In this document: positions 1 to 64,000 of the stretch, in pieces
Numbering within the stretch: the stretch's first letter is position 1
Layout of the letters: each line of letters starts with the position of its first letter
Source of the DNA: Nitrospira sp.
GTDB taxonomy: Bacteria > Nitrospirota > Nitrospiria > Nitrospirales > Nitrospiraceae
Length of the DNA stretch: 64,000 nucleotides
NCBI GenBank assembly: GCA_019636835.1
Contig: JAHBWU010000010.1
Coordinates: 1 to 64,000 of the forward strand
Reading direction: 5' to 3'
Notes under the pieces: model-generated
Told to the model about the DNA's origin: nothing
Databases searched by the model: none
What the model saw: only the letters and a program-made list of their open reading frames with translations
Program-made: the position numbers and the translations under genes

Positions 1-32
1 AAGATTCCCGGACAAGGCAACATCGGCATTGC

Positions 33-70
33 GGGTCTCCTCTGATAGACACTCAGTGTCGCCGAGACCC
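33..70 (-). terminator. nested inverted repeat downstream of the ABC permease gene
   Basis: An outer 7-bp repeat (GGGTCTC at 33-39, GAGACCC at 64-70) encloses a perfect inner one (GACACT-C-AGTGTC, 48-60). It lies just past the stop of the minus-strand permease gene and could end that transcript. No U-tract follows on either strand, so an intrinsic terminator is unproven. Nothing else is recognisable in bases 1-122. Confidence 0.3.
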
Positions 71-122
71 AGCACGACATGAGTCTGGTCTACACTAGCA
101 CAGAGCCCTCTGGATTACAACC

Positions 123-914
123 TTACTCCCCGACTCGAACCAGGAGCCCCTGGTCCTTACAGTAGGCAACCGTCCGATAGAACCAAGCGACGACGGCGAC
201 AAGCAAGGCCCCATTCAGGCAAACCGCCCAGGCAAGGTCCCCACCGGGTGGTACACCTGTACTCAGGACAGTCCGCATGCCCTCAAAGATATGTGCCGCC
301 GGATTCACCCATGCAATCATCTGCAGCCACTTGGGCAACACTTCCATAGGGTAGAAGACACAAGATATCGGTTGGAAGAGAAACACCATGCTCCAGGCGA
401 GCACTTCGGCCTCTTGTCCGAACCTCATGATGAGTGAGGTCGTAAACACGCCGATAATCCAGCCGGTAACGACCAAATTGAGCACTAACGGCATCAGCCA
501 CACCCCGACGACCAGAATGTTATACGAATAAAAAAGAAAGGCACAACCCACCATGACGATCGAGACGACCACCACCTTCATCACGCTCATGACCATCGTG
601 GCGGTCAGAAACTCGCTCGGTTTCAGAGGGCTGGCGAATAGGTTCATTAAGTTACGCGCCCAGAGTTCTTCGAGAAAGGAAATCGTGATCCCCTGTTGCG
701 ATCGGAACAGCATGTCCCATAGGATCAACGCGCCCAAGAAAAAGGTGACGAATCCAGGAACCTGGCTTTGGTATCGAGCGAGATAGAGCGTGATAAACCC
801 CCAGATCACGAGATCCAGGAAAGGCCAGTAAAAGATTTCCATAATGCGGGGCAAACTGCGTCGGTAGAGGTACAAATGCCTGACGATCAATGCCGTGATG
901 CGGTGCAGTTTCAT
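123..914 (-). CDS. ABC-2 type exporter permease
   Basis: Integral membrane subunit of an ABC exporter, about 263 residues, with some six hydrophobic segments and the usual ABC-2 layout: a cytoplasmic N-terminus rich in Arg/His, then paired helices, and a late segment containing NPAAHIFEGMR, typical of the family. It follows the ATPase gene and a small membrane-protein gene in one operon, overlapping the latter by 4 bases. A GTG two codons earlier (920) is possible, but the ATG at 914 has AGGA at good spacing. The substrate cannot be read from sequence. The neighbourhood of cytochrome and molybdenum-cofactor genes makes a role in envelope or cofactor biogenesis possible, but that is inference. 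Confidence 0.85.
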   Translation of the reverse strand: MKLHRITALIVRHLYLYRRSLPRIMEIFYWPFLDLVIWGFITLYLARYQSQVPGFVTFFLGALILWDMLFRSQQGITISFLEELWARNLMNLFASPLKPSEFLTATMVMSVMKVVVVSIVMVGCAFLFYSYNILVVGVWLMPLVLNLVVTGWIIGVFTTSLIMRFGQEAEVLAWSMVFLFQPISCVFYPMEVLPKWLQMIAWVNPAAHIFEGMRTVLSTGVPPGGDLAWAVCLNGALLVAVVAWFYRTVAYCKDQGLLVRVGE

Positions 915-1321
915 CGGCACGTCCTATGATCATGTTCATCATGACAGTCCCCGCATCCCTGATGCATACCGAGAAGGTCTCCCATGAGCTGCCGGACGCT
1001 CGAGACCAGGTGTGCCCCCGCCCGTTGTCCGTCGGACATCCTCCGCAACCAGAGACCCGCCAATACCGTCGGCATCCCCATGAGCCCCACGGCGAACATA
1101 GACGTCATACGTTCAAGATCACTCATCCACCACACAAGAGCGATCGCCAAGGCAAGCGGCACACCTCCTCCCACCAAACTCATGAAGACAATACGCCGGC
1201 CGCATGTCCCTCGGCTCAGACCGACCAGACTGATCGCCAGCCAAAAGAGACCCCAGGCCGCACTGAGTGCCAGCCCTCCCGCAAGAAATCCGGCACAACC
1301 ATCGATCAATACGTCCGTCAC
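911..1321 (-). CDS. small membrane protein with C-terminal CXXCH motif
   Basis: Unrecognised protein of 136 residues between the ATPase and permease genes of an ABC exporter. Hydrophobic stretches at roughly residues 8-36, 44-66 and 72-94 indicate three or so membrane helices. The tail is rich in His and Cys and contains C123-G-D-C126-H127, a c-type haem-binding motif, followed by more His/Asp/Glu. It may bind haem if the tail is periplasmic, or a metal ion otherwise; topology decides. Start is GTG at 1321, overlapping the ATPase stop (GTGA), and its stop overlaps the permease start, so translational coupling is likely. Confidence 0.75.
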   Translation of the reverse strand: MTDVLIDGCAGFLAGGLALSAAWGLFWLAISLVGLSRGTCGRRIVFMSLVGGGVPLALAIALVWWMSDLERMTSMFAVGLMGMPTVLAGLWLRRMSDGQRAGAHLVSSVRQLMGDLLGMHQGCGDCHDEHDHRTCR

Positions 1322-2061
1322 GATGATGATCGCCCCTGCTCCCGTGCAAACTTCAAGAACACCTCTTCCAAATCGGCCTTCCCGAATCGGTCGACAATTT
1401 CCTGCGCGGTTCCTTCCGCCACAATACGTCCGCGCTGAAGAAAAATGATGCGATCCGACATTTCTTCCATTTCGCGCATATTATGTGACGTGTAGAGGAT
1501 GCTGAGGCCGGATGATCGCCGCTCTTCTTTCAGCAACGATCTGATCTTGTCGGCGATATCGGGGTCCAAACTCGCCGTCGGCTCGTCAAGAAAGAGGATG
1601 CGTGGTTCGGTAAGAAACGCTTTCGCCAAGGTGAGTCTCGTCATCTGCCCCGACGACAACTTGCGGGTGATCTTGCCGCGGAACTCCCCCATCTCCAGTT
1701 TTTTGACGATGTCGTTGACGCGTCGAGCCATATCCGAAATCCCGTAGAGCCGCGCGACGACCCATAAATTTTCTTCTACCGTGAGCGCCTGGGGCATGGA
1801 GATGTAGGTAGACGAAAAGTTGACCTGCTGCAGAATCTCCTCACGATGAGTCGCGAGATCCAGGCCGAACATATGAATAGAGCCGGCCGTAGGGGTCACG
1901 AGTCCCAAGAGCATCTGAATGGTGGTGGTCTTCCCGGCTCCGTTCGGCCCCAAGAGTCCCAGAATTTCTCCCGGTCTGATCTCAAAAGACACCCCATTGA
2001 CCGCCGTAAAGTCGCCGAACCGCTTGGTCAGATCCGACACTTTCAGCACTGGAGTAGCCAT
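1318..2061 (-). CDS. ABC transporter ATP-binding protein
   Basis: Nucleotide-binding subunit energising the exporter encoded downstream. Walker A GPNGAGKTT is near residues 38-46, the signature LSSGQ near 135-139, Walker B ILFLDEP near 155-161, and the switch His follows in TSHNM. About 247 residues, normal for drug/polysaccharide-type ABC-2 ATPases. The ATG at 2061 is preceded by an in-frame GTG (2064); no strong ribosome site distinguishes them. It is the first gene of the three-gene operon and its stop overlaps the next start. Specificity is unknown. Confidence 0.9.
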   Translation of the reverse strand: MATPVLKVSDLTKRFGDFTAVNGVSFEIRPGEILGLLGPNGAGKTTTIQMLLGLVTPTAGSIHMFGLDLATHREEILQQVNFSSTYISMPQALTVEENLWVVARLYGISDMARRVNDIVKKLEMGEFRGKITRKLSSGQMTRLTLAKAFLTEPRILFLDEPTASLDPDIADKIRSLLKEERRSSGLSILYTSHNMREMEEMSDRIIFLQRGRIVAEGTAQEIVDRFGKADLEEVFLKFAREQGRSSS

Positions 2062-2082
2062 CACGTTGACGGATTCGGTCGA

Positions 2083-2793
2083 TTAGTTGAATAGCAAGGA
2101 GCCGCTGATCTTCTCCGGGATATGGCAGGTCTCGCATTTCCGGTCTAACGTTTTTCCGCGATACTGTGCCTTCCCATCATGGCAACGAAAACAGTCATTG
2201 AGCGCCCTCGCGCGAAGATAGGAGCCGTCCGGATGATTCGGATGCCAAGATCGGCTGTCCGCCGATACATGTCCGCGTGGAATGACAATAGGATAACCCT
2301 TGATGGGTTCATCATGCACGACGCCGGAATGACAAGTCGTACACCCCTCCTCCTGTCCACGGACTCTGAAAGCCTCCATATGTCGGCGATGGTTCATGAC
2401 CAGCCCCACCTCTTTCACCGGCGACGGAAGATCGCGCGGCGCCGTCTCGGACACGCGAAGGATATGACGATGGCAACTGAGACAGACTCCGGAATCCACC
2501 TTTGCCTTGAGATTGTGTGCATCGGTCGGCGTTCCAAATACGTAGATCGCTGCATCTCTCACTCCTGCCCAGACCTTATCGCTTAACCACCCTTCGAGAC
2601 CGGGCCTCACATGACATGCAACACAAGTAACTTCCTTATGGGAAGACTTGGTCCAGCTCTCATAAGCAGGGGCGATCGTGTGGCATCCTGCGCAGAATGT
2701 GGGATGATCTGTAAGCGGTATCGCAGCTCCAACCAGAGCCATAGCTCCGATCACGAGGGTCAGCAACAGCGTGGCCTTAGACTTCCCGCTCAT
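2083..2793 (-). CDS. six-haem c-type cytochrome, NapC/NirT-like N-terminus
   Basis: Membrane-anchored or periplasmic multihaem cytochrome of 236 residues. A hydrophobic segment at about residues 8-26 is followed by six CXXCH motifs at Cys34, Cys57, Cys104, Cys151, Cys201 and Cys220, with many extra His residues that could be distal ligands. The N-terminal anchor and first two haem sites resemble NapC/NirT quinol dehydrogenases, but the rest is too divergent for a firm name. It probably passes electrons between the quinone pool and periplasmic partners (inference). Its start lies inside the 3' end of mobB, so the two are co-transcribed. Confidence 0.85.
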   Translation of the reverse strand: MSGKSKATLLLTLVIGAMALVGAAIPLTDHPTFCAGCHTIAPAYESWTKSSHKEVTCVACHVRPGLEGWLSDKVWAGVRDAAIYVFGTPTDAHNLKAKVDSGVCLSCHRHILRVSETAPRDLPSPVKEVGLVMNHRRHMEAFRVRGQEEGCTTCHSGVVHDEPIKGYPIVIPRGHVSADSRSWHPNHPDGSYLRARALNDCFRCHDGKAQYRGKTLDRKCETCHIPEKISGSLLFN

Positions 2794-3295
2794 GCTCCCG
2801 TCGTCTAAGGGGGAACTGCTTGATTAAGAGGGCGGCGACGCCGGCCACATCGTCCAGATGGAGCACAGGCACGGGAAGATTGATCGGTTTGTCCGAAACC
2901 ACCGCCAAGAGACCGTCGGAAGCGTATGCAATTTCACCGGGCTGATCACGAACGATGATGATCTTCGGATACCCTTCACTTTTCCACCCTTCCGCGATGA
3001 TGAGGTCGTAAGAGGCATCCAAGAAACGATCGCGCACTTCCTCCACCTTCAGCTGTTCGGAAACATCGGCAAACAGCGCGAGGCTCCCCTTCGAGACCAC
3101 CACAACACTAGCGGCGCCGGCGCGTTTATGGCGCCAACTATCTTTACCTTCCGTATCGAGATCAAACCCATGGCCCGCATGTTTGACCGTCGCCACACGG
3201 TACCCGGCTCTCACCAACTCGGGGATAACCCGTTCGATCAAGGTTGTTTTGCCGCTGTTCGAGCGGCCGATAAAAGAGACGATGGGGACTGGCAT
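2777..3295 (-). CDS. mobB: molybdopterin-guanine dinucleotide biosynthesis adaptor MobB
   Basis: GTP-binding protein that assists MobA in attaching GMP to molybdopterin for DMSO-reductase-type molybdoenzymes. Walker A GRSNSGKTT lies near the N-terminus, with the family patterns TVKHAGHGFD and DLIIAEGWK. About 172 residues, normal length. The ATG at 3295 is preferred over a TTG at 3304; neither has a clear ribosome site because a heptamer-repeat block ends directly upstream. It follows moeA and precedes the cytochrome gene. No mobA is in the window. Confidence 0.92.
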   Translation of the reverse strand: MPVPIVSFIGRSNSGKTTLIERVIPELVRAGYRVATVKHAGHGFDLDTEGKDSWRHKRAGAASVVVVSKGSLALFADVSEQLKVEEVRDRFLDASYDLIIAEGWKSEGYPKIIIVRDQPGEIAYASDGLLAVVSDKPINLPVPVLHLDDVAGVAALLIKQFPLRRREHEREV

Positions 3296-3300
3296 TGAAG

Positions 3301-3368
3301 TCAATGGTCAATGGCCAATGGTCAATGGTCGGAGAAATTATGACCAATGACTCATGACCAATGACTCC
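3301..3368. repeat. heptamer repeat arms between moeA and mobB
   Basis: Left arm is four heptamers in tandem (TCAATGG, TCAATGG, CCAATGG, TCAATGG); right arm is four heptamers (TGACCAA, TGACTCA, TGACCAA, TGACTCC). The two arms are roughly inverse complements separated by about 12 bases, so the transcript can fold into a hairpin. It fills the spacer between moeA stop (3376) and mobB start (3295). A related arrangement with another unit sequence occurs at 49.3 and 58.9 kb. Confidence 0.85.
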
Positions 3369-3375
3369 CTGTATT

Positions 3376-4674
3376 CTAGCAACAAGAAAGGCGATGCTCG
3401 CCGGAATGCCCATGCTCGGTTTTAGCAGGCCATGCCTCACCGCTCAACAATTGAACCACCACCTCGTCACCGGGATTGAGCCGCTCAACTTCTACCGGCA
3501 CATCGATGAGACAATTCGCCTTGACCATGGACGTAAGAATACCGGAGCCCTGGTCTCCGGTCGTTCGAACCATGAACACACCTTCTTCCCTCGTGAGAAT
3601 GCCGCGCAGGAAATGGCGCCGATCGCCCCGCTTGGAAAATCGTTCCTGAAATATGGCCTGAACCACCGGACGTCCATAGCTCCGACATCCACTCATTTTG
3701 AGTAACGCAGGTCGCACCAATTGCTCGAAGGTCACCATCGACGAGACCGGATTGCCCGGGAGACCGAACGCGAGCTTGCCCTGGATCTTCCCGAAGGCCA
3801 GCGGTTGACCGGGCCGGATGGCGAGTTTCCAAAAATTCATCTCGGCGCCGAGCTCACGGAACACCGCTTTGGTGAAATCATAGTCACCCATCGATACCCC
3901 GCCGGACAATACCAACATGTCGGCATTCAATCCTTGCGAGATCTTTTCTTTGATCGCCATCGGCGTATCACGCGCGATGCCGAGCAATAATGGAATGCCA
4001 CCCGCTTCCTGCACAGCCGCAGCCATCCCATAGCTGTTCGAATTGATGATCTTCTCCTCGCTGAATCGCTCGTCCAAGTCGGCCAACTCATCACCGGTGG
4101 AAAGGATCGCCACCCGGGGCCGCTGGTAGACAAATGCGAACGGTTTGGCCAAGATGGCCAGCATTCCTGCTTCACTTGGACGGATCCGAGTCCCTTTGGC
4201 AATGATGCAATCACCCTTCTTGACGTCCCCACCCTGCGGCCGAATATTGGCTCCTTTGGGTTCCGCCTTAAACACGCGGACCGAATCAGGCGTATGTTCC
4301 GTATCTTCAACCTTCAGAACTGTATCCGCCCCTTGAGGGATCGGAGCCCCCGTCATGATCCGGATGGCCTGTCCAAAACCGATCGTTTTCGACGGCATCA
4401 CCCCTGCCGGAACATCCTCGATGACCGAGAGGGTGACCGGTTTTTGAATGGCTTGCTCCTGTTTGATATCCTCCCATCTGACGGCAAACCCATCCATGGC
4501 GGAGTTATCCCACGGTGGATTATCGCGCTCAGCGATGATGTCTTCGCTCAGGACACGGCCCAAGGCATCCAGAATCGAGATCTTTTCAACACCCAACACC
4601 GGCGCAGCATCGAGCACGATCCTTTGCGCCTCGTAGAGTTGGGTCAATCCGGTCATGGCATCCGCAGCTTTCAC
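3376..4674 (-). CDS. moeA: molybdopterin molybdenumtransferase MoeA
   Basis: Inserts molybdate into adenylylated molybdopterin, the last common step of molybdenum-cofactor synthesis in the cytoplasm. The family signature NPPWDNSAMDGFAVR is near residues 53-67, followed by the MoeA/MogA domain with STGDEL and SGGVSMGDYD, and the C-terminal domain IV. 432 residues, close to the usual ~410. Start is GTG at 4674 with AGGGAG 8 bases upstream inside mrp; the ATG at 4656 is the alternative. The GTGA overlap with the mrp stop indicates coupling. Confidence 0.95.
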   Translation of the reverse strand: MKAADAMTGLTQLYEAQRIVLDAAPVLGVEKISILDALGRVLSEDIIAERDNPPWDNSAMDGFAVRWEDIKQEQAIQKPVTLSVIEDVPAGVMPSKTIGFGQAIRIMTGAPIPQGADTVLKVEDTEHTPDSVRVFKAEPKGANIRPQGGDVKKGDCIIAKGTRIRPSEAGMLAILAKPFAFVYQRPRVAILSTGDELADLDERFSEEKIINSNSYGMAAAVQEAGGIPLLLGIARDTPMAIKEKISQGLNADMLVLSGGVSMGDYDFTKAVFRELGAEMNFWKLAIRPGQPLAFGKIQGKLAFGLPGNPVSSMVTFEQLVRPALLKMSGCRSYGRPVVQAIFQERFSKRGDRRHFLRGILTREEGVFMVRTTGDQGSGILTSMVKANCLIDVPVEVERLNPGDEVVVQLLSGEAWPAKTEHGHSGEHRLSCC

Positions 4675-5639
4675 TGGCCGACTCCCTTCAGCGGTCCCGC
4701 AGTCGCCCGACCAACTTTCAGCAGCGATGCGCCTTTTTTACAGAAGGTTTCCACCTGATTGGCGATACGGTGGTACGCCTCCGCCGTCGGCGTGTCTGAA
4801 TTGAACAGCGCAAAGGGTTCACCCGCGTCGGACTGTGTGACCACGTCCGGGTCGAGCGGAATCCTCCCTAAAAATGGGACTCCCATATCGAGCGCTGACG
4901 CTTCCCCACCGCCCTTCCGGAATACATCAATATGAGTATGGCAATGCGGACACTCGAGCCCGCTCATATTTTCCACGATCCCGACGATCGGCACCTCGCT
5001 GTCCTTGCAAAACGTGACCGACTTTCTGGAATCAAGGAGCGCCACTTCTTGTGGCGTGGTAATAATCACGGCACCGCTCACCGTGCCGAGTAGATCGATC
5101 GTCGTGACCGATTCGTTCCCGGTTCCCGGCGGAAGATCGACCAGGAGAAAATTCAAATCCTGCCAATCGACACCCCCGAGCAGCTGATTGATGAATTCGT
5201 ACTTGTAGGCATCGCGCCAGATAATCGGGTCATCCGAGTTCTGCAACAGAAACGACATCGAGGCGATCTTCAAATTGTAGGCTTGGAAGGGAATAATCCC
5301 GCCGGAGGTGCTGACCTTGAGCTTCTGACCTTCCGCGCCGACCATTTTCGGAATGTTGGGCCCGTGAATATCCATGTCACAGATACCGACGTGCCATCCT
5401 TTGAGTGCGAGGCTCACCGCGATGTTTGTCGTGCACGTGCTCTTTCCTACCCCACCTTTATTGCTCATGATGAGGACTTTGTGCTCGATGCGCTCCATCC
5501 GTTTGGCGACCAGCCATCGGCTATGTCCTTCTTTATCCTTTTGACACCGTTCGTTTTCGTCGCAGATGGCGCACGCCCACATATAGGTGCAGGCATCTCC
5601 ACCAGTACCAGTATTGATGACGTTGAGTTCACGTGCCAT
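4671..5639 (-). CDS. Mrp/Nbp35-type iron-sulfur carrier P-loop ATPase
   Basis: Scaffold/carrier ATPase that assembles and delivers [4Fe-4S] clusters. The deviant Walker A KGGVGKST is near residue 65, followed by DMDIHGPNIPKM and LLVDLPPGTG; a CPHC pair near residue 230 fits the conserved C-terminal CXXC. Ahead of the P-loop there is a four-cysteine N-terminal extension (C-x5-C-x2-C-x5-C), closer to Nbp35/Ind1-type proteins than to short Mrp. The ATG at 5639 has AAGGAAAG at proper spacing; an upstream TTG (5657) lacks one. Placed between tatC and moeA, it may serve FeS clusters of an exported molybdoenzyme (inference). Confidence 0.92.
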   Translation of the reverse strand: MARELNVINTGTGGDACTYMWACAICDENERCQKDKEGHSRWLVAKRMERIEHKVLIMSNKGGVGKSTCTTNIAVSLALKGWHVGICDMDIHGPNIPKMVGAEGQKLKVSTSGGIIPFQAYNLKIASMSFLLQNSDDPIIWRDAYKYEFINQLLGGVDWQDLNFLLVDLPPGTGNESVTTIDLLGTVSGAVIITTPQEVALLDSRKSVTFCKDSEVPIVGIVENMSGLECPHCHTHIDVFRKGGGEASALDMGVPFLGRIPLDPDVVTQSDAGEPFALFNSDTPTAEAYHRIANQVETFCKKGASLLKVGRATAGPLKGVGQ

Positions 5640-5703
5640 GGGATTTCTTTCCTTCAAAAATTCTGTTTGTCGCCTTTATCGCTCACAGAGGTTGAAAACT
5701 AGG

Positions 5704-5825
5704 AGGATGTTCAAAAAGGCCATCCAGCGAGGCCGCAGCGAGCGAAGAGGCGAGGCGTACGCTTCGGTACGTTGAGCCTCTGAGCGATGCGAGAACAAAG
5801 CTGGCGGACTTTTTCAACATCCTGC
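5704..5825 (-). repeat. palindromic intergenic repeat, copy 1
   Basis: A ~122-bp imperfect palindrome. Read on the minus strand it opens GCAGGATGTTGAAAAAG, whose first G is the last base of the tatC stop codon TAG, and closes CCTTTTTGAACATCCT. An inner pair CGTAC/GTACG forms an apical hairpin. Related copies lie at 34897-35023 and 37218-37342, all in the same orientation relative to the upstream gene. No coding potential is evident. Confidence 0.88.
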
Positions 5826-6766
5826 TAATGGTGTCTCCCTCCGGAAACGTTGACATAGTCATCGCCCGACGATTTCGGCATCGACATACCTGAAGCAGTC
5901 CCCCCGACCCCTACCCCGGCCATGGCGACTGTCGGAACACCCGATTGATGACTTTCTGCGGGCACTTTTTTGCCGAAAACCTTCGCGCCGAAAATGCCGA
6001 TCCAATAGAGAAGAAACATGGGAACGGCCATAAGCGTCTGATTGAACGGGTCCGGCGTGGGAGTCAGAATCGCGGCGATGACAAAAGATCCCAACAACGC
6101 CCACTTCCAATACTGAACCAGGAACGGCGCATCGACCCAACCCAACTTCGCCATGAGGGTGATGGCTAACGGCACTTCAAAGATCAGCCCGAAGACCGTC
6201 AAGAACCACAGAGCAAACCCGACGTACTGGGCGATCGAGATCTGCGGCACAAATCCGGCGTTGACTCCGTACGAAATCAAAAAATTCAAAGCGAACGGAA
6301 GCACGAAGAAAAACGAAAATCCTGCCCCGGCATAGAACGCCAATGCGCTCACGCAGACGAACGGCCCGACAAACCGTCGCTCCTGAGCGTGAAGTCCCGG
6401 AACGACGAACCTCCAGATCTCAAACAAGAAATAGGGCATGGCGAGCACGATCGCGAACAGTCCCGCCACCTTGACGTTCTGCCAGAGTGCCTCGGCCGGG
6501 GCAAGAAATACAAACGGCACCGTCGGTAAATCGGTGGGCTCCCAGGTCAATTTGCTCGGCACGAACATATTCTGGAGCGGAACCCGCAACCATTTGACCA
6601 ACGCATCGGCATAAAAAAACGTCCCCGTGAAAACGACCGCCAGGGTAATCACCGCGCGGGTGAGCCGGACCTGGAACTCCACGAGGTGCTCCATGACCGG
6701 CATCTTCTTGTCTTCCAGCGGCTTAAAGACCGAATCTTGCAGCCACCGATTCAGCTTATTCAGCAC
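5825..6766 (-). CDS. tatC: Sec-independent protein translocase TatC
   Basis: Polytopic core of the twin-arginine translocase that recognises Tat signal peptides and exports folded cofactor-containing proteins. It shows MEHLVEFQVRLTRAVI at the first helix, a conserved FEIWRFVVPGL segment and six hydrophobic segments. The GTG at 6766 (GAGG just upstream) gives 313 residues. A longer reading frame to 6952 would run into the htrA 3' end and add a non-TatC Arg-rich stretch. The C-terminus carries a Gly-rich tail ending in two His. No tatA/B is in the window. A repeat element starts at its stop codon. Confidence 0.95.
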   Translation of the reverse strand: MLNKLNRWLQDSVFKPLEDKKMPVMEHLVEFQVRLTRAVITLAVVFTGTFFYADALVKWLRVPLQNMFVPSKLTWEPTDLPTVPFVFLAPAEALWQNVKVAGLFAIVLAMPYFLFEIWRFVVPGLHAQERRFVGPFVCVSALAFYAGAGFSFFFVLPFALNFLISYGVNAGFVPQISIAQYVGFALWFLTVFGLIFEVPLAITLMAKLGWVDAPFLVQYWKWALLGSFVIAAILTPTPDPFNQTLMAVPMFLLYWIGIFGAKVFGKKVPAESHQSGVPTVAMAGVGVGGTASGMSMPKSSGDDYVNVSGGRHH

Positions 6767-6848
6767 ACAGCCTCGTAAGTTTCGATATCTGTCGATCCGA
6801 CGATCGGGCTTCCGGCAATCAACAGATCGACAGATTCCCCTGGGCTTC

Positions 6849-8354
6849 CTACTTCGGATTAATCGCCACAAACAGGCTGTTCCCTTGCCGATTGACCAAC
6901 AGCACGGCAAGTTCGTCTTTCTTGATCTTTTCCGCAGCCTTTTGATAATCACTGAGCGTCTTGATCGACTCGTGATTGACTTCTTGGATCACGTCACCAC
7001 GCTGGAGGCCGGCTGCCTCTGCCGGACCACCAGACTCGACCGACGTGATGACCACTCCAGCCGTCTTCGCGGAAATGTTCAACTGGCTCATCAACGCATT
7101 ATCCAGCGTTTGGACGCGCAACGACGCGAGCACATTGTCCGGGAGCTTCATCGTTTCTCCCGCTTCCTTCGGCGGCGCCGGTTCTTTCTTGGCCAGCATT
7201 TCATCCGAGGGGCGTTCGGCCACCTTCACGACGAGCAGCTGCTCCTTGCCTTCGCGCAAGACCTTGACCTGCGCGTCTTTCCCTACCACCGTTCTGGCGA
7301 CGAGATTGCGCAGCTGACTGACACTTTGTACATCCTTGCCGTTAAATGCCACGACGACATCGCCTCGCTTCACTCCAGCGGCATGGGAAGGGCCGTTTTC
7401 ATTGACATCGCTGATCAACACACCCTTCCGCTGCTCCGGAAGCTTGAATGATTTCGCCAAGGCCGGCGTAATCTCCTGGATCGCGACGCCCATCCATCCG
7501 CGTACCACCTTACCCGTTCTCTGGAGACTGTCCACGATATCGAGGGCGATGCTGCTGGGAATCGCAAACCCGATCCCTTCCGATCCGCCGGTTCGCGAGA
7601 AAATCGCGGTGTTGATACCGATCAGATCTCCGTTCATGTTGACAAGCGCGCCGCCAGAATTTCCGGGATTGATCGCTGCGTCGGTCTGAATGAAATCCTC
7701 GTAGTCGGCAATTCCGACATTCCCGCGCCCAAGGGCGCTGATGATGCCGAGCGTGACGGTGGAACTCAAGCCAAACGGACTTCCAACCGCCAGCACAAGA
7801 TCACCGACCTGTAACTTTTCGTACTCAGCCCATTTCAGCGACGGCAAATCCTTGGCGTCGATCTTGACGACCGCCAAATCCGTCTTCGGATCAGTGCCTA
7901 CCACTTTCGCCGAAAACTCGCGCCGATCGCTGAGAGTCACAGTAATCTGAGTGGCTCCCTCAACGACGTGATTATTGGTCACGATGAACCCGCTGGCATC
8001 CAAGATGACGCCGGAGCCCGCGCTCTGATCCGGACGATGCGGCATGGGTGGACCATGCGGAATCGGCGGCGGGGTCGGCCCTTCTCCTCCTCCCGGTTCG
8101 TCTCCAGGCGGTGGGGTCCCGAATGGACTAGGCGGAGCCCCTCCTCGTCTTCGGCTCCCTTCTCCTCCGCCCGTCACTGCGATATTCACAACGGCCGGAG
8201 TAGTCTTTTTCACGATATCCGAAAAGCCTTGAGCCCATGCTGGAGGGACCCCTGCGGCTGATGCAGGTGACACGCATCCACTGCCGGCTAGAGCCCACAC
8301 AATCAGTCCGCTGCCGATACATACTTTGGTCGCTTGCTGACTCCAGTTTGCCAT
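6849..8354 (-). CDS. periplasmic serine protease, HtrA/DegP family
   Basis: Exported trypsin-like protease/chaperone that degrades misfolded envelope proteins. From the ATG at 8354 (GGAGG 8 bases upstream) it has 501 residues: an N-terminal signal segment, a protease domain with catalytic His129 (TNNHVV), Asp159 (KTDLAVV) and Ser233 (GNSGGAL), and two PDZ domains. Between signal and protease domain lies an unusual insert of about 50 residues (roughly 62-110) of mostly Gly, Pro and Arg, where DegP has its LA/Q-linker region. It follows its own promoter and a leader with two hairpins. tatC lies 82 bases downstream. Confidence 0.95.
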
Positions 8355-8376
8355 AACTGAATTCCTCCAGGATGTG

Positions 8377-8458
8377 ACTCTCATCGAGAGTACTATTAGT
8401 TCGAGCATCTCCATGGCTCGAACACTACATATTACACCACTCTTTCAACAGGCTTCAA
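8377..8458 (-). promoter_or_regulatory. htrA promoter and hairpin leader/operator
   Basis: Minus-strand promoter candidate: TTGAAG (8453-8458), 18-base spacer, TAATAT (8429-8434). At or just after the expected start point lies a perfect 8-bp inverted repeat GTTCGAGC/GCTCGAAC with a 9-base gap (8399-8423), then a second hairpin ACTCTC-ATC-GAGAGT (8377-8391) just ahead of the ribosome site. The 8-9-8 geometry resembles CIRCE-type operators, though the sequence is different. Confidence 0.5.
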
Positions 8459-8509
8459 AGAGGAAAAGTCCTCACCTACTCAAGCTGCCGGGCGGTTGCT
8501 TTCACCTCA

Positions 8510-10402
8510 ATGTTTCCAGTACGGTGGCGCACGCCCCAAGCGAGATTTGTTACCATAGGCCAGGCATTGATCCCAACAAAACCGTTCAATCGTAGGGGAC
8601 ATGCGGCAGGGGCATGGATCGGATGCGCGCTCCTCTTTCTTGCCGCTTGCGTCAAACCTCTGGAATTTCCTCCGCTGGGGGACCCGTTACCCGCCAGTGC
8701 CAAGCTTGAAATTTCCCCATCGATCAAAGAACTGACGATTCGTTACAGCGATTCCTGCGGCCAGCTCCAGGAAATTCCGCTGGGAGATCGAATCCAAGAG
8801 GCCTTACAGGAAGGCATTCATCGAACGTTCAAAACGGCATTTGACGAAGGCACCAGCGACACCTCCCCGCCTGATTATGTCATTCAGGTCGACCTTGTTG
8901 ATTCATCGTTCGACATCAATAAGGGGGCATTGTATGACCGGGCCCCCGCCGTTTTACACCTCAACGCCATCGCTCGCATCCACGACCGAAGGGGAGCGTT
9001 GCTCCGTCAGACGGACATCAAGATCGCCCGTCAGGAGCGATTGCGGCTCGAACAGCTCTCGAAAAACTGCGACTATATGATCGAGCCCTTCGTCCGCGAC
9101 GCCGTCATCGATTTTGCGACACGTGTCTCTCTGAATGCCAGACTCGCTGCCGGTGGACAGGAACCCATTGCTTCGCTGGAGCAGAACCAGACGTCGGTCG
9201 GAAATGGGGGAACGTCTTCGGCTTCAACCTCGTCGGTTCTTCGATTCAAAGCCATGCTCCTCGATGAGAACAGTAATCTGATTTTTGAAGGCGGCGAGCA
9301 TGTGCGGGTTCGTGTCGATGTGGTCAATGCGGGAACACGCTCCGTTGAGAATGTGTCGGCTTCTCTCACCGGAACTCCGTCGATCATCGAGCAATTCCCT
9401 GCAGCGACGCTGCCGATCCAGTCACTACAAGCGGGCCAGACGAAATCCCTCGAGTTCATCGCCACTCTCCCTCCGACCAAACAGGCCCAACAAGCTGTGA
9501 TCCATGTTACAGTGGCCGAATCGGGAGGAGCCGCGGCGCCGCCCCAAACCCTTTCGTTGACCATTCAGCCGTCCGGTACCGGCACGGACGACGTGAACCA
9601 AATTCCCGCGCCGGCGTTGGGCTTTCAACAGCCTCAGACCTACCTCATCTCTATCGGGGTCGGTTCCTATCGAGATACCAAGCTCACACCCCGCCGCTAC
9701 GCCGCAACGGATGCGGAGACCGTCGCCGCCTATTTTCAGTCGCTTGGCGGCATACCCCCGTCGAATATCCGGCTGTTGCGAAACCAGAAGGCACTCCGTG
9801 CCGATATCAACGAAGTATTGTTCGGCTGGCTCCCACAACATGCGGACAAGAATGCCGTCGTGATCGTCTATTTTTCGGGACAAGCGATGGTGACGCCGAC
9901 CGGCGATATCTTGCTGGCTCTTTATGACGGAAGTGCGGCAGACTCGACCCGACTTTACCCACTCAATGATTTTGAGTCAGCCTTCGCCAGGCTCAAGGCC
10001 AAGCATGTCATCTTCTTGTTCGACGGGACGGTGTCCAGACTGCGCGGTGATGCCAAGGGAAAGACTGCTTCACCCCATTGGGAACTTGGTGGAGGGAACA
10101 GTCTCGCACTGATCGGGGGCGAAGACTTTACGAAGGGGCTGGAAGACGACCAACACCGCCACAGCCTATTCACCTACTACCTCTTGAAAGGACTCCGAGG
10201 CGAGGCCGATACCAACCGCAACGGGACAGTCACATTCGGAGAACTTGCCGGCTACGTGCGTCAAAAAGTCGCCTGGGCGGCAAAGTCACAGTTCAATCAG
10301 GAGCAACGCCCCTTGCTGCTTCCACCGCTCAAGCCGGACGACGCGGCCGGCTCGCTTGTCCTGACTGCCCTTCCTTCGCTCACCTCGTCGGAAGGGCCAT
10401 AA
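8510..10402 (+). CDS. lipoprotein with CARDB-like and inactive caspase-like (C14) domains
   Basis: Predicted lipoprotein of 630 residues (lipobox LAAC, Cys47). A TTG at 8567 would give a more normal signal peptide starting just before an Arg-Arg pair. Residues ~60-200 form an unrecognised domain, ~240-345 look like a CARDB-type beta domain, and ~375-600 like a caspase/metacaspase fold. The catalytic His position reads YFSGQ (Gln458 in place of His) and the catalytic Cys strand reads FDGTVSR (504-510) rather than D-x-C-H-S-G, so peptidase activity is not expected. An EF-hand loop D567-x-N-x-N-G-x-V-x-x-x-E578 follows. It may act as an envelope scaffold (inference). Confidence 0.72.
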   Translation: MFPVRWRTPQARFVTIGQALIPTKPFNRRGHAAGAWIGCALLFLAACVKPLEFPPLGDPLPASAKLEISPSIKELTIRYSDSCGQLQEIPLGDRIQEALQEGIHRTFKTAFDEGTSDTSPPDYVIQVDLVDSSFDINKGALYDRAPAVLHLNAIARIHDRRGALLRQTDIKIARQERLRLEQLSKNCDYMIEPFVRDAVIDFATRVSLNARLAAGGQEPIASLEQNQTSVGNGGTSSASTSSVLRFKAMLLDENSNLIFEGGEHVRVRVDVVNAGTRSVENVSASLTGTPSIIEQFPAATLPIQSLQAGQTKSLEFIATLPPTKQAQQAVIHVTVAESGGAAAPPQTLSLTIQPSGTGTDDVNQIPAPALGFQQPQTYLISIGVGSYRDTKLTPRRYAATDAETVAAYFQSLGGIPPSNIRLLRNQKALRADINEVLFGWLPQHADKNAVVIVYFSGQAMVTPTGDILLALYDGSAADSTRLYPLNDFESAFARLKAKHVIFLFDGTVSRLRGDAKGKTASPHWELGGGNSLALIGGEDFTKGLEDDQHRHSLFTYYLLKGLRGEADTNRNGTVTFGELAGYVRQKVAWAAKSQFNQEQRPLLLPPLKPDDAAGSLVLTALPSLTSSEGP

Positions 10403-10820
10403 TTCTCGCGATGCATAACGGTTCGGTGGCCAGTGGCTCAATGGCACCGCTCGCTGCCCTTTCCATGTTTGGCAGGCCAGTCATCATGGCAGAAATTCAA
10501 GCAATAGCCGTCGCCCTAATGAGGCAATACGCACGCCTCAAGGTTCATGTTTACAGGGACTATCAATTTGCGAGGGATTGGACCATTCCATCTGTATTTT
10601 TTTGTTACGTCGAGAATCGAACCGACTCTTGGATGTTCCAAAAATCAATCTGTCGTGCCAGGGTCAAAGCTTTGAGGGTATCGGTTGCCTGCTACGATTT
10701 GGATAGGGCACATCATCTATAAGCTACAAGCCCATACCCAGCGCGGGTGAAGAATTCTTTTCTTGCTGTCTGCCTTGCATGGTCATCGAGAGAATAATAG
10801 CTACACCGTTGCAGCAATGG
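10403..10820. other. 418-bp intergenic stretch, no gene recognised
   Basis: Lies between the convergent ends of the caspase-like lipoprotein gene and the kinase gene. It is more AT-rich than its flanks. No convincing reading frame, terminator or RNA was found. A T-arm-like segment near 10608-10630 does not extend to a full tRNA. Confidence 0.5.
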
Positions 10821-12743
10821 TCATAGCGCCTTCAGGGATGCTTCGGCAAGTTGTAGCTGGTGCCAACACCGTTCCAGAACCGGCATAAGGCGTGCTCGTG
10901 CAGCAGATATGTCAGATGACAGCCAGCGCAGTTGTTCAGGACCTTGTCGAAGAATGCTACTCAACCCTACCTGCTCGGCATCGAGCTCGCGATCGAGCTC
11001 GTCGATATCCGCCTGATTCACAGGTTCATTGGGATTGAAGCGAAAATTTTGCTCATGACCTTTTCGCCACTTGAGCAGTTCGCTGTTTAATTTTCGCCCA
11101 AACCCTGGTATGTCAATCCCGCCACGTTTAATATCCGCGGCTGTCTCGATCCCATAACTCGCCAGCATGGCGGTTCGGCTAGGCCCAATCCCCGGGATGT
11201 CTCCGCGATCTATTCGAAACCGGTCAAGATAGCGATCCAGTTGCCGCCCATGACGCTTCCCTTCCAGCTTTGCGATGCCCTGCTGCCTTTTCCTCGGCAG
11301 ATCCACCAACTGCCGTTTTGCTTTCTCCAGATCGTCTAACTTCCCACGGAATACCGACTGACTCGCTTCCCGCTTCCACCGAGCGATGGCATCTTCCCAT
11401 TCGTTCTTTGCTGTTGTGAGGACTCGCTCAGCCTGCAGCCGTTCTTCGCTTGATGCACGAGGCCATATAGCATAAGCAATAATCAACGCGGCGAGACCCC
11501 ACCAACCACTACCGCCCTTCGGATCAGCGTTGCATGCGGCAATGCCAAGAAGAACGATGGCGCAACCGATGAGCTTCCGGAATACATACGCAATCTTGCG
11601 GACAGATGAGACGGCGGTAAGCTGCCCAGGACGTTCTGATGGCAATGTAGGGTCCGGACCAGGCCCAGGGACTACAACAATCGTCTCCCAAAGAGCATCG
11701 ATATCGACAGTGCCAGTGAATCGATTGACAATAACTCGCTGTCCAAATAACCGAACGCCTGTCTTCTTTTCAACTGAGCACCAAGGACACGCAGGTAATG
11801 ACTGGAGGTAATGGTGCCATTTTGCAGAGCTGCAAACACGCAAGCTGTTCTCAAGTTGAACGAGGGCATCGATCCACTTCTCGGCCTTCGGACGCCCCCC
11901 ATGATTGCCTGCCCGCTCAAAGGTTCTAATAAACAGGTCAGAGATAGTCCTGCCCATGGTGTCCAACGGAATTGTTCCTGGTGGCCGTTCCATTTGATTC
12001 GCTTGGCGATCTGGTCCATACGCAAACCGGTTTTCGGCCACGGCTTTCTCAATCGGCATGTCCCCATGACCTAAAAAACGGCCAGCGAACGGATGCCGTC
12101 CCATATAGACGAGATGAAAGAGTAGAACCGCTAGGCCAAACATGTCGTGGTTGGGCGTTCGGATCAGGCCCCGCAACGGTTTGCCATGGAGTTCAGGTGC
12201 TGTAAACAATGGGACACCGACATCACAGGAAAATGCGGTCGCACCTTGGCCGACCTGGAATGAATCACAATCAATTAACATGACGGTGCCGTCAGGCCCG
12301 ACCAACAGATTGCCGTGATTGACGTCGCCGATCACGTGACCATGCTCATGAACCCTCGCGAAGGCTCGGGCGATGTTGGTTCCGACATGGACAAGGAATC
12401 GGAAATCGGTTTGAGGAAACGCATCGACCCGGCTTTTCGGACTGTACAGTTCATGAATGTCCCGCCTCGCGGCAATCCGAGGCATGACAAACCCGCGCAG
12501 CTTTTGGTAAGCATCGATCAACAGATCAATGGGCCAGGCGGCAATCTTCAACAAGGTAGGAGTCGACGTGCCTACCATCATTGTAAGTTTTTGGACCTTC
12601 TTGGGCTCGAGCTCTTTCAGGTATAGCTTCGCGACGCGGTCAGGACTTTCTGGGAGGGCAAAGATAACACCCTCACCTCCCCGACCAATTTCTTGTCCAA
12701 GGACCACGGTGACCCCTGAGCGGGCCAATCTGAGCTTTGTCAT
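10821..12743 (-). CDS. Ser/Thr kinase-like protein with membrane segments and helix-hairpin-helix domain
   Basis: 640-residue kinase of a VWA/PP2C/kinase triad. The N-terminal kinase domain has a Gly-rich loop GRGGEGVIF (~20-28), a Lys in RVAKLY, a catalytic loop HVIGDVNHGNLLV and a metal-binding IDCDSFQV in place of DFG, as in this kinase subfamily. A CPWC pair near residue 320 may be half of a zinc site. Two hydrophobic segments (~390-430) suggest membrane anchoring. A Lys/Arg-rich coiled region leads to HhH motifs IPGIGPSRT and IPGFGRK (~520-555), usually DNA- or protein-binding. Its start overlaps the phosphatase stop (ATGA). Targets are unknown. Confidence 0.8.
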   Translation of the reverse strand: MTKLRLARSGVTVVLGQEIGRGGEGVIFALPESPDRVAKLYLKELEPKKVQKLTMMVGTSTPTLLKIAAWPIDLLIDAYQKLRGFVMPRIAARRDIHELYSPKSRVDAFPQTDFRFLVHVGTNIARAFARVHEHGHVIGDVNHGNLLVGPDGTVMLIDCDSFQVGQGATAFSCDVGVPLFTAPELHGKPLRGLIRTPNHDMFGLAVLLFHLVYMGRHPFAGRFLGHGDMPIEKAVAENRFAYGPDRQANQMERPPGTIPLDTMGRTISDLFIRTFERAGNHGGRPKAEKWIDALVQLENSLRVCSSAKWHHYLQSLPACPWCSVEKKTGVRLFGQRVIVNRFTGTVDIDALWETIVVVPGPGPDPTLPSERPGQLTAVSSVRKIAYVFRKLIGCAIVLLGIAACNADPKGGSGWWGLAALIIAYAIWPRASSEERLQAERVLTTAKNEWEDAIARWKREASQSVFRGKLDDLEKAKRQLVDLPRKRQQGIAKLEGKRHGRQLDRYLDRFRIDRGDIPGIGPSRTAMLASYGIETAADIKRGGIDIPGFGRKLNSELLKWRKGHEQNFRFNPNEPVNQADIDELDRELDAEQVGLSSILRQGPEQLRWLSSDISAARARLMPVLERCWHQLQLAEASLKAL

Positions 12744-13507
12744 ATAGAAGCGCCCGTTGGTCGACGTGTTGCCAAAATGATGGATACATCGTCGTCGGTA
12801 CGGGAGGAGATTGGCTCGCTGGCGAGATAATCTTTCAATGAATCGGAGAAGGTTTTGATTTCGTCAGATCCCTGCTCGAGCACGAGGGATCGAAACATGC
12901 CATTAAAAAACGGCTGATGGACCGTCTGATCGGCATAGCGCAAGGCAAGACACTCGAGGCCGTCAGACATGAGAGCAAGATCTGTGATAGGCCCGGGAAA
13001 GCCCTCGACCTCAAGGCGTTGGGTTGCGGCCGGATCTGTAAGAAAAAAGGTGGTATTCGTGTATTCACCGCGCTGCGGCCAGAGAATCCAGGCCCACTCT
13101 TCATGGTCGCGCTTGACGACGATGACACCATCACCGATCTGTGCGGCAGCACCACCTTCATTGGTGAGAACGACAGCGAGGAGCGTGGAGGCATACTGAC
13201 GGATATCCTGTTGGTCCCGTTCCGCAACGGCGATAACTGCTTGGCGTGCTTCTCCGACCGCGTCCTGCACGAGAGATTTGAGATCAGTAGCTCCTTCGTT
13301 CAGAGACTTATGCAGGGAGGAAAGCACCGTGAGAACCGCTGTCTCAGCCCCGACCTCTCCGCGTACGGCTGACCCGGCTCCATCAGCGAGGGCTGCAATC
13401 AGGGTTCCATTGGCCAGGAGTTGTACGCCGAATCGGTCTTGACACGGGAGTCCGCTCTTCAGATGAGAACGCCCAGTGGCCCGCGCTGCAGCCCATCGCC
13501 ACACCAT
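12740..13507 (-). CDS. PP2C-family protein phosphatase
   Basis: Metal-dependent Ser/Thr phosphatase of 255 residues. Visible motifs are ADGAGSA (metal-binding Asp), QIGDGVIVV, LMSDGLE and C-terminal RTDDDVSII, in the order expected for PPM enzymes. The ATG at 13507 lies 4 bases after the VWA-gene stop; an upstream in-frame start (13618) would overlap the VWA gene and adds no PP2C sequence. It presumably opposes the kinase encoded directly downstream. Confidence 0.88.
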   Translation of the reverse strand: MVWRWAAARATGRSHLKSGLPCQDRFGVQLLANGTLIAALADGAGSAVRGEVGAETAVLTVLSSLHKSLNEGATDLKSLVQDAVGEARQAVIAVAERDQQDIRQYASTLLAVVLTNEGGAAAQIGDGVIVVKRDHEEWAWILWPQRGEYTNTTFFLTDPAATQRLEVEGFPGPITDLALMSDGLECLALRYADQTVHQPFFNGMFRSLVLEQGSDEIKTFSDSLKDYLASEPISSRTDDDVSIILATRRPTGASI

Positions 13508-13511
13508 AATC

Positions 13512-14189
13512 TCAGCCAGCGACGGCCCAGCCGTCCGGTGCGGTTGGATTAGCGAGCGGCACCTTATCTCCAGGTTGAGACCGGGAAATACTACCCAGAG
13601 AGTTCGAGAGCCAGACAAACAATTCTCTGAACGACAGACCTTTGAGCATTAGGGGTTCTCGCACGGCTATCTGTTTGAGCTTACCCATGTCTGCACCCTC
13701 CACACCGACCGCGTAGAACATAAAGTTCTTCGACATTTCGCCTTCTTTTAAGGCAGCAGTTGCAGCCGTTACTTCGTCGGTGGGCCCTCCATCGGTAATG
13801 AGGAAAATCCAGGGGCGGTAGTACCCGACACCGTTCGCCTTATACGTTGCTTTGCGATCACTGATCATTGAGATAGCTGTTTGAATGGCAGCTCCCATGG
13901 GGGTATCCGCATCGGCCACCAGCGTAGGAGGATGAAAGGTGTCTGCTGTAACGAAATGCTGGATAGTCTGTACTGGACCGAAGGTCACAATCGCCACCTC
14001 GACCCGCTTGGCAGCCATTGCATCGGAGCGCAATTCGTCCGCAAAGATTTCGAGACCCTTGTTTAGTTCAACAATCTTTGCACCTCGCATGGACGCTGAC
14101 GTGTCAAGGAGAAGAATGCATGGACAGCGTGGTTCCGGATTGTCAGCAAATTCAACACCACCAAACGGTACCTGATCAAGTGTGGACAT
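13512..14189 (-). CDS. VWA-domain protein, TerY-like
   Basis: Single von Willebrand A domain protein, 225 residues, cytoplasmic (no signal peptide). The MIDAS motif DTSAS is near residues 29-33, with the second metal loop Thr in DTPMG and the third Asp in [10 protein letters not shown], so the metal site is intact. A strong ribosome site AGGAGG precedes the ATG. First gene of the VWA-PP2C-kinase operon. In published comparative work such triads are called TerY-P and were proposed as phosphorylation switches; here no ter genes are adjacent. Confidence 0.85.
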
Positions 14190-14457
14190 AAGGAAAGCAC
14201 CTCCTGTAGAAGTATGGTGGGCAGATAGAGCCGCTAATGTACCGCATTTTAGTTGTAAGTTCTAATGTTCTGGAGAAGAGCATATACGGAGTCGGATCTT
14301 GAATTGTGGCATGGCGCAGGAATACCGTTCCAGCTTTGCCATCCGACATCTCCCGCACACGCCACGCCCTCCAACCGCAATTCCTATTGCCATCGGCTGA
14401 CGGACCACCGCCACTTTCTTACAAGTTCTTCTTACGCTGGAACCTGACTCCTCACGC
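14190..14457. other. divergent intergenic region between VWA operon and toxin-antitoxin pair
   Basis: Divergent control region of about 350 bp between the VWA gene and the antitoxin gene. Apart from the promoter/operator on its right edge (14458-14498) and the ribosome site of the VWA gene, no conserved gene or RNA is recognisable. Confidence 0.4.
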
Positions 14458-14498
14458 TTGACCTCCTAAAATGTCTGCTGTACCATTTGTACAATTTG
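14458..14498 (+). promoter_or_regulatory. toxin-antitoxin promoter with overlapping palindrome
   Basis: TTGACC (14458-14463), a 17-base spacer and TACCAT (14481-14486), followed immediately by the palindrome TTGTACAA (14487-14494) within a partly symmetric ATTTGTACAATT. The palindrome sits at the expected start point, a usual place for autoregulation by an antitoxin-toxin complex. Confidence 0.5.
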
Positions 14499-14540
14499 TT
14501 CAGTTAGGGTCTTCCGAGCCTCTTATTAAGGGAGAGCGCC

Positions 14541-14795
14541 ATGGCCCATCTGCCTGCCAGTAAAGCGAGACAGGGATTTGCGGATACGATCAACCGTGCA
14601 GCATACGGGAAAGAGCGTGTCGTGGTGCGTCGAAGGGGAAAAGACATCGCCGCTGTGGTGCCGATTGATGATTTGCGGCTACTCGAAGAATTGGAAGATC
14701 GGATCGACCTCGCCGACGCACGGGCCGCTCTGGCTGAGACGAAGAAAAAGGGAGCAAAATCACTCGATGTGATTCTGAAAGACCTTGGCCTTTAG
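14541..14795 (+). CDS. antitoxin, Phd/YefM family
   Basis: 84-residue antitoxin. The N-terminus (LPASKARQGFADTINRA) matches the Phd/YefM DNA-binding fold, followed by VVVRRRGKDIAAVVPIDD and an acidic helical C-terminus that would wrap the toxin. It should neutralise the RelE-type toxin encoded 9 bases downstream and repress the shared promoter. Confidence 0.9.
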   Translation: MAHLPASKARQGFADTINRAAYGKERVVVRRRGKDIAAVVPIDDLRLLEELEDRIDLADARAALAETKKKGAKSLDVILKDLGL

Positions 14796-14804
14796 TCCTT
14801 CCCG

Positions 14805-15062
14805 ATGGCCTACTCAATCCTCCTCGCCCCGCCCGCCGAACGTCAACTCAAGTCTCTTACCGACTCGATTCAGAAACGCATCGTCAAACGGCTCAAGTCA
14901 CTCCGTGAAAATCCGCGGCCGCAGGGCGTGAAGAAACTGGTCGGAGAAGAGGACCTCTATCGAATCCGAGAAGGTGATTACCGGATCATCTACACGATTC
15001 AAGATAAGGAGCTCATAGTCCTCATCGTCAAGATCGGCGACCGCAAAGAAGTTTACCGCTGA
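14805..15062 (+). CDS. RelE/ParE-family toxin
   Basis: 85-residue toxin of the RelE superfamily. It starts with a beta strand and a basic helix pair (AERQLKSLTDSIQKRIVKRLKSL), then the core LVGEEDLYRIREGDYRIIYTI and the end strand IVLIVKIGDRKEVYR, with the Arg and Tyr residues common in ribosome-dependent RelE mRNA interferases. Expected to cleave mRNA when the antitoxin is degraded; activity untested. Confidence 0.9.
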   Translation: MAYSILLAPPAERQLKSLTDSIQKRIVKRLKSLRENPRPQGVKKLVGEEDLYRIREGDYRIIYTIQDKELIVLIVKIGDRKEVYR

Positions 15063-15169
15063 GAAGAGAGCCACGCCCGTCAGCCTCTTCTTCTCCACCA
15101 GCATCCGTGTGAACCACTATGCTGACGTCTTGCCCTCATTCCAACCTATCGTCGCTTCGCGCCAAAAAA

Positions 15170-15199
15170 GGAGGGTGGGGAGTTGCCTCCCCACCCTCC
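15170..15199 (-). terminator. intrinsic terminator of the PPC-like protein gene
   Basis: A perfect 13-bp stem GGAGGGTGGGGAG/CTCCCCACCCTCC with TTGC loop, flanked on the minus strand by a run of six T. It also lies after the toxin gene on the plus strand, but lacks a U-tract in that direction. Nearly the same hairpin recurs at 17402-17434. Confidence 0.9.
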
Positions 15200-15219
15200 T
15201 TCGACCTGTAACCATCTCA

Positions 15220-15243
15220 GCAGAAGCGATGGCTCGCTTCTGC
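15220..15243. repeat. 10-bp hairpin after the PPC-like gene
   Basis: Perfect inverted repeat GCAGAAGCGA-TGGC-TCGCTTCTGC between the gene stop (15257) and the terminator. No T-run follows. It may block 3' exonucleases on the minus-strand transcript (inference). Confidence 0.6.
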
Positions 15244-15256
15244 AGAAACTCCGCTC

Positions 15257-17107
15257 CTATTGACTACTCACCTGTAGTTGAATACTGCCCGTCTCAGACA
15301 ACGCAGGATTTACTGTGACTGTGTACGTGTCTGCTGAAGCCAGTGTGACTGGGTTAAGAGTGAAGCTTGATTCGGAGCTCGTCATCCCGGCTTGCAGGAT
15401 GCCATTCGGGCTATAGAGATTGACGGTCACGCTGCCGAGCTTATTGTTGGTGACCTTGATCGTGGCTAGTTGATTCGCGGTGCCTGTAAACGTATAGCGT
15501 CCATTTTGGCCCGCGCGGCTGACCGTGATCGGCCTTGGCCCCGCATTCATCTTTAATGAATCCGCAACCTCGGTCGAGAGAGTCAAGGTCATTTTCCCGG
15601 TGTAGCTACCGACAGGATCGACGAGAATCGTATATGTGCCGGTGGTCGGCAAGGGGTTTTGATCTTCGAGACCCCCACCGGCCGTACCCACACCCGTTGA
15701 GGCAAGGATGATCCCATCCGATGTCATAAGCGTGACCGCACTGGATGTAATACTCACGGACGAAAGCCCGAGATTCACCCATTGCCCAGCGTTGCCATTG
15801 AACGTATAGCGCGCCGTCTGGCCCACCCTGTTCAGATTAACCGGCACCGAGGCTCCATCGAGTGCGATCGTACCCGTGACGGGAGAAGAAAGGGCGAGCG
15901 TCATACTGCCGGTATAGTTACTAACCGGTTCCACCGCGATGGTGTAAGTCCCTGTTGCGGGCAGAGCCGTCAAGGGATCGAGACTGCCGCCACTTGGACC
16001 GATTGTGGTCGATTCCCATTTACTGCCATCCGGTTTCAGGATGGCCACAGTCGTCATGGGAATTGTCACCCCGGTAAGCCCGAGATTCACCCATTGCCCC
16101 TCCGTCCCGCTGAATGTATAGCGCGCCCGTTGACCCGGCACTGTTAGGGTCGATGTCACAGTCCCTTGATCGATCACGATGCTCCCGGTCAGTTCCGGAG
16201 CATTATAAAGCGCCAGCTTGACCCTCCCGGTGTAACTCAGATCCGATTCAACCAAGACAGCATAGGTTCCCGAAGCCGGAAGGACCTGGCCCGGAATCAT
16301 AGTACCCACCGCACCACCCCCAGAGACAAATGAGATCGGCTTGCCTAACAAACTTCCATCCGGAGCAACAATCGAGACGTACCCGCTTCGGATTGTCACC
16401 TCGCTCAACTGTAAACTCACCGTTTTGCCGCTTTCTCCCGAGAATGTATAACGGGCCTTCTGCCCGGTCCGATTGATATTGGCCGTTACAGCTGAACCGT
16501 GAGGGACAAGATCACCACTGAGCTCGTTTGAAAGCGTGAGCTTGAAACTCCCCGTATACGTAACGTCCGGGTCGATGAAAATTGTATAGGCCCCTGTTAC
16601 CGGCAGTACTTCAAGATCAACGCTAGCGCCGTTCATCTCGCTGGAAGAGATCGCGGCAGCCGAATCGGTCGAAAACTGGTAGGCTGCCATGTCTGTATGC
16701 ACTTTTGTCTGTGAGGAGAGTGGCCGCTCGCCCATCGTCGCATAATAGTTCCTCACTGCGGAGACATGTCGGGGCATCACCCCGCCATCCGGCCGATAGA
16801 CTGACACGTGAAACTGTGTGAGGGTGACACCGCTGAAGCCGATATTGATCCGCTGGCCGGCTGTGCCGTCGAAGACCACCACGCCATTCTTATTCGGAGT
16901 GGCAATTTTCACCGTGACCGGGTCACCGTTGACAGCAATACGACCATTGTATTCGATATCCGCTGCCGCGACGCCTGGCGGTAGGGCAGTATCTCCGGCA
17001 TAACTCCTGTCACTGGTAATACTGGAAATGAGTCCCGCTGAGCCAAGCACAAGCGTGATCATTGCTACTCGTACTCGGCACTTCACCCACGGCCATAGGC
17101 TGTACAT
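15257..17107 (-). CDS. secreted protein of tandem PPC-like beta domains
   Basis: 616-residue exported protein; signal peptide ends near residue 37 (RSYAGD). The rest is about five repeats of ~100 residues, each with a core like GQxARYTFxGxxGQWVNLGLxxV, then a YxPDG-like turn and an end such as LPxTGTYTIxVxPxxxYTGxMTLxLS. This is the pattern of bacterial pre-peptidase C-terminal (PPC) domains, but no peptidase is attached. Repeats 3 and 4 (~315-505) are most alike, suggesting recent internal duplication. GGAGGG precedes the ATG. Possible surface adhesion or binding role; unknown. Confidence 0.75.
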   Translation of the reverse strand: MYSLWPWVKCRVRVAMITLVLGSAGLISSITSDRSYAGDTALPPGVAAADIEYNGRIAVNGDPVTVKIATPNKNGVVVFDGTAGQRINIGFSGVTLTQFHVSVYRPDGGVMPRHVSAVRNYYATMGERPLSSQTKVHTDMAAYQFSTDSAAAISSSEMNGASVDLEVLPVTGAYTIFIDPDVTYTGSFKLTLSNELSGDLVPHGSAVTANINRTGQKARYTFSGESGKTVSLQLSEVTIRSGYVSIVAPDGSLLGKPISFVSGGGAVGTMIPGQVLPASGTYAVLVESDLSYTGRVKLALYNAPELTGSIVIDQGTVTSTLTVPGQRARYTFSGTEGQWVNLGLTGVTIPMTTVAILKPDGSKWESTTIGPSGGSLDPLTALPATGTYTIAVEPVSNYTGSMTLALSSPVTGTIALDGASVPVNLNRVGQTARYTFNGNAGQWVNLGLSSVSITSSAVTLMTSDGIILASTGVGTAGGGLEDQNPLPTTGTYTILVDPVGSYTGKMTLTLSTEVADSLKMNAGPRPITVSRAGQNGRYTFTGTANQLATIKVTNNKLGSVTVNLYSPNGILQAGMTSSESSFTLNPVTLASADTYTVTVNPALSETGSIQLQVSSQ

Positions 17108-17257
17108 AGTCGCCCTCCTATTTGTAAAATCTGACGGCTCTTGGTGATTGTCACCTCGTTTGAGTTTGTCATGCGACCTGGGCTGACGCGCGGACTCTAC
17201 CCTTTTTTGTGTCCGTGACGCAATCCCCTAGACACCCTTTAATAGGGTTATTTGTAC

Positions 17258-17282
17258 AATCCCCCCAAACTGGGGGGATTTT
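17258..17282. terminator. C6/G6 hairpin in the cytochrome-PPC gene spacer
   Basis: AATCCCCCC-AAACT-GGGGGGATT followed by TT on the plus strand. It lies between two minus-strand genes, upstream of the PPC-like gene. It could be a terminator or a leader structure. A smaller ACCCT/AGGGT hairpin is adjacent (17232-17249). The rest of 17108-17400 shows nothing else recognisable. Confidence 0.5.
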
Positions 17283-17401
17283 GGATCAGTGAAGGCTCAG
17301 AACCTAATCATTCCAGCTGTGGAGGACATACTTTTTGTTAGGAAAGAAAAACAAAAGCTCATTCGGAATGGAGAAACGTGCTTATTCGATCGCCTGACGG
17401 C

Positions 17402-17434
17402 AAAAAAAGAGGGTGGAGAGTTGCCTCCCCACCC
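17402..17434 (-). terminator. intrinsic terminator of the cytochrome c gene
   Basis: Stem GGGTGGAGAG/CTCCCCACCC (one mismatch) with TTGC loop and seven T on the minus strand. It closely resembles the terminator at 15170-15199, including the loop and T-run. Confidence 0.85.
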
Positions 17435-17465
17435 CCGCTTTACAACGCACTAGAAGCTTCCGGAA

Positions 17466-17912
17466 CTACTCGGCCTTACAGAAGCTCCGTTCATAGTTGA
17501 TGATCGCCCAGGCTTCTTCTTCCGTGATCGCGGCTGGAATCAGGGAAACCATCCCCGTTCCGGCGCTGCCGTTCTTAATGACCCAGAAGAGCTCGCCGTC
17601 TTTCCGCTTCTTGTGGAACTTGCAGTTGGTGAAATCCCGCGGGCTTGGGTTCAGGATCTTCCCGGCTTCACCCTGGCCGTCTCCGGCCTTGCCATGACAA
17701 TTGAAGCAGGTGCCCTTCCCCTCGTAGAGCGCCTTGCCTTTGGCGATGCTCTCCGGACTGGAAGCGACCGGATTCTTCAGAGCTTTTGCGTCCGCAGCTT
17801 GATCGGGCGGAACGCGAGGTTTCAAAGGGTCTTTTTCCTCAGCCCCGACGACCGAGACCGAGAGAAACACCACTGCGGCAGTGACTCCTAAAAACTTGGA
17901 CAGATACCCCAT
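17466..17912 (-). CDS. periplasmic monohaem cytochrome c
   Basis: Small electron carrier of about 148 residues with a signal peptide ending after SVVGA. One CXXCH motif (CFNCH) follows GKALYEGKGT, as in class I cytochromes c; a Met in GTGMVSL is the likely distal ligand. An additional Cys in TNCKFHKKR and one near the C-terminus could form a disulfide. The ATG at 17912 has GGAGG at good spacing; a GTG one codon earlier is less likely. It has its own promoter and terminator. Confidence 0.9.
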   Translation of the reverse strand: MGYLSKFLGVTAAVVFLSVSVVGAEEKDPLKPRVPPDQAADAKALKNPVASSPESIAKGKALYEGKGTCFNCHGKAGDGQGEAGKILNPSPRDFTNCKFHKKRKDGELFWVIKNGSAGTGMVSLIPAAITEEEAWAIINYERSFCKAE

Positions 17913-18009
17913 CACACGTCCTCCTTTATGTTGAACCCACTGAGCCTGAGTACCACTCCAGGCCGACGACTTGTCTTCATAATTGTCAAGGGTCTAGTAA
18001 AACGTTCGA

Positions 18010-18039
18010 ACTATACCAATGCCCTTGAATTCCTGTCAA
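18010..18039 (-). promoter_or_regulatory. sigma-70 type promoter of the cytochrome c gene
   Basis: Minus strand: TTGACA (18034-18039), 18-base spacer, TATAGT (18010-18015). Both hexamers are close to consensus. It lies about 100 bases upstream of the cytochrome start. Confidence 0.7.
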
Positions 18040-18376
18040 GAAAACACCTCTCTCTCCATCGCTCATCCCATTCTCTTGTTACGTAAATGGAGATCAAACC
18101 TCATGCCAACACCAACTCAAAAATGGGCACACAAATGCCGTCATTTATGTGGTCGCTCTAAGCTCATTCCACATTTTCATCGATTTCGTGACACCTTTGC
18201 GCCTCACTTACGCCGCTACGCCTCATTGACAACGATGCAACGACCACTCGCTGTGGCCTCTTGAAATGTGACCATGAAATCAAAGATGCGAGGTGACGCT
18301 TGAGCGGATTGTAGAAGATTAGGATCCGAGGACAAGCACGGACAGATTGAATGAACGTGATCGGTGAGAGGCGGTA
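18040..18376. other. intergenic region between cytochrome c and rodZ-like genes
   Basis: No supported gene. A plus-strand frame of 81 codons (18019-18264) overlaps the cytochrome promoter and has no family resemblance or ribosome site. No terminator for the rodZ-like gene was recognised. Confidence 0.4.
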
Positions 18377-19306
18377 CTATCGTTTCAACACAATGTCCCG
18401 AGCAACCTTTCCGCTCGGTCCGAACGGCTTTTGAGGTTTGCCGTTTAACTCGGCCTTCACTCCGCCGGCGTTTCCAAGGGTCAAGATGAATTGATCCTGT
18501 CCCTTCCAATGGGCTTTTTCGCCTGGTCGTAGCAACGACTCCTGAGGACTCCCGTTATCGATCTGCACGACGACCCAGCTCAACTCTGTCGCTTCCAAGT
18601 CCAATACCAGCTGACCATCCCCGAAACTCTCCGTTGCGTTCAGCGCGATGCCGGCTAACGGCCCATCGCTGCCGGGAGAGGCCGTCGATACCGTTGAAAC
18701 CGTTTCTGGCTCCGATCGAGAAGCTGTGCCGGCAGGTATGACAGGTTCCTGTCGCGGCAGGGTCTCGGTCGTTGTCTTTGACGCTCCCACAGGCAGATCG
18801 GTCGGTTTCGGCACCTCCGCCGTGCGTTCAGGCTCACGAGCCGTTGTGGCCGGAGCCTCTTTCGCCGCCTGAGTCGTGCGTTTTGCAGTCGTGCCTTGCT
18901 CAGAGGCTCCACGCCGAAAGACCGACGATTGCTCTCGACTGAGGAGAAAGATGAGCGTCAATACGGCGATACTGATCGCAATCGTCACCGCCTTCCGATT
19001 GGACTGACGCTTCCGATCTTCTTCAATCTGTCGCACCTTGAGCCGTTCGCGCTCATCCTGTTTCTCATAAAAAGAGCCGGCAGACTGGATAAACCGGTGA
19101 ATCGCATCTTCTTCATCCAATCCCAGCGATCGAGCGTAGGAACGCACAAACCCCTTGGCGAAGACTTGGTCGGGCAACCTGGAAAAATTACCGTCCTCGA
19201 GTGCCTTGACGAAATCCGTGCGAATTCGGGTTTTCGACGCCACCTCATCAACGGTCAACCCTTTCGTCTCTCGGACTTGTCTGAAGAATTCGCCCACCGA
19301 CTCCAT
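18377..19306 (-). CDS. rodZ: RodZ-like cytoskeletal membrane protein
   Basis: Bitopic protein linking MreB to the cell-wall elongation machinery. 309 residues: an N-terminal helix-turn-helix of the HTH_25 type (VGEFFRQVRETKGLTVDEVA; KALEDGNFSRLP), a membrane helix at about 104-122, a Thr/Pro/Glu-rich linker, and a C-terminal beta domain (SWVVVQIDNGSPQESLLRPGE) of the DUF4115 type. Last gene of a long minus-strand run. No mreB in the window. Confidence 0.85.
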   Translation of the reverse strand: MESVGEFFRQVRETKGLTVDEVASKTRIRTDFVKALEDGNFSRLPDQVFAKGFVRSYARSLGLDEEDAIHRFIQSAGSFYEKQDERERLKVRQIEEDRKRQSNRKAVTIAISIAVLTLIFLLSREQSSVFRRGASEQGTTAKRTTQAAKEAPATTAREPERTAEVPKPTDLPVGASKTTTETLPRQEPVIPAGTASRSEPETVSTVSTASPGSDGPLAGIALNATESFGDGQLVLDLEATELSWVVVQIDNGSPQESLLRPGEKAHWKGQDQFILTLGNAGGVKAELNGKPQKPFGPSGKVARDIVLKR

Positions 19307-19313
19307 AAGTCTC

Positions 19314-19994
19314 CTACTTCAATCGCGTCAAGAGGTCCGTTGCCGCCGTCGCCAGCTCTCCACCTTTATCCAACGTTTCCACTTTCTTCAAAATCTCCCG
19401 GGCTCTGGTCGTATAGCCTAATTTATAGTACACCCGACCGAGCTCAAGATGAGTCATGGCAGGCGGGACACTTGGAGGACTTGCCGACACCGCATCCTCC
19501 AACGACTCCATGGAGCCCTGAAGATCCCCTTGGTGTGCCAGCGCACGCCCGAGGTGAAATCGAGCTAAGTCCGGCGTTGGATAGAGAGGATTCGCCAAGG
19601 CCTGTCGATAGGATTGGATCGCCTCGTCCCACCGGTCCTGATTGGCCAGAACTTGTCCCAAATACGTATGCGCTTCGGAGTAGGTTTCATCGATCTTGAC
19701 TGCCGCGCGGAATTGCTCTTCTGCATAGGACAACTTGCCTTGCAGCGCGTACACATGTCCCAGTGCGTACCTTGCCTCTTTATTGGACGGATTCAACTGG
19801 ACGGATTTCTGGAAGGAGACGAACGCCTTTTGGCGATCCCCCGGGAGGCTGGCGACACCCTCTTGATAATACCCTTGCGATTTTTGCAGCACTTCCTTGT
19901 CGCTTGCACACCCTCCCCAGATACTTATGAGTCCTAAGCAGACCGGCAAGTGATACTCTCGCAGCCGATGGAACCGTCGATCGCGTCCGGTCAT
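19314..19994 (-). CDS. TPR-repeat lipoprotein, PilF/PilW-like
   Basis: 226-residue lipoprotein with several tetratricopeptide repeats. The lipobox region is SIWGGCAS near residue 29. TPR motifs are visible at NKEARYALGHVYALQGKL, SEAHTYLGQVLANQDRW and AMTHLELGRVYYKLGY. It resembles pilotin-type proteins for secretins, but no type IV pilus genes are near, so it could be a general scaffold. Start overlaps the stop of the PfkB gene (ATGA). Confidence 0.75.
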   Translation of the reverse strand: MTGRDRRFHRLREYHLPVCLGLISIWGGCASDKEVLQKSQGYYQEGVASLPGDRQKAFVSFQKSVQLNPSNKEARYALGHVYALQGKLSYAEEQFRAAVKIDETYSEAHTYLGQVLANQDRWDEAIQSYRQALANPLYPTPDLARFHLGRALAHQGDLQGSMESLEDAVSASPPSVPPAMTHLELGRVYYKLGYTTRAREILKKVETLDKGGELATAATDLLTRLK

Positions 19995-20905
19995 TGAACA
20001 TCCTCAAAATGTGTGAGCCGCTTGAACTCGGCGAACCGAGCCTGAATCTCTTTGTAATCCAGGATGCGCAATCGGTCAAGACTAAAGGATTCTACTGTAA
20101 ATGACGCCATCACGCTCCCAAAGATGGTGGCTTGTCTCATGGCCTCCGGAGACCGGTTTCCCGTCGCCGCCAAGTAACCCAGAAATCCGCCGGCGAAGGT
20201 ATCTCCGGCGCCGGTCGGATCGCGTACGTCTTCCAACGGAAACGCCGGCGCGCCGAAAATCTGCTTTTCATTGAACATGAGCACGCCATACTCACCCCGC
20301 TTGATGATGAGATGCTTGGGGCCTCGTGAAAGCACGAGCTTGGCCACTTTCACCAGATTGGAATCTTGGCCCAGTGCGCGCGCCTCGCCGTCGTTGATGA
20401 TCAGAATGTCCACTTTCTCCAACACCTTCCAAAGTGCCTCACGCTGGCCGTTGATCCAGAAATTCATCGTGTCGCAGGCCACCAGCGCGGGACGTTTCAC
20501 TTTGTTCAGAACATCGAGCTGAAGCTCCGGATGGATGTTCCCTAGAAACAGTACGTCCGGCGCACGATAGGCTTCAGGAATGTGAGGACGAAACGTTTCG
20601 AACACGTTGAGCTGCGTATCTAAAGTACGGGCTTCATTCAGCTGGTGCGTGTATTCTCCCTTCCAACGAAAAGTTGCTCCTGGACGCCGTTCCAGACCGG
20701 TAAGATCGATTCCTCGGCTTTTGAGAAACGCGATATGCTGCTGGGGAAAGTCTTCTCCGACCACGGCAATAAGCGCCACCGAGGTAAAGAAGCTGGCCGC
20801 CGTTGAGAAATACGTGGCCGACCCTCCAAGAATCTCGGTTCCCTCGCCGAATGGGGTTTTGATCGTATCAAGCGCAACCGATCCAACGACTAACAATTTC
20901 CCCAT
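19991..20905 (-). CDS. PfkB-family sugar/nucleoside kinase
   Basis: 304-residue ribokinase-fold enzyme phosphorylating a sugar or nucleoside. It shows the N-terminal GSVALD, LGGSATYFS substrate region, and the C-terminal anion hole/catalytic motif DPTGAGDTFAGGFLG. It directly follows MTA phosphorylase, so a purine or methylthioribose salvage substrate such as adenosine is plausible but unproven. Confidence 0.85.
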   Translation of the reverse strand: MGKLLVVGSVALDTIKTPFGEGTEILGGSATYFSTAASFFTSVALIAVVGEDFPQQHIAFLKSRGIDLTGLERRPGATFRWKGEYTHQLNEARTLDTQLNVFETFRPHIPEAYRAPDVLFLGNIHPELQLDVLNKVKRPALVACDTMNFWINGQREALWKVLEKVDILIINDGEARALGQDSNLVKVAKLVLSRGPKHLIIKRGEYGVLMFNEKQIFGAPAFPLEDVRDPTGAGDTFAGGFLGYLAATGNRSPEAMRQATIFGSVMASFTVESFSLDRLRILDYKEIQARFAEFKRLTHFEDVQ

Positions 20906-20907
20906 GG

Positions 20908-21819
20908 CTAACGGACTCCTTTCTTTGGTGTCAGAGCGCGGTCAACAAGCACGGCGAGCTTCTTCCGAACAGCGGTAGGGATTCGGTTCGGCGCCGTCAG
21001 AATGGCATTGTCCAATGATCGATGACAGGGACAGTTTACCGGATCGGCGAAGGACGGCATGGCCGAGCGGAGTATTTGTTTAGCCAAAGCCACATTGCGA
21101 CGAAGGGTGCCCAACACCGCTTCCACCGTGACCGCCTCCTCTGTCTCATGCCAGCAGTCATAATCGGTCACCAGCGCCAAGGTCGCATAACAGAGCTCCG
21201 CCTCACGGGCCAGTTTCGCTTCCGGCATATTGGTCATCCCGATCACATCGACACCCCATTGCCGATAGAGCCGTGATTCCGCTTTCGTCGAAAACTGAGG
21301 CCCTTCCATGCAGAGATAGGTCCCGCTGCGATGCACATTGGCTCCGACTTTTTCTCCAGCCGCCAGAAGAACCTGTGTCAGTTCGGCACACACCGGCTCG
21401 CCGAAGGCCACATGCGCGACGACTCCGTTGTCAAAGAATGTCGAGACGCGCCGCTTCGTGAGATCGATGAACTGGTCCGGCACAACGACGTCGCCCGGGT
21501 GAAGTGATTCCTTCATGCTGCCTACCGCGCTGATCGAAATCACATGAGACACACCTAAAGACTTGAGCGCAAAAATGTTCGCGCGATAGTTGATGCCGCT
21601 CGGGTTCAACACATGCCCTCGCCCATGCCGTGAAAGAAATGCAACCCGAATACCCTCAAGTGAGCCTACAGTAATCGCATCGGAAGGAGCCCCGAACGGC
21701 GTCCGGACTCGGATGGACCGAGTAGAAGTGAGCCCTTCAATGTCGTACAGCCCGCTTCCTCCGATCACTCCGACGGTCACCCGCTCATCCTGTCTTTTTT
21801 TCTTCATAGCGCTCTTCAT
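20908..21819 (-). CDS. mtnP: S-methyl-5'-thioadenosine phosphorylase
   Basis: Cleaves methylthioadenosine (from polyamine or related synthesis) to adenine and methylthioribose-1-phosphate. Motifs: VGVIGGSGLYDIEGL, SRHGRGHVLNPSGINYRANI, TYLCMEGPQFSTKAES and the base-site VIGMTNMPEAKLAREAE. The ATG at 21819 has AAGGA upstream; a longer frame to 21876 exists. About 303 residues, normal. Its 5' end overlaps the miaA 3' end by ~35 bases in another frame. Confidence 0.9.
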   Translation of the reverse strand: MKSAMKKKRQDERVTVGVIGGSGLYDIEGLTSTRSIRVRTPFGAPSDAITVGSLEGIRVAFLSRHGRGHVLNPSGINYRANIFALKSLGVSHVISISAVGSMKESLHPGDVVVPDQFIDLTKRRVSTFFDNGVVAHVAFGEPVCAELTQVLLAAGEKVGANVHRSGTYLCMEGPQFSTKAESRLYRQWGVDVIGMTNMPEAKLAREAELCYATLALVTDYDCWHETEEAVTVEAVLGTLRRNVALAKQILRSAMPSFADPVNCPCHRSLDNAILTAPNRIPTAVRKKLAVLVDRALTPKKGVR

Positions 21820-22834
21820 ATCGATCCTTTTCTTCAAAGACTTGCTGCAATGCAGCAGGCTGTTTCTGTTGTTCAAGGACTCCCATGAATTGTTCGATGT
21901 GTGCGATCACTCGTTGCGCCGTCCGCTCATACGGCTCGTTGTCCTCGATCGACAGCCATGCAACTCCTGCTTCGCCTCGAAACCAGGTCATCTGCCGTTT
22001 CGCAAAACGTCTCGTGTCGCGCTTGAACCGACGCACCATTTCGGCGTAATCGTACTCATTCGCCAAATAGGCTCCGACCTGGCGATAGCCGAGACCTTTC
22101 ATCGAACCGAGTTCGCGCCCGTATCCCTCATCGAGCAATAATCGAGTCTCTTCTACCATTCCATGAGTCAGCTGCCAATCGATTCGTTCTTCAATCCTTC
22201 GATACAGAGTCTCTTTCCTTCGCTCAAGGCCGATCAGAAGAGCGGAAAACGAAGTCTCCTGAAATCCGTGTTCAGCTTGCACAGTCGACAGCGGACGCCC
22301 CGATAGCCGATAGACTTCCAACGCGCGCATGACTTTGGGCTCATCGTTCGGGTGCAACCGCCTTGCCGTTTCAGGGTCAACGCGCATCAGCTCTGCATAG
22401 AGCCCATCTCGTCCACGGTCGTCTCTCAGTTTCCTGAGGTCTGCTCTCACATGTGAGTCGGCTTGGGGCGCTGGACACAACCCCTTCACCAAGGTTCGGA
22501 TATACAATCCCGTCCCCCCCACAACGAAGGGCAACCGCCCCGTCCTGTATAAGCGTTCGATTTCTACCATCGCAACCCGCCGATACCAACCGGTGTTGAA
22601 CGTTTCGCTGGGATCGACCAAATCGATAAGCCGGTGAGGCACGCCCTGACGTTCCTCTGCGGTCGGCTTATCCGTTCCGATGTCCATCCTGCGATACACT
22701 TGGCGGGAATCCGCCGTCAGCACATCCGTCCCAAGGTATTTTGCCACTTGTGTTGCAATCCGGCTCTTACCGACGGCCGTCGGACCGAGAAGTACGACTA
22801 GGGGACGGTGGTGGAACAACTGATCTGATCGCAT
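21785..22834 (-). CDS. miaA: tRNA dimethylallyltransferase MiaA
   Basis: Adds the isopentenyl group to A37 of tRNAs reading UNN codons. P-loop GPTAVGKS near residue 17, DSRQVYRRMDIGTDKP, HRLIDLVDP, GGTGLYIR and KRDTRRFAKRQMTWFR are all present. 349 residues; the end is extended by a charged Glu/Lys/Arg tail coded by the stretch shared with mtnP. Clusters with mutL as in many bacteria (mutL-miaA). Confidence 0.95.
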   Translation of the reverse strand: MRSDQLFHHRPLVVLLGPTAVGKSRIATQVAKYLGTDVLTADSRQVYRRMDIGTDKPTAEERQGVPHRLIDLVDPSETFNTGWYRRVAMVEIERLYRTGRLPFVVGGTGLYIRTLVKGLCPAPQADSHVRADLRKLRDDRGRDGLYAELMRVDPETARRLHPNDEPKVMRALEVYRLSGRPLSTVQAEHGFQETSFSALLIGLERRKETLYRRIEERIDWQLTHGMVEETRLLLDEGYGRELGSMKGLGYRQVGAYLANEYDYAEMVRRFKRDTRRFAKRQMTWFRGEAGVAWLSIEDNEPYERTAQRVIAHIEQFMGVLEQQKQPAALQQVFEEKDRYEERYEEKKTG

Positions 22835-22925
22835 GTCACGTGAATGCTGCCGAGCCGACGATACACCTATCTCCCGGGATCAAGAACTCTCCGCCAAAAC
22901 CCGTAGCCTCTTCCCAAATCATCGG

Positions 22926-24698
22926 CTACCAACCGGCTCGTCCAAACATTTTCTCCAGGTCTGTGATGTTGAGTCGGAACGACGTTCTCCGCCCGTGCGG
23001 ACAAGTCGTGATCTCCCCTTCGGTACGCCAGTCCTCAACTAGAGTTTTAATCTCTTCCAGTTTCATCGAGCGGCCGGCTCGAACCGCTCCGTGGCACGCC
23101 AATGATGCCAGGACCGATCTCACTCGTATCTCCAGACCGGAGGCACTGTCCCACTGCGTGAGATCATCCATGAGGTCCTGCAGAAACGTCGTTGGATCAA
23201 TCTTGCCCAGACCGACCGGGATCGCTCTAATCAAGACGGTTGAGGATCCAAATGGCTCGATCTCCATTCCTAATTGTTCCAGGTCATTTTGGTAGCGTTG
23301 AAGCAATGCCGCTTGAGGTGGCGACAGTTCCATCGGATCAGGGATCAGCAATGGCTGGGCCTGGATACCACGGGTCTTCCATGCGCGATACAGTCGCTCA
23401 AACAGAACCCGCTCGTGGGCCGTGTGTTGATCAATCACCGTCAAATCGCCACCGACTTGAGCGATGAGGAATGTCCGATTGATCTGCCCCAGCGCGGTTA
23501 CCTCGGCTGAAGGCACTCGAACGTAAGGCTCAGCCGCTTCGCTCACCAACGGCAATTGAGTTTCGAGGCTGGGCCGCAGGATCGTCGGTTCCGCTTCAAC
23601 GGATTCGGACGCGAAGAGAGTCGTCACGATGGAACCCGTGGTCCGTCCCACGGAGGACTCTACGAACGGAGTCTTCCCAAGCTCATCCGTCTTTCCGCCG
23701 CTCAAGGCTTGGCGGACCGCTCGCCGTACGAGTTGGTGGATCAGCTCATTGTCCGAAAATCTCACTTCCCGCTTGGTCGGGTGGACATTGACATCGAGGC
23801 GGTCCGGGTCGATTTCCAGAAACAGTACGAATCGCGGTTGATTCCCCTTGGCGAGGAATGAACCGTACCCTTCCCCGACGGCATGAGAGACGGCGGCGTT
23901 GCGCACAGGACGACGGTTCACAAACAACTCTTGCGGTATGCGAGCGGGCTTTGCGTGGACCGCATCCACGATGTACCCATCGACACAAGCTCCGGGGAAC
24001 GAAGCCTTGATCCGGAGACATTGGTCGAGAAAGGTGCGTCGATAGACCTGGGCGATCCGATCATCATTCGACGACGCGGAGGGGTAATTGAAGATCTCCT
24101 CGGCATTGTGCGTCAAACGGAAATGGACGGACGTCCAGACAAGCGAGGCCTGCTGTACGACCCGGCTGATATGCAAAAACTCCGTGAGAGTCGACTTCAG
24201 GAACTTCTTCCGGGCCGGCTGATTGTGAAACAGTTCCGCGACTTCGATGCGTGTTCCTGTGACAGGAGGAGCTTCGGCGATTTTCCCGATCGTTCCCCCG
24301 ACAACTTCCAACTCGGTCCCCACCTCGGCAAAACGAGTCGCCGTCATCAACCGAACATGGGCAACAGCGGCGATGCTCGGCAACGCTTCGCCCCGAAACC
24401 CCATCGTTCGTATGGACCAGAGATCTAAATCGGACCGGAGCTTGCTCGTGGCATGCCGCTGAAATGCGCGCGGGGCATCTTCCCGACTCATGCCCTCCCC
24501 GTCGTCGCTCACCCGAATCAAGGCGAGCCCTCCATCTCTCACGTCGATTGTGATGGATCGACTCCCTGCATCGAGGCTGTTCTCAAGAAGCTCTTTTACG
24601 ACCGCCGCCGGCCGTTCGACCACCTCTCCCGCTGCAATGCGACCGATGACCTCTTCTGGAAGAATACAGATCTTGCCACTGCCGTCGGTTCTCAGCAC
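22926..24698 (-). CDS. mutL: DNA mismatch repair protein MutL
   Basis: Mismatch-repair ATPase/endonuclease coordinating strand incision. GHKL motifs ENSLDAG, DDGEGM and GFRGEAL are at the N-terminus; NVHPTKREVRF ends that domain. The C-terminal domain keeps DQHTAHERVLFE, ACHGAVRAG and CPHGRR, so the metal-dependent nicking site appears intact, with Thr instead of the usual Ala in DQHA. 590 residues. GTG start with GAGGAG upstream. No mutS in the window. Confidence 0.95.
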   Translation of the reverse strand: MLRTDGSGKICILPEEVIGRIAAGEVVERPAAVVKELLENSLDAGSRSITIDVRDGGLALIRVSDDGEGMSREDAPRAFQRHATSKLRSDLDLWSIRTMGFRGEALPSIAAVAHVRLMTATRFAEVGTELEVVGGTIGKIAEAPPVTGTRIEVAELFHNQPARKKFLKSTLTEFLHISRVVQQASLVWTSVHFRLTHNAEEIFNYPSASSNDDRIAQVYRRTFLDQCLRIKASFPGACVDGYIVDAVHAKPARIPQELFVNRRPVRNAAVSHAVGEGYGSFLAKGNQPRFVLFLEIDPDRLDVNVHPTKREVRFSDNELIHQLVRRAVRQALSGGKTDELGKTPFVESSVGRTTGSIVTTLFASESVEAEPTILRPSLETQLPLVSEAAEPYVRVPSAEVTALGQINRTFLIAQVGGDLTVIDQHTAHERVLFERLYRAWKTRGIQAQPLLIPDPMELSPPQAALLQRYQNDLEQLGMEIEPFGSSTVLIRAIPVGLGKIDPTTFLQDLMDDLTQWDSASGLEIRVRSVLASLACHGAVRAGRSMKLEEIKTLVEDWRTEGEITTCPHGRRTSFRLNITDLEKMFGRAGW

Positions 24699-24761
24699 GG
24701 CACGATGCTCCTCATGAGCGGTGAGGCGGTGATGGGGCGGGGCGTCGCGCCAGGGCGACGA

Positions 24762-25523
24762 TCATCGGATTTCGGCCAACTTGTTCTTTGCCAACTTTGA
24801 TTCGTCCGATGAAGGAAACTCTTCAAGCACACGTTTCAGATTCTTTCTCGACCTACCGAGATCGCCGGTCTCGGCCGTCGCCAAACCAAGTTTATACAGC
24901 GCCGCGGGGACCTTTTCGTTCCCTGGATATTCCGCCACAAGATAGTCGAATGTTTGGATGGCCCGCCCATAGTCTTTCAGGTTGTAATACGATTCTCCCA
25001 ACCAATATTGAGCATTGGGGGTAAGAGACGTACCGGGAAAATCTTTCACGAACCGTTGGAACCCTGCGACCGCAAGCTCGTATTTCCCACTGAGATAATC
25101 ATTATATGCCAGATTGAAGGCGGACGTCGGCGTGATTCCGGACACCGCCACCGTCGGTTCTGTAGATTGCATCTGTTTGACCGGCCTGGATGTACGCGGT
25201 TCCGTCGAGGCATCCCCCTTGGCGGATGCCTGGCCGGCAGCCTCTTCCAGCTTTGCCAGTCGACTTTCAAGTTTTTGAAAGCGTGACGCCAGGTCATCGA
25301 ATCGCGGCCTTGCAGGATCCGTATCCTTGCTTCTCTCTACGGCATCCAATCGTCGCATCACGGCATCCACACGTTGATGATCCTGGTCCTGTGTTCGCGA
25401 GATGGTCGAGAGCTGATTGCGCATTTCCAGAAAATCGGCATGCTTGGCACAACCGGTGAGCACGACCGTCGATGCCAACAATCCCCATGCCGCAGAACCG
25501 GACACAAGTGTACGGACACACAT
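24762..25523 (-). CDS. Tol-Pal accessory protein CpoB (YbgF), second paralogue
   Basis: About 253 residues. Lipoprotein-type signal (VVLTGCAK), a coiled coil (~30-100), a linker, and three TPR units at the C-terminus (SAFNLAYNDYLSGKYELA; AQYWLGESYYNLKDYGRA; ALYKLGLATAETGDLG). This is the CpoB layout, which coordinates outer-membrane constriction with peptidoglycan synthesis. ATG at 25523 with AAGGAGG upstream; a longer frame to 25580 overlaps the previous gene. CpoB is usually periplasmic and soluble, so the lipobox is notable. Confidence 0.85.
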   Translation of the reverse strand: MCVRTLVSGSAAWGLLASTVVLTGCAKHADFLEMRNQLSTISRTQDQDHQRVDAVMRRLDAVERSKDTDPARPRFDDLASRFQKLESRLAKLEEAAGQASAKGDASTEPRTSRPVKQMQSTEPTVAVSGITPTSAFNLAYNDYLSGKYELAVAGFQRFVKDFPGTSLTPNAQYWLGESYYNLKDYGRAIQTFDYLVAEYPGNEKVPAALYKLGLATAETGDLGRSRKNLKRVLEEFPSSDESKLAKNKLAEIR

Positions 25524-25527
25524 GTTG

Positions 25528-26928
25528 TTACCGCACCTCCTTGAGTTGAGCCAGTTTGTCCGACGCTTTTCCCGCCTCAACAGTTTTCGGGTAGAGCGTG
25601 ACCACCTGCTTAAAGGCGGACGACGCTCGCTTTTTATCTTTTAGAGCCAAATACGCATACCCTTTCTTTAAGATTGCGGCAGGCACCTTTTCGCTGCCGG
25701 GATAGTCGATCTCCACTTTGCCGTAGGCATCGATCGCTCTCTGAAATTCTTTCTTGCCGAAATATGATTCTCCCAGCCAAAAGCGGGCATTCGGCGCGAG
25801 ATTTGAGTTTGGATAGTCCTCGAGAAATCCCATAAATCCTTGCCGAGCCCCTTCCAAATCCCCGTCCCGAAACAGGCTTAACACCCGTTCATAGCGAACC
25901 CGATCAGGTGGATCGGCGCTGGCCAGAACCGGTTCAAACTTCGGTGATTCTTGAGGAGGAACGATCGTTGTCGCGCCTCCCATAACTTCCTGCCCGGGGG
26001 ACAACTTTGCCGTTTCCCCTCCTTCCAGTATGGGCTCATTCGGCCCCAGCGCGGAGTGTTGCGCCGGTTTGTGCGCCTGATGCAGAGTAGCAGGCCTATT
26101 TGATACCTGCTCGAGGGTTTTCGCCAAGGCATCGATTCGACCGTCCTGCTCGTCTAGGCGCGCCGTGACTTTTTTCCCGACGGCTTCAAGCGCCTTCGTG
26201 ATGGAAACCACGCTTCGGTTGACATCCTCGGCATGAGTCGCCGTCGTTTTTGAATCGACCTCGATTCTCGAGGTGAGATGCTTCGCGGTTTGCTCATGCT
26301 CGCCCACGCGATCATTCAGCCCGGTCAGCGCCTCCCGAAACCCCGTCAGCGCCTGATTAAATTGAGTGAACTTTTGAGAGAGCTGCTCAATCTTATTCTG
26401 GTGCTCGGTCAACTCCTTTTGGTGCCCTTCCAGCTTGACATCGACGCGTTTTGCCAGCCCCTCGTTCGTACGTTGGACGACGTCAATGACCTCTTTTTTC
26501 AACACCTCCATGGCCTTCGATAGCTCGTCGAGCCGGGCCGACACCTTCGCGTCCTGCGTCTCGAAGCTCTTCTGCATCCACAGATAACGGGTGCTGCTGT
26601 CGGTTTCCAGCTTGGCCGCCAACTGTTCCAACTTTTTGGTCTGCTGCTCCAACTGGGCCGACCGATGCTTAAAATCTTCCTGTTTGTTCTGAAGCTCCCG
26701 TGCTTGGTGCAGAGCCTTTTCCAGCTCTCCTCGCAGCTGCGGCAGTTCATGTTCGCGTAAGGTCGAAATTTCCTGGCTCTGTCTGGCTCTGCTCTGGGAC
26801 AGCTGTTGCTGAAGATCTTTTTCGGCTTTTTTCAGGTCGGACTGCTGCGCGACACACCCAGGTAGAAGGAGGACGCCCACGGCGATACCGAGAAGCATGC
26901 CATGTGTGGTTCGTAGCTGAAACGTCAT
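25528..26928 (-). CDS. Tol-Pal CpoB-like lipoprotein with long coiled coil
   Basis: 466 residues, almost twice the usual CpoB length. Lipobox LLLPGCVAQ, then about 230 residues of Gln/Glu/Lys-rich coiled coil, a linker, and C-terminal TPR units starting at VRYERVLSLFRDGDLEGA with ARFWLGESYFGKKEFQRA, matching the CpoB TPR domain. Together with the next gene this gives two paralogues in tandem directly after pal. The long coiled coil could span the periplasm (inference). Confidence 0.82.
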   Translation of the reverse strand: MTFQLRTTHGMLLGIAVGVLLLPGCVAQQSDLKKAEKDLQQQLSQSRARQSQEISTLREHELPQLRGELEKALHQARELQNKQEDFKHRSAQLEQQTKKLEQLAAKLETDSSTRYLWMQKSFETQDAKVSARLDELSKAMEVLKKEVIDVVQRTNEGLAKRVDVKLEGHQKELTEHQNKIEQLSQKFTQFNQALTGFREALTGLNDRVGEHEQTAKHLTSRIEVDSKTTATHAEDVNRSVVSITKALEAVGKKVTARLDEQDGRIDALAKTLEQVSNRPATLHQAHKPAQHSALGPNEPILEGGETAKLSPGQEVMGGATTIVPPQESPKFEPVLASADPPDRVRYERVLSLFRDGDLEGARQGFMGFLEDYPNSNLAPNARFWLGESYFGKKEFQRAIDAYGKVEIDYPGSEKVPAAILKKGYAYLALKDKKRASSAFKQVVTLYPKTVEAGKASDKLAQLKEVR

Positions 26929-26992
26929 GTCTTGAATTCCAAACGATCGCGGACAGTCAAGGCTCGTTCAGGCGAACGGAACTATCAACGCC

Positions 26993-27706
26993 CTACTTCC
27001 CTGTCTTGACAACGAGATGTCCACGGCGATTCTGCGAGTAACAAGACTCCGTATGTTCCGTGCAGAACGGTCGTTCTTTACCGTAAGAAACGACCGACAA
27101 ATGCGTGGGGGTCACTCCCAGCTCGACGAGATAATTTCGAACGGCCTTCGCACGCTTCTCACCCAGCACCAAATTATAGGCTGACGTGCCCCGTTCGTCA
27201 CAATGTCCTTCGATTTTCAGTTGTGCGTACGGATTCGACCTGGCCCATTCCGCATCGCCGGAAAGGGCGTGACGCCCTTCATCAGTGATCGAGAAACTGT
27301 CATACGTGAAAAAGACATCCCGCAGTCCGGCTGACACCGAAGCCACCTGCTCCGCACGAATTTCAGCCAGCTGGCGAGCCGCCGCACCGGAATCTGCTTT
27401 TGCGATCACCGCATTGCTATGGCCGGTACCGCCTTGATTACCAGCACCGCTGCCATTCCCACTCAGCCGCTCTTCGGAAGGATTGCGATCCAATCCTCGC
27501 AAGCTGTTCGAATCATCACGTCCGGAGAACGACGTATCGGGAAAACTTGAACCGGTCCCTTCTTTCGCCGTTCCTCCCTTGGCCATCTCTCCTTGTAAAG
27601 CCTGAGTATCTCCTCCTGATCGGACCGCCTTCTTCGAGCACGCTGGAATTCCCAGTACGATGACACCAAGAATCAACGGCAAGTAGCTGGCTGGTGACAT
27701 TTTCAT
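26993..27706 (-). CDS. pal: peptidoglycan-associated lipoprotein Pal
   Basis: Outer-membrane lipoprotein that grips peptidoglycan and TolB. Lipobox GIPACSKK near residue 23, a Ser/Gly-rich linker, and an OmpA-like domain with FFTYDSFSI, IEGHCDERGTSAYNLVLGEKRA and the diaminopimelate-binding Asp/Arg pair. 237 residues, longer than the E. coli protein because of the linker. CTEHTESCYSQNRRGHL at the end is typical of Pal from this type of organism. Confidence 0.94.
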   Translation of the reverse strand: MKMSPASYLPLILGVIVLGIPACSKKAVRSGGDTQALQGEMAKGGTAKEGTGSSFPDTSFSGRDDSNSLRGLDRNPSEERLSGNGSGAGNQGGTGHSNAVIAKADSGAAARQLAEIRAEQVASVSAGLRDVFFTYDSFSITDEGRHALSGDAEWARSNPYAQLKIEGHCDERGTSAYNLVLGEKRAKAVRNYLVELGVTPTHLSVVSYGKERPFCTEHTESCYSQNRRGHLVVKTGK

Positions 27707-27785
27707 TGGATTCCTTCCCTCCTGTGAAATATCGTCCCTTTTTCTTACAGCGAAGGACGATTGCCGTCAATGCCTTCCTGGATAT

Positions 27786-29126
27786 TTACGATGCCGGGGA
27801 CCAGGACGGTGCGCTGTTGTGAGTCCCGGAAAACGTAATACGCTCCAGGTCTTTGCCGTCCGCATTGATCATATAGATCTGACTCTTGCCATCCACCGTC
27901 GAGCTGAAGACAAGATGCCGTCCATCCGGAGACCAGGACGGAGAATCATCCACTCCCAGTCCGGTCGTTAATTGCAGATGTTTCTGACCGTCGGGAGTGA
28001 CCACACACAGTTTGTACTCTTTTTTGGGAGTCCGGCATACATAGGCGATCCAATTCCCTCGAGGCGACCAGGCCGGCGCCGCATTATAGTCTCCGTCAAA
28101 CGTCAATCGACGCACGTTGGATCCATCCGCACTCATGAGGAAAATTTGCGGGCCGCCGTTTCGATCGGACGTAAATGCGAGTTCCCGACCCGATGGAGAC
28201 CACGAGGGAGATAAATCCCCGGCCGCATTCGTGGTCAGTCGCTGAACGGCCTTCGTGTGAGTATCCAAACGGTACAATTCGGCGTTTCCTTCATGACTTG
28301 ACGAGTAGGCCAGCGCTTTCCCATCGGGAGATAACGCCGGAGTGATGTTCAACCCGCCTTGCGCGACAAGTGTCCACCGCTTCCCCGTGGCAAGCTCGAT
28401 CATGTCGATATCCTGCGTGTTCCGATTGCGGTACGTCGTGAAGACCAAAAACCGGCGATCCGGCGACCAACGAGGCATCAGGTTCAAAAACCCGTCGGCC
28501 GTCAACTGACGCGGCTCATATCCATCGTAATCCATCACGAATAACTCGCGAGCCGTCCCCAACTCGGAGACATAGGCAATCTTCGTCCGTGCGATTCCCG
28601 GTTCTCCTGTATAGCGAAAGACCAACTCATCCGCAAAACGATGGGCCATGAGACGGGCCACCGATGTCGAGCCGACATATCGTTTCCCGCCCACGACTTC
28701 ATTGCTGCCGGTATCATACACGTAACCATCCATGCTGAGATCGGTGTCTTTGCTTCCACTCTTGATCCCCGCCTTACCCCAGACGATGACCGACACCCCG
28801 TTCTCAGCGGCTTGTTTGAAGGAGGCATCAGGCTCGGCCCCGAGATGACTGACCTTGATGCCAAAACTCGGTAAATCCACAAGAGCGAAGACCAGCGATC
28901 GCCGCACGTCTGCCTTGAGTACGTCCTCGATGCGCGTGCCGAGCTTGACGCGTCCCTCGGGTGACTCCGATCCGCCCATGTTTTCAATCCCGGCGATCCC
29001 AAGTGGAATCTTCTGAAAATCTGGTCTGGTTGCTTCAAGGAAGACGTCGGCGGCACCGGATTCAATGATCCAAGCAATGCCGATCGATACACACAGGCCG
29101 ACAAACACAACAGCTCGAAACGTCAT
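27786..29126 (-). CDS. tolB: Tol-Pal translocation protein TolB
   Basis: Periplasmic beta-propeller linking TolA and Pal. A signal peptide (cleavage near GAADVF), an N-terminal alpha/beta domain, then WD40-like TolB repeats with NLMPRWSPDR, ITPALSPDG, LSPSWSPSGRELAF, AAPAWSPRGNWIAY and DSPSWSPDGRHLVF. 446 residues, normal. 3 bases separate it from tolA. Confidence 0.95.
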   Translation of the reverse strand: MTFRAVVFVGLCVSIGIAWIIESGAADVFLEATRPDFQKIPLGIAGIENMGGSESPEGRVKLGTRIEDVLKADVRRSLVFALVDLPSFGIKVSHLGAEPDASFKQAAENGVSVIVWGKAGIKSGSKDTDLSMDGYVYDTGSNEVVGGKRYVGSTSVARLMAHRFADELVFRYTGEPGIARTKIAYVSELGTARELFVMDYDGYEPRQLTADGFLNLMPRWSPDRRFLVFTTYRNRNTQDIDMIELATGKRWTLVAQGGLNITPALSPDGKALAYSSSHEGNAELYRLDTHTKAVQRLTTNAAGDLSPSWSPSGRELAFTSDRNGGPQIFLMSADGSNVRRLTFDGDYNAAPAWSPRGNWIAYVCRTPKKEYKLCVVTPDGQKHLQLTTGLGVDDSPSWSPDGRHLVFSSTVDGKSQIYMINADGKDLERITFSGTHNSAPSWSPAS

Positions 29127-29129
29127 GGT

Positions 29130-30224
29130 TTATCCTTGTGGCTCTCCGACGGTAAAAGTGAAGTGGGCATCAAAATACGGATCAGAGATATCAGGCGGAA
29201 ACACGGGTAATGGGTTTGCACTGAGAACCGCCCGTTTCCCGGCTAAATCATAGTACTCGTTCCCTGAAGATTGTTCGATCGTCACACCGGTGACCGATCC
29301 GTTCTTATGAAGTCTGAACTGTACGACAACGACATAGGCTTGGCTGGTCAGGTCCAGGGGTGGGGCATTCCAAGAATTACTGATTCGCTGTCGCACGAGC
29401 GCAAGATACGCGTTGGATCCTTGAGTCATCCCAGGAACTTTCAATGTGGTGTCGACGGCCTTGACGTTCTGGACCTTTGCTTCAACTTGAGGGGCAGGTT
29501 TTGACGGTATCTCCATCGGAGGCGCTGCTTTGGGCACCTCAAGTTTTTTGATCTTCTTCAGTTCCTCGTCCAATTCCTTCGCCAAATCTTCCGTTAAGGA
29601 GGAGGACTGAGCGGAGGCAACCAGCCTTTTTTGCGTTGTTTCTTTGGCTTCCGTGAGGACCGGTACATCGGGCAGCTTGATCACCGGTGATTTCCTCGGC
29701 TTATCCTCCGGACTGATATCGCCGCGCTTTGGGGCGTCCGGAGGCAACTCAATATCTTTCATGATATCGCGCATGAGATCATTCGACGATTTTGCCGGAA
29801 CTACCGGAGGAACGGGTGTGGCCTTCGCAGGCAGAGGAGACACAGGCGCCGTTTTCACGGAAGAAGCCGATTTGGGCTGTTCAATCGGTTTGAGCGGCTC
29901 AACGGGCTTAGGCTGTGTGATGGCTTTGGATCGCTCGATGGGCTTAGTCTGTGGTACCGGCTTGGGTGATTCTACCTCTTTTTTAATCGGCTGACTTTTC
30001 TGGGGTTCAACGGCCTTCTCGGAAAGAGTCGGCAGACTCGCGAGGGAAAACTCAATGGACGCCAGGGGCCGTTCGCCATGTCGTGGCAGTCGAACCCACC
30101 CCACCATCGCCAGTATGCCGATATGTAGTGCCAAAGAGACGACGACGGCAACGCCTAAGCGACGAGTCACTGTCGCCTGCCATTCATCATCCGAGACCAT
30201 GCCGGCCGATGCCCAAGCCTGCAC
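29130..30224 (-). CDS. tolA: TolA/TonB-type energy transducer
   Basis: Inner-membrane protein connecting TolQR to the outer membrane. One N-terminal helix (VAVVVSLALHIGILAMVGWV), a long Lys/Pro/Glu-rich repeat region (KPVEPLKPIEQPK and variants), and a C-terminal TonB-like domain (LVRQRISNSWNAPP ... VTIEQSSGNEYYD). The GTG at 30224, 14 bases past the tolR stop and with AGGATAAGG upstream, gives 364 residues; an ATG at 30200 and a GTG at 30275 are alternatives. Confidence 0.88.
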   Translation of the reverse strand: MQAWASAGMVSDDEWQATVTRRLGVAVVVSLALHIGILAMVGWVRLPRHGERPLASIEFSLASLPTLSEKAVEPQKSQPIKKEVESPKPVPQTKPIERSKAITQPKPVEPLKPIEQPKSASSVKTAPVSPLPAKATPVPPVVPAKSSNDLMRDIMKDIELPPDAPKRGDISPEDKPRKSPVIKLPDVPVLTEAKETTQKRLVASAQSSSLTEDLAKELDEELKKIKKLEVPKAAPPMEIPSKPAPQVEAKVQNVKAVDTTLKVPGMTQGSNAYLALVRQRISNSWNAPPLDLTSQAYVVVVQFRLHKNGSVTGVTIEQSSGNEYYDLAGKRAVLSANPLPVFPPDISDPYFDAHFTFTVGEPQG

Positions 30225-30237
30225 TGTGGACCTTATC

Positions 30238-30681
30238 CTACTGGTTGTGTTGGGATGACGTACCCTCACTGACACGTTCCGGTCCGGTGGGATCAGTCAC
30301 CATGCCGAGTTTTTCGATACCGGCTTTTTTGACTCCATCCATCACCTGAACCACAATTCCATATGGCACCTCGCGGTCGGCGCGCAAATACAGTGAGACA
30401 TCGGCATGCTCTTCTTTCATCACGCGCAACTTCCGCTCCAGTTGAGCCACGCTCACCTGATCTTTGTCGAGATACAGTCGTTGATCCTTTTCAATCGTCA
30501 GGACAGCTCGAATCTCCGGCTTGATCGTGTTCGACGCTGAAGTCGGCAACTTGATGTCCATGCCTCGATAGAGCATCGGTGCCGTGACCATAAAGATCAC
30601 CAGGAGCACCAGCACAACGTCCACGAGCGGAATCACGTTGATCTCCGCTAAAAATCGACGCTGCCTCGTTTCAAGAATCAT
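30238..30681 (-). CDS. tolR: TolR/ExbD proton-channel subunit
   Basis: 147-residue bitopic protein forming the proton path with TolQ. The single helix NVIPLVDVVLVLLVIFMVTAP carries the essential Asp (LVDVV). The periplasmic domain follows with LPTSAS and LYLRADREVPYG. Start overlaps the tolQ stop by 4 bases (ATGA). Confidence 0.94.
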   Translation of the reverse strand: MILETRQRRFLAEINVIPLVDVVLVLLVIFMVTAPMLYRGMDIKLPTSASNTIKPEIRAVLTIEKDQRLYLDKDQVSVAQLERKLRVMKEEHADVSLYLRADREVPYGIVVQVMDGVKKAGIEKLGMVTDPTGPERVSEGTSSQHNQ

Positions 30682-31379
30682 CCCTTCGCCCCCACGTGAA
30701 CCGGAGCGACAGGTCTCGTTTGGGTTGGAATCAAGGCCAAGAGCTCCACCACGACCGAATCCATGTGCATGGCCACACGCCTGATACGTACGAGAAAATA
30801 ATTATAGGCGATGACAGCGGGAATTGCGGCAAACAATCCTGCTGCAGTTGCAATCAAGGCTTCGGAGACGCCGGGAGCCACAGCTGCGATGCTGGCTGTG
30901 CCTTGTGTGCCGATTTCCCGGAATGAGTCGATAATACCCATCACCGTACCCAAGAGACCCACGAACGGACAGATATTTCCGGTCGTCGCAAGAAACGGGA
31001 GAAACGCTTCCAACCTGGCAATTTGACCTTGAGCAAGATGGGCCGCTGTCCGCTCCATCACATGTCGATCATACGCGACGGAACCGTTTTCATTCACCTC
31101 GGTGGGAATGTAGCCGATCCGTTGAATAACGGCATGAAAAATCTTCGCGCAGGGGCTCCCAACCGTCTGTTGTGCATGCCGAGTGACTTCCTCCACATCC
31201 CTGGCCCGGAGCAACAGGGTCATAAAATGACGATCTTTTGCATCAGCGGTGCGAAATACGGCCAATTTGTAGAAGATGATGGCCCATGACGTGATCGAAA
31301 AGCAGACGAGGAGCAAGAGGACCACCTTGGACACGATCCCGAGCGATAGAACGACTCCCAGTGGGCCGGTTTGAAACAT
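30678..31379 (-). CDS. tolQ: TolQ/ExbB proton-channel subunit
   Basis: 233-residue three-helix inner-membrane protein. Helices at about 12-34, 140-165 and 178-205; the conserved GLLGTVMGIIDSFREIG and EALIATAAGLFAAIPAVIAYN segments line the proton channel. First gene of the tolQRAB-pal-cpoB block. The promoter is expected upstream of 31379 near the tRNA genes but was not identified. Confidence 0.94.
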   Translation of the reverse strand: MFQTGPLGVVLSLGIVSKVVLLLLVCFSITSWAIIFYKLAVFRTADAKDRHFMTLLLRARDVEEVTRHAQQTVGSPCAKIFHAVIQRIGYIPTEVNENGSVAYDRHVMERTAAHLAQGQIARLEAFLPFLATTGNICPFVGLLGTVMGIIDSFREIGTQGTASIAAVAPGVSEALIATAAGLFAAIPAVIAYNYFLVRIRRVAMHMDSVVVELLALIPTQTRPVAPVHVGAKG

Positions 31380-31453
31380 ACGAGTCTCTACTCCCCCTCC
31401 TCAGCGGTCATGATCTCTTGGCAAAGTGGAATTGTACCAAACTCTGGAGAAAA

Positions 31454-31531
31454 TGGCGGGGCCGACGGGATTTGAACCCGCGACCTCCAGATTGACAATC
31501 TGGCGTCCTAACCAGGCTGAACGACGGCCCC
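31454..31531 (-). tRNA. tRNA-Asp (GTC)
   Basis: Cloverleaf on the minus strand: acceptor GGGGCCG/CGGCCCC, D-stem GTTC/GGAC, anticodon stem CCAGA/TCTGG with loop TTGTCAA (anticodon GTC), T-arm GCGGG-TTCAAAT-CCCGT, discriminator G and an encoded CCA (31454-31456). Confidence 0.95.
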
Positions 31532-31663
31532 GCAAAATCTATCTCTGGCAGAATAGCAGCACGATAAGACGAAATCGTTGGTCGCCGATCAATTCCTGTA
31601 TCTAGGAACAGATCCTCCGCGCGGCAAGCACACTTCCTGTCTCTGCGTACCAATAGCTCCGAA

Positions 31664-31739
31664 TGGTAGGCGGAACAGGGATTGAACCTGTGACCTCTGC
31701 CTTGTAAGGGCAGCGCTCTTCCAACTGAGCTATCCGCCC
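31664..31739 (-). tRNA. tRNA-Val (TAC)
   Basis: Minus-strand cloverleaf: acceptor GGGCGGA/TCCGCCT, D-arm TAGCTCAGTTGGAAGAGC, anticodon stem CTGCC/GGCAG with loop CTTACAA (anticodon TAC), T-loop GGTTCAATCC, discriminator A and encoded CCA. Confidence 0.95.
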
Positions 31740-31838
31740 AATTTTCTTCGCAACCTCCGCGGAGCGTATCAAGTCCATACTTCCTTGTCAACGGGTTTGC
31801 GCGCTGTTCGTCCGGTTTCGCAACATCCCGATTCCTAA

Positions 31839-32795
31839 CTATGACCGCTTCATCGAATTTTCTGCGCGTATCCGCCGTCGACCGAGCTGCCGTGGGAAAT
31901 ATCGACGATGGACGTGTCGCAACCGGCTGCCTTCCACATGCGTATAGATTTGCGTCGTCGCGATATCGGCATGCCCCAACATGGATTGAACGACTCGCAG
32001 ATCGGCTCCACCCTCCAGCAGATGCGTGGCAAAAGAATGCCGCAGCATGTGCGGCGAGATCGGCTTGGAAATACCGGCACGTCGTGCCCGCTGTAGAAGC
32101 AGTTTCCAAAATGCCTGTCTCGTGAGTCCCCGTCCTCGCCGGCTGATGAACAGGACGCGGGACGATCGCCCTTTGAGTAGGGTCGGTCTTACCTGTTCCA
32201 AGTAATCAACCAGCATCTTGCATGCGGTCTGTCCGATCGGGACGACTCGCTCCTTGGCACCTTTCCCCACGACTCGTACACAGCCCAGATTCACGTCGAT
32301 CTGCGACAGGCTGAGCCCGACAAGCTCCGACACACGAAGACCCGCCGCATACAGCAATTCCAGCATCACGCGGTCGCGGTGATCCTCGACACGATCGCGA
32401 ACCGGCAGCTCCAGCAATGCCGTCACCTCTTGTAGTGTCAGGGTCTTCGGCAATCGGACCGGCCGACGCACCGTCGTCATATCGCGGAGAGGACTTGTCT
32501 CGACGAGGTTTTCCCGAACCAGAAAGCGATACCACCCTCGCATCGCCGAGAGTAGGCGGGCGATCGATGACGTCGCGAGGGCCTCTTGTTTGAGCGAGGC
32601 GAGAAAGGATCTTATCGTGTGCGGTGGAACTGAGTCTCCGATGCTGAGCTGATGCTGCCTCAAGTAGCGCTGCAAGCGAAAGAGGTCGCGCCGGTAGGAT
32701 TCAAGCGTATTGGTCGCTAGCCCGCCTTCAATCCGCAGTTCACTGAGATACCGTTCGAGAAGAGGGTCCAGGAATAGTGCCGTTGGTTCAGCCAT
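31839..32795 (-). CDS. xerD: site-specific tyrosine recombinase XerD/XerC
   Basis: Resolves chromosome dimers at dif. N-terminal SAM-like domain (LERYLSELRIEGGLATNTLESYRRD is the typical start), catalytic Arg in AAGLRVSELVGL, Lys in GKGAKERVVPIG, HMLRHSFATHLLEGG (His/Arg), GHADIATTQIYTHV (His and nucleophile Tyr). The ATG at 32795 gives 318 residues, normal for XerD; a start 6 codons earlier exists. Not linked to any integron or phage gene, so a housekeeping role is likely. Confidence 0.92.
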   Translation of the reverse strand: MAEPTALFLDPLLERYLSELRIEGGLATNTLESYRRDLFRLQRYLRQHQLSIGDSVPPHTIRSFLASLKQEALATSSIARLLSAMRGWYRFLVRENLVETSPLRDMTTVRRPVRLPKTLTLQEVTALLELPVRDRVEDHRDRVMLELLYAAGLRVSELVGLSLSQIDVNLGCVRVVGKGAKERVVPIGQTACKMLVDYLEQVRPTLLKGRSSRVLFISRRGRGLTRQAFWKLLLQRARRAGISKPISPHMLRHSFATHLLEGGADLRVVQSMLGHADIATTQIYTHVEGSRLRHVHRRYFPRQLGRRRIRAENSMKRS

Positions 32796-32920
32796 GGCCG
32801 TCGGATGACGCACTATAGCGAACTCCTTTCATCCGTACAATGACGCCGACGTAGTTCTCCTTGACAGGCCTCACCCTTTCCGATACTAGTCTGCCTACGG
32901 CTCACCACCGGCCGAACGTA

Positions 32921-34897
32921 ATGCTCACCCACGCTCATAACCTTTCTTCCATCTCTGCATGGTCGCCGCTGATGGTTGCCATTGCCCTTGCACTGATGCT
33001 CGGTGCCGGCCTCATCCCGGCTCACTCGAACAAGGCAGAGGCGGCGGATACCGTAAAGATCCTTCCTCCGAATCCGCCGGTCTTGAACCAGGCCAAACAT
33101 CTGATCGAAAAAGGCGATCCGGGATCCGCCGCTACAGTGCTGCGTCGATTCTTGACGACCATGCCGCCACCGGAACACCTTGATGATACCTACTTACTTC
33201 TGGGCGCCGCGCTCTACGGGATGAAGGACTATGGAGAGGCACTCCGCTACCTGAACCAGCTTCAGACGGAGTTTCCCGAATCCGACCTCGCGGACCGAGG
33301 CAAACTCATGTCGGCCCGTATCCATGCCGCCATGGGGAATATCGACCTGGCGCTGCCGTTACTGGCACAAGTACGGACAACGGCAACCGACGACGCAACC
33401 AAACGTGAGGCGCAGCAGCTCACTGCCGAGGCATTGGCTCAAAAAAAGGACTATGTCCGGGCCATCCATGTCTTGCTGGAGGGAATGGCCGGCAGCTCCG
33501 ACGCACAGATAGCGGAGACACGAGAGCAGATACGTCAATTCATCACGGAAAAGCTGGACAAAAAAGGATTGATCCGGGTTCGGGATGCCTATCCTCGCTC
33601 ATATCCAGGCGATCTCGCATCCCTTCGACTGATCGATTACTACATCGGACGAGGCGAAGATCACTTGGCAGAACGGGAGACCCGGCATTTTCTCGCTGCG
33701 TTTCCCGCTCATCCCTCCGTCCCGAAGGCAAGCGAATCGTTGGAACTCATCAAATCGAGGTTGAAGGCCAACCAATATTTTATCGCGGCCGTCCTTCCGT
33801 TGTCGGGACACTTGTCCGCCTTCGCCAATGATGTCTTGGAAGGAATTCAGTTGGCGGTGGAACGGGCTCGGGAACAGCCTGGAACCCCCTCCATCGGGTT
33901 GATCGTGAAGGATCATGATGCCGACCGGCAGGGTTTTTTGGACGATCTCTCAACGCTGCTCAATGTCGACCGTCCGCTTGTCGTCATCGGTCCGATGCTG
34001 TCAAAAAACCTCCCGGTCATGGCAGAAATGGCGCAGAAGACCAGGGTCCCCTTAATTACACCGGCGGCGACACTCCCCAATGTCCGCCGGTTGGGCAACT
34101 ATCTCTTCAGCACGTCGTTGACGTATGCCATGCAGGCCGAGCGCATCGCGACCTATGCGGCGAAAGAACAGGGCTATCGACGCTTCTGTATTCTGCACCC
34201 TGACACCGTCTATGGGCGAGAACTTGCCCGGCTCTTCGCGCAGGAGGTACACCGGCTGGACGGCGAAATCATCTCCATCGAAATGTTCAAGGAAGGGGAA
34301 ACCGATTTTGGTCCGCAGATCCAACGGCTCAAGGCCGAAGACCTGAAAAAGTATGGGCTGGCGGTTCCGATTGAAATACCACGACAGCCTGGCAAGCCAT
34401 TCAGCCGAAACGAAAAGCGCGTCCTCTACACTCCGGGATTTGACGCGATTTTCATCCCCAGTCGTTCACACGAGGTCGGCCTCCTCGCCGCGCAGCTGGC
34501 GTTTCATGACATCAAAGCCCCGCTGCTGGGCACCAATGGCTGGAACTCACAGGATTTTGCCCGCACCGCCGATCGGACGGTCGACGGCGCAACATTCGTG
34601 GACGGCTTCTTCGTCGACAGCCCGAATCCCGCCGTGCAGGAGTTCGTTCAGCAGTACCACAAGCGTTTTCAATCAACCCCGTCGCTCTTCACCATGCAGG
34701 GATATGATGCAACCAGAGTCGTCATCGAAGGAATCCGCCACGGAGCAACTTCCGGTGAGGCGCTCCACGACTTTCTCATGACGCAGCGCAACTTGCCGAC
34801 ACTCGCCGGACCGGCCAGTTTCGGACCAGACGGCACCCTGCATCGTCCGCTCTTTCTTCTGCAGGTGAAACAAGGTAAGTTTGTGCAGTTGGATTAG
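32921..34897 (+). CDS. LpoA-like TPR plus periplasmic-binding-fold protein
   Basis: About 658 residues, exported (signal peptide from the ATG at 32921 to about AEAAD). The N-terminal half has TPR-like helices (YLLLGAALYGMKDYGEALRYL), the C-terminal half a type I periplasmic-binding fold like Leu/Ile/Val receptors (FIAAVLPLSGHLSAFANDVLEGIQLA is the opening strand and helix). This combination is that of LpoA, the activator of penicillin-binding protein 1A, though a solute receptor is possible. A palindromic repeat begins at its TAG stop. Confidence 0.8.
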   Translation: MLTHAHNLSSISAWSPLMVAIALALMLGAGLIPAHSNKAEAADTVKILPPNPPVLNQAKHLIEKGDPGSAATVLRRFLTTMPPPEHLDDTYLLLGAALYGMKDYGEALRYLNQLQTEFPESDLADRGKLMSARIHAAMGNIDLALPLLAQVRTTATDDATKREAQQLTAEALAQKKDYVRAIHVLLEGMAGSSDAQIAETREQIRQFITEKLDKKGLIRVRDAYPRSYPGDLASLRLIDYYIGRGEDHLAERETRHFLAAFPAHPSVPKASESLELIKSRLKANQYFIAAVLPLSGHLSAFANDVLEGIQLAVERAREQPGTPSIGLIVKDHDADRQGFLDDLSTLLNVDRPLVVIGPMLSKNLPVMAEMAQKTRVPLITPAATLPNVRRLGNYLFSTSLTYAMQAERIATYAAKEQGYRRFCILHPDTVYGRELARLFAQEVHRLDGEIISIEMFKEGETDFGPQIQRLKAEDLKKYGLAVPIEIPRQPGKPFSRNEKRVLYTPGFDAIFIPSRSHEVGLLAAQLAFHDIKAPLLGTNGWNSQDFARTADRTVDGATFVDGFFVDSPNPAVQEFVQQYHKRFQSTPSLFTMQGYDATRVVIEGIRHGATSGEALHDFLMTQRNLPTLAGPASFGPDGTLHRPLFLLQVKQGKFVQLD

Positions 34898-35023
34898 CAG
34901 GATGTTGAAAAAGTCCTCCAGCTTCGTTCTCGGGTCGCTCAGAGGCTCAACGTACAATCCAAAGTACGCCTCACCCCCTCGCTCCCTGCGGCCTTGCCGG
35001 AAGGCCATTTTTGAACATCTTGC
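34897..35023 (+). repeat. palindromic intergenic repeat, copy 2
   Basis: Opens GCAGGATGTTGAAAAAG, with its first G being the last base of the upstream stop codon, and closes CATTTTTGAACATCTTGC. It shares the inner CGTAC/GTACG hairpin and Ser-codon-free GC-rich arms with copies at 5.7 and 37.2 kb. Confidence 0.88.
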
Positions 35024-35058
35024 AGGATATTCGGACTGGGACGAGAGCTGACCACTCC

Positions 35059-35799
35059 ATGAATTCCCTCTCACAGATCGTTCACACCATCTCCTATATG
35101 GGACTCCCTCTGTTGTTCGCGATAGTGCTCCATGAATATGCGCATGGATGGATGGCGGAGAAATGCGGCGATTCGACCGCAAAACGTGAAGGACGACTCA
35201 CCATCAATCCGTTGGCCCATATCGATCCGTTCGGCACCGTCATCTTGCCGTTGATCTGTTTGCTGTTGCCCGGGAGTTTTCTGTTGGGCTGGGCCAAGCC
35301 GGTTCCGATCGATCCTCGGAACATGCATCAGCCTCGGCGCGACATGGCGCTCACGGCTGCCGCGGGGCCTGGGATGAATCTGCTGCTCGCCGTCGCGAGT
35401 GCCTTGCTCTTGGCATTGCTCCTCACGTTCGAACCAACGTTGTCGCTCCGTAAGACCGCAGAGGCAGATGCTTCTTCAGAACTGTTCGCGACCATGTTTC
35501 TGCGTCCGATCGCCGTCATGGCGCTGTATTCCGTGATGATCAACGTATTTCTCGCGCTGTTCAACCTGCTTCCGATCCCACCGCTCGACGGCGGCCGGAT
35601 CCTGACGTCGCTGCTGCCGCCCAAACCGGCGATGGCCTTAGCGCGATTGGAGCCTTACGGCATGCTCATCCTGGTGGGACTCATCGTGTTCGACAAGGAA
35701 TTGGGCATCATCCACACGATCTCCGGAACCTTCGCCAAGGGGCTGTCCGGCACGATCTTGTCGACCGCGCTCAGCCTCCGTCCAGGAGCCGCAGAATGA
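35059..35799 (+). CDS. site-2 protease family (M50) membrane metalloprotease
   Basis: About 246 residues, multi-spanning. Zinc motif HEYAH in helix 1 region (AIVLHEYAHGWMAEKCGD) and the second ligand motif NLLPIPPLDGGR. Small M50 proteins of this type lack PDZ domains and cleave within membranes; substrate unknown. The ATG at 35059 is preferred; a TTG at 35011 would code out of the repeat element. Stop overlaps the trpS start. Confidence 0.9.
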   Translation: MNSLSQIVHTISYMGLPLLFAIVLHEYAHGWMAEKCGDSTAKREGRLTINPLAHIDPFGTVILPLICLLLPGSFLLGWAKPVPIDPRNMHQPRRDMALTAAAGPGMNLLLAVASALLLALLLTFEPTLSLRKTAEADASSELFATMFLRPIAVMALYSVMINVFLALFNLLPIPPLDGGRILTSLLPPKPAMALARLEPYGMLILVGLIVFDKELGIIHTISGTFAKGLSGTILSTALSLRPGAAE

Positions 35800-36788
35800 C
35801 CACAGCACGCAGACGAGTACTCAGCGGCATGCAGCCCAGCGGTCTCATGCATCTCGGCAACTATCTCGGTGCCTTAGAAAACTGGAAGGCATTGCAAGAA
35901 GAGTATGACTGTTACTTCTTCGTCGCCGATTGGCACGCGTTGTCGACGAATTATGCCGACACCAGCCGCATTCGTACATTCGTGCGTGAGATGCTGATTG
36001 ATTGGCTTGCCGGCGGCATTGATCCTGAACGCTCCACAATCTTCATCCAGTCCCGAATTCCGGAACATGCCATCCTGCACCTCCTGCTGTCGATGATGAC
36101 TCCCGTCTCTTGGTTGGAACGCAACCCGACCTATAAGGAGAAGCAAGAGGAGATTAAGGAGAAGGATCTCACCACCTACGGCTTTCTCGGCTACCCGGTC
36201 CTGCAGGCCGCCGACATCCTCTTGTACAAGCCGGATTATGTTCCCGTGGGAAAAGATCAACTGCCTCATCTGGAGCTGACGAGAGAGCTCGCCCGGCGAT
36301 TCAACGACATCTACAAAACAGCCGTATTTCCAGAGCCAAAGGAGCACCTCACCAAGTATCCCAAAGTGGTCGGGACTGATGGCCGGAAAATGAGCAAGAG
36401 TTACCATAATACGATCAACCTGTCTGACACCGAGCCGGTCGTCCGGCAAAAGCTAAAAACCATGGTGACCGACCCGGCGCGTGTCAGACGGACCGATCCA
36501 GGCAATCCGGACCTCTGTCCCCTCTACGAATTCCATAAGATCTATTCGCCACAGGCGATTCAAGACCAGGTCAACCAAGACTGCCGAACCGCCGCGATCG
36601 GCTGCATCGACTGCAAGAAACTCGTGGCAGACCGCATGGTGGAGCAGTTGACGCCGATCTGGGACGCACGCACGAAATTGACTCAACATCCATCCCGCGT
36701 TGAAGACATCGTGGAGGCCGGCAGCAAACGAGCAGCTGCCGTCGCCGGCGCGACTCTGCATGAAGTAAACGAGGCCATGAAAATATAA
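35796..36788 (+). CDS. trpS: tryptophanyl-tRNA synthetase
   Basis: Charges tRNA-Trp. Class I motifs: the HIGH counterpart in SGMQPSGLMHLGNYLGAL and KMSKS in GTDGRKMSKSYHNTI. FVADWHALST, GYPVLQAADILLY and VGKDQLPHLELTRE are family patterns. 330 residues, normal. Coupled to the M50 gene through an ATGA overlap. Confidence 0.96.
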   Translation: MTTARRRVLSGMQPSGLMHLGNYLGALENWKALQEEYDCYFFVADWHALSTNYADTSRIRTFVREMLIDWLAGGIDPERSTIFIQSRIPEHAILHLLLSMMTPVSWLERNPTYKEKQEEIKEKDLTTYGFLGYPVLQAADILLYKPDYVPVGKDQLPHLELTRELARRFNDIYKTAVFPEPKEHLTKYPKVVGTDGRKMSKSYHNTINLSDTEPVVRQKLKTMVTDPARVRRTDPGNPDLCPLYEFHKIYSPQAIQDQVNQDCRTAAIGCIDCKKLVADRMVEQLTPIWDARTKLTQHPSRVEDIVEAGSKRAAAVAGATLHEVNEAMKI

Positions 36789-36907
36789 CCCGTTTTCGCC
36801 TCCCCTGCCCGCCTGCGTTTTTCTCATAGGTTCGAAGAGTCTGCGTGATAGGGCGACTTGTGATATGGCACTTCGATGGACGACCGGCCATTCTGGTAGA
36901 GAGATGT

Positions 36908-37216
36908 ATGAATCAATCCAGTTGGAAGTTAGCAACTCTGATCATCAGCTTGGCCGTCTCTGTTCCGGTTGCTTCGGCTGCAGATCCGCCCTGTGACAAG
37001 TATCCACCGGCCAAGCAACTACGCTGTACCGAGATCTGGAAGGAGCTCAACAAGGAAGACGGGCCGGTCATCGCGCAGTTTGGGCTCGATCAACAAAAAC
37101 GGCGCGATGAAGGAAAGATCAATGCCCAGCAACATCTCGCCGAGAACATGATCTTCATCAAGCAATCGACCGAAAAGCGTATCGAACGCCTCAAGGAACG
37201 CATGGCCAAGGAATAA
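36908..37216 (+). CDS. small secreted protein of unknown function
   Basis: 102 residues from the ATG at 36908: signal peptide (LATLIISLAVSVPVASAA), then a mature part with two Cys (PPCDKYP, LRCTEIW) that may form a disulfide, and a charged helical C-terminus (RIERLKERMAKE). Not recognised. A palindromic repeat begins one base after its stop. Confidence 0.7.
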   Translation: MNQSSWKLATLIISLAVSVPVASAADPPCDKYPPAKQLRCTEIWKELNKEDGPVIAQFGLDQQKRRDEGKINAQQHLAENMIFIKQSTEKRIERLKERMAKE

Positions 37217-37217
37217 C

Positions 37218-37342
37218 GCAGCTGTTGAAAAACGCCGCCTGCGTTGTTCTCGCGTCGCTTAGAGGACTCACCGTACAGCCCAAAGTACGATTCGCCTCTT
37301 CGCTCGCTGCGGCCTAGCAGGACGACCTTTTTGAACAGCTGC
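37218..37342 (+). repeat. palindromic intergenic repeat, copy 3
   Basis: Ends are GCAGCTGTTGAAAAA and TTTTTGAACAGCTGC, complementary apart from one central G-G. Compared with the other copies both ends carry AGCTGTT-type instead of GGATGTT-type sequence, so pairing is kept. The inner CGTAC/GTACG hairpin is shared. Confidence 0.86.
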
Positions 37343-37355
37343 TGGGGCACAAACA

Positions 37356-37859
37356 TTACAGTTCCGCGCCTTTCTCTTTTTCAGGAATTTTCCCGGCTGA
37401 TTCCAGCAAATCACGCGCAACAAGAATCGGTGCTTTGAAATGCACGGCCAGTGCGATGGAGTCGGACGATCGGCTGTCAAACACCTTGACCTGATCCTTG
37501 AATGCCACAGTCAACGCCCCATAGTATGTCCCACCCTTCAGCGTGATGACCGTCTGCGTCACCTTTCCACCGTAGGCGTTCAGGATGGTGTGCATGAGGT
37601 CATGCGACATCGGCCGAGGCAGTTTTTCCCCGTTCAGGGCGCTCTGAATCGATAAGGCCACGGTGAGGTCAACGAAAATTTGAATTGTCCGGCCTTCAGC
37701 CTGCAGGAGCACCACCGGGCCATGGTCTGAAATACGGACCGTCACTTCGGCAATTTTCACGGGATCAGGATGGGAGCGGGAAGATTCTTCGGGGACAACA
37801 GAATAAACCGGCAGCAACCAGATCAGCGCAACGAGTGCCGACAGCTTGTATGAAGCCAT
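37356..37859 (-). CDS. exported BFN (DUF151) domain protein
   Basis: 167 residues from the ATG at 37859 (GGAGGG upstream); a GTG at 37880 overlaps the previous stop. A hydrophobic signal-like N-terminus (LSALVALIWLLPVYSVV) precedes a bifunctional-nuclease domain: VVLLQAEGRTIQIFVD, ALNGEKLPRPMSHDLM, GGTYYGALTV, DSRSSDSIALAVHFKAPI. BFN domains are described as DNase/RNase regulators in the cytoplasm or plastid; a signal peptide is unexpected, so the site of action is open. Confidence 0.82.
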   Translation of the reverse strand: MASYKLSALVALIWLLPVYSVVPEESSRSHPDPVKIAEVTVRISDHGPVVLLQAEGRTIQIFVDLTVALSIQSALNGEKLPRPMSHDLMHTILNAYGGKVTQTVITLKGGTYYGALTVAFKDQVKVFDSRSSDSIALAVHFKAPILVARDLLESAGKIPEKEKGAEL

Positions 37860-37876
37860 GGTCCCTCCCCATGCCG

Positions 37877-38515
37877 TCACACACGGACAAACTGATTCGA
37901 CTCCTTTTCAATACCGATTTCCGTGTCCGGACCGTGACCGGTCACAACCGTGGTAGCCTCATCGAGGGTATAGAGTCGTTCACGAATCGATTGCTCGATG
38001 ATTTCAAAATTGCCGCCCCATAAGTCGGTCCGGCCGATGCTTCCCCGGAAGAGCGTGTCCCCGGCCAACAGGAGTTTGTCGTTCAGCACATGAAAACTCA
38101 TCGACCCAGGCGTGTGGCCAGGAGTATGGAGCGCCACGATCGGTACCTCTCCCACCATCACCTTTTCCTCATCGGCAAGCCAATGGTCCGGAGGCAGGGC
38201 CGGCACATACGAGACCCCAAAGACCCGACATTGGAGTTCGAGGTTGTTCCAAAGTTCGAGATCGTCCTGATGCAAGCAAATCGCCGCACCGGTCGCCTTT
38301 TTGATCTCGCTGGAAGCCAGAAAGTGATCAAGATGGGCGTGCGTATGCAAAATGCGGCTGACCGTGAAACCCAGCCGCTGCACTTCCTGGAGAATACGCT
38401 CCGGTGCACCGCCGGGGTCGATGACGACCGCCTGCTTCGTGAGAGGGTCGCCGATGATCGAGCAGTTACAGCCGAGAGGTGGAACCGAGAAGGTCTTCCG
38501 AATCAAGGCAGTCAT
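37877..38515 (-). CDS. metallo-beta-lactamase fold hydrolase, glyoxalase II-like
   Basis: 212-residue cytoplasmic MBL-fold enzyme. Zinc motif HTHAHLDH, then HTPGHTPGSM, LLAGDTLFRGSIGRTDL and TGHGPDTEI. Lacks the C-terminal glyoxalase II substrate domain, so a generic thioester hydrolase or persulfide-related role is possible. Its stop overlaps the potential GTG of the BFN gene. Confidence 0.88.
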   Translation of the reverse strand: MTALIRKTFSVPPLGCNCSIIGDPLTKQAVVIDPGGAPERILQEVQRLGFTVSRILHTHAHLDHFLASSEIKKATGAAICLHQDDLELWNNLELQCRVFGVSYVPALPPDHWLADEEKVMVGEVPIVALHTPGHTPGSMSFHVLNDKLLLAGDTLFRGSIGRTDLWGGNFEIIEQSIRERLYTLDEATTVVTGHGPDTEIGIEKESNQFVRV

Positions 38516-38691
38516 GATACGGACATGCTACAGTCCAACGAGTTGGAAGCGCAAGCCAGAGACAGCCTCGACAGGGGCATCCGTGCCGGCACACCTCGTC
38601 AAATATCAGCAGTGAGGAATCTTTTACGACTTGATCGTATCGGCCCTAGTCCCCGACTGAAAGATGAAGCAAGATACAGCCGAATACTTCG

Positions 38692-38720
38692 TGGACAAGT
38701 TGAGCTGAACCGTAGATAAT
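38692..38720 (+). promoter_or_regulatory. promoter candidate for the coiled-coil lipoprotein gene
   Basis: TGGACA (38692-38697), 17-base spacer, GATAAT (38715-38720), then a strong GGGAGGA ribosome site at about 38735-38741 before the GTG start at 38749. Confidence 0.5.
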
Positions 38721-38748
38721 CTCACGACTCTACTGGGAGGACTATCGC

Positions 38749-39468
38749 GTGCGCAATGAAACGTTCGTTGATCCATGGTCACTAGGCATCTGGGCTCTAT
38801 TGGTGGTGGTTACCACCGGCTGCGTTCCTGAGGACAATTCCATTAATTCCATTCGCGTGGAGAATGAGACTCTCAAGAAACAAGTCGCCAAGGAAGAAGC
38901 CCTCCTAAGCTCCTTACTGGACGGAAATAAGATAATGCAGCAGCAGATCGATCTACTCAATCAAGAACTCCGAGATGCAAAGAGCACCACGGAAGCCACG
39001 AAGGCGGAAGCCAAACACCAAACCGAGCAACTGGAACTGCAGCTGGCTGAAACCAAACGAATGATTGCAACGCAGATGACCGAATCCCTCAAAGTCGAGG
39101 AGAAAGGCGCGCAATCAGATACCCTCCCCCGGCCTATGCCGACCGTTGCCAAAGTCGTTGAGGACGCACTGGCACGCAACGGTTATCCGCTGAAGGTCAG
39201 CGTCAAGACCGATCAACGGGCGGTCTATGTGACGGAGCGCAAGATCTCCAACCCCACATCGCTCGAAGTAACGGGCTCGCGGAATCAATACCTCATTTTC
39301 CTTCAAGCCCTTCCCGATAATCTGACGAAACTCGGCGTGAAAGCGGAATTCGAACGGGTCGCACAAGGGGGCCGCATCTTAAGCGTCAGCCACGAGGAAA
39401 CGAACGAAATCGAGCACCGTCTGATCAACGAAATCAATAAGGCGCTCGCCAATCCAGCCAAGACATAA
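38749..39468 (+). CDS. coiled-coil lipoprotein, unknown function
   Basis: 239 residues, GTG start with GGGAGGA upstream. Signal ending in a lipobox-like VTTGCVPE (Cys near residue 25), a coiled coil over ~35-115 rich in Glu/Lys/Gln, then a small alpha/beta domain (VVEDALARNGYPLKVSV ... QYLIFLQALPDNLTKLG). Family not recognised. Confidence 0.75.
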   Translation: MRNETFVDPWSLGIWALLVVVTTGCVPEDNSINSIRVENETLKKQVAKEEALLSSLLDGNKIMQQQIDLLNQELRDAKSTTEATKAEAKHQTEQLELQLAETKRMIATQMTESLKVEEKGAQSDTLPRPMPTVAKVVEDALARNGYPLKVSVKTDQRAVYVTERKISNPTSLEVTGSRNQYLIFLQALPDNLTKLGVKAEFERVAQGGRILSVSHEETNEIEHRLINEINKALANPAKT

Positions 39469-39542
39469 CTCCTCGACACGCGATGGTCACAATCACCGGT
39501 TTTCTTGGTCGGCTCAAGGCCTCGTGCTAGCATTTCCCTCCG

Positions 39543-41099
39543 ATGGCTCTCTCGACCAGCGTGCATGATCTCCGCACTCTGATCCGCTCCTCCCATCCTC
39601 TCGTCGCCATTGAAACGGTGGAGGAAGAGCGAGTTCTGGCCTTACTCCAGTCGGTGACCGCACAGGAGCGCATGCCGCTCTTCGAGTGGTCCGTCACCAG
39701 AGGGCTCACCCGCGCCGACGAAGGTGCAACTCTCAGTAAGATGACCGCGACGCCTTTGGCCGTCCTTCAGCATCTTCATGGCCTGACCGTAGAAGCGGTG
39801 TTTTGGCTCAAAGATCTTGGACCACATCTGCAGGATCCCGCCGTCTGCCGACAACTTCGGGAGGTGGCTGCAATCTACAGCCGATCACGGGCCACCTGTG
39901 TATTGACCGGCCAACCGATCACGCTGCCCCTGGACCTCGACAAGATTGCGGTGCGACTTGATCTGAAACTGCCGGATCGAGACGAACTGCGGTCGATGCT
40001 GCGCGGCTTGCTCCAATCATTGGGACCTCGAACAACCCGTCCACGGTCCACGACTCTCGCGCAAAGCATTCTCAGTTCGATCAGCGAGACCAAGGTAGTT
40101 GCGAGCGGTCCCTTTCCACAGGAGTCCGACGCGATCCTCCGTGCTCTCCAGGGCTTGACGCTCCATCAAGCCCGCCAGGTCATCGCCCAATGTATCGTGG
40201 AACGCGGCACGCTCTCCGTCGAAGACATCCACACAATCCTCAAGCGAAAAGTACAGGCAATCAAGGACGGCGGCCTTTTGGAATATTATCCCTTGGAAGA
40301 CAATCGGTTCGAGTTGGGAGGCTTCACCAATCTGAAATCCTGGATGGAGCGCGCCCAAGTTGGGTTTACCGCCGAAGCCAAATCGCTCAATCTCACCCCG
40401 CCTCGCGGCATCATGTTGGTCGGTGTGCCGGGCTGCGGCAAATCGCTCGCTGCGAAGGCCATCGCACGGGAATGGAAACTCCCGCTCCTGAAGCTCGATG
40501 CCGGCCGGTTATTCGACAAGTTCGTCGGCGAATCGGAAAAGAACTTCCGCAAGGCGATCGAGATGGCGGAATCCCTGTCCCCGATCGTCCTCTGGATCGA
40601 TGAAATCGAGAAGGCTATGGTCGCCGGCGGAGGAAGCGGCGAGGCCGACGCGGGGTTGAGCCGACGACTCTTTGGCGCTTTTCTCACCTGGCTGCAGGAA
40701 AAAAGACAAGACGTGTTCGTAGTCGCTACGGCCAACGACCTGTCGTCGTTGCCTCCCGAACTCCTGCGCAAAGGGCGGTTCGATGAAATATTTTTCGTCG
40801 ATCTGCCGGACGACATCGAACGGGAAAGCATCTGGACGATTCACCTCGGCCTTCGGAAGCAGGACAGCAAGAAGTTCGACCTGGACAAGATCGTCAGCGC
40901 AAGCGACGGCTTCAGCGGGTCGGAGATCGAGCAGGCCGTGGTAGCAGCCCTCTATCGAGCGCTGCACCAAAAAACTCCACTCACGACCGACCTGCTCATC
41001 GAAGAATTGACCCATACGGTGCCGCTCTCCGTCACGCGGCATGAAGACATCAATGCACTCCGACAGACAGCCGAAGGCCGATTTGTGAACGTGCGGTAA
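39543..41099 (+). CDS. AAA-family ATPase, Ycf46-like
   Basis: 518 residues. N-terminal ~240 residues match the non-ATPase half of Ycf46-type proteins (HPLVAIETVEEERVLALL), then a AAA domain with Walker A GVPGCGKSLAAKA, Walker B IVLWIDEIEKAM, sensor VVATANDLSSLPPELLRKGRFDE. The chloroplast/cyanobacterial homologue has been linked to photosynthesis regulation; in other bacteria it is uncharacterised. Probably a cytoplasmic unfoldase or chaperone. Confidence 0.88.
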   Translation: MALSTSVHDLRTLIRSSHPLVAIETVEEERVLALLQSVTAQERMPLFEWSVTRGLTRADEGATLSKMTATPLAVLQHLHGLTVEAVFWLKDLGPHLQDPAVCRQLREVAAIYSRSRATCVLTGQPITLPLDLDKIAVRLDLKLPDRDELRSMLRGLLQSLGPRTTRPRSTTLAQSILSSISETKVVASGPFPQESDAILRALQGLTLHQARQVIAQCIVERGTLSVEDIHTILKRKVQAIKDGGLLEYYPLEDNRFELGGFTNLKSWMERAQVGFTAEAKSLNLTPPRGIMLVGVPGCGKSLAAKAIAREWKLPLLKLDAGRLFDKFVGESEKNFRKAIEMAESLSPIVLWIDEIEKAMVAGGGSGEADAGLSRRLFGAFLTWLQEKRQDVFVVATANDLSSLPPELLRKGRFDEIFFVDLPDDIERESIWTIHLGLRKQDSKKFDLDKIVSASDGFSGSEIEQAVVAALYRALHQKTPLTTDLLIEELTHTVPLSVTRHEDINALRQTAEGRFVNVR

Positions 41100-41104
41100 C
41101 ACCG

Positions 41105-41938
41105 ATGTCATTCTTTCTGATCATGATCCCTCTTGCGATTGCGACTCTCGTGGGCTGCGCCAAGCCGGTCCAGAAACTGAATAGAGAGACTGTTGCTCCA
41201 TCATCAATCTCAGTGGATAAGACAGAGCCCCGTGAAACGCCTGCATTGTCACAGCCTTCTCCTGCATCGTCCGCAGAGGATCACCCTACTTCTTTCGTAA
41301 CGTCCCTTCCCAACCGATCAGCTATCGTTGAGTCCGCAGTCAAGCTGGTCGGAGCACGGACGATTACAAGCCAGGGCAAACGTATCGCCTATGACTGTGC
41401 AGGGGTGACCCGTGCCATCTTCCTGGAGCACGGCATCGATCTCTATCGTGGAGATTTCACTGATCCGAAGGGAAACGGCGTCCGTCTCATCCACAACCAC
41501 CTGCGGCAGCATGGCACCCTTCATCGAGAGACGAACGTCAGTCCAGGAGATCTCGTATTTTTCGATAACACGTGGGATTTCAACGGAGACGGCAAGTTGA
41601 ACGATCCCCTGACCCATGTGGGGGTCGTCGAACGGCTGGAATCAGACGGCACTGTGGTCTTCATCAGCCGCGTCGCCAACGCCGTCCAGCGCTACCACAT
41701 GAATTTGGATCAGCCACATATTCATAAGAATGCCGACGGCCGCGTATTGAACGATTACATACGGCGGAAACACCCGACCGATCCCGACCATACGCCCCGT
41801 TTGACCGGCGAGCTCTTTTCCTTCTATGGAAACCTGCTAAGCCCTTCAAAACAGATTTCTTCGAAAGAACCATTCACACAGAACGCGAACCAGCGGCGGG
41901 CTTCCGTCTCCTTGTCCTCAGAATTGCCCGAACAATGA
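41105..41938 (+). CDS. NlpC/P60-like lipoprotein
   Basis: 277 residues, 5 bases after the AAA gene. Lipobox LVGCAKP. A Ser/Pro-rich linker precedes a papain-like domain with YDCAGVTRAIF (candidate nucleophile Cys), NVSPGDLVFFDNT and THVGVVERL (candidate His). It would cleave peptide bonds in peptidoglycan. A polar C-terminal tail follows. The catalytic set is inferred from motif order only. Confidence 0.75.
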   Translation: MSFFLIMIPLAIATLVGCAKPVQKLNRETVAPSSISVDKTEPRETPALSQPSPASSAEDHPTSFVTSLPNRSAIVESAVKLVGARTITSQGKRIAYDCAGVTRAIFLEHGIDLYRGDFTDPKGNGVRLIHNHLRQHGTLHRETNVSPGDLVFFDNTWDFNGDGKLNDPLTHVGVVERLESDGTVVFISRVANAVQRYHMNLDQPHIHKNADGRVLNDYIRRKHPTDPDHTPRLTGELFSFYGNLLSPSKQISSKEPFTQNANQRRASVSLSSELPEQ

Positions 41939-42143
41939 CGCCGACTTCCGGTGGGCCACTGGGCAACCCGACCCGATGATGGATATGGATGAGAATGTGG
42001 CCCTTAGCTGAACATCGTAATGACCCAATTTGCGACTACAGAACAAACCCATGATATCCGATAAGGAACATATCGTGGCGTCAATCGTATTGAGAACCGA
42101 CGCTAAGTCACAATTCATCCATTGACCTGGTAAGATTATCTCT

Positions 42144-42575
42144 ATGGCTATCTCATCGAAACAAACACATGTCCGAGAAACCAACCCGCTCCGTCGAACT
42201 CTCACGGATGTCCGGCATGGGCTCTTAGGCTTACATAAAGCCCTGATCGTCGCCGAACAGCTGACCTTCGAGCGGATTTACGGCCGTGTGGACTCCACCG
42301 GCCAGCTCCTACAGTTGGTGATGAACGACCCGTGGTTTACCTGGCTGCATCCGCTTTCCAACATGGTCGTCCGTATCGATGAACTGCTCGATGGGCACGA
42401 CCAACTGACCGTCGACGATGTAGCGATGCTGTTGACCGAGGTGCGGACACTCATTCGCCCCTCAGAACTCGGTGACGGATATGAGCGGAGTTACTATGAG
42501 GCACTGCAGCGCGCTCCCGACGTCGTCCTTGCACACTGCGAAATGAAGAAACTGTTGACGTTGCCCTCGATGTAA
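42144..42575 (+). CDS. conserved hypothetical protein
   Basis: 143 residues, no signal or membrane segment, predicted mainly helical. Contains NPLRRTLTDVRHGLLGLHKALIV-type amphipathic helices and VDDVAMLLTEVRTLIRP. It is not recognised. A terminator follows its stop. The 205-bp spacer before it shows no other feature. Confidence 0.65.
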   Translation: MAISSKQTHVRETNPLRRTLTDVRHGLLGLHKALIVAEQLTFERIYGRVDSTGQLLQLVMNDPWFTWLHPLSNMVVRIDELLDGHDQLTVDDVAMLLTEVRTLIRPSELGDGYERSYYEALQRAPDVVLAHCEMKKLLTLPSM

Positions 42576-42606
42576 AACCTGCCCGACTCTTCGATTGATG
42601 ACGAGC

Positions 42607-42653
42607 AAAGCGGTCGGCTCATGAGAGCCGACCGCTTTGCCGTCTTATCTTTT
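42607..42653 (+). terminator. intrinsic terminator
   Basis: A perfect 14-bp stem AAAGCGGTCGGCTC/GAGCCGACCGCTTT with ATGA loop (42607-42638), then GCCGTCTTATCTTTT. It ends the hypothetical gene at 42144-42575. Confidence 0.85.
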
Positions 42654-42747
42654 CGACAAAGCAGCTGCATGACGAAGATAGGCGTTGTCCAAAACACCCG
42701 GTGCGACCTCTTGCATGATTCGTCATGACTAGGCAACACTGAGCGGG

Positions 42748-43386
42748 ATGCAGATGCTCTCTATCACCAGTCTCGCTACGCTTCCTCTCATCATCATGGT
42801 TGCCCTAGGCTCAAGTTCCGCGATTGCAGAAGTTCGCCAGGTTGATGTCCTGATCACTGTCGTAAAAGACAGAATCGTTGCGCTACCAGGAGCTGGTAGT
42901 CCCGTTGAGGAACCATTGGGAGTCAATGAAACAATCGTCACCACGGCGGCTCAAGGGCCGGCCGGCTTTGCCCAGACTACCCGCCGACTTTTGGGATTTT
43001 CTTCCGGCTTACGACGATGGACGGAGGTGCAGTTGGGCATCGAAGAACATATCGAACGGCATCATATGTCGCCGCGCCTGCTGATAGTTCAGACAAACCG
43101 GCGAGTCCATGGGTTCCAAGAGAGCCGCGGCCATTGGTTCAGCGAAGCGTTGGGACCGAATGAAACCGTCAAACAGCTGAAGGGTCGCACCCATGTGATC
43201 GTCGCGATCACCTCTGAACGAGCCCTGGCTTTTTCCGCGTTCACCGGAGGGTTCTTTGCAGTGCGCTGGTCGGCGAACGAACAGATGCAATCAATCGATC
43301 AGACCAACGACGTGACCGTGATTCGCACCACCACGCGCCAACTGACCTTTCGCTCACAAACAGGCGGTTGGACAGAATTGAGATAG
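42748..43386 (+). CDS. secreted repeat protein, unknown function
   Basis: 212 residues with a signal peptide ending near SSAIAEV. The mature part holds about four repeats of ~45 residues with the consensus R-x-L-x-F-x-S-x-x-G-x-W-x-E-x-x-L-G-x-N-E, seen around GFSSGLRRWTEVQLGIEE, GFQESRGHWFSEALGPNE and AFSAFTGGFFAVRWSANE, ending in FRSQTGGWTELR. The pattern suggests a small beta-propeller or beta-barrel. Family not recognised. Confidence 0.7.
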   Translation: MQMLSITSLATLPLIIMVALGSSSAIAEVRQVDVLITVVKDRIVALPGAGSPVEEPLGVNETIVTTAAQGPAGFAQTTRRLLGFSSGLRRWTEVQLGIEEHIERHHMSPRLLIVQTNRRVHGFQESRGHWFSEALGPNETVKQLKGRTHVIVAITSERALAFSAFTGGFFAVRWSANEQMQSIDQTNDVTVIRTTTRQLTFRSQTGGWTELR

Positions 43387-43416
43387 GAAATCTCGGAGGA
43401 ATGGCGGCGTGAGTTC

Positions 43417-44595
43417 TCAATAATGGCCATTATTCATAACGGGATTATCCTGCTTTTCGGAAATCCGGCGGCTCAAACAGAGATCGACAATTGCGGCACA
43501 TTCAAGACCGAACAGCAAATACCCCGCGTAGCCGAGCAACGGCATCTCGAACATCTGAAACCGATGCACGAACGGAATGGCGTACTCCCAATGGGCGAGG
43601 CTCTTCCAGTTCCAGAGCTCCCAAAAGAATCCGCAGACCAGGGCTGCCAGTGCCGACACCCATATATTCCTCCAATCGCCCTGCGTAAGTGGTGAAAGTA
43701 TGGTCGGCCTTTGGGCCAATTCCTGAAGCGAGACCACTAGCAGCAGCGGTCCTACCCAGACAAGTGGAAACAAGTAATTGGGCCATCGGCCGATGGCGAA
43801 CAATCCAAGGCATGACAGTATAAGGAGTGACCAGCTGACCGGCTTCGAATTGTAGAGGTGTATCGGTCTGAAGCGATCCAGACCTGCACTGAGAACAGGA
43901 TACGAGGTCAGCAACTCCGCCGTGCCGAGAACGGCCGGCAGCACCGTGGAGAATGGGATCGTGGCTCGAATGAAGTACTCGAATGGTGATAGCTCGGCGA
44001 CACCGACGTAATACCAGTTCTGAACAAAGCGATTCAGGTATTCGAATAGCCACCAGAAGGCGGCGCTCAGGAAGAAAAGTGACAGCACATAGCGGTGGCA
44101 ATGGAGCATCATGCATCGGCCGGTGCGAGCGAATGTGACGGCATTCACGGTCACGATATAGCCGAGCCACAGCGACGTGAATGTATGTTCCTGGACGGCA
44201 GCCATCCAAGGAACGCGCGTCCAAGCGATCACCCACCAGAGGCCAGTCCATCCGATCCCCAACCAACCCCACCAGGGGAGCCTGAAACGTGAGTCGTGAA
44301 GCCCGCTTCGCCCGCTCAGCGAAGCGAGCGTGGAGTGTTTCCGCAAGAGCCGGTGATCTGCTGATAGCTGATGGTTTGAGACGATGATCCGAAAGAGGAT
44401 TGGCCCAAGGAATATGACGATCAAGACTGTCAGCGAGAGGAACACCGGCCAAGAGAACGGTTCATGCTGCACATAATTGGTACGCGGAGGAAATTCAAGA
44501 TAGCGTCCGAGCGGCTGACCTGCGCACAGCACGCCGAGAAGAGGAAGCCCGAGCACCAACACAAGGAAGACGAGGATGACGCCGGCCCGGTTCAT
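43417..44595 (-). CDS. polytopic membrane protein, unknown function
   Basis: 392 residues with about ten hydrophobic segments, rich in Trp, and no known transporter or enzyme motif. Conserved-looking motifs include WWLFEYLNRFVQNWYYVG and CGFFWELWNWKSLAHWEY, both with paired Trp/Glu/Tyr in membrane regions. The next gene upstream is DUF5069, 11 bases away. Confidence 0.7.
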   Translation of the reverse strand: MNRAGVILVFLVLVLGLPLLGVLCAGQPLGRYLEFPPRTNYVQHEPFSWPVFLSLTVLIVIFLGPILFRIIVSNHQLSADHRLLRKHSTLASLSGRSGLHDSRFRLPWWGWLGIGWTGLWWVIAWTRVPWMAAVQEHTFTSLWLGYIVTVNAVTFARTGRCMMLHCHRYVLSLFFLSAAFWWLFEYLNRFVQNWYYVGVAELSPFEYFIRATIPFSTVLPAVLGTAELLTSYPVLSAGLDRFRPIHLYNSKPVSWSLLILSCLGLFAIGRWPNYLFPLVWVGPLLLVVSLQELAQRPTILSPLTQGDWRNIWVSALAALVCGFFWELWNWKSLAHWEYAIPFVHRFQMFEMPLLGYAGYLLFGLECAAIVDLCLSRRISEKQDNPVMNNGHY

Positions 44596-44606
44596 GCCTC
44601 GGACCT

Positions 44607-45059
44607 TTACAGTCGGCCTTCATCAAGTTCAATCACGTCGGCCCAGGTCGTAGCAGGTGGGAGAGAACTAACCGGCACACCGCGCTTTGCCGCGATATCC
44701 TTCAGGCGGCCTTGGAATCGCTGACGAGCCGCATCATCTTTCGGACCAGAAGCAAGCAGCCTCTGCGACCATTGGGCAACCTCCTGGTCAGATGGCTTAC
44801 GGCCATTGACCGTCACCCAAGCGAGCAGCTCCTCATCGGTTCCGCCAGCTAATACGCGCTGCTCAAATGCTTTCGCGTCGATGCCGAGGAAATCGATCAG
44901 GTACTTATCGAACCCGACCGTAATGTAGTTGTAGTCCTGAATTTGCCCGGCATTGCGTAGCCGAATCTTGTCGATAAACCGTCCCAAGTGAGCAATATCG
45001 CCCAGAAGAACTTTGGGGCTTCGAGGATAGTGCTGACCAGTCATCAGTTGCTGTTCCAT
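44607..45059 (-). CDS. DUF5069 domain protein
   Basis: 150-residue cytoplasmic protein; HYPRSPKVLLGDIAHLGRFIDKIRL is the family's N-terminal signature split over two segments, and LIDFLGIDAKAFEQRV follows. Function unknown. The start at 45059 overlaps the vapC 3' end; an ATG at 45044 touches the vapC stop and would give 145 residues. Either way translation is coupled to the toxin gene. Confidence 0.82.
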   Translation of the reverse strand: MEQQLMTGQHYPRSPKVLLGDIAHLGRFIDKIRLRNAGQIQDYNYITVGFDKYLIDFLGIDAKAFEQRVLAGGTDEELLAWVTVNGRKPSDQEVAQWSQRLLASGPKDDAARQRFQGRLKDIAAKRGVPVSSLPPATTWADVIELDEGRL

Positions 45060-45457
45060 TTCTCCGGATGCACAACTTTCAATCCAAGCACATCTTCGAA
45101 TGGATCAAAATCGCGATCGTTGTGAAGTAATGCGTGGCCTTTAATGAGGCAGAAGGTTGCGATAAGACAATCGATTGTCCTCCGAACGGTTCTCCCCGCA
45201 GCACGAAGCTTCCGATAGTTCGCAGCCGCTTGAATGGCTAATTCAACAGTTCCTGTTTCAAAGACGGCGAGCTTCAGAAGTTCCCCCTGCACTGCATTGA
45301 ATTGATCATCGTTGGTCACTCCCTGCAACACCTCACAAAGAATCAGATCAGTAAGCCCTAGTCGTTCGCTGATCAAGTTGGATTCGAGCCAAATGGTGTG
45401 AGGTGTCGCTGTACCCCGAATATAATCAACCCAGACCGTCGTATCGACTATGATCAT
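45044..45457 (-). CDS. vapC: PIN-domain ribonuclease toxin VapC
   Basis: 137 residues. PIN motifs IIVDTTVWVDY (first acidic), CEVLQGV, RRTIDCLIATFCL and HNDRDFDPF give the four acidic residues for metal-dependent RNA cleavage. It is paired with a VapB-type antitoxin through an ATGA overlap. Confidence 0.9.
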   Translation of the reverse strand: MIIVDTTVWVDYIRGTATPHTIWLESNLISERLGLTDLILCEVLQGVTNDDQFNAVQGELLKLAVFETGTVELAIQAAANYRKLRAAGRTVRRTIDCLIATFCLIKGHALLHNDRDFDPFEDVLGLKVVHPEKWNSN

Positions 45458-45663
45458 GAAGCCGCCTTGATACGGCCTTCACGCATCGTATTGAGATCAC
45501 CCTCCCATGCGATTTTTCCACGTAAGCGACGAATGCCTTCCTGTCCCTTTACCTTGATCAGTAATCGGAGGCCTTCTTCGACGACGGCCTTTTTGGTTGA
45601 AAGACCCGTCGCCTTCATCGCCTGCTGCATGAGGCTATTGTCGATCACGATGTTGGTACGCAT
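45454..45663 (-). CDS. vapB: VapB-type antitoxin
   Basis: 69 residues, ribbon-helix-helix type (MRTNIVIDNSLMQQAMKA opening strand and helix; STKKAVVEEGLRLLIK). The basic C-terminus WEGDLNTMREGRIK would inhibit VapC. GGAGG precedes the ATG and a palindromic operator covers the promoter. Confidence 0.9.
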   Translation of the reverse strand: MRTNIVIDNSLMQQAMKATGLSTKKAVVEEGLRLLIKVKGQEGIRRLRGKIAWEGDLNTMREGRIKAAS

Positions 45664-45682
45664 AGGTCCTCCGAATCAGAAT

Positions 45683-45707
45683 GTGTATAATTCAAATTAT
45701 AATACAC
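45683..45707 (-). promoter_or_regulatory. vapBC operator/promoter palindrome
   Basis: Interrupted palindrome with outer arms GTGTAT/ATACAC and inner AATT/AATT, containing on the minus strand a TATAAT -10 box. It lies about 20 bases upstream of vapB, fitting autorepression by VapBC. Confidence 0.6.
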
Positions 45708-45777
45708 ACTTACCTTAGGTTGGAACAAGAGGAAAAAGACCGTACTCAAAACGAACGGGTGTAGAGATGTACGTCAA

Positions 45778-45990
45778 ATGCAGCTGACATCACTCCTCAT
45801 CATATTTACATTCGTAGCCGCAGCATCCCTGTCGATTGCTCAAGCGAGTCGAACTGATTTCAAGTTTTTCTCGGCACCGCCGATACAGGCATTGGCGAAA
45901 GGATTCACCGAACTTACCCGAGGAGATAACCCAGTAGCCGCAGCTTGTGTCGCTTGGGTGCAGAGGATTGACAAGACGATTACGAAGTAA
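45778..45990 (+). CDS. small secreted protein
   Basis: 70 residues with a clear signal peptide (LLIIFTFVAAASLSIAQA) and a short mature part with one Cys. No family recognised, and no strong ribosome site. It sits 7 bases before the next gene, which is also exported, so they may form one operon. Confidence 0.55.
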   Translation: MQLTSLLIIFTFVAAASLSIAQASRTDFKFFSAPPIQALAKGFTELTRGDNPVAAACVAWVQRIDKTITK

Positions 45991-45997
45991 CGGAACT

Positions 45998-46477
45998 ATG
46001 AAACCTAAAACATTACTTACAGTATTGGCACTGGTTCTCGTCTTGGCCGGATTTACATACACATACAACAGCGTTCAGTTTTGGGGGTTCGATGGAATCA
46101 CCCGAGCAAAGGAGTGGGTGTCACCTGACGGACGAATGAGCCTTCAGGCACAGCTCCCAAACCAAAGTACCGCCATCGACATGTGGCCGACGAGTGGGAC
46201 TACACCGACCGAGCACTCGTTGGCTGAGTTAACGTTGAACCGATATCAGTGGGATAATCCCGCGATGGAGCGCATCAATCTGTCGGCGATGGTCAACCAG
46301 ACGGACGGAGGAGCGTACCGCATCGGTATCGAGCGTGGCGGTACAGGGCAGTACAGGCCGCTGATTTTCTGCTTTGAAGCAACCAGCCCAGGCGTAGCTA
46401 CCTGCCCCTTGAAGATCACCGAGAATGGGGTCTTCGTGAAGCAGGGGGCTGTGTACACTCAGATCGGTTGGAATTAA
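45998..46477 (+). CDS. membrane-anchored or secreted protein, unknown function
   Basis: 159 residues from the ATG at 45998: one N-terminal hydrophobic helix (LLTVLALVLVLAGFTY) followed by a periplasmic domain with two Cys (LIFCFEATSPG, VATCPLK). Function not recognised. Confidence 0.65.
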   Translation: MKPKTLLTVLALVLVLAGFTYTYNSVQFWGFDGITRAKEWVSPDGRMSLQAQLPNQSTAIDMWPTSGTTPTEHSLAELTLNRYQWDNPAMERINLSAMVNQTDGGAYRIGIERGGTGQYRPLIFCFEATSPGVATCPLKITENGVFVKQGAVYTQIGWN

Positions 46478-46505
46478 GGGAGTACCCGACAGTAGTGAGG
46501 TTGAT

Positions 46506-46904
46506 ATGCAGCTGCGGTCTAGCCCAAGAATCTATGTGAGGTATCCCGCCAGCGTCCAGACCGACAACGGCGCAGCGGAAGGCATACTCTTTGATCTCTC
46601 TGCGACAGGCTGCAGAATGCAAAGCAACGTGGCCCTGACTCAAGGGAGCTACCTCGCCCTGCATATTGAGGCGCCAGAAACAGAATCTCCCCTAGCCGTC
46701 GAAGTCTCCATCGTGCGCTGGCACAAAGATAACCAGTTCGGCATCGAGTTTCTTCGGTATGCACAGGGAGTCCGTGATCGAGTCACCGACCTGGTCGAAG
46801 GCTCCGAGGTGCTTGCTGTGTCCAATCTCGCTGAGGATGAAGAACTGCCACTCAGCACCGTCGCCATGTCAACGATCTCCCTTTCGTCTGCGAATTGCCT
46901 CTAG
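46506..46904 (+). CDS. PilZ-domain protein
   Basis: 132 residues. An N-terminal Arg-rich RSSPRIYVRYPASV matches the c-di-GMP-binding RxxxR region and FDLSATGCRMQS the second motif (D/NxSxxG). A C-terminal extension of ~35 residues follows. Probably a c-di-GMP-responsive effector; partner unknown. Confidence 0.83.
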   Translation: MQLRSSPRIYVRYPASVQTDNGAAEGILFDLSATGCRMQSNVALTQGSYLALHIEAPETESPLAVEVSIVRWHKDNQFGIEFLRYAQGVRDRVTDLVEGSEVLAVSNLAEDEELPLSTVAMSTISLSSANCL

Positions 46905-46969
46905 CTCCTTCACGTCTGCCAAATCCTGAGGTCTGTCGGCGCTCACCCACCCAATCGAACATCCCTGAG

Positions 46970-47629
46970 TTATTTCTTCTTTTGCCGACCTTTTCCTGAT
47001 TTTGCTCTGAGCTTCTTTGCCTGAGATCTTGATCCTTGAAAGAGCCTCGCAATATCCGTCCAAAGCTCCGGCATATCGAGAGCACTAGCCATTCCACAGA
47101 CCTCTCTGCGAATTCGCTTAACATCCAGCTTAGGATTAGATGTCACGATCACGCGGATATCCTGAAGGTCCTGAGGGCGGTGCGCAACAGCCTTCATGAT
47201 AATCAGGTCTTCCGGCGCAACCACGGGAACGATAAGATCGTCAATCTTGACGCATGTTGCATGCGCAACCGCATATCGTTCGAACGGCAATCGTCCGAGC
47301 GCGATGTCGACGCTGACACCGCTCTCAGAATGCTCGAGGAGAAGGACGGCGTTCCGCTGCGCAAATGCGATTGCGTCCGATATTCGTGGATGCAAGCCTG
47401 CGGCTGCCGCCAACTTGACGAAGTGGTTCAGATGCCGTTCATCCAGCAAGACCGCTGCATCGACGTCTTCTGTCGCCCTTGCTTGTCCGTGGATACTCGC
47501 AGCGACTCCTCCGATAACCATGCCGGGGGTATCAGACGCCTTGAAAAGATTGCAGAGAGAGCGAATGGCAGGAGCAAGGGAAGCGAAGGAGGATGGGTTT
47601 ACAGGGTCGTTGTCTTTAGTAATAGCCAC
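46970..47629 (-). CDS. nucleotidyltransferase-fold protein, AbiEii-like
   Basis: 219 residues. MVIGGVAASIHGQARATEDVDAAV fits the nucleotidyltransferase opening split across two stretches (GGVAASIHG and ATEDVD), with a further Asp in VSVDIALG. Such proteins occur in type IV-like toxin-antitoxin or tRNA-modifying systems. Basic Lys/Arg tail. It overlaps by 31 bases the small gene upstream. Confidence 0.75.
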   Translation of the reverse strand: MAITKDNDPVNPSSFASLAPAIRSLCNLFKASDTPGMVIGGVAASIHGQARATEDVDAAVLLDERHLNHFVKLAAAAGLHPRISDAIAFAQRNAVLLLEHSESGVSVDIALGRLPFERYAVAHATCVKIDDLIVPVVAPEDLIIMKAVAHRPQDLQDIRVIVTSNPKLDVKRIRREVCGMASALDMPELWTDIARLFQGSRSQAKKLRAKSGKGRQKKK

Positions 47630-47826
47630 CGACGTCTGACCTCTCGTTCAGACTCCTGCTTGAGTGCTTTCATTCGAGGGAGAAGGCCCAACCCAGCGGC
47701 GATGCGATAGGCAGCATCCATTTTCTTGAATTTTATGTCTGGTGGAGTATGCCGCAACTCGTCCGCGATGGCTTGATTCACAGCACGCCAGCGATTGCGA
47801 TAGGCCTGCGCTTCTTTCTTTGTCAT
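47599..47826 (-). CDS. small partner of the nucleotidyltransferase protein
   Basis: 75-residue basic, helical protein (KKEAQAYRNRWRAVNQAIADELR), not recognised as a known antitoxin. It starts at the gltD stop (ATGA overlap) and overlaps the nucleotidyltransferase gene, so the two are translated as a pair after gltD. Confidence 0.68.
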   Translation of the reverse strand: MTKKEAQAYRNRWRAVNQAIADELRHTPPDIKFKKMDAAYRIAAGLGLLPRMKALKQESEREVRRRWLLLKTTTL

Positions 47827-49259
47827 TTCACCACCGCCTTCGCCGACTTGCCGGCGTGGAGATACCTGTCGATCCCCGCTGCCATTTTGCGCCCTTCGGC
47901 GATGGCCCAGACGATGAGTGACGCGCCGCGTTTGGTATCGCCGCCGGCAAAGACGCCGTCGAGGTTGGTCATGAAGCTTTCGTCCACTGATACCGCTCCA
48001 CGCGCATCATATTTCACGCCAAAATCGTCGAGCAGACCATTTTTCACCGGTCCGGTGAAGCCCATGGCCAGCAGCACCAGATCGACGTTCATCTCGAAGT
48101 CGGTGTTGGGAAGAGGTGTGAACTTGCCGTTACCGAACTGCACGCGATGCGCATGTAGCTTGGTGACATGGCCATCGTGACCGGAAAATTTCGTCGTGGA
48201 CACACTCCACTGCCGGTCACACCCTTCTTCATGAGCGTGCGACGTACGGAGTTGCATCGGCCAGAGCGGCCAGGGGGTCGACTCGGCGCGTTCCGGCGGC
48301 GGTTCCGGCAGCAACTCGAATTGATGCGCTTCGACGCAGCCTTGACGGTGCGTGGTCCCGAGACAGTCGGACCCCGTATCGCCTCCGCCGATGATGACCA
48401 CCCGTTTGCCCTTCGCGGTAATCGGCTCGTCGCTGAGCGGAATGCCGGCCGTGCGTTTGTTCTGCTGGGTGAGATATTCCATCGCCAGATGCACGCCCTT
48501 CAGCTCACGTCCCGGGATCGGCAGTTCTCGCGCCTGCTCGGCGCCCATCGTCAATCCCACCGCATCGAACTGTTGGCGCAACTGCTCGCCCGTGATATCC
48601 TTGCCGACGGCGACACCGGTTTGAAACTTTACCCCTTCGGCCTTCATCTGTTCCAATCGTCTGTCGATGACCCACTTCTCCATTTTGAAGTCGGGAATGC
48701 CGTAGCGAAGCAGGCCCCCGATCCGATCGGATTTTTCGAAGACCGTTACCTCATGGCCGGCTCGAGCCAGCTGCTGCGCAGCAGCCAAACCCGCCGGACC
48801 GGAGCCGACGATCGCCACGGTCTTGCCGGTCTTCACGACCGGTAGGATCGGCGTCACGAAACCTTCGTTGAAGCCACGGTCGACAATGTTCCATTCAATG
48901 ATACGGATGGAGACCGGATCTTCATTGATGCCCAGCACACAAGCCCCTTCGCAAGGCGCCGGACAGAGCCGGCCGGTGAACTCGGGAAAGTTGTTGGTCG
49001 TATGCAGAGCTTTGAGCGCGTCTTTCCATCGTCCGCGATAGACAAGATCGTTCCACTCCGGGATCAGATTGACCACGGGACAACCGGTGTGGCCTTGGCA
49101 AAACGGGACACCACAGTCCATGCAGCGCGCGCCCTGGATCTTCAGCTTGTCCTCGGCGATCGGCTCGTACATCTCCTTCCAATCGAGCACACGTAGCTCG
49201 ATCGGCTTGCGTTTCGGGCCCTCACGGGCATATTTCATGAAACCCTTTGGATCGCCCAT
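47823..49259 (-). CDS. gltD: glutamate synthase small subunit GltD
   Basis: 478-residue FAD/NADPH subunit that reduces GltB. N-terminal Cys pairs CMDCGVPFC and GCPVVNLIPEW bind 4Fe-4S clusters. Two nucleotide-binding folds follow: VAIVGSGPAGLAAAQQ for FAD and VVIIGGGDTGSDC for NADPH; a C-terminal GVFAGGD motif ends the FAD site. GGAGAAAAG precedes the ATG. Confidence 0.96.
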   Translation of the reverse strand: MGDPKGFMKYAREGPKRKPIELRVLDWKEMYEPIAEDKLKIQGARCMDCGVPFCQGHTGCPVVNLIPEWNDLVYRGRWKDALKALHTTNNFPEFTGRLCPAPCEGACVLGINEDPVSIRIIEWNIVDRGFNEGFVTPILPVVKTGKTVAIVGSGPAGLAAAQQLARAGHEVTVFEKSDRIGGLLRYGIPDFKMEKWVIDRRLEQMKAEGVKFQTGVAVGKDITGEQLRQQFDAVGLTMGAEQARELPIPGRELKGVHLAMEYLTQQNKRTAGIPLSDEPITAKGKRVVIIGGGDTGSDCLGTTHRQGCVEAHQFELLPEPPPERAESTPWPLWPMQLRTSHAHEEGCDRQWSVSTTKFSGHDGHVTKLHAHRVQFGNGKFTPLPNTDFEMNVDLVLLAMGFTGPVKNGLLDDFGVKYDARGAVSVDESFMTNLDGVFAGGDTKRGASLIVWAIAEGRKMAAGIDRYLHAGKSAKAVVK

Positions 49260-49269
49260 CTTTTCTCCA

Positions 49270-49350
49270 GGACTGAGGATTCAGGACTGAGGACTGAGAG
49301 GAAATGCGCTACCCTTCACTCGGCCCTCATTCCTCAGCACTCAGTCCTCA
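49270..49350. repeat. heptamer repeat arms between gltB and gltD
   Basis: Left arm: TGAGGAC-type heptamers in tandem (49270-49298); right arm: their inverse complements such as CAGTCCT/CAGCACT (49326-49350). About 27 bases separate the arms. It fills the 108-bp spacer between the two subunit genes. Confidence 0.82.
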
Positions 49351-49367
49351 TAGCGAGCACACGCGGG

Positions 49368-52300
49368 CTAGTGCACCGCACTCGCTTTACGTTTCCGTTC
49401 TTCCAAGACTCGCTTGTAATCCACCGGCATCACCTTCGCAAACTTCGGCAAGGTGGCCTCGAACGCATCGAGCACTTGCTTGGCCTTGCGGCTACCTGTG
49501 TACATAAAGTGCTTCGTGATCAACCCATGGAGCAGTTGTTTGTCTTCCTTCGTCGTCACCGGCTCCAGTTCGACCATCCCGGTGTTGCAGCGACTCTGGA
49601 ATGTCCCGGCGTCGTCCAGCACGAACGCCGTTCCCCCGGACATCCCGGCCGCGAAGTTACGTCCGGTCCTGCCGAGCACCACGACCACGCCACCGGTCAT
49701 GTACTCACAACCGTGGTCGCCCGTCCCCTCGACGACGGCATGCGCCCCGCTGTTACGCACGGCAAACCGCTCACCGGCCATCCCGTAGAAATAGGCCTCC
49801 CCTTGGGTTGCCCCATAGAGCGACGTGTTGCCGATCAAAATTGTCTCTTCCGGATCATAAAGGATGTTCTTAGGCGGGAAGACAATGATCTTGCCGCCTG
49901 ACAATCCCTTGCCGATATAGTCATTAGACTCCCCTTCCAGGGTCAGCGTGATGCCTTTCGCCAGGAACGCGCCGAACGACTGCCCGGCCGAGCCGGTAAA
50001 CTTGATCGAAATCGTATCCTCAGGCAACCCGTCCGGTCCGTACTTCCTCGCAATTTTGCTCGAGAGTACCGTGCCCGTCGTCCGGTTGATATTCCTGATC
50101 GGAAGTTCGAGCTTGACCTTCTCGCCCTGCTCGATCGACGCCTTGCAGAGCTCGACGAGCTTGTTATCGAGTATGCCGGCGAGACCATGGTCCTGCTTCT
50201 GCACGCAATAGCGCGGTACATCCGCCGGGGCATCAGGAGCCGTCAGCAACGGCGTGAGGTCCAGCCCCTTGGCTTTCCAATGATCGACGGCTTTAGTGAT
50301 CTTGAGCTTATCGACACGGCCGACCATCTCGTTGATCGTCCGAAACCCGAGCTTCGCCATCAACTGCCTCGCTTCTTCGGCCACGAAGAAGAGATAGTTC
50401 ACGATGTGTTCCGGCTTGCCGTCGAACTTCTTGCGTAATTCCGGATCCTGCGTCGCAATACCAACGGGACAGGTGTTCAGATGGCACTTACGCATCATGA
50501 TGCAACCTTCGACGATCAGCGGCGCTGTCGCGAATCCATATTCTTCCGCACCGAGCAGCGTGGCGATGACCACGTCGCGTCCGGTCTTCATTTGGCCATC
50601 GGTCTCGACTCGGATGCGGCCACGCAGATCGTTGAGGACAAGCGTCTGGTGAGTCTCGGCCAACCCCAATTCCCAAGGGATCCCGGCATATTTGATCGAC
50701 GCCAACGGTGATGCACCCGTCCCGCCTGAATCTCCGCTGATGAGCACCTTGTCCGCATGAGCCTTGGCGACACCGGCTGCGACGGTGCCGACACCGACCT
50801 CCGCCACGAGTTTCACGGATACACCGGCATCCGGATTGGAATTCTTCAAATCGAAGATTAACTGAGCTAAATCTTCGATCGAATAGATATCGTGATGCGG
50901 CGGCGGCGAGATCAACTGCACACCAGGAGTCGCATAGCGAAATTTGGCGATATTCTCGTCCACCTTATGGCCCGGCAACTGACCGCCTTCGCCAGGTTTG
51001 GCTCCCTGCGCCATCTTGATCTGCAACTCCCGCGCATTCACGAGGTAATGGGCTGTGACTCCAAATCGGGCCGACGCCACTTGTTTGATGTAACTGTTCT
51101 TGGAATCCCCGTTGGGAAGCGGAATGAACCGCTCGGGATCTTCGCCACCTTCGCCGGTGTTGCTCTTGCCGCCGAGCCGGTTCATCGCAATCGCCAGCGT
51201 TTCGTGAGCTTCCTTGCTGATTGAACCGAAGGACATCGCGCCGGTGTTGAAGCGTTTGACGATGTCTTTGGCTGGCTCCACCTCTGCGATGGGAATCGGC
51301 TGAGGATCGAACTTGAAATCCAGCAGACCGCGCAGATTTGACCGCCGCTTACCCTCATCGTTCACGATTTGCGCGAATTCGGCGTAGGTCTTCGGATCGT
51401 TCGAGCGGCTGGCGTGTTGAAGCTTGTAAATCGTCTCCGGATTCCAGTTATGGTGCTCACCTTGAATGCGGTAGTGGATCTCGCCGCCGAAATCGAGTTG
51501 CCGGATCGCCGCCGGCTCATAGGCAGTGCGGTGTCGACGTAGCGTTTCTTCACCAACGTCACGGATGCCGACCCCTTCCACGCGCGACGGGGTACCGGTG
51601 AAGTAGCGGTCGATCAGTTCGCGATTCAATCCGATCGCCTCGAAGATCTGCGCGCCGCAGTAAGACTGCACCGTGGAGATCCCCATTTTCGAGAAAATCT
51701 TGAGCAGGCCTTTGTTGATGGCCTTGATGAATTTCCCTTCCGCCGTCTGCGCGTCGAGTCCTTCGGGCAGATAGCTGTCGCGTTCCATATCGACAAGCGA
51801 CTCGAAAACCAGATACGGGTTGATCGTCCCGGCGCCGTAACCGATCAAACAGGCGAACTGGTGCACATCGCGCGGCTCGCCTGTTTCGAGAATCAAGCCC
51901 ACTTCGGTTCTCGTACACTCACGAACCAGGTGGTGGTGGACTGCGGAGATACCGAGTAAACTTGGGATCGGAGCCCACTGTTCATCGACCCCGCGATCGC
52001 TCAAAATGAGGAACTTGTAGCCTTCCTTAATCGCCTGCGAGGCCTGCTGACACAGCTCGTCGACCGCCTCGCCAAGCCCATCCGGACCTTCGACGACGCG
52101 GAACAACATACGGAGCGTCTTGCTCTTGAAGTGCGGATCGGAAATGCCGCGGATCTTTTGCAAATCCGCGTTCGTGAGAATCGGCTGCTGCACCTTGATG
52201 CGACGGCAAGACTCCGGCGATTCGTCCATCAAGTTCGGCTTCGGACCGATGTTGGTCACGAGCGACATCACGAGCTGTTCGCGGATCGGGTCGATGGGAG

Positions 52301-53885
52301 GATTCGTGACCTGCGCAAAGAGTTGCTTGAAATACTTGAACAGGAGCTGCGGACGATCCGACAGCACCGCCAGCGGGGTATCGGTGCCCATCGAGGAGAC
52401 CGCTTCTTCGCCCGTCACGATCATCGGCGTGATGACCATCTTGAGTTCTTCGACCGTGTAACCGAAAGCTTGCTGCCGTTGGCGAATCGTCGGATGGTCG
52501 GGCTGCGGAACATTCAGCGGCTCCGGCAACTCGTCGAGCGAGACACCATACTGCGTCACCCAACTGCGATAGGGTTTGCGGCCGACGATATCGGCCTTAA
52601 TCTCCTCGTCATCGATGATACGGCCCTCCACCGTGTCGACGAGAAACATTCGGCCCGGTTGGAGCCGGCCTTTCATGCGGATATCTTTCGCTTCAGTCGG
52701 CAAGACGCCTGCTTCGGATGCCAGGACTACGAGACCGTCGGTGGTCACCTGATACCGGCAGGGGCGCAGCCCATTCCGATCCAACGTCGCGCCGATCATC
52801 TTGCCGTCGGTGAAACAGACGGCGGCCGGTCCGTCCCATGGCTCCATCATCGCCGCGTGATACTGGTAGAAACCCCGGCGATCCAAATCCATCTGGGCAT
52901 TCGCCACCCATGGCTCTGGAATCAACATCATCATGGCGTGCGGCAGCGAACGGCCTCCAAGCAGCAGAAATTCAAGGGTATTGTCCAGACAAGCCGAGTC
53001 GCTTTGATTCTCGGAGACGATCGGGAACAGTTTCTCCATGTCCTTCCCGAACAGCTCGGAATGAAGACGGCCTTGGCGAGCCTTCATCCAATTGACGTTC
53101 CCCTTCAGGGTATTGATCTCCCCGTTATGGCACACATACCGATAGGGATGGGCTCGCGGCCAAGTGGGAAAGGTATTCGTGCTGAAGCGTGAATGCACCA
53201 AGGCCAGTGCGCTCGCCATCCTTTCATCGGTGAGGTCCTGGTAATAAGCCGCCATTTGATGCGGCAATAGCAGCCCCTTATAGACGATGGTGTGGGCCGA
53301 CAAGCTGGATACGTAGAAGTGTTCTCGTCCTTGAATGGCCGAGTCCGCCACAGCCTTTTCGACCCGCTTACGGATCACATACAGCTTTCGCTCGAACTGA
53401 GCCTCGTTCAAGGCATCGCGCGCGATGAAGATCTGCCGCATGAACGGCTCGGTCGTTCGCGCTTGGGCACCGATCTGGTCACTTTTGACCGGCACGTCGC
53501 GCCAACCGAGCAGACGCAGGCTTTCTTCCACGAGAATCTCGGTGAACAGCTTCTCACACAGCCCTCGGGATTCTGCGTTGGGCGGCAGAAATAACTGTCC
53601 CACTCCGTATTCGCCGACTTCCGGCAATGACACACCGGCATCCCCTGCAACCCGCTTGAGGAATGTGTGCGGGACCTGCAAAAGAATTCCGGCTCCATCT
53701 CCTGTGCAGGGATCACATCCTTGCGCGCCTCGATGGGTAAGATTCTCCAACACTTGAAGTCCTTTACGGACAATGTCATGGGATTTTTTCCCTTTGATAT
53801 TCACGACAAAGCCGATCCCACAAGAGTCCTTCTCGTGCTGCGGATCGTAGAGCCCTTGTTGACGGGGAAACCCAGGAATAGTCAT
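49368..53885 (-). CDS. gltB: glutamate synthase large subunit GltB
   Basis: 1505-residue subunit making two glutamates from glutamine and 2-oxoglutarate. Catalytic Cys22 follows a 21-residue propeptide ([10 protein letters not shown]). The class II amidotransferase domain is followed by the central domain, the FMN-binding synthase domain ([16 protein letters not shown]), 3Fe-4S Cys in [15 protein letters not shown], and a C-terminal GXGXG beta-helix domain ([11 protein letters not shown]). Full length. Confidence 0.97.
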
Positions 53886-53952
53886 GTACCTATCTCGTTC
53901 AAAGAATGGGAGTTTCCATATGGTATGGGAAACGGAGCAAGCGAGAAACCTT

Positions 53953-54043
53953 GTGAGGTTGGTTTACCCCATTAGTACTCTCAAGGGAAACCTCACCCGA
54001 TTGTTAAGATGGGACCTTACTGGATGGTTGATTCTTCTGTCAA
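53953..54043 (-). promoter_or_regulatory. gltB promoter and structured leader
   Basis: Minus strand: TTGACA (54038-54043), 18-base spacer, weak TAAGGT (54014-54019). The expected ~120-base leader contains an 8-bp hairpin GTGAGGTT/AACCTCAC (53953-53996) ahead of the gltB start. The rest of 53886-54114 shows only the ispB promoter. Confidence 0.45.
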
Positions 54044-54077
54044 GGTTACGATAGGTGCATACTCCCCTCTCATTTGC

Positions 54078-54107
54078 TTGACTTTATTTCCTCGGCTGCC
54101 ATACCAT
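54078..54107 (+). promoter_or_regulatory. promoter candidate for the polyprenyl synthase gene
   Basis: TTGACT (54078-54083), 18-base spacer, TACCAT (54102-54107). The expected start point is within a base or two of the ATG at 54115 and no ribosome site is visible, suggesting a leaderless mRNA. Confidence 0.45.
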
Positions 54108-54114
54108 CCGCCGC

Positions 54115-55119
54115 ATGGCACAAGGTCCAGTGATCGCAACCCTACACAGCATGTCGGATGTGTGGGACGCCTACCGTGGTGAACTGGACGGAGTGGAGGA
54201 TCGAGTCCGGAAGAACCTCGACTCCAGTGTGACCCTGGTCAATACGGTCGCCGCCCACATCTTGAGCGGTGGCGGCAAACGCATCAGACCCCTACTCCTC
54301 CTTTTGTCGGCTCGCCTCTGCGGCTATCCTGGAACTGAGCACCATCAGCTCGGCAGCATCGTGGAATTCATCCATACCGCCACCCTGCTACATGACGATG
54401 TCGTTGATGACGCCGATCTGCGAAGAGGCAGAAGAACCGCGCGCAAGGTTTGGGGAAATCAGATCAGCATTCTCGTCGGCGACTACCTCTATACGAAGGC
54501 TATGTGCAAAGTCGTCGAGTTCCAGAGCCAAGGCATCAATGAAGTCCTGGCCGAAGCCTGTAAGAAGATGGCCGAAGGTGAGGTCCTTCAGCTGTACTAC
54601 AACGGCAACCCCTCCATGCCGGAAATCGATTACATCAAGATCGTTGAGCACAAGACCGCAGGCTTGATTGCCGCGGCCTGCCGCATGGGTGCCATTCTGG
54701 CCGAGGCTTCAGAAACGCAACAGAACGCGCTGTTCCGCTTCGGCCAATACCTCGGTATCGCCTTTCAAGTCGCCGACGATACCTTAGATTACATCGCAAA
54801 CGGCGAGTCGCTCGGAAAAACGATCGGACAGGATCTCCGACAGGGAAAAGCGACGCTGCCCCTTCTGCATCTGTTGCAGCATTGCTCAGAGCAGGACCGT
54901 CAAATGATCAAGGACCGAATGGAAACTCGGACGCTCAGTACCGCCGATCTTGAACGAATCTTATTGTTGATGGCCGATTTCGGCTCGATTGCCTATGCTA
55001 TGGATCGCGCGAGCGCCTACATCGCCGCTGCCAAACATGAGCTCGAACGGTTCGACGACAGTACCGCACGGCGTGCGCTATCGGTCGCCGCTGATTATAT
55101 GATTACTCGTGACCGGTAG
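54115..55119 (+). CDS. ispB: polyprenyl diphosphate synthase, IspB type
   Basis: Makes the long isoprenoid chain of the respiratory quinone. 334 residues; first Asp-rich motif LLHDDVVDDADLRRG, second QVADDTLDYIA, GGKRIRPLLLLL at the N-terminus. Residues before the first motif are small, consistent with a long-chain product (octaprenyl or similar). Confidence 0.93.
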   Translation: MAQGPVIATLHSMSDVWDAYRGELDGVEDRVRKNLDSSVTLVNTVAAHILSGGGKRIRPLLLLLSARLCGYPGTEHHQLGSIVEFIHTATLLHDDVVDDADLRRGRRTARKVWGNQISILVGDYLYTKAMCKVVEFQSQGINEVLAEACKKMAEGEVLQLYYNGNPSMPEIDYIKIVEHKTAGLIAAACRMGAILAEASETQQNALFRFGQYLGIAFQVADDTLDYIANGESLGKTIGQDLRQGKATLPLLHLLQHCSEQDRQMIKDRMETRTLSTADLERILLLMADFGSIAYAMDRASAYIAAAKHELERFDDSTARRALSVAADYMITRDR

Positions 55120-55244
55120 CTGCCTTCCTGCCAGTTGGAAGGACGCCGGGCCATAGGAAAGGCACGGCGTAGGGCGAAAGGATCCCACTCTCTCCTGTAA
55201 CCATCAAACCGTCGTCGTGTCACGACATTGCCAAGGGGTTGTTC

Positions 55245-56567
55245 ATGTCACAGATCTTTCCGTTTCAGGGCATGCTGTACGACCAGACGCTCGTGGGCTC
55301 CATCAAGGATGTGGTCGCTCCGCCATACGACATTATTGATGCGGAGGGACAGAAACGACTTCACGACCGCCATCCCCGCAACATTATCCGAATGGAATTG
55401 GGGCTAGACCAGACCGGTGACGGCCCTGCTGACAATCGGTATTCCCGTGCGGCTGCTATGCTGCAGACCTGGCTCAATGAAGGTATCCTCAAGCGTGACG
55501 CACGACCGGCCGTCTACTATCACACGATTGAATATACTCCTCCCTACTCAGCCCCAGACGCTCCAAAGAAAGTGCTTCGGGGATTCTTGGCGCTGGCAAA
55601 GTTGGAGGCGCTCGACTCCGGGCATATTTATCCTCACGAGAACACACGCGCCGCGGCGAAGACCGATCGCCTGAATCTGATCGAAGCTTGTCGCTCAAAC
55701 TTCAGCCCGATTTGGTCTCTCTACTCCGATCCACTCGGTACCATCATCCCACTTCTGGAAACCGCGGTAAAAGGCAAGCCGGCGCGTTACGACTTTCAAG
55801 ATGATGCGGGCTGTCGCGAATGCCTGTGGGCTGTAACCGATGAGACTATCCTTCAACAAGTTACCGAAGCGATGCACAGCAAGCCGCTCTTCATTGCGGA
55901 TGGTCACCATCGCTATGAAACGGCGTTGAACTATCAAAAACTCCGGCGCCAGCAAGCTGGTTCTCAAACCGGGCCGCAACCCTACGACTCGGTCTTAATG
56001 CTGCTCACCCCGCTTGAAGATCCAGGATTGACCGTATTACCGACGCATCGAGTGGCGACCACTCCCTTGCCTTCTTCGGACCAGATCAGAACGGTGCTGG
56101 GAGACACGTTCGAGTTTCGAGAATTCCCCTTCAGCGCATCCTCACGACAGCAAGCGCGCTCAGAGTTCCTAACCAGCTTGCGGACGGAAGGAAAGAATGC
56201 CCCGGTGTTCGGCCTGACGCGACAAGGCGACGACCGATACGTCGTTCTCACGCTGAAGCCGACTCATCGACCTTCCACCCAGGCATCCCCTCGAACCAAA
56301 CTCGACGTCTCCCTGCTGCAACAACTGATCGTGACCAGGCTCTGCCCGACGCAGCAGGAACAAGAAGCCATCCTATACACTAAAGATGACCACGAAGCCT
56401 TGGATTGGGTGGCCAAAGGATCAGGGACGGGCGCATTCCTGCTCAACGCCACGAAGGTCGGTGAAGTTCAGGCCGTCGCGGCAGCCGGAGAGCGGATGCC
56501 GCACAAATCAACGTATTTTTACCCGAAGCCGTTGACGGGACTCGTCATCAATGTGATGAACGGTTAG
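55245..56567 (+). CDS. DUF1015 family protein
   Basis: 440 residues from the ATG at 55245 (AAGGGG upstream; a TTG at 55239 is an alternative). Family patterns VVAPPYDIIDAEG, HPRNIIRMELG, HPHENTR-like IYPHENTRAA, and IADGHHRYETALNYQ. DUF1015 proteins are widespread and predicted to be kinase- or HTH-related; function unknown here. Confidence 0.88.
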   Translation: MSQIFPFQGMLYDQTLVGSIKDVVAPPYDIIDAEGQKRLHDRHPRNIIRMELGLDQTGDGPADNRYSRAAAMLQTWLNEGILKRDARPAVYYHTIEYTPPYSAPDAPKKVLRGFLALAKLEALDSGHIYPHENTRAAAKTDRLNLIEACRSNFSPIWSLYSDPLGTIIPLLETAVKGKPARYDFQDDAGCRECLWAVTDETILQQVTEAMHSKPLFIADGHHRYETALNYQKLRRQQAGSQTGPQPYDSVLMLLTPLEDPGLTVLPTHRVATTPLPSSDQIRTVLGDTFEFREFPFSASSRQQARSEFLTSLRTEGKNAPVFGLTRQGDDRYVVLTLKPTHRPSTQASPRTKLDVSLLQQLIVTRLCPTQQEQEAILYTKDDHEALDWVAKGSGTGAFLLNATKVGEVQAVAAAGERMPHKSTYFYPKPLTGLVINVMNG

Positions 56568-56669
56568 GTGGAGACGTTTTACAAATCGCCGCGTATCAAC
56601 CGCACCACGACCCCTTGGCCGAACCGTCCATAACGGCCGATCGATGGCCAGAGGCAGAGGGTTATTCCG

Positions 56670-58034
56670 ATGATCGCCAAAATTCTTCTTGTCGACGATG
56701 ATCCCGACATCGTCATGATGCTCGAGGACCGGCTCCAAGCCTCCGGGTACGAGACTGTCGTGGCCACCGAGGGGCAGCAGGCGCTTGATCAAATCGTTCA
56801 CGAGTCTCCGCAGCTTATCCTGCTGGATCTCACATTGCCGAAAGTGTCGGGGCTTGATGTCCTCAAGCGTCTGTCCCAGATGAAGCCGTCGGACAATATT
56901 CCCGTCATCGTCATGACCGCGCATGCATCCATTGAAGCCGCGGTGGAGGCCATGAAGGAAGGGGCGTACGACTTCCTGACGAAACCCCTCGACGGCGATC
57001 ATCTCTTGATCGTGATTCGCAAAGCTTTGGAGCGGGATGCGTTACGGCGCCAGGTCGCCTATCTTCGTTCCGAGGTCGACGGCCGTTACGCCTCCATCGT
57101 CGGCAACAGCCCCTCTGTGAGGTCCGTCGTGGAAGCGGCACAACGGGCCGCCAAATCCGATGCGAGCGTGTTGCTCCTCGGCGAAAGCGGGACCGGCAAG
57201 GAACTCTTCGCCCGGTCGATCCATCAGTGGAGCCCTCGTTGTGCCATGCCGCTCATCGTCATCAACTGCGTCGCCTTGACGGAGACGTTGCTGGAAAATG
57301 AACTGTTCGGACACGAACGCGGGGCGTTCACAGGAGCCGACCGGCAGCAGAAAGGCAAGCTGGAAATGGCCGACGGTGGGACCGTCTTCCTCGATGAGAT
57401 CGGAGATATGTCCCTTCCTTTGCAGGCTAAATTGTTACGTGTCCTGCAAGACCGGGAGTTTCAGCGTGTCGGCGGCTCCAAGACTGTTTCCGTCAACATT
57501 CGCATCATTGCGGCCACGAACAAGGATCTTCGGCAAGCTGTGAAAGCAGGCCAGTTCCGCGAAGATCTCTATTTTCGACTCAACGTCGTGACACTAACCC
57601 TGCCTCCGCTTCGCGAACGATCGGGGGATGTCGCGGCCCTGGCCCAGTTCTTTTTGGATCGACATACGAGAGATGCGAAACGACCGGGCATGGCTCTGAG
57701 TACAGCTGCCCTCGATGCCTTGATCCGCTACACCTGGCCGGGAAACATTCGAGAATTGGATAATGTGATCGCGCGCGCCGTCGTCTTGAGCCCGAAAGAC
57801 ATCATTGAACCGGAGATGTTAGCACTGCTGGCTGATGACGCCGTCCTCCGTCGAGGAGAAGACGCGTCACTGCCGTATCTGAGTCTGCCCTACCACGAAT
57901 CGATGGAGCAACACAGCCGCTATATCATCGCGCGCGCGATGGAACTGGCCGAAGGCAATCAGACGAAAGCTGCTGAATCGCTCAAGCTCCAGCGAACCTA
58001 CCTGGCGCGGTTACTCAAACAGCAAAAGGTATAG
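56670..58034 (+). CDS. sigma-54-dependent response regulator, NtrC family
   Basis: 454 residues: receiver domain with phospho-acceptor Asp53 (LLDLTLP) and acidic DDD at the start; AAA+ domain with Walker A GESGTGKE (171-178), GAFTGA loop (218-223) for sigma-54 contact, and R-finger region; C-terminal Fis-type HTH (QTKAAESLKLQRTYLARLLK). No partner kinase is adjacent; the hybrid kinase at 60-63 kb lacks an obvious link. Confidence 0.93.
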   Translation: MIAKILLVDDDPDIVMMLEDRLQASGYETVVATEGQQALDQIVHESPQLILLDLTLPKVSGLDVLKRLSQMKPSDNIPVIVMTAHASIEAAVEAMKEGAYDFLTKPLDGDHLLIVIRKALERDALRRQVAYLRSEVDGRYASIVGNSPSVRSVVEAAQRAAKSDASVLLLGESGTGKELFARSIHQWSPRCAMPLIVINCVALTETLLENELFGHERGAFTGADRQQKGKLEMADGGTVFLDEIGDMSLPLQAKLLRVLQDREFQRVGGSKTVSVNIRIIAATNKDLRQAVKAGQFREDLYFRLNVVTLTLPPLRERSGDVAALAQFFLDRHTRDAKRPGMALSTAALDALIRYTWPGNIRELDNVIARAVVLSPKDIIEPEMLALLADDAVLRRGEDASLPYLSLPYHESMEQHSRYIIARAMELAEGNQTKAAESLKLQRTYLARLLKQQKV

Positions 58035-58094
58035 GCACGACGAAGGTGGCCGGTCGACGATCCGTGGAGCACCGTGGTCGCGGTCACCGACTTC

Positions 58095-58853
58095 TTACTT
58101 GAGCGGAACGCGCGGCTCGCGAGACCGTCGGTCTTCCAAACGAATCCGTCCCGCTCGGACATCCCGTTCTGCCTGCGCGTAGCGCTCGGCCGTGCCGATG
58201 TCCGACCAGTATCCCTGCAGGTCATATCCGAGCACCGGTTCTCCCCGCTCGATGGCCCGCACATAGGGGTCGATGATCGAGGAAGCCACGCCCTTCGGCA
58301 CATGCCGGAGCAACCGGGGGTGCAAGATGTGAATCCCCGCGAACATACGCGGTGTCACTGGAACGGAATCCACCAGCCCTTTTCCAGTAATCCGTAAGAT
58401 CCGCCCCTTGTCTCCCACCTCAACAAGCCCCCAACGGGCAGCTTCCAAATCTTCCCGGAGTACCAACGTTGCCGCTGCGCTGCGCGTGCGGTGAAAATCG
58501 CAGAGCGCCTCGAGATCCAATTCCACCAACGTATCCCCGTTGAGAATCAGAACCGGCTCTCCAGAAAAATGAGGCTCGGCCTGTTTAATCCCACCGCCGG
58601 TCCCCAGGATGACCGGCTCATGGGAATAAATGATCCGAATCCCGAATTTCGACCCGGAGCCCAGCGCCTGTTCAATCATCGGACCCAGATGATGCAGGTT
58701 GATGATGACTTGGCGGAACCCATGCCGCTTCAGCAGCAGCAAATTCCAGACGATGAGCGGCGTTCCGCCGACCGGCAGCAACGGTTTAGGAATGGTGTTC
58801 GTCAGCGGTCTCAGGCGGGTGCCGAGACCAGCCGCAAGGATCATGGCTTTCAC
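58095..58853 (-). CDS. murU: sugar-1-phosphate nucleotidylyltransferase, MurU-like
   Basis: 252 residues; GTG start. N-terminal AAGLGTRLRPLTNTIPKPLLPVGG is the pyrophosphorylase signature (split here: AAGLGTRLRPLT, KPLLPVGG), with LILNGDTLVELD and the metal Asp in GYWSDIGTAERY. In the MurU/AmgK recycling route it makes UDP-MurNAc from MurNAc-1-P. The adjacent kinase gene supports that assignment. Confidence 0.82.
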   Translation of the reverse strand: MKAMILAAGLGTRLRPLTNTIPKPLLPVGGTPLIVWNLLLLKRHGFRQVIINLHHLGPMIEQALGSGSKFGIRIIYSHEPVILGTGGGIKQAEPHFSGEPVLILNGDTLVELDLEALCDFHRTRSAAATLVLREDLEAARWGLVEVGDKGRILRITGKGLVDSVPVTPRMFAGIHILHPRLLRHVPKGVASSIIDPYVRAIERGEPVLGYDLQGYWSDIGTAERYAQAERDVRAGRIRLEDRRSREPRVPLK

Positions 58854-58863
58854 ACGATCGCTG

Positions 58864-58933
58864 CTGAGGATTGAGTGCTGAGTGCTGAGTCGATGATCCG
58901 ACGTTCAGTCCTCAGTCCTCACCCCTCAGTCCT
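58864..58933. repeat. heptamer repeat arms between amgK and murU
   Basis: Left arm CTGAGGA-TTGAGTG-CTGAGTG-CTGAGTC; centre CGATGATCCG; right arm CAGTCCT-CAGTCCT-CACCCCT-CAGTCCT. The right arm reaches the amgK stop codon. The unit is the same family as at 49.3 kb. Confidence 0.85.
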
Positions 58934-60037
58934 CTACTGCAATTCCGGCACGTGTGGGCTGAGGTGCTTCCGGAGCGTATCCAGTTCCGGATATTTTTTA
59001 AGATTGCGTTTAACGTAGCTCAAGACCCGAGGAATATCGGCTAAGAACTTCGGATTACCCTTGACTCGATCGATGTAGACAAACCTGCCGGCTGCCTTCA
59101 GATTGCGTTGAATACTCGTCAAATCAAACAATCGTCTGAACGCGGCGCGATTGGTCCAGACGAAACGTCGTTCGGCCAACTGGTCGAGGTAGTACCCCAC
59201 CAAATCATCGACGAGGACTTCGTCGAGCTGAATGTAGGCGTCCCGCACCAGTGAGGCAAGATCGTAGGTCGCCGGTCCCATTAAGGCATCCTGAAAGTCG
59301 ATCACGCCGAGCCGCAGCCCGTCGACCATCAAATTGCGGGAGTGGTAGTCACGATGCGTGAAGACGCGTGGCTGCTCGGCTAGTAGTTCCGCAATCCAAT
59401 CGAACTCCCTCCTTATTGCCGTGGCATCCTCGTCGGGCAACGGTTGACCGCTGCGCGCCACGATTCCATACTCCAGGAAGTGGTCAAACTCCCACATCAA
59501 TAACGGCACGTCGAAGCTACGGTGAAACGCCAGGCATCCGGGATCCGCCGGCGTCGTGGCATTGATCTGCATCTGGACCAAGACGTTGATGGCCTGCTTG
59601 TACCGCGACTCCAAGCCTGGTGCATCCGCCTGACTGACGGCTTCCGCCAACGTCACATCTCCGAAATCTTCAAGATACAGCAGCCCTCCGGATTGATCGT
59701 AGTAATGGAGCGTTGGCACCGACACATTCGCCTTGGCCAAATGCGACATGATATTGATGAACGGCAGTTCGGAGATCTGATGTATTCCCCCGCTCACCGC
59801 CTCTTCAGACTGTTTGAATCCTTCCGGCTCGGCCAGCTGCATCACGATCACAGAATGTGGTGGTCCGCCAGCCACGGCGGCTCGATAGTAGCGCCGATTG
59901 GAAGCATCTCCTGTCAATGGCGTCAGAGTCCTCAAGACCAGGCCGGGAGGGAGATGACTCTCAACGGCCTGAGCGATGATTGTTTGATCGGGAGGAGACA
60001 GCGGAGCTTGGAAAGGGGGCGTATTGGCCGACGACAT
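58934..60037 (-). CDS. amgK: sugar kinase of the AmgK/aminoglycoside phosphotransferase family
   Basis: 367 residues. APH-type motifs: nucleotide-binding PHSVIVMQLAEP, catalytic VFTHRDYHSRNLM and metal-binding LGVIDFQDALMGP. In Pseudomonas AmgK phosphorylates MurNAc/GlcNAc at C1 so that MurU can activate it, by-passing de novo UDP-MurNAc synthesis. Assignment rests on the neighbouring murU gene. Confidence 0.82.
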   Translation of the reverse strand: MSSANTPPFQAPLSPPDQTIIAQAVESHLPPGLVLRTLTPLTGDASNRRYYRAAVAGGPPHSVIVMQLAEPEGFKQSEEAVSGGIHQISELPFINIMSHLAKANVSVPTLHYYDQSGGLLYLEDFGDVTLAEAVSQADAPGLESRYKQAINVLVQMQINATTPADPGCLAFHRSFDVPLLMWEFDHFLEYGIVARSGQPLPDEDATAIRREFDWIAELLAEQPRVFTHRDYHSRNLMVDGLRLGVIDFQDALMGPATYDLASLVRDAYIQLDEVLVDDLVGYYLDQLAERRFVWTNRAAFRRLFDLTSIQRNLKAAGRFVYIDRVKGNPKFLADIPRVLSYVKRNLKKYPELDTLRKHLSPHVPELQ

Positions 60038-60179
60038 ACTCAGCAGAGTATAGCGAGCGTCCCGCGACTTGTCACGAAGACACCTGATCCTCTACCGAGA
60101 AACTAGTGCGCTGAAAACTGACCAGATAGGGACTTTGAAAGAAAAACTGTCTGGTGCATCGCTCAAGCCACCTGTCGCC

Positions 60180-63100
60180 TCAGGCAGCACGACTAGGTAT
60201 TGCCGCTCGATTCACTGCCCCCTCCTGAGGTGGCAGCCACCGACGGAGCAGTTCGGCCAAATCCTGTGACTGAACCGGCTTGCTCAGAAAATCGTCCATG
60301 CCGATGGCCAGGCATCGGGTACGATCTTCGGCCATAGCGTTGGCGGTCATAGCAATAATAGGTATGTGGCCCCATGCTCGCTCTTGTTGTCGGATTAGGC
60401 GAGTAGCCTCGAATCCATCCATTTCAGGCATTTGGCAATCCATGAAGACCAGAGAGTATTGAATTCTGGCTAATCCTTCCACCGCCTCGCGCCCATTTGC
60501 GGCCACGTCCACGCGGCAGCCGAGTTTTTCCAGCATCTTGGCCGCAACCTTCTGATTGACAGGGTTATCCTCAACCACAAGTACGCGAGGAGTACGTTGT
60601 GCTTGTGCTTCGGACAAGCTGTGCCGGGTAATCATGAGAGACGGTTGATTGTCCGCCTGGACGGCCGTTCGCTCGGTCGTCGCCATGACAAGAGTAAGAC
60701 ACTCGATCAATTGGCTTTGCCGGATTGGTTTCGTAAGATAGGCGAGGATTCCAATCTCCTGTGCGATTTTCACGTCTCCTCGGCGGCCAAGCGAAGTGAG
60801 CAACACCAGGCGGACTCGGCTCAGCGCTGAGTCCGCTTTAATCCGGCGAGCCAGTTCCAATCCATCCATTCCAGGCATATGCAAATCGAGAATCGCCAAG
60901 TCAAACGGTGATCCCTGCTCTGCGAACCGTTTCATCTTGGTGAGTGCCTGCATGCCGTCATTGGCGCTCTCACGCAGAATCCCATGGGTGTCCAGTTGGT
61001 GTTCAAGAATCCGTCGATTTACGGCGTGGTCATCTACGATCAATACACGATGCCCCTGGAGTGATCCCGACGGAACGACCTGTGTTTGTTGAACCCCTGT
61101 CTGTCGCTGGAGAGGGACGATGAACCAGAAAGTGCTGCCCTGTCCCGGCACACTTTCCACGCCGATCTGGCCGTGCATTAATTGGGTCAGCATTTTACAA
61201 ATGGCCAGGCCTAGGCCCGTCCCGCCATATCGGCGAGATGTTGAACTATCGGCTTGTGTGAACCGTTCAAAGATGCGGGCACATTGCTCCGGAGCCATTC
61301 CGATGCCCGTATCGACCACATCAAACCGTATGCTGGTGTGTTGCAGTCCGGAATCTCGCGTTGAATCTTCCACACTCACATTGACAACGATTTCGCCTGT
61401 TTCTGTAAATTTAATAGCGTTCGCAACCAAATTGGTCAGGATCTGGCGCACGCGACCTGGATCTCCACGCACTGCAGTCGGAACCGAGACTTGCACAAGG
61501 CTCGCCAGTTCCAGCCCCTTGCTGTGAGCCCTCTCCGCCAATAGCATGACCACATCTTCGACCAAGACTCTGAGATCAAAGTCTACCGTTTCCAAATCGA
61601 GTTTCCCGGCTTCGACCTTTGAGAAATCGAGAATGTCATTGATGATATCGAGCAAGACGTCCCCCGATGCACGAACAGTTTCGGCGTATTCCCGCTGCTC
61701 CGCAGTGAGCGAAGTATCCAAAAGCAAGCCAGTCATCCCAACAATGCCGTTCATCGGAGTGCGAATTTCATGACTCATGGTGGCCAAAAATGCGCTCTTT
61801 GCCTTGGTACTGGCTTCCGCCGCTTCTTTGGAAATCCGTAATTCTTCGTCCTGAGCCTTCTGCCTGGTGACATCACGGATGGCTGCAAGCACGAACCGGC
61901 CTTCCTCTAAATCGACATGATTCAAACTGATTTGCACTGGAAATTCGGTGCCATCTCCTCGACGTCCCATTAGATCGAAATCCATGCCGATCGATTTCAC
62001 ACTGGACATCTCGATGAACCGCGCGCAATCTCTGCGATGCCGGTCCCAACAGTTCCCAGACACCAAGGTTTCTATCGACTTCCCTCTTAGTTCGTCGGCC
62101 GTAAGGTCGAACAGCCGTTCGCTCTGACGGTTTGACAGCACGATACGACCATCGACATCCGTCATCACTATCGCATCGGGAGCCAATTCCACAATGTTGT
62201 GAAACTTAGACTCCGCCGCTTCGGCACGTTTTCGTTCCTCATCGACCGTAGCACGTGTATGATCAAGACGGGTGATCGTCCAGAGCAGCCCGCCGAGCAA
62301 CGGCAGAAACACAAGCGCACCCCCTAAACTGATATTTCTGACAATCCCAAGAATAGGGGCCAGAATGTCGCCGCGATCCACCCGCACGAGGACGCCCCAC
62401 CGAAATGCCCCAATCTCTTCGATCCCTTTCGTCATAGCATAGCCGGTTACCACCTCCACCTGCCGGCGCAGGTGCCTCTCTTCGGCAAATCCCGGAGGGG
62501 CTGAATCAAACAACTGCGCTGATGGCAGCCCCATCCGTTTTAAATTGACTTTGCCCTCCTCTCGCAGATGCGAATCAGCAATAATCTCACCCGCGCGATT
62601 GATGAATTGGTACTCGATGCGGACATCCGACCCCCATTGCGCCTGTAAAGCGACCGCGGTCTGTACGAAAGAGTCCTCCAGTACCGCAAGCGAGATCCGC
62701 GATGTGATAACTCCCAGAAATTTGCCCGATTCATCTTTAATGGGTGCAGTCAGCATCGCTGCAATGACTCCGTGTGAATCTTCAGAGAGTTTTGGCTCTC
62801 CAGCATCAACGCCCTCAAAATCCCTCACGGATCGAAACCAATGACGACGACCTCTCTCCTTGCCAAAGTCTTCCGAGTCCGTCGCGGCAATGATTCGACC
62901 GGTTGCGTCGAGGACGGCAATCCACTCGTATACAGGGTACACGTCGGCCATCCATTTCAAATACGCGGTCATCGCCGCCACGTTGCGCTCACGGAAGGTC
63001 TGTGACCGGGCCAGCACCTGGATGTCGCCGTACCGTTCTCGCATCTGCATATCCATCTTGCCCGCGATATCACTCGCCGCCAACGCGAGACTCTGGCCTG

Positions 63101-63251
63101 CAGCCGTTATCAATTGGCGCTCAATGTAGTACAAGATGATGGCACCTACTGTAAGGCTGCCCACCAGAAGGGCAAGGATCAGGGTGGATACCGCTCGCAA
63201 GGAATGCCGAACCGTTGACCGGTACCGATGCACAGGCGGTTTACTTTCCAT
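60180..63251 (-). CDS. hybrid sensor histidine kinase (CACHE-PAS-HK-REC-REC)
   Basis: 1023 residues. Helix ~18-42, a periplasmic CACHE-like sensor to ~295, helix ~300-325, PAS (~350-465) sensing cytoplasmic ligand or redox, HisKA with His494 ([10 protein letters not shown]), HATPase ([27 protein letters not shown]), receiver 1 with Asp789 (LDLHMPG) and receiver 2 with Asp938 (MDCQMPE). A phosphorelay is suggested, but no histidine phosphotransferase or output regulator is in reach; the 130-bp spacer to amgK holds no gene. Confidence 0.94.
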
Positions 63252-63404
63252 ACATTCTCTCGATCCACGGAGTGTCTATCGAGCCCATCCCTTTCTCATA
63301 TCTCCACATCATCCACCTGATACATGAAACTCGTAGATGGGTCTCGTTCCCAATCTTTCCCAGATCTCCACCTGCTGTCGCGAGGGAGCAGAAGTCTCTT
63401 TCCT

Positions 63405-63683
63405 TCATGCTTCGCATGAGCCGCTTAGCGGCTCTCGGCTCTCACCCCCAGACGCTTCGATTTCCTGTGGAACCATCTGTGGTCGTTGGATTGCCGGCGG
63501 TTCCAGCGCCTGCAGCGTCTGAGCTCCCTCCTCCAAGAGATCCGCAACGCAGGCGAGAGTAACGCCAATTTGCTTCGCTGCCTCCTCCCAGCGTTCCTCT
63601 CGTGTAAGACTCAGAAACCTGTGGATCTGTTCATCCGTAATAGCTTTCTTGGCCTCAATCATCAAATGAGCGGCTCGTGACAT
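63405..63683 (-). CDS. small hypothetical protein
   Basis: 92 residues from the ATG at 63683 (GGAG upstream). Helical, with LIEAKKAITDEQIHRFLSL and EERWEEAAKQIGVTL, the latter like a small HTH- or coiled region; Pro/Glu-rich C-terminus. Not recognised. A GAGCCGCT/AGCGGCTC hairpin overlaps its last codons. The 150 bp between it and the kinase gene hold nothing recognisable. Confidence 0.6.
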   Translation of the reverse strand: MSRAAHLMIEAKKAITDEQIHRFLSLTREERWEEAAKQIGVTLACVADLLEEGAQTLQALEPPAIQRPQMVPQEIEASGGESREPLSGSCEA

Positions 63684-64000
63684 AGTCCACTCCAATCGCT
63701 AACAATCGATTATTTGCACTAGTCTTGCCATGTGATCGCACTGAAGCATTACCGAATTCCGCCGTCCTAGAATTCCTCGAACTCCGCCTCAATGGCACGG
63801 CGATTCTTCCCGTTGCCGGCGTCGACTCCGGTCAGCTCATGGGAATCTGCGTCATGACTCTTGACTCCTGTCACTTGCTTTTTCGCCCCCGATCTGGACG
63901 CACTGGCGTGCGCAACCGACTTGCCAGACGCCCTAACAACGGAACGTGTAACATCCCGCTTGACCGTCGCGCATGATGCCTGCTGGCCTTCGGTCTGATT
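63684..64000. other. window end, no gene recognised
   Basis: A plus-strand frame of 83 codons (63725-63976) has no family resemblance or ribosome site. Whether a gene extends past the window edge cannot be told. Confidence 0.4.

Follow-up and report, generated by a model that had tools for sequence, protein, structure and literature searches.

A Nitrospirales family of lipoproteins with a caspase fold and without the catalytic His/Cys dyad

Introduction

In pseudo-orthocaspases the caspase fold is combined with a replaced His/Cys dyad, and these proteins are presumed to be non-catalytic. As far as the accessible part of the survey by Klemencic et al. (2019, PMC6426788) goes, they are found mainly in Alphaproteobacteria and Cyanobacteria, carry most often Tyr/Ser and are linked to photosynthesis; the term "nitrospir" has 0 occurrences in the accessible main text. 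For Synechocystis, the corresponding part of PMC7889975 describes that deletion of the pseudo-orthocaspase SyOC resulted in a higher tolerance to oxidative stress. An earlier survey reported an intact Cys-His dyad in only 57% of the caspase homologues from Nitrospirae (Asplund-Samuelsson et al., 2012, PMC3501461); in the accessible part of its text the word "CARDB" is absent and no family, lipoprotein architecture or neighbour is described. Our literature searches found no description of the Nitrospira pseudo-caspase lipoprotein family that is presented here.

The gene is located in a stretch of 64,000 nucleotides of a Nitrospira sp. contig (hereafter the window). Its product shares with the pseudo-orthocaspases, as covered in the parts of PMC6426788 and PMC7889975 available, the caspase fold, the replaced dyad and the presumed lack of catalysis, and with the Nitrospirae metacaspases of the 2012 survey, seen likewise in part, the loss of the dyad in part of the homologues. 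In contrast to the pseudo-orthocaspases described there, for which Tyr/Ser is the commonest pair, the Nitrospira family has Gln or Leu together with a variable residue, and the protein of this Nitrospirota nitrifier is a lipoprotein with envelope and CARDB-like domains. Thus, pseudo-orthocaspases as such are already known, whereas the lipoprotein architecture and the conservation in non-phototrophs look undescribed in the sources covered.

Results

Gene structure and domain architecture

The gene and the parts that precede the caspase domain, together with a calcium loop within it, are as follows.

8510-10402, + strand: pseudo-caspase lipoprotein gene, 630 amino acids as first called (open reading frame and translation, Pfam)
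8567-8569, + strand: TTG, likely the true start codon, residue 20 (orthologue comparison)
8567-8650, + strand: lipoprotein signal peptide with the lipobox LAAC at its end (Cys47; lipobox pattern)
8657-9163, + strand: N-terminal domain, residues 50-218, predicted PqiC/CsgG/TolB/LptE-type fold (AlphaFold2 and fold searches)
9233-9577, + strand: CARDB-like beta-sandwich, residues 242-356 (Pfam CARDB, strands in the model)
10208-10243, + strand: EF-hand calcium loop DTNRNGTVTFGE, residues 567-578 (translation, alignment)

Judged from the orthologues, the gene probably starts at the TTG at 8567 and not at the ATG at 8510, since several orthologues without an ATG upstream of the signal peptide share this TTG, which places their lipobox Cys at residue 28. 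A lipid anchor had been proposed in the first-pass annotation, and this is borne out by the lipobox LAAC at Cys47 of the 630-residue reading frame and by the presence of the pattern in 14 of 14 members of set A1; for L007, L015 and L018 the first match to the pattern lies upstream of the aligned Cys. The signal peptide is followed by the N-terminal domain, a variable linker, the CARDB-like beta-sandwich and a C-terminal caspase fold. The +2 rule for lipoprotein sorting concerns an Asp after the Cys, and in the rows where the Cys aligns no Asp follows it. The lipobox, the missing Asp and the fold are the grounds on which the protein is placed, probably, at the outer membrane.

The N-terminal domain, first listed as unknown, is indeed present, and its description can be extended to a predicted envelope-lipoprotein fold of the PqiC/CsgG/LptE type. 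Modelled alone with AlphaFold2 (pLDDT 90.9, pTM 0.87), it matched 2iqi, a member of DUF330, which we take to be the PqiC/ABC_trans_aux family, with Z 12.6 and rmsd 3.2 over 146 residues. Further fold matches were CsgG (Z 10.3), the TolB N-terminus (10.1), PelC (9.6) and LptE (9.5). The domain has the predicted fold and the lipoprotein anchoring in common with this group, but the sequence-family matches are weak (PF03886 matches 5 of 59 members, best E 0.055) and the domain is here fused to a caspase domain. Since the fold group serves proteins of envelope machines, the N-terminal domain points to the periplasm and the outer membrane.

The beta-sandwich scored 21.3 bits with Pfam CARDB, just below the cut-off of 22.7, and is hence called CARDB-like only. 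The EF-hand loop was correctly described as intact: the pattern D567-x-N-x-N-G-x-V-x-x-x-E578 is complete and the loop residues are conserved, with a Pfam EF-hand score of 12.9 bits that is below the cut-off. Dead domains are not alone in having this loop: the pattern was found in 9 of 14 active C14 rows as well as in 64 of 69 dead rows.

A caspase fold without the catalytic dyad

9635-10339, + strand: dead caspase (C14) domain, residues 376-610 (Pfam C14, structural match to MALT1, low omega)
9881-9883, + strand: Gln458 at the position of the catalytic His (alignment with intact H/C relatives)
10028-10030, + strand: Thr507 at the position of the catalytic Cys, hypervariable (alignment with intact H/C relatives)

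Residues 382-602 matched Pfam Peptidase_C14 with E 1.9e-8 and 34.7 bits (cut-off 21.4). A full-length AlphaFold2 model, based on 59 orthologues, had a mean pLDDT of 84.4 and a pTM of 0.52, so that the individual domains are reliable and their mutual arrangement is not. In this model the predicted fold covers the whole caspase domain, and the C-terminal part matched the caspase domain of MALT1 with Z 22.0 and rmsd 2.8 over 213 residues, followed by Arabidopsis metacaspase 4 (Z 20.6) and Geobacter GSU0716 (Z 19.8). The MALT1 paracaspase domain is thus the closest solved fold by Z, although MALT1 is an active eukaryotic protease and the identity is 13%. Searching the solved structures with a sequence profile produced no useful match.

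Both the fold and the family profile place the domain in the C14 superfamily, while the His/Cys dyad required of a protease is absent; it is a p20-type domain with both dyad residues replaced, as in pseudo-orthocaspases, where one or both are. The first-pass annotation had proposed a caspase-like fold that has lost both catalytic residues, and structure prediction and the alignment with intact H/C relatives agree with it on both points. Going by its residues, the C14 domain cannot hydrolyse peptides by a His/Cys mechanism.

The scan of species genomes gave 118 confirmed relatives, of which the best 80 were counted; one of the relatives is labelled Nitrosospira and the rest Nitrospira, Nitrospiraceae, Nitrospirae or Nitrospirota. 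Nitrospira moscoviensis, which is in culture, has an orthologue (L110). Position 507 was Cys in 0 of the best 80 of the 118, and a sequencing error or one-off mutation in the window can therefore be ruled out. Conservation of the Gln was confirmed in part: in the same 80 sequences it is the commonest residue at position 458 (52) but not universal, with Leu in 20, His in 7 and Val in 1. A search of the phylum with the N-terminal domain yielded 30 loci, including some genomes already in the other set; in 29 of these the C14 domain was readable, and Cys was found in 0 of 29.

Distribution and phylogeny

The N-terminal domain was matched in 54 of 198 genomes of the phylum. All 47 genomes sampled from the family of the window genome have it, 20 of them belonging to its genus and 27 not, as do 7 of 9 genomes of another family of the order; no match was obtained outside the order in this search. 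The search missed at least one member, as G033 gave no match and the G033 protein does match the N-domain profile.

A tree was calculated from 83 C14 domains (69 dead, 14 active), excluding fragments below 170 residues and the majority of the 80 loci; the program warned about long branches among the active rows. The lipoprotein group, represented by 59 dead rows, formed one clade (support 97/95), and the intact H/C proteins of two genomes (G035 and G001) adjoin this clade in a joint group with support 100/96. A separate dead group of 10 with His/Pro or His/Ala represents a second loss. In the set examined, all N-domain proteins with a readable C14 domain are dead, and the N-domain profile matched none of the active C14 proteins. 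The window protein is a member of an order-wide family of dead caspases.

Nitrospira-family chemolithotrophic nitrifiers are not photosynthetic. That the dead form is near-universal in this family of nitrifiers, and located in the cell envelope, argues for a role that does not depend on photosynthesis.

Selection on the dead domain

Alignment A2 consists of 59 rows, the window sequence and 58 of the best 80 relatives, which were picked for uninterrupted matches, so that neither the conservation nor the omega figures include broken copies. For dN/dS, Nei-Gojobori counting was applied to 207 pairs, not independent of each other, with 70-97% identity; after removal of those whose dS was saturated or very low, 198-204 pairs were left for the three folded domains in the first run. 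In this run omega was 0.115 for C14, 0.136 for the N-terminal domain and 0.159 for the CARDB-like domain. A second run with slightly stricter limits, and hence slightly different figures, gave 0.117 (0.099-0.136), 0.142 (0.119-0.171) and 0.161 (0.132-0.194), respectively. As omega of the dead C14 domain is low and the lowest of the three, the domain is under selection and at least as constrained as the rest of the protein.

Gene neighbourhood

6849-8414, - strand: htrA (trypsin and two PDZ domains), divergent neighbour (Pfam)
10821-14189: kinase, PP2C and VWA genes next to the pseudo-caspase gene

The first-pass annotation had placed the gene between htrA and this phosphorylation triad, and had asked whether orthologues keep htrA. 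Among the best 80 of the 118 relatives, 51 loci have a divergently oriented htrA upstream, often followed further out by tatC, mrp and moeA, and 29 of the 80 show no htrA in the stretch covered. The other half of this position did not hold beyond the window: none of the kinase, PP2C and VWA genes was seen in any of the same 80 loci, several of which are short downstream, and a separate comparison of loci found the kinase only at the locus of the window genome itself. The triad is therefore ruled out as a conserved partner and, being absent at this site in relatives, looks like an insertion. Taken as a whole, the family has no fixed link to htrA either, since an Arg/Ser paralogue adjoins UbiA and cytochrome c genes. 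The frequent htrA neighbour is taken as a weak hint at envelope assembly or quality control.

A gene for a PPC-domain protein (15257-17107 of the window) is near the pseudo-caspase gene in 21 of the best 80 of the 118 relatives. Membership of a defence system was considered and rejected: the PADLOC match to P0001 was to the generic "caspase" model only, partial and with E 1.2e-6, and the NCBIfam model of the EACC1-associated caspase scored 50.3 against a cut-off of 140.

A probable binding role in the envelope

At the level of sequence comparison and structure prediction, the caspase fold, the family-wide loss of the dyad, the purifying selection and the presence throughout the order are established. 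The alignments likewise establish that the EF-hand loop is retained, together with two acidic positions of what was once the substrate cleft. As the cutting residues are lost and the domain is nevertheless kept by selection, the protein probably binds or holds something in the envelope. The reading that we favour, and hold to be rather probable, is that of an outer-envelope pseudoprotease of three folded domains that works by binding. The lipoprotein would face the periplasm, probably at the outer membrane, with its PqiC/CsgG/LptE-type, Ig-like CARDB-type and caspase-fold domains. The C14 domain would now bind a ligand or partner without cutting it, calcium might stabilise the C-terminal part, and the lipid anchor and the N-terminal domain would hold the binding module at the envelope, where the protein may act as scaffold or receptor in assembly or quality control. 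The scaffold or sensor proposed in the first-pass annotation is likewise a conjecture.

The two acidic residues of the former cleft are as follows.

9710-9712, + strand: Asp401, in 59 of 59 rows; active C14 relatives have their first conserved acidic position here
10022-10024, + strand: Asp505, second conserved acidic position (Asp in 54, Glu in 5 of 59)

Active relatives have Asp at the positions aligned with both, and Asp401 and Asp/Glu505 are likewise present in 29 of 29 phylum-search loci; Phe504, Gly457 and Glu578 are each found in 59 of 59 rows. Against the favoured reading, the equivalent of Asp401 is gone in 6 of 6 rows of the sister group f3, so that retention of the cleft is not universal. 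By sequence alignment, Asp401 and Asp505 may correspond to S1-pocket residues of metacaspases. According to the accessible part of PMC13304501, acidic residues form the metacaspase S1 pocket for Arg/Lys. The domain might be a receptor for peptides whose basic residues are terminal or displayed, in which an acidic S1-type pocket captures the products of a protease, for example those of HtrA, uncut. The common htrA neighbour fits with this, the loci without htrA do not. This version is attractive but weaker than the general binding reading, and we regard it as improbable. Its fullest form, a Nitrospirales-specific outer-envelope receptor in which a lipoprotein caspase was turned into a domain that captures peptides without cutting them, keeps its acidic pocket and calcium loop intact and perhaps reads HtrA products, is speculative and on balance unlikely. 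If true, this pseudo-caspase would have a conserved role that has nothing to do with photosynthesis or with regulating active caspases. With a nucleophile position that is free to vary between fixed acidic residues, the domain offers a clean and testable example of how a protease fold can be retained for binding.

Alternatively, the caspase domain could be a decaying relic, with only the N-terminal and CARDB-like domains being of importance. Some lineages have lost the C14 domain, which counts against the favoured reading too, and their copies are short or broken: those of G002 and G005 stop after the CARDB-like domain, that of G019 is cut at query residue 510, the G007 gene is frameshifted and the G009 gene contains stops. 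The nucleophile position, moreover, is unconstrained. However, omega is lowest for the C14 domain, 25 of the 46 columns that are invariant in the 59 sequences fall within it and the family is kept order-wide, which makes decay decidedly improbable. Duplicate lipoprotein genes without the N-terminal domain and with the C14 domain nearly all gone adjoin the main gene in G005 (L035:9457-10218) and G017 (L040:12099-12866).

The protein could also regulate an active caspase of the same cell or serve as its decoy, as c-FLIP does for caspase-8, and the source genome does encode two C14 proteins with intact H/C (C37 and C57). The active genes are on other contigs, however, C57, the one scanned, differs in architecture, and in the loci read the two kinds of gene did not lie together, which leaves this proposal with little probability.

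That the domain is an active hydrolase with a substituted nucleophile is very unlikely, since, although Thr507 or Ser507 could in principle serve in some copies, the residue is M, T, I, K, A, N, L, V, S or R among the relatives, which no shared chemistry fits. Of the 235 domain positions in the 59-row alignment, position 507 ranks at the 99th percentile for variability.

Paralogues and sister proteins

Besides the window protein (C2), the source genome encodes two further dead C14 proteins, C85 (His/Pro) and C88 (Arg/Ser). C85 (L173) belongs to a second, independent dead C14 family of the genus in which the His is kept and Pro or Ala replaces the Cys; further members are L065, L066, L068, L080, L081, L086, L087, L088 and L032:3723-5123, and at least one of them (L066) contains TPR repeats. 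C88 (L031:1918-3954) is a pseudo-caspase paralogue of ~680 amino acids, whose gene diverges from a UbiA gene and has cytochrome c genes nearby.

Two intact H/C sister proteins, L070:2155-3687 and L079:1989-3566, have lipobox-like N-termini, and L070 shows a weak TolB_N match N-terminal to its caspase domain. It is possible that the layout of L070 pictures the ancestral architecture.

Follow-up and report, generated by a model that had tools for sequence, protein, structure and literature searches.

In Escherichia coli, according to literature cited in PMC13232886, YegI is a membrane-bound, autophosphorylating Ser/Thr kinase that is dephosphorylated by the phosphatase PphC (YegK), and the conditions that promote expression of the two proteins were left undefined. 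A broader parallel is the TerY-P triad of ter plasmids, type II/III-A CoCoNuTs and stand-alone loci, which also combines a VWA protein, a PP2C phosphatase and a kinase with cysteines after its kinase domain. TerY-P triads, whose kinases have C-termini other than the one described below, protect against phages (PMC7699616, PMC10889362, PMC11090510). Protection is likewise conferred by the prophage kinase-phosphatase module KKP (PfkA-PfkB-PfpC, Pf prophages), in which the PP2C-like PfpC keeps toxic kinases in check; when a phage replication protein inhibits PfpC, infection is blocked (PMC11341870).

Here we analyse a VWA-PP2C-kinase triad in Nitrospira sp. The window, meaning the whole stretch of DNA that was analysed (64,000 nucleotides), belongs to a MAG (G000) of 3.85 Mb that is 88% complete. 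Handles beginning with L and G denote our loci or contigs and genomes.

The triad and its E. coli counterpart

The triad and its parts lie as follows.

14200-14205, minus strand: ribosome-binding site AGGAGG, 5′ of the VWA gene, read from the sequence
13512-14189, minus strand: VWA gene, YegL/COG4245-like, 225 aa (Pfam VWA PF00092, E 8e-11)
12740-13507, minus strand: PP2C gene, PphC/YegK-like Ser/Thr phosphatase, 255 aa from the ATG at 13507 (PP2C_2 PF13672, E 1e-51)
10821-12743, minus strand: kinase gene, YegI/COG4248-like, predicted to be membrane-anchored, 640 aa (Pkinase PF00069, E 4e-7, a score just below the curated cut-off)
11835-12728, minus strand: kinase domain, residues about 6-303
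11778-11834, minus strand: putative zinc knuckle C304/H310/C319/C322
11460-11594, minus strand: two predicted membrane segments, residues 384-428 (hydropathy 2.0 and 1.07)
11049-11213, minus strand: C-terminal helix-hairpin-helix (HhH) region, residues 511-565

Judged by sequence, the triad is a full-length homologue set of E. coli K-12 yegL-pphC-yegI that agrees with it in order, homology and architecture. The three proteins match their E. coli counterparts nearly end to end (E-values of 8e-118, 6e-40 and 6e-86), with identities of 59% over 217 aa for the VWA protein and YegL, 34% for the phosphatase and PphC/YegK, and 34% end to end for the kinase and YegI. The same three proteins occur in the same order on one strand, and the zinc-knuckle, membrane and HhH regions align. 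The loci differ in that K-12 has yegJ inserted between pphC and yegI, in that YegI lacks the N145 present in the window kinase, and in that the E. coli locus is species-core whereas the Nitrospira triad is accessory. The initial annotation had recognised a metal-binding VWA protein, a phosphatase and a kinase, which the Pfam matches, the metal site and the kinase fold bear out, but its suggestion of a possibly uncharacterised system gives way to homology with one that is partly characterised. Because of this match, the combination of kinase, membrane segments and HhH region counts as an architecture already known (COG4248).

The gene layout depends on where the phosphatase begins. Alignment with 10 homologues places its start at the ATG at 13507; a longer reading frame that opens with the TTG at 13618 is less probable, as the homologues begin at the ATG, and the stop of the VWA gene is therefore separated from the phosphatase start by a gap of 4 nt. 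The phosphatase and kinase genes overlap by 4 nt, the sole overlap in the triad. Of the three overlapping genes first described, this pair stands, whereas an overlap of the VWA and phosphatase genes would need the upstream TTG. The 4-nt gap and 4-nt overlap give the triad the look of a tight, same-strand and translationally coupled operon. Promoter and terminator scans at the triad scored no better than on shuffled sequence, and the GC profile did not reveal a sharp island.

The VWA protein has a complete MIDAS (D29-x-S31-x-S33, T96, D133) that is invariant in homologues. The kinase retains a glycine loop, K39, D140, N145 and D158, but reads DCD where DFG is canonical; N145 is not conserved across the family. 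Its AlphaFold model has a mean pLDDT of 90.6 and matches solved kinases with a VIA Z of about 20, and at the level of the model the kinase fold is thereby confirmed; for the C-terminal half that structure search is not very informative, since its matches are mostly kinase domains. Directly after the kinase domain, the C304/H310/C319/C322 columns are invariant in 42 homologues, and C304, C319 and C322 are invariant even in 8 divergent kinases, including those of ter-plasmid, phage and divergent Nitrospira triads. This set is probably a zinc knuckle, of which the CXXC pair noted earlier (C319, C322) is one half.

Two hydrophobic segments follow (residues 384-406 and 410-428), modelled as helices 378-406 and 412-426. 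They probably form a hairpin, which would put the kinase domain and the HhH region on one face of the membrane. After the hairpin come a helical part, the HhH region and a long C-terminal helix, and past residue 347 the model contains helices only (the membrane pair, the HhH region and the long helix) and no beta barrel. The membrane segments and CXXC pair of the initial annotation thus hold, while its HhH motifs are weak in the window protein alone (HHH_5, E 0.007) and recurrent in homologues (13 of 42, best E 9e-6).

This architecture also separates the triad from TerY-P, whose kinase ends in an OB-fold (PMC11090510), whereas the modelled window kinase ends in a membrane hairpin and HhH region with no OB-fold and is just 23% identical to the ter-plasmid kinase. 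An association with ter genes was rejected, as TerD (PF02342) had no match in the 88%-complete window genome; the same search was positive in 2 of 14 control genomes. The triad had been observed to lack adjacent ter or restriction genes, and this agrees with the missing TerD match and with the lack of adjacent CoCoNuT or restriction genes. The likeness to TerY-P proposed at the outset is sound at the superfamily level (three components, a kinase plus zinc-knuckle core), but it overlooked how exactly the triad matches YegL-PphC-YegI. KKP resembles the triad in setting a kinase against a PP2C-like phosphatase and in being prophage cargo (PMC11341870); it differs in its two kinases, which bear CSD and FHA domains, and in lacking a VWA protein, and the likeness is one of functional analogy.

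Distribution and phage-borne copies

A scan of genome contigs gave at least 505 relatives, of which 80 were kept; adding loci from plasmids, E. coli and viruses brings the number examined to 94. The VWA-PP2C-kinase order is kept in 88 of them, and some of the remaining six are truncated where their contig stops. Among the hosts are Pseudomonadota, Acidobacteriota, Bacillota, Synergistota, Chloroflexota, Chlamydiota, Armatimonadota and Cyanobacteriota, together with one methanogen (archaeal) MAG. The locus is present in 5366 of 5426 complete E. coli genomes (98.9%), and the triad occurs on 38 plasmids. Within the genus of the window it is found in 1 of 79 genomes, so that the Nitrospira copy was probably acquired horizontally. 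In a quick tree its nearest kin are from Acidobacteriota, Tectimicrobiota and a Pseudomonadota prophage; with phyla mixed in this way, the tree does not follow hosts. A divergent triad, with a VWA protein of 34-36% identity, is present in two further genomes of the genus (G054 and G195; loci L003, L014, L128 and L129), and the L014 kinase has what by eye appear to be ankyrin-like repeats.

Several neighbours recur in particular host groups. A TetR-type regulator gene lies directly 3′ of the kinase gene on the same strand in 20 loci (L056 and related Competibacteraceae), and a gene of unknown function recurs in 10. Both look largely Competibacteraceae-specific and are absent at the window locus, and they were set aside as partners. 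His-Xaa-Ser (Hxs) radical-SAM genes recur near Rhizobiales plasmid triads, with related genes near a Microvirga triad (L034, L036, L104).

Among the matches listed, the closest kinases (59-61%) are encoded on a viral contig (L119) and two MAG contigs (L043 and L039). L119 carries, in order, primase, terminase large subunit (phrog_15), Phd-like antitoxin, VWA, PP2C, kinase, portal (phrog_21) and head protein (phrog_4523) genes. L043, a bacterial MAG contig, has the end of a terminase gene, the same antitoxin gene as L119, and the triad. In both (L119:6253-9929, L043:345-3418) the antitoxin gene lies about 15 bp 5′ of the VWA gene, and a toxin partner was not recognised beside it. For the close relatives L039 and L040 the neighbours include transposase genes.

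More distant copies show a similar range of settings. In L174 a triad stands 3′ of terminase, portal, protease and capsid genes; this divergent triad (L174:7980-11418) is also accompanied by two DUF488-like ORFs, and the C-terminus of its kinase, read by eye and not by profile, resembles a formylglycine-generating-enzyme (FGE) domain. The L120 triad is near a terminase gene, and that of L122 adjoins an integrase gene. A 136 kb viral contig holds a short-kinase triad (L175:3222-6090; 451 aa, no HhH) beside two large phrog_877 genes of unknown function. Viral copies are rare, with six relatives found by kinase and seven by VWA in 2.9 million contigs, and none of the 50,697 phage records of the INPHARED set has the full-length kinase.

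Proposed function and rival readings

We consider it likely that the triad belongs to the YegL-PphC-YegI (COG4245-PP2C-COG4248) family, was gained by horizontal transfer and acts as a reversible Ser/Thr phosphorylation switch. End-to-end homology to E. coli, the E. coli biochemistry reported in PMC13232886, the conserved gene order, the intact MIDAS, PP2C motifs and kinase residues, the confident kinase model, the presence in 1 of 79 congeneric genomes between genus-conserved flank genes, and a tree that does not follow the hosts argue for this assignment, while the DCD in place of DFG, the family-wide variability of N145 and the weak HhH match in the window protein count against it. By homology to E. 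coli, the membrane-bound kinase would autophosphorylate and the phosphatase would reset it. The VWA protein, with metal bound at its MIDAS, probably tethers kinase and phosphatase in a complex or senses a ligand, and the likely role of the zinc knuckle and HhH tail is to recruit a target, either nucleic acid or protein, at the membrane. A stimulus would then favour the kinase over the phosphatase, and an unchecked kinase could, on the analogy of KKP, phosphorylate host proteins and slow or stop growth.

What such a switch is for can be read in two ways, which we regard as about level, and each of which falls somewhat short of even chances. Since both refine the purpose of the switch, the likelihoods given to the switch and to these readings need not sum to one. 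The first takes the triad as a stand-alone anti-phage module on the TerY-P or KKP pattern: a phage product would disable the phosphatase or engage the VWA/HhH part, the freed kinase would abort infection, and prophages would carry the triad to exclude competitors. The protection afforded by TerY-P triads and KKP favours it (PMC7699616, PMC10889362, PMC11341870), as do the position of the closest homologues (59-60% identity) between prophage terminase and portal genes in L119 and again in L043, the distant triad among the head genes of L174, and the copies by terminase (L120) or integrase (L122) and on plasmids. The TerY-P kinases that were assayed, however, end in an OB-fold (PMC11090510) and not in a membrane hairpin and HhH region, and in E. 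coli the locus is a near-universal chromosomal one.

The gene neighbourhoods count largely against the anti-phage reading. In a PADLOC survey of 53 dereplicated loci, we compared the 195 nearest genes with 128 distant genes from the same loci; hits were scattered near and far, the commonest near family occurring in 4 members and the commonest far family in 3, in a comparison that is qualitative and not a statistical test because PADLOC reports by family and not by gene, and because islands may extend beyond 10 kb. No consistent defence partner recurred beside the triads in this survey, although one plasmid triad abuts a HerA-DUF4297 defence pair. As the hits are similarly scattered near and far, an association with defence islands is not supported, and the enrichment that had been proposed as a check finds no support in these hits or in the near-universal E. 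coli locus. On the window triad PADLOC gave weak kinase cross-hits only, which is uninformative because a ter-plasmid triad drew none either. By analogy, an abortive, KKP-like role is plausible.

In the second reading the triad would take no part in phage defence and would instead signal envelope or nucleic-acid stress. To our knowledge, the E. coli triad has no known phenotype, stimulus, substrate or purpose. Its presence in nearly all E. coli genomes speaks for stress signalling, as do the predicted membrane location, the adjoining HSP70 gene yegD and nearby mdtABC efflux genes in E. coli, and the RND efflux genes that neighbour the triad in four alphaproteobacterial loci. Its sporadic occurrence elsewhere, as in a single genome of the Nitrospira genus, on the 38 plasmids and in prophages, is unusual for housekeeping signalling.

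A more specific proposal, which we think rather unlikely, is that triads are mobile cargo in the packaging and head operons of temperate phages, where they would block competitors, and that the Nitrospira copy represents one of these modules that stayed behind on the chromosome. The kinase and zinc-knuckle core would be shared, and the C-terminal output swapped (membrane plus HhH, FGE-like, ankyrin-like or none).

The Nitrospira locus and its neighbours

Two neighbours of the triad were considered as partners.

14541-15062, divergent from the triad: toxin-antitoxin pair (Phd/YefM PF02604, E 1e-11; ParE/RelE-superfamily PF05016, E 4e-15)
8510-10402, far-side flank: caspase-like (Peptidase_C14) gene

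The divergent neighbour, first described as RelBE-type, is indeed a toxin-antitoxin pair with a ParE/RelE-superfamily toxin, but its antitoxin is Phd/YefM and the pair is not RelBE proper. Three congeners have the Phd/ParE region at the same locus (79-86% DNA identity) without the triad, and the L149 antitoxin is 99% identical to that of the window. The pair is therefore an independent resident of the locus, unrelated to the triad, contrary to the link first drawn between them; the triad was probably inserted beside it. That the triad and the Phd/ParE pair form one functional locus, as their divergent adjacency and the different Phd-like gene about 15 bp 5′ of the VWA gene in phage L119 might suggest, is highly improbable, being largely refuted by those congeners and opposed by the just 23% identity between the L119 and window antitoxins.

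The caspase-like gene was rejected as a partner, as it has relatives in 57 of 59 congeneric genomes and the triad does not. Caspase-like and PPC-domain flank genes recur in the genus, often as neighbours with other material between them. The interval 10402-15257 between genus-conserved genes varies in content and length among congeners and may be an insertion hotspot. Segments 10564-10629 and 14291-14370, two short stretches that flank the triad and recur in congeners, were considered as candidate insertion borders; both are single-copy in the window genome at the sensitivity used.

The Nitrospira triad is thus known in kind, and the mobility of its family is the new observation. The prophage-borne mobile copies are the part worth following: full-length homologues that cross phyla and sit among prophage head and packaging genes offer a testable lead to the purpose of the E. 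coli triad, namely that the family may serve phage exclusion or lysogeny control.
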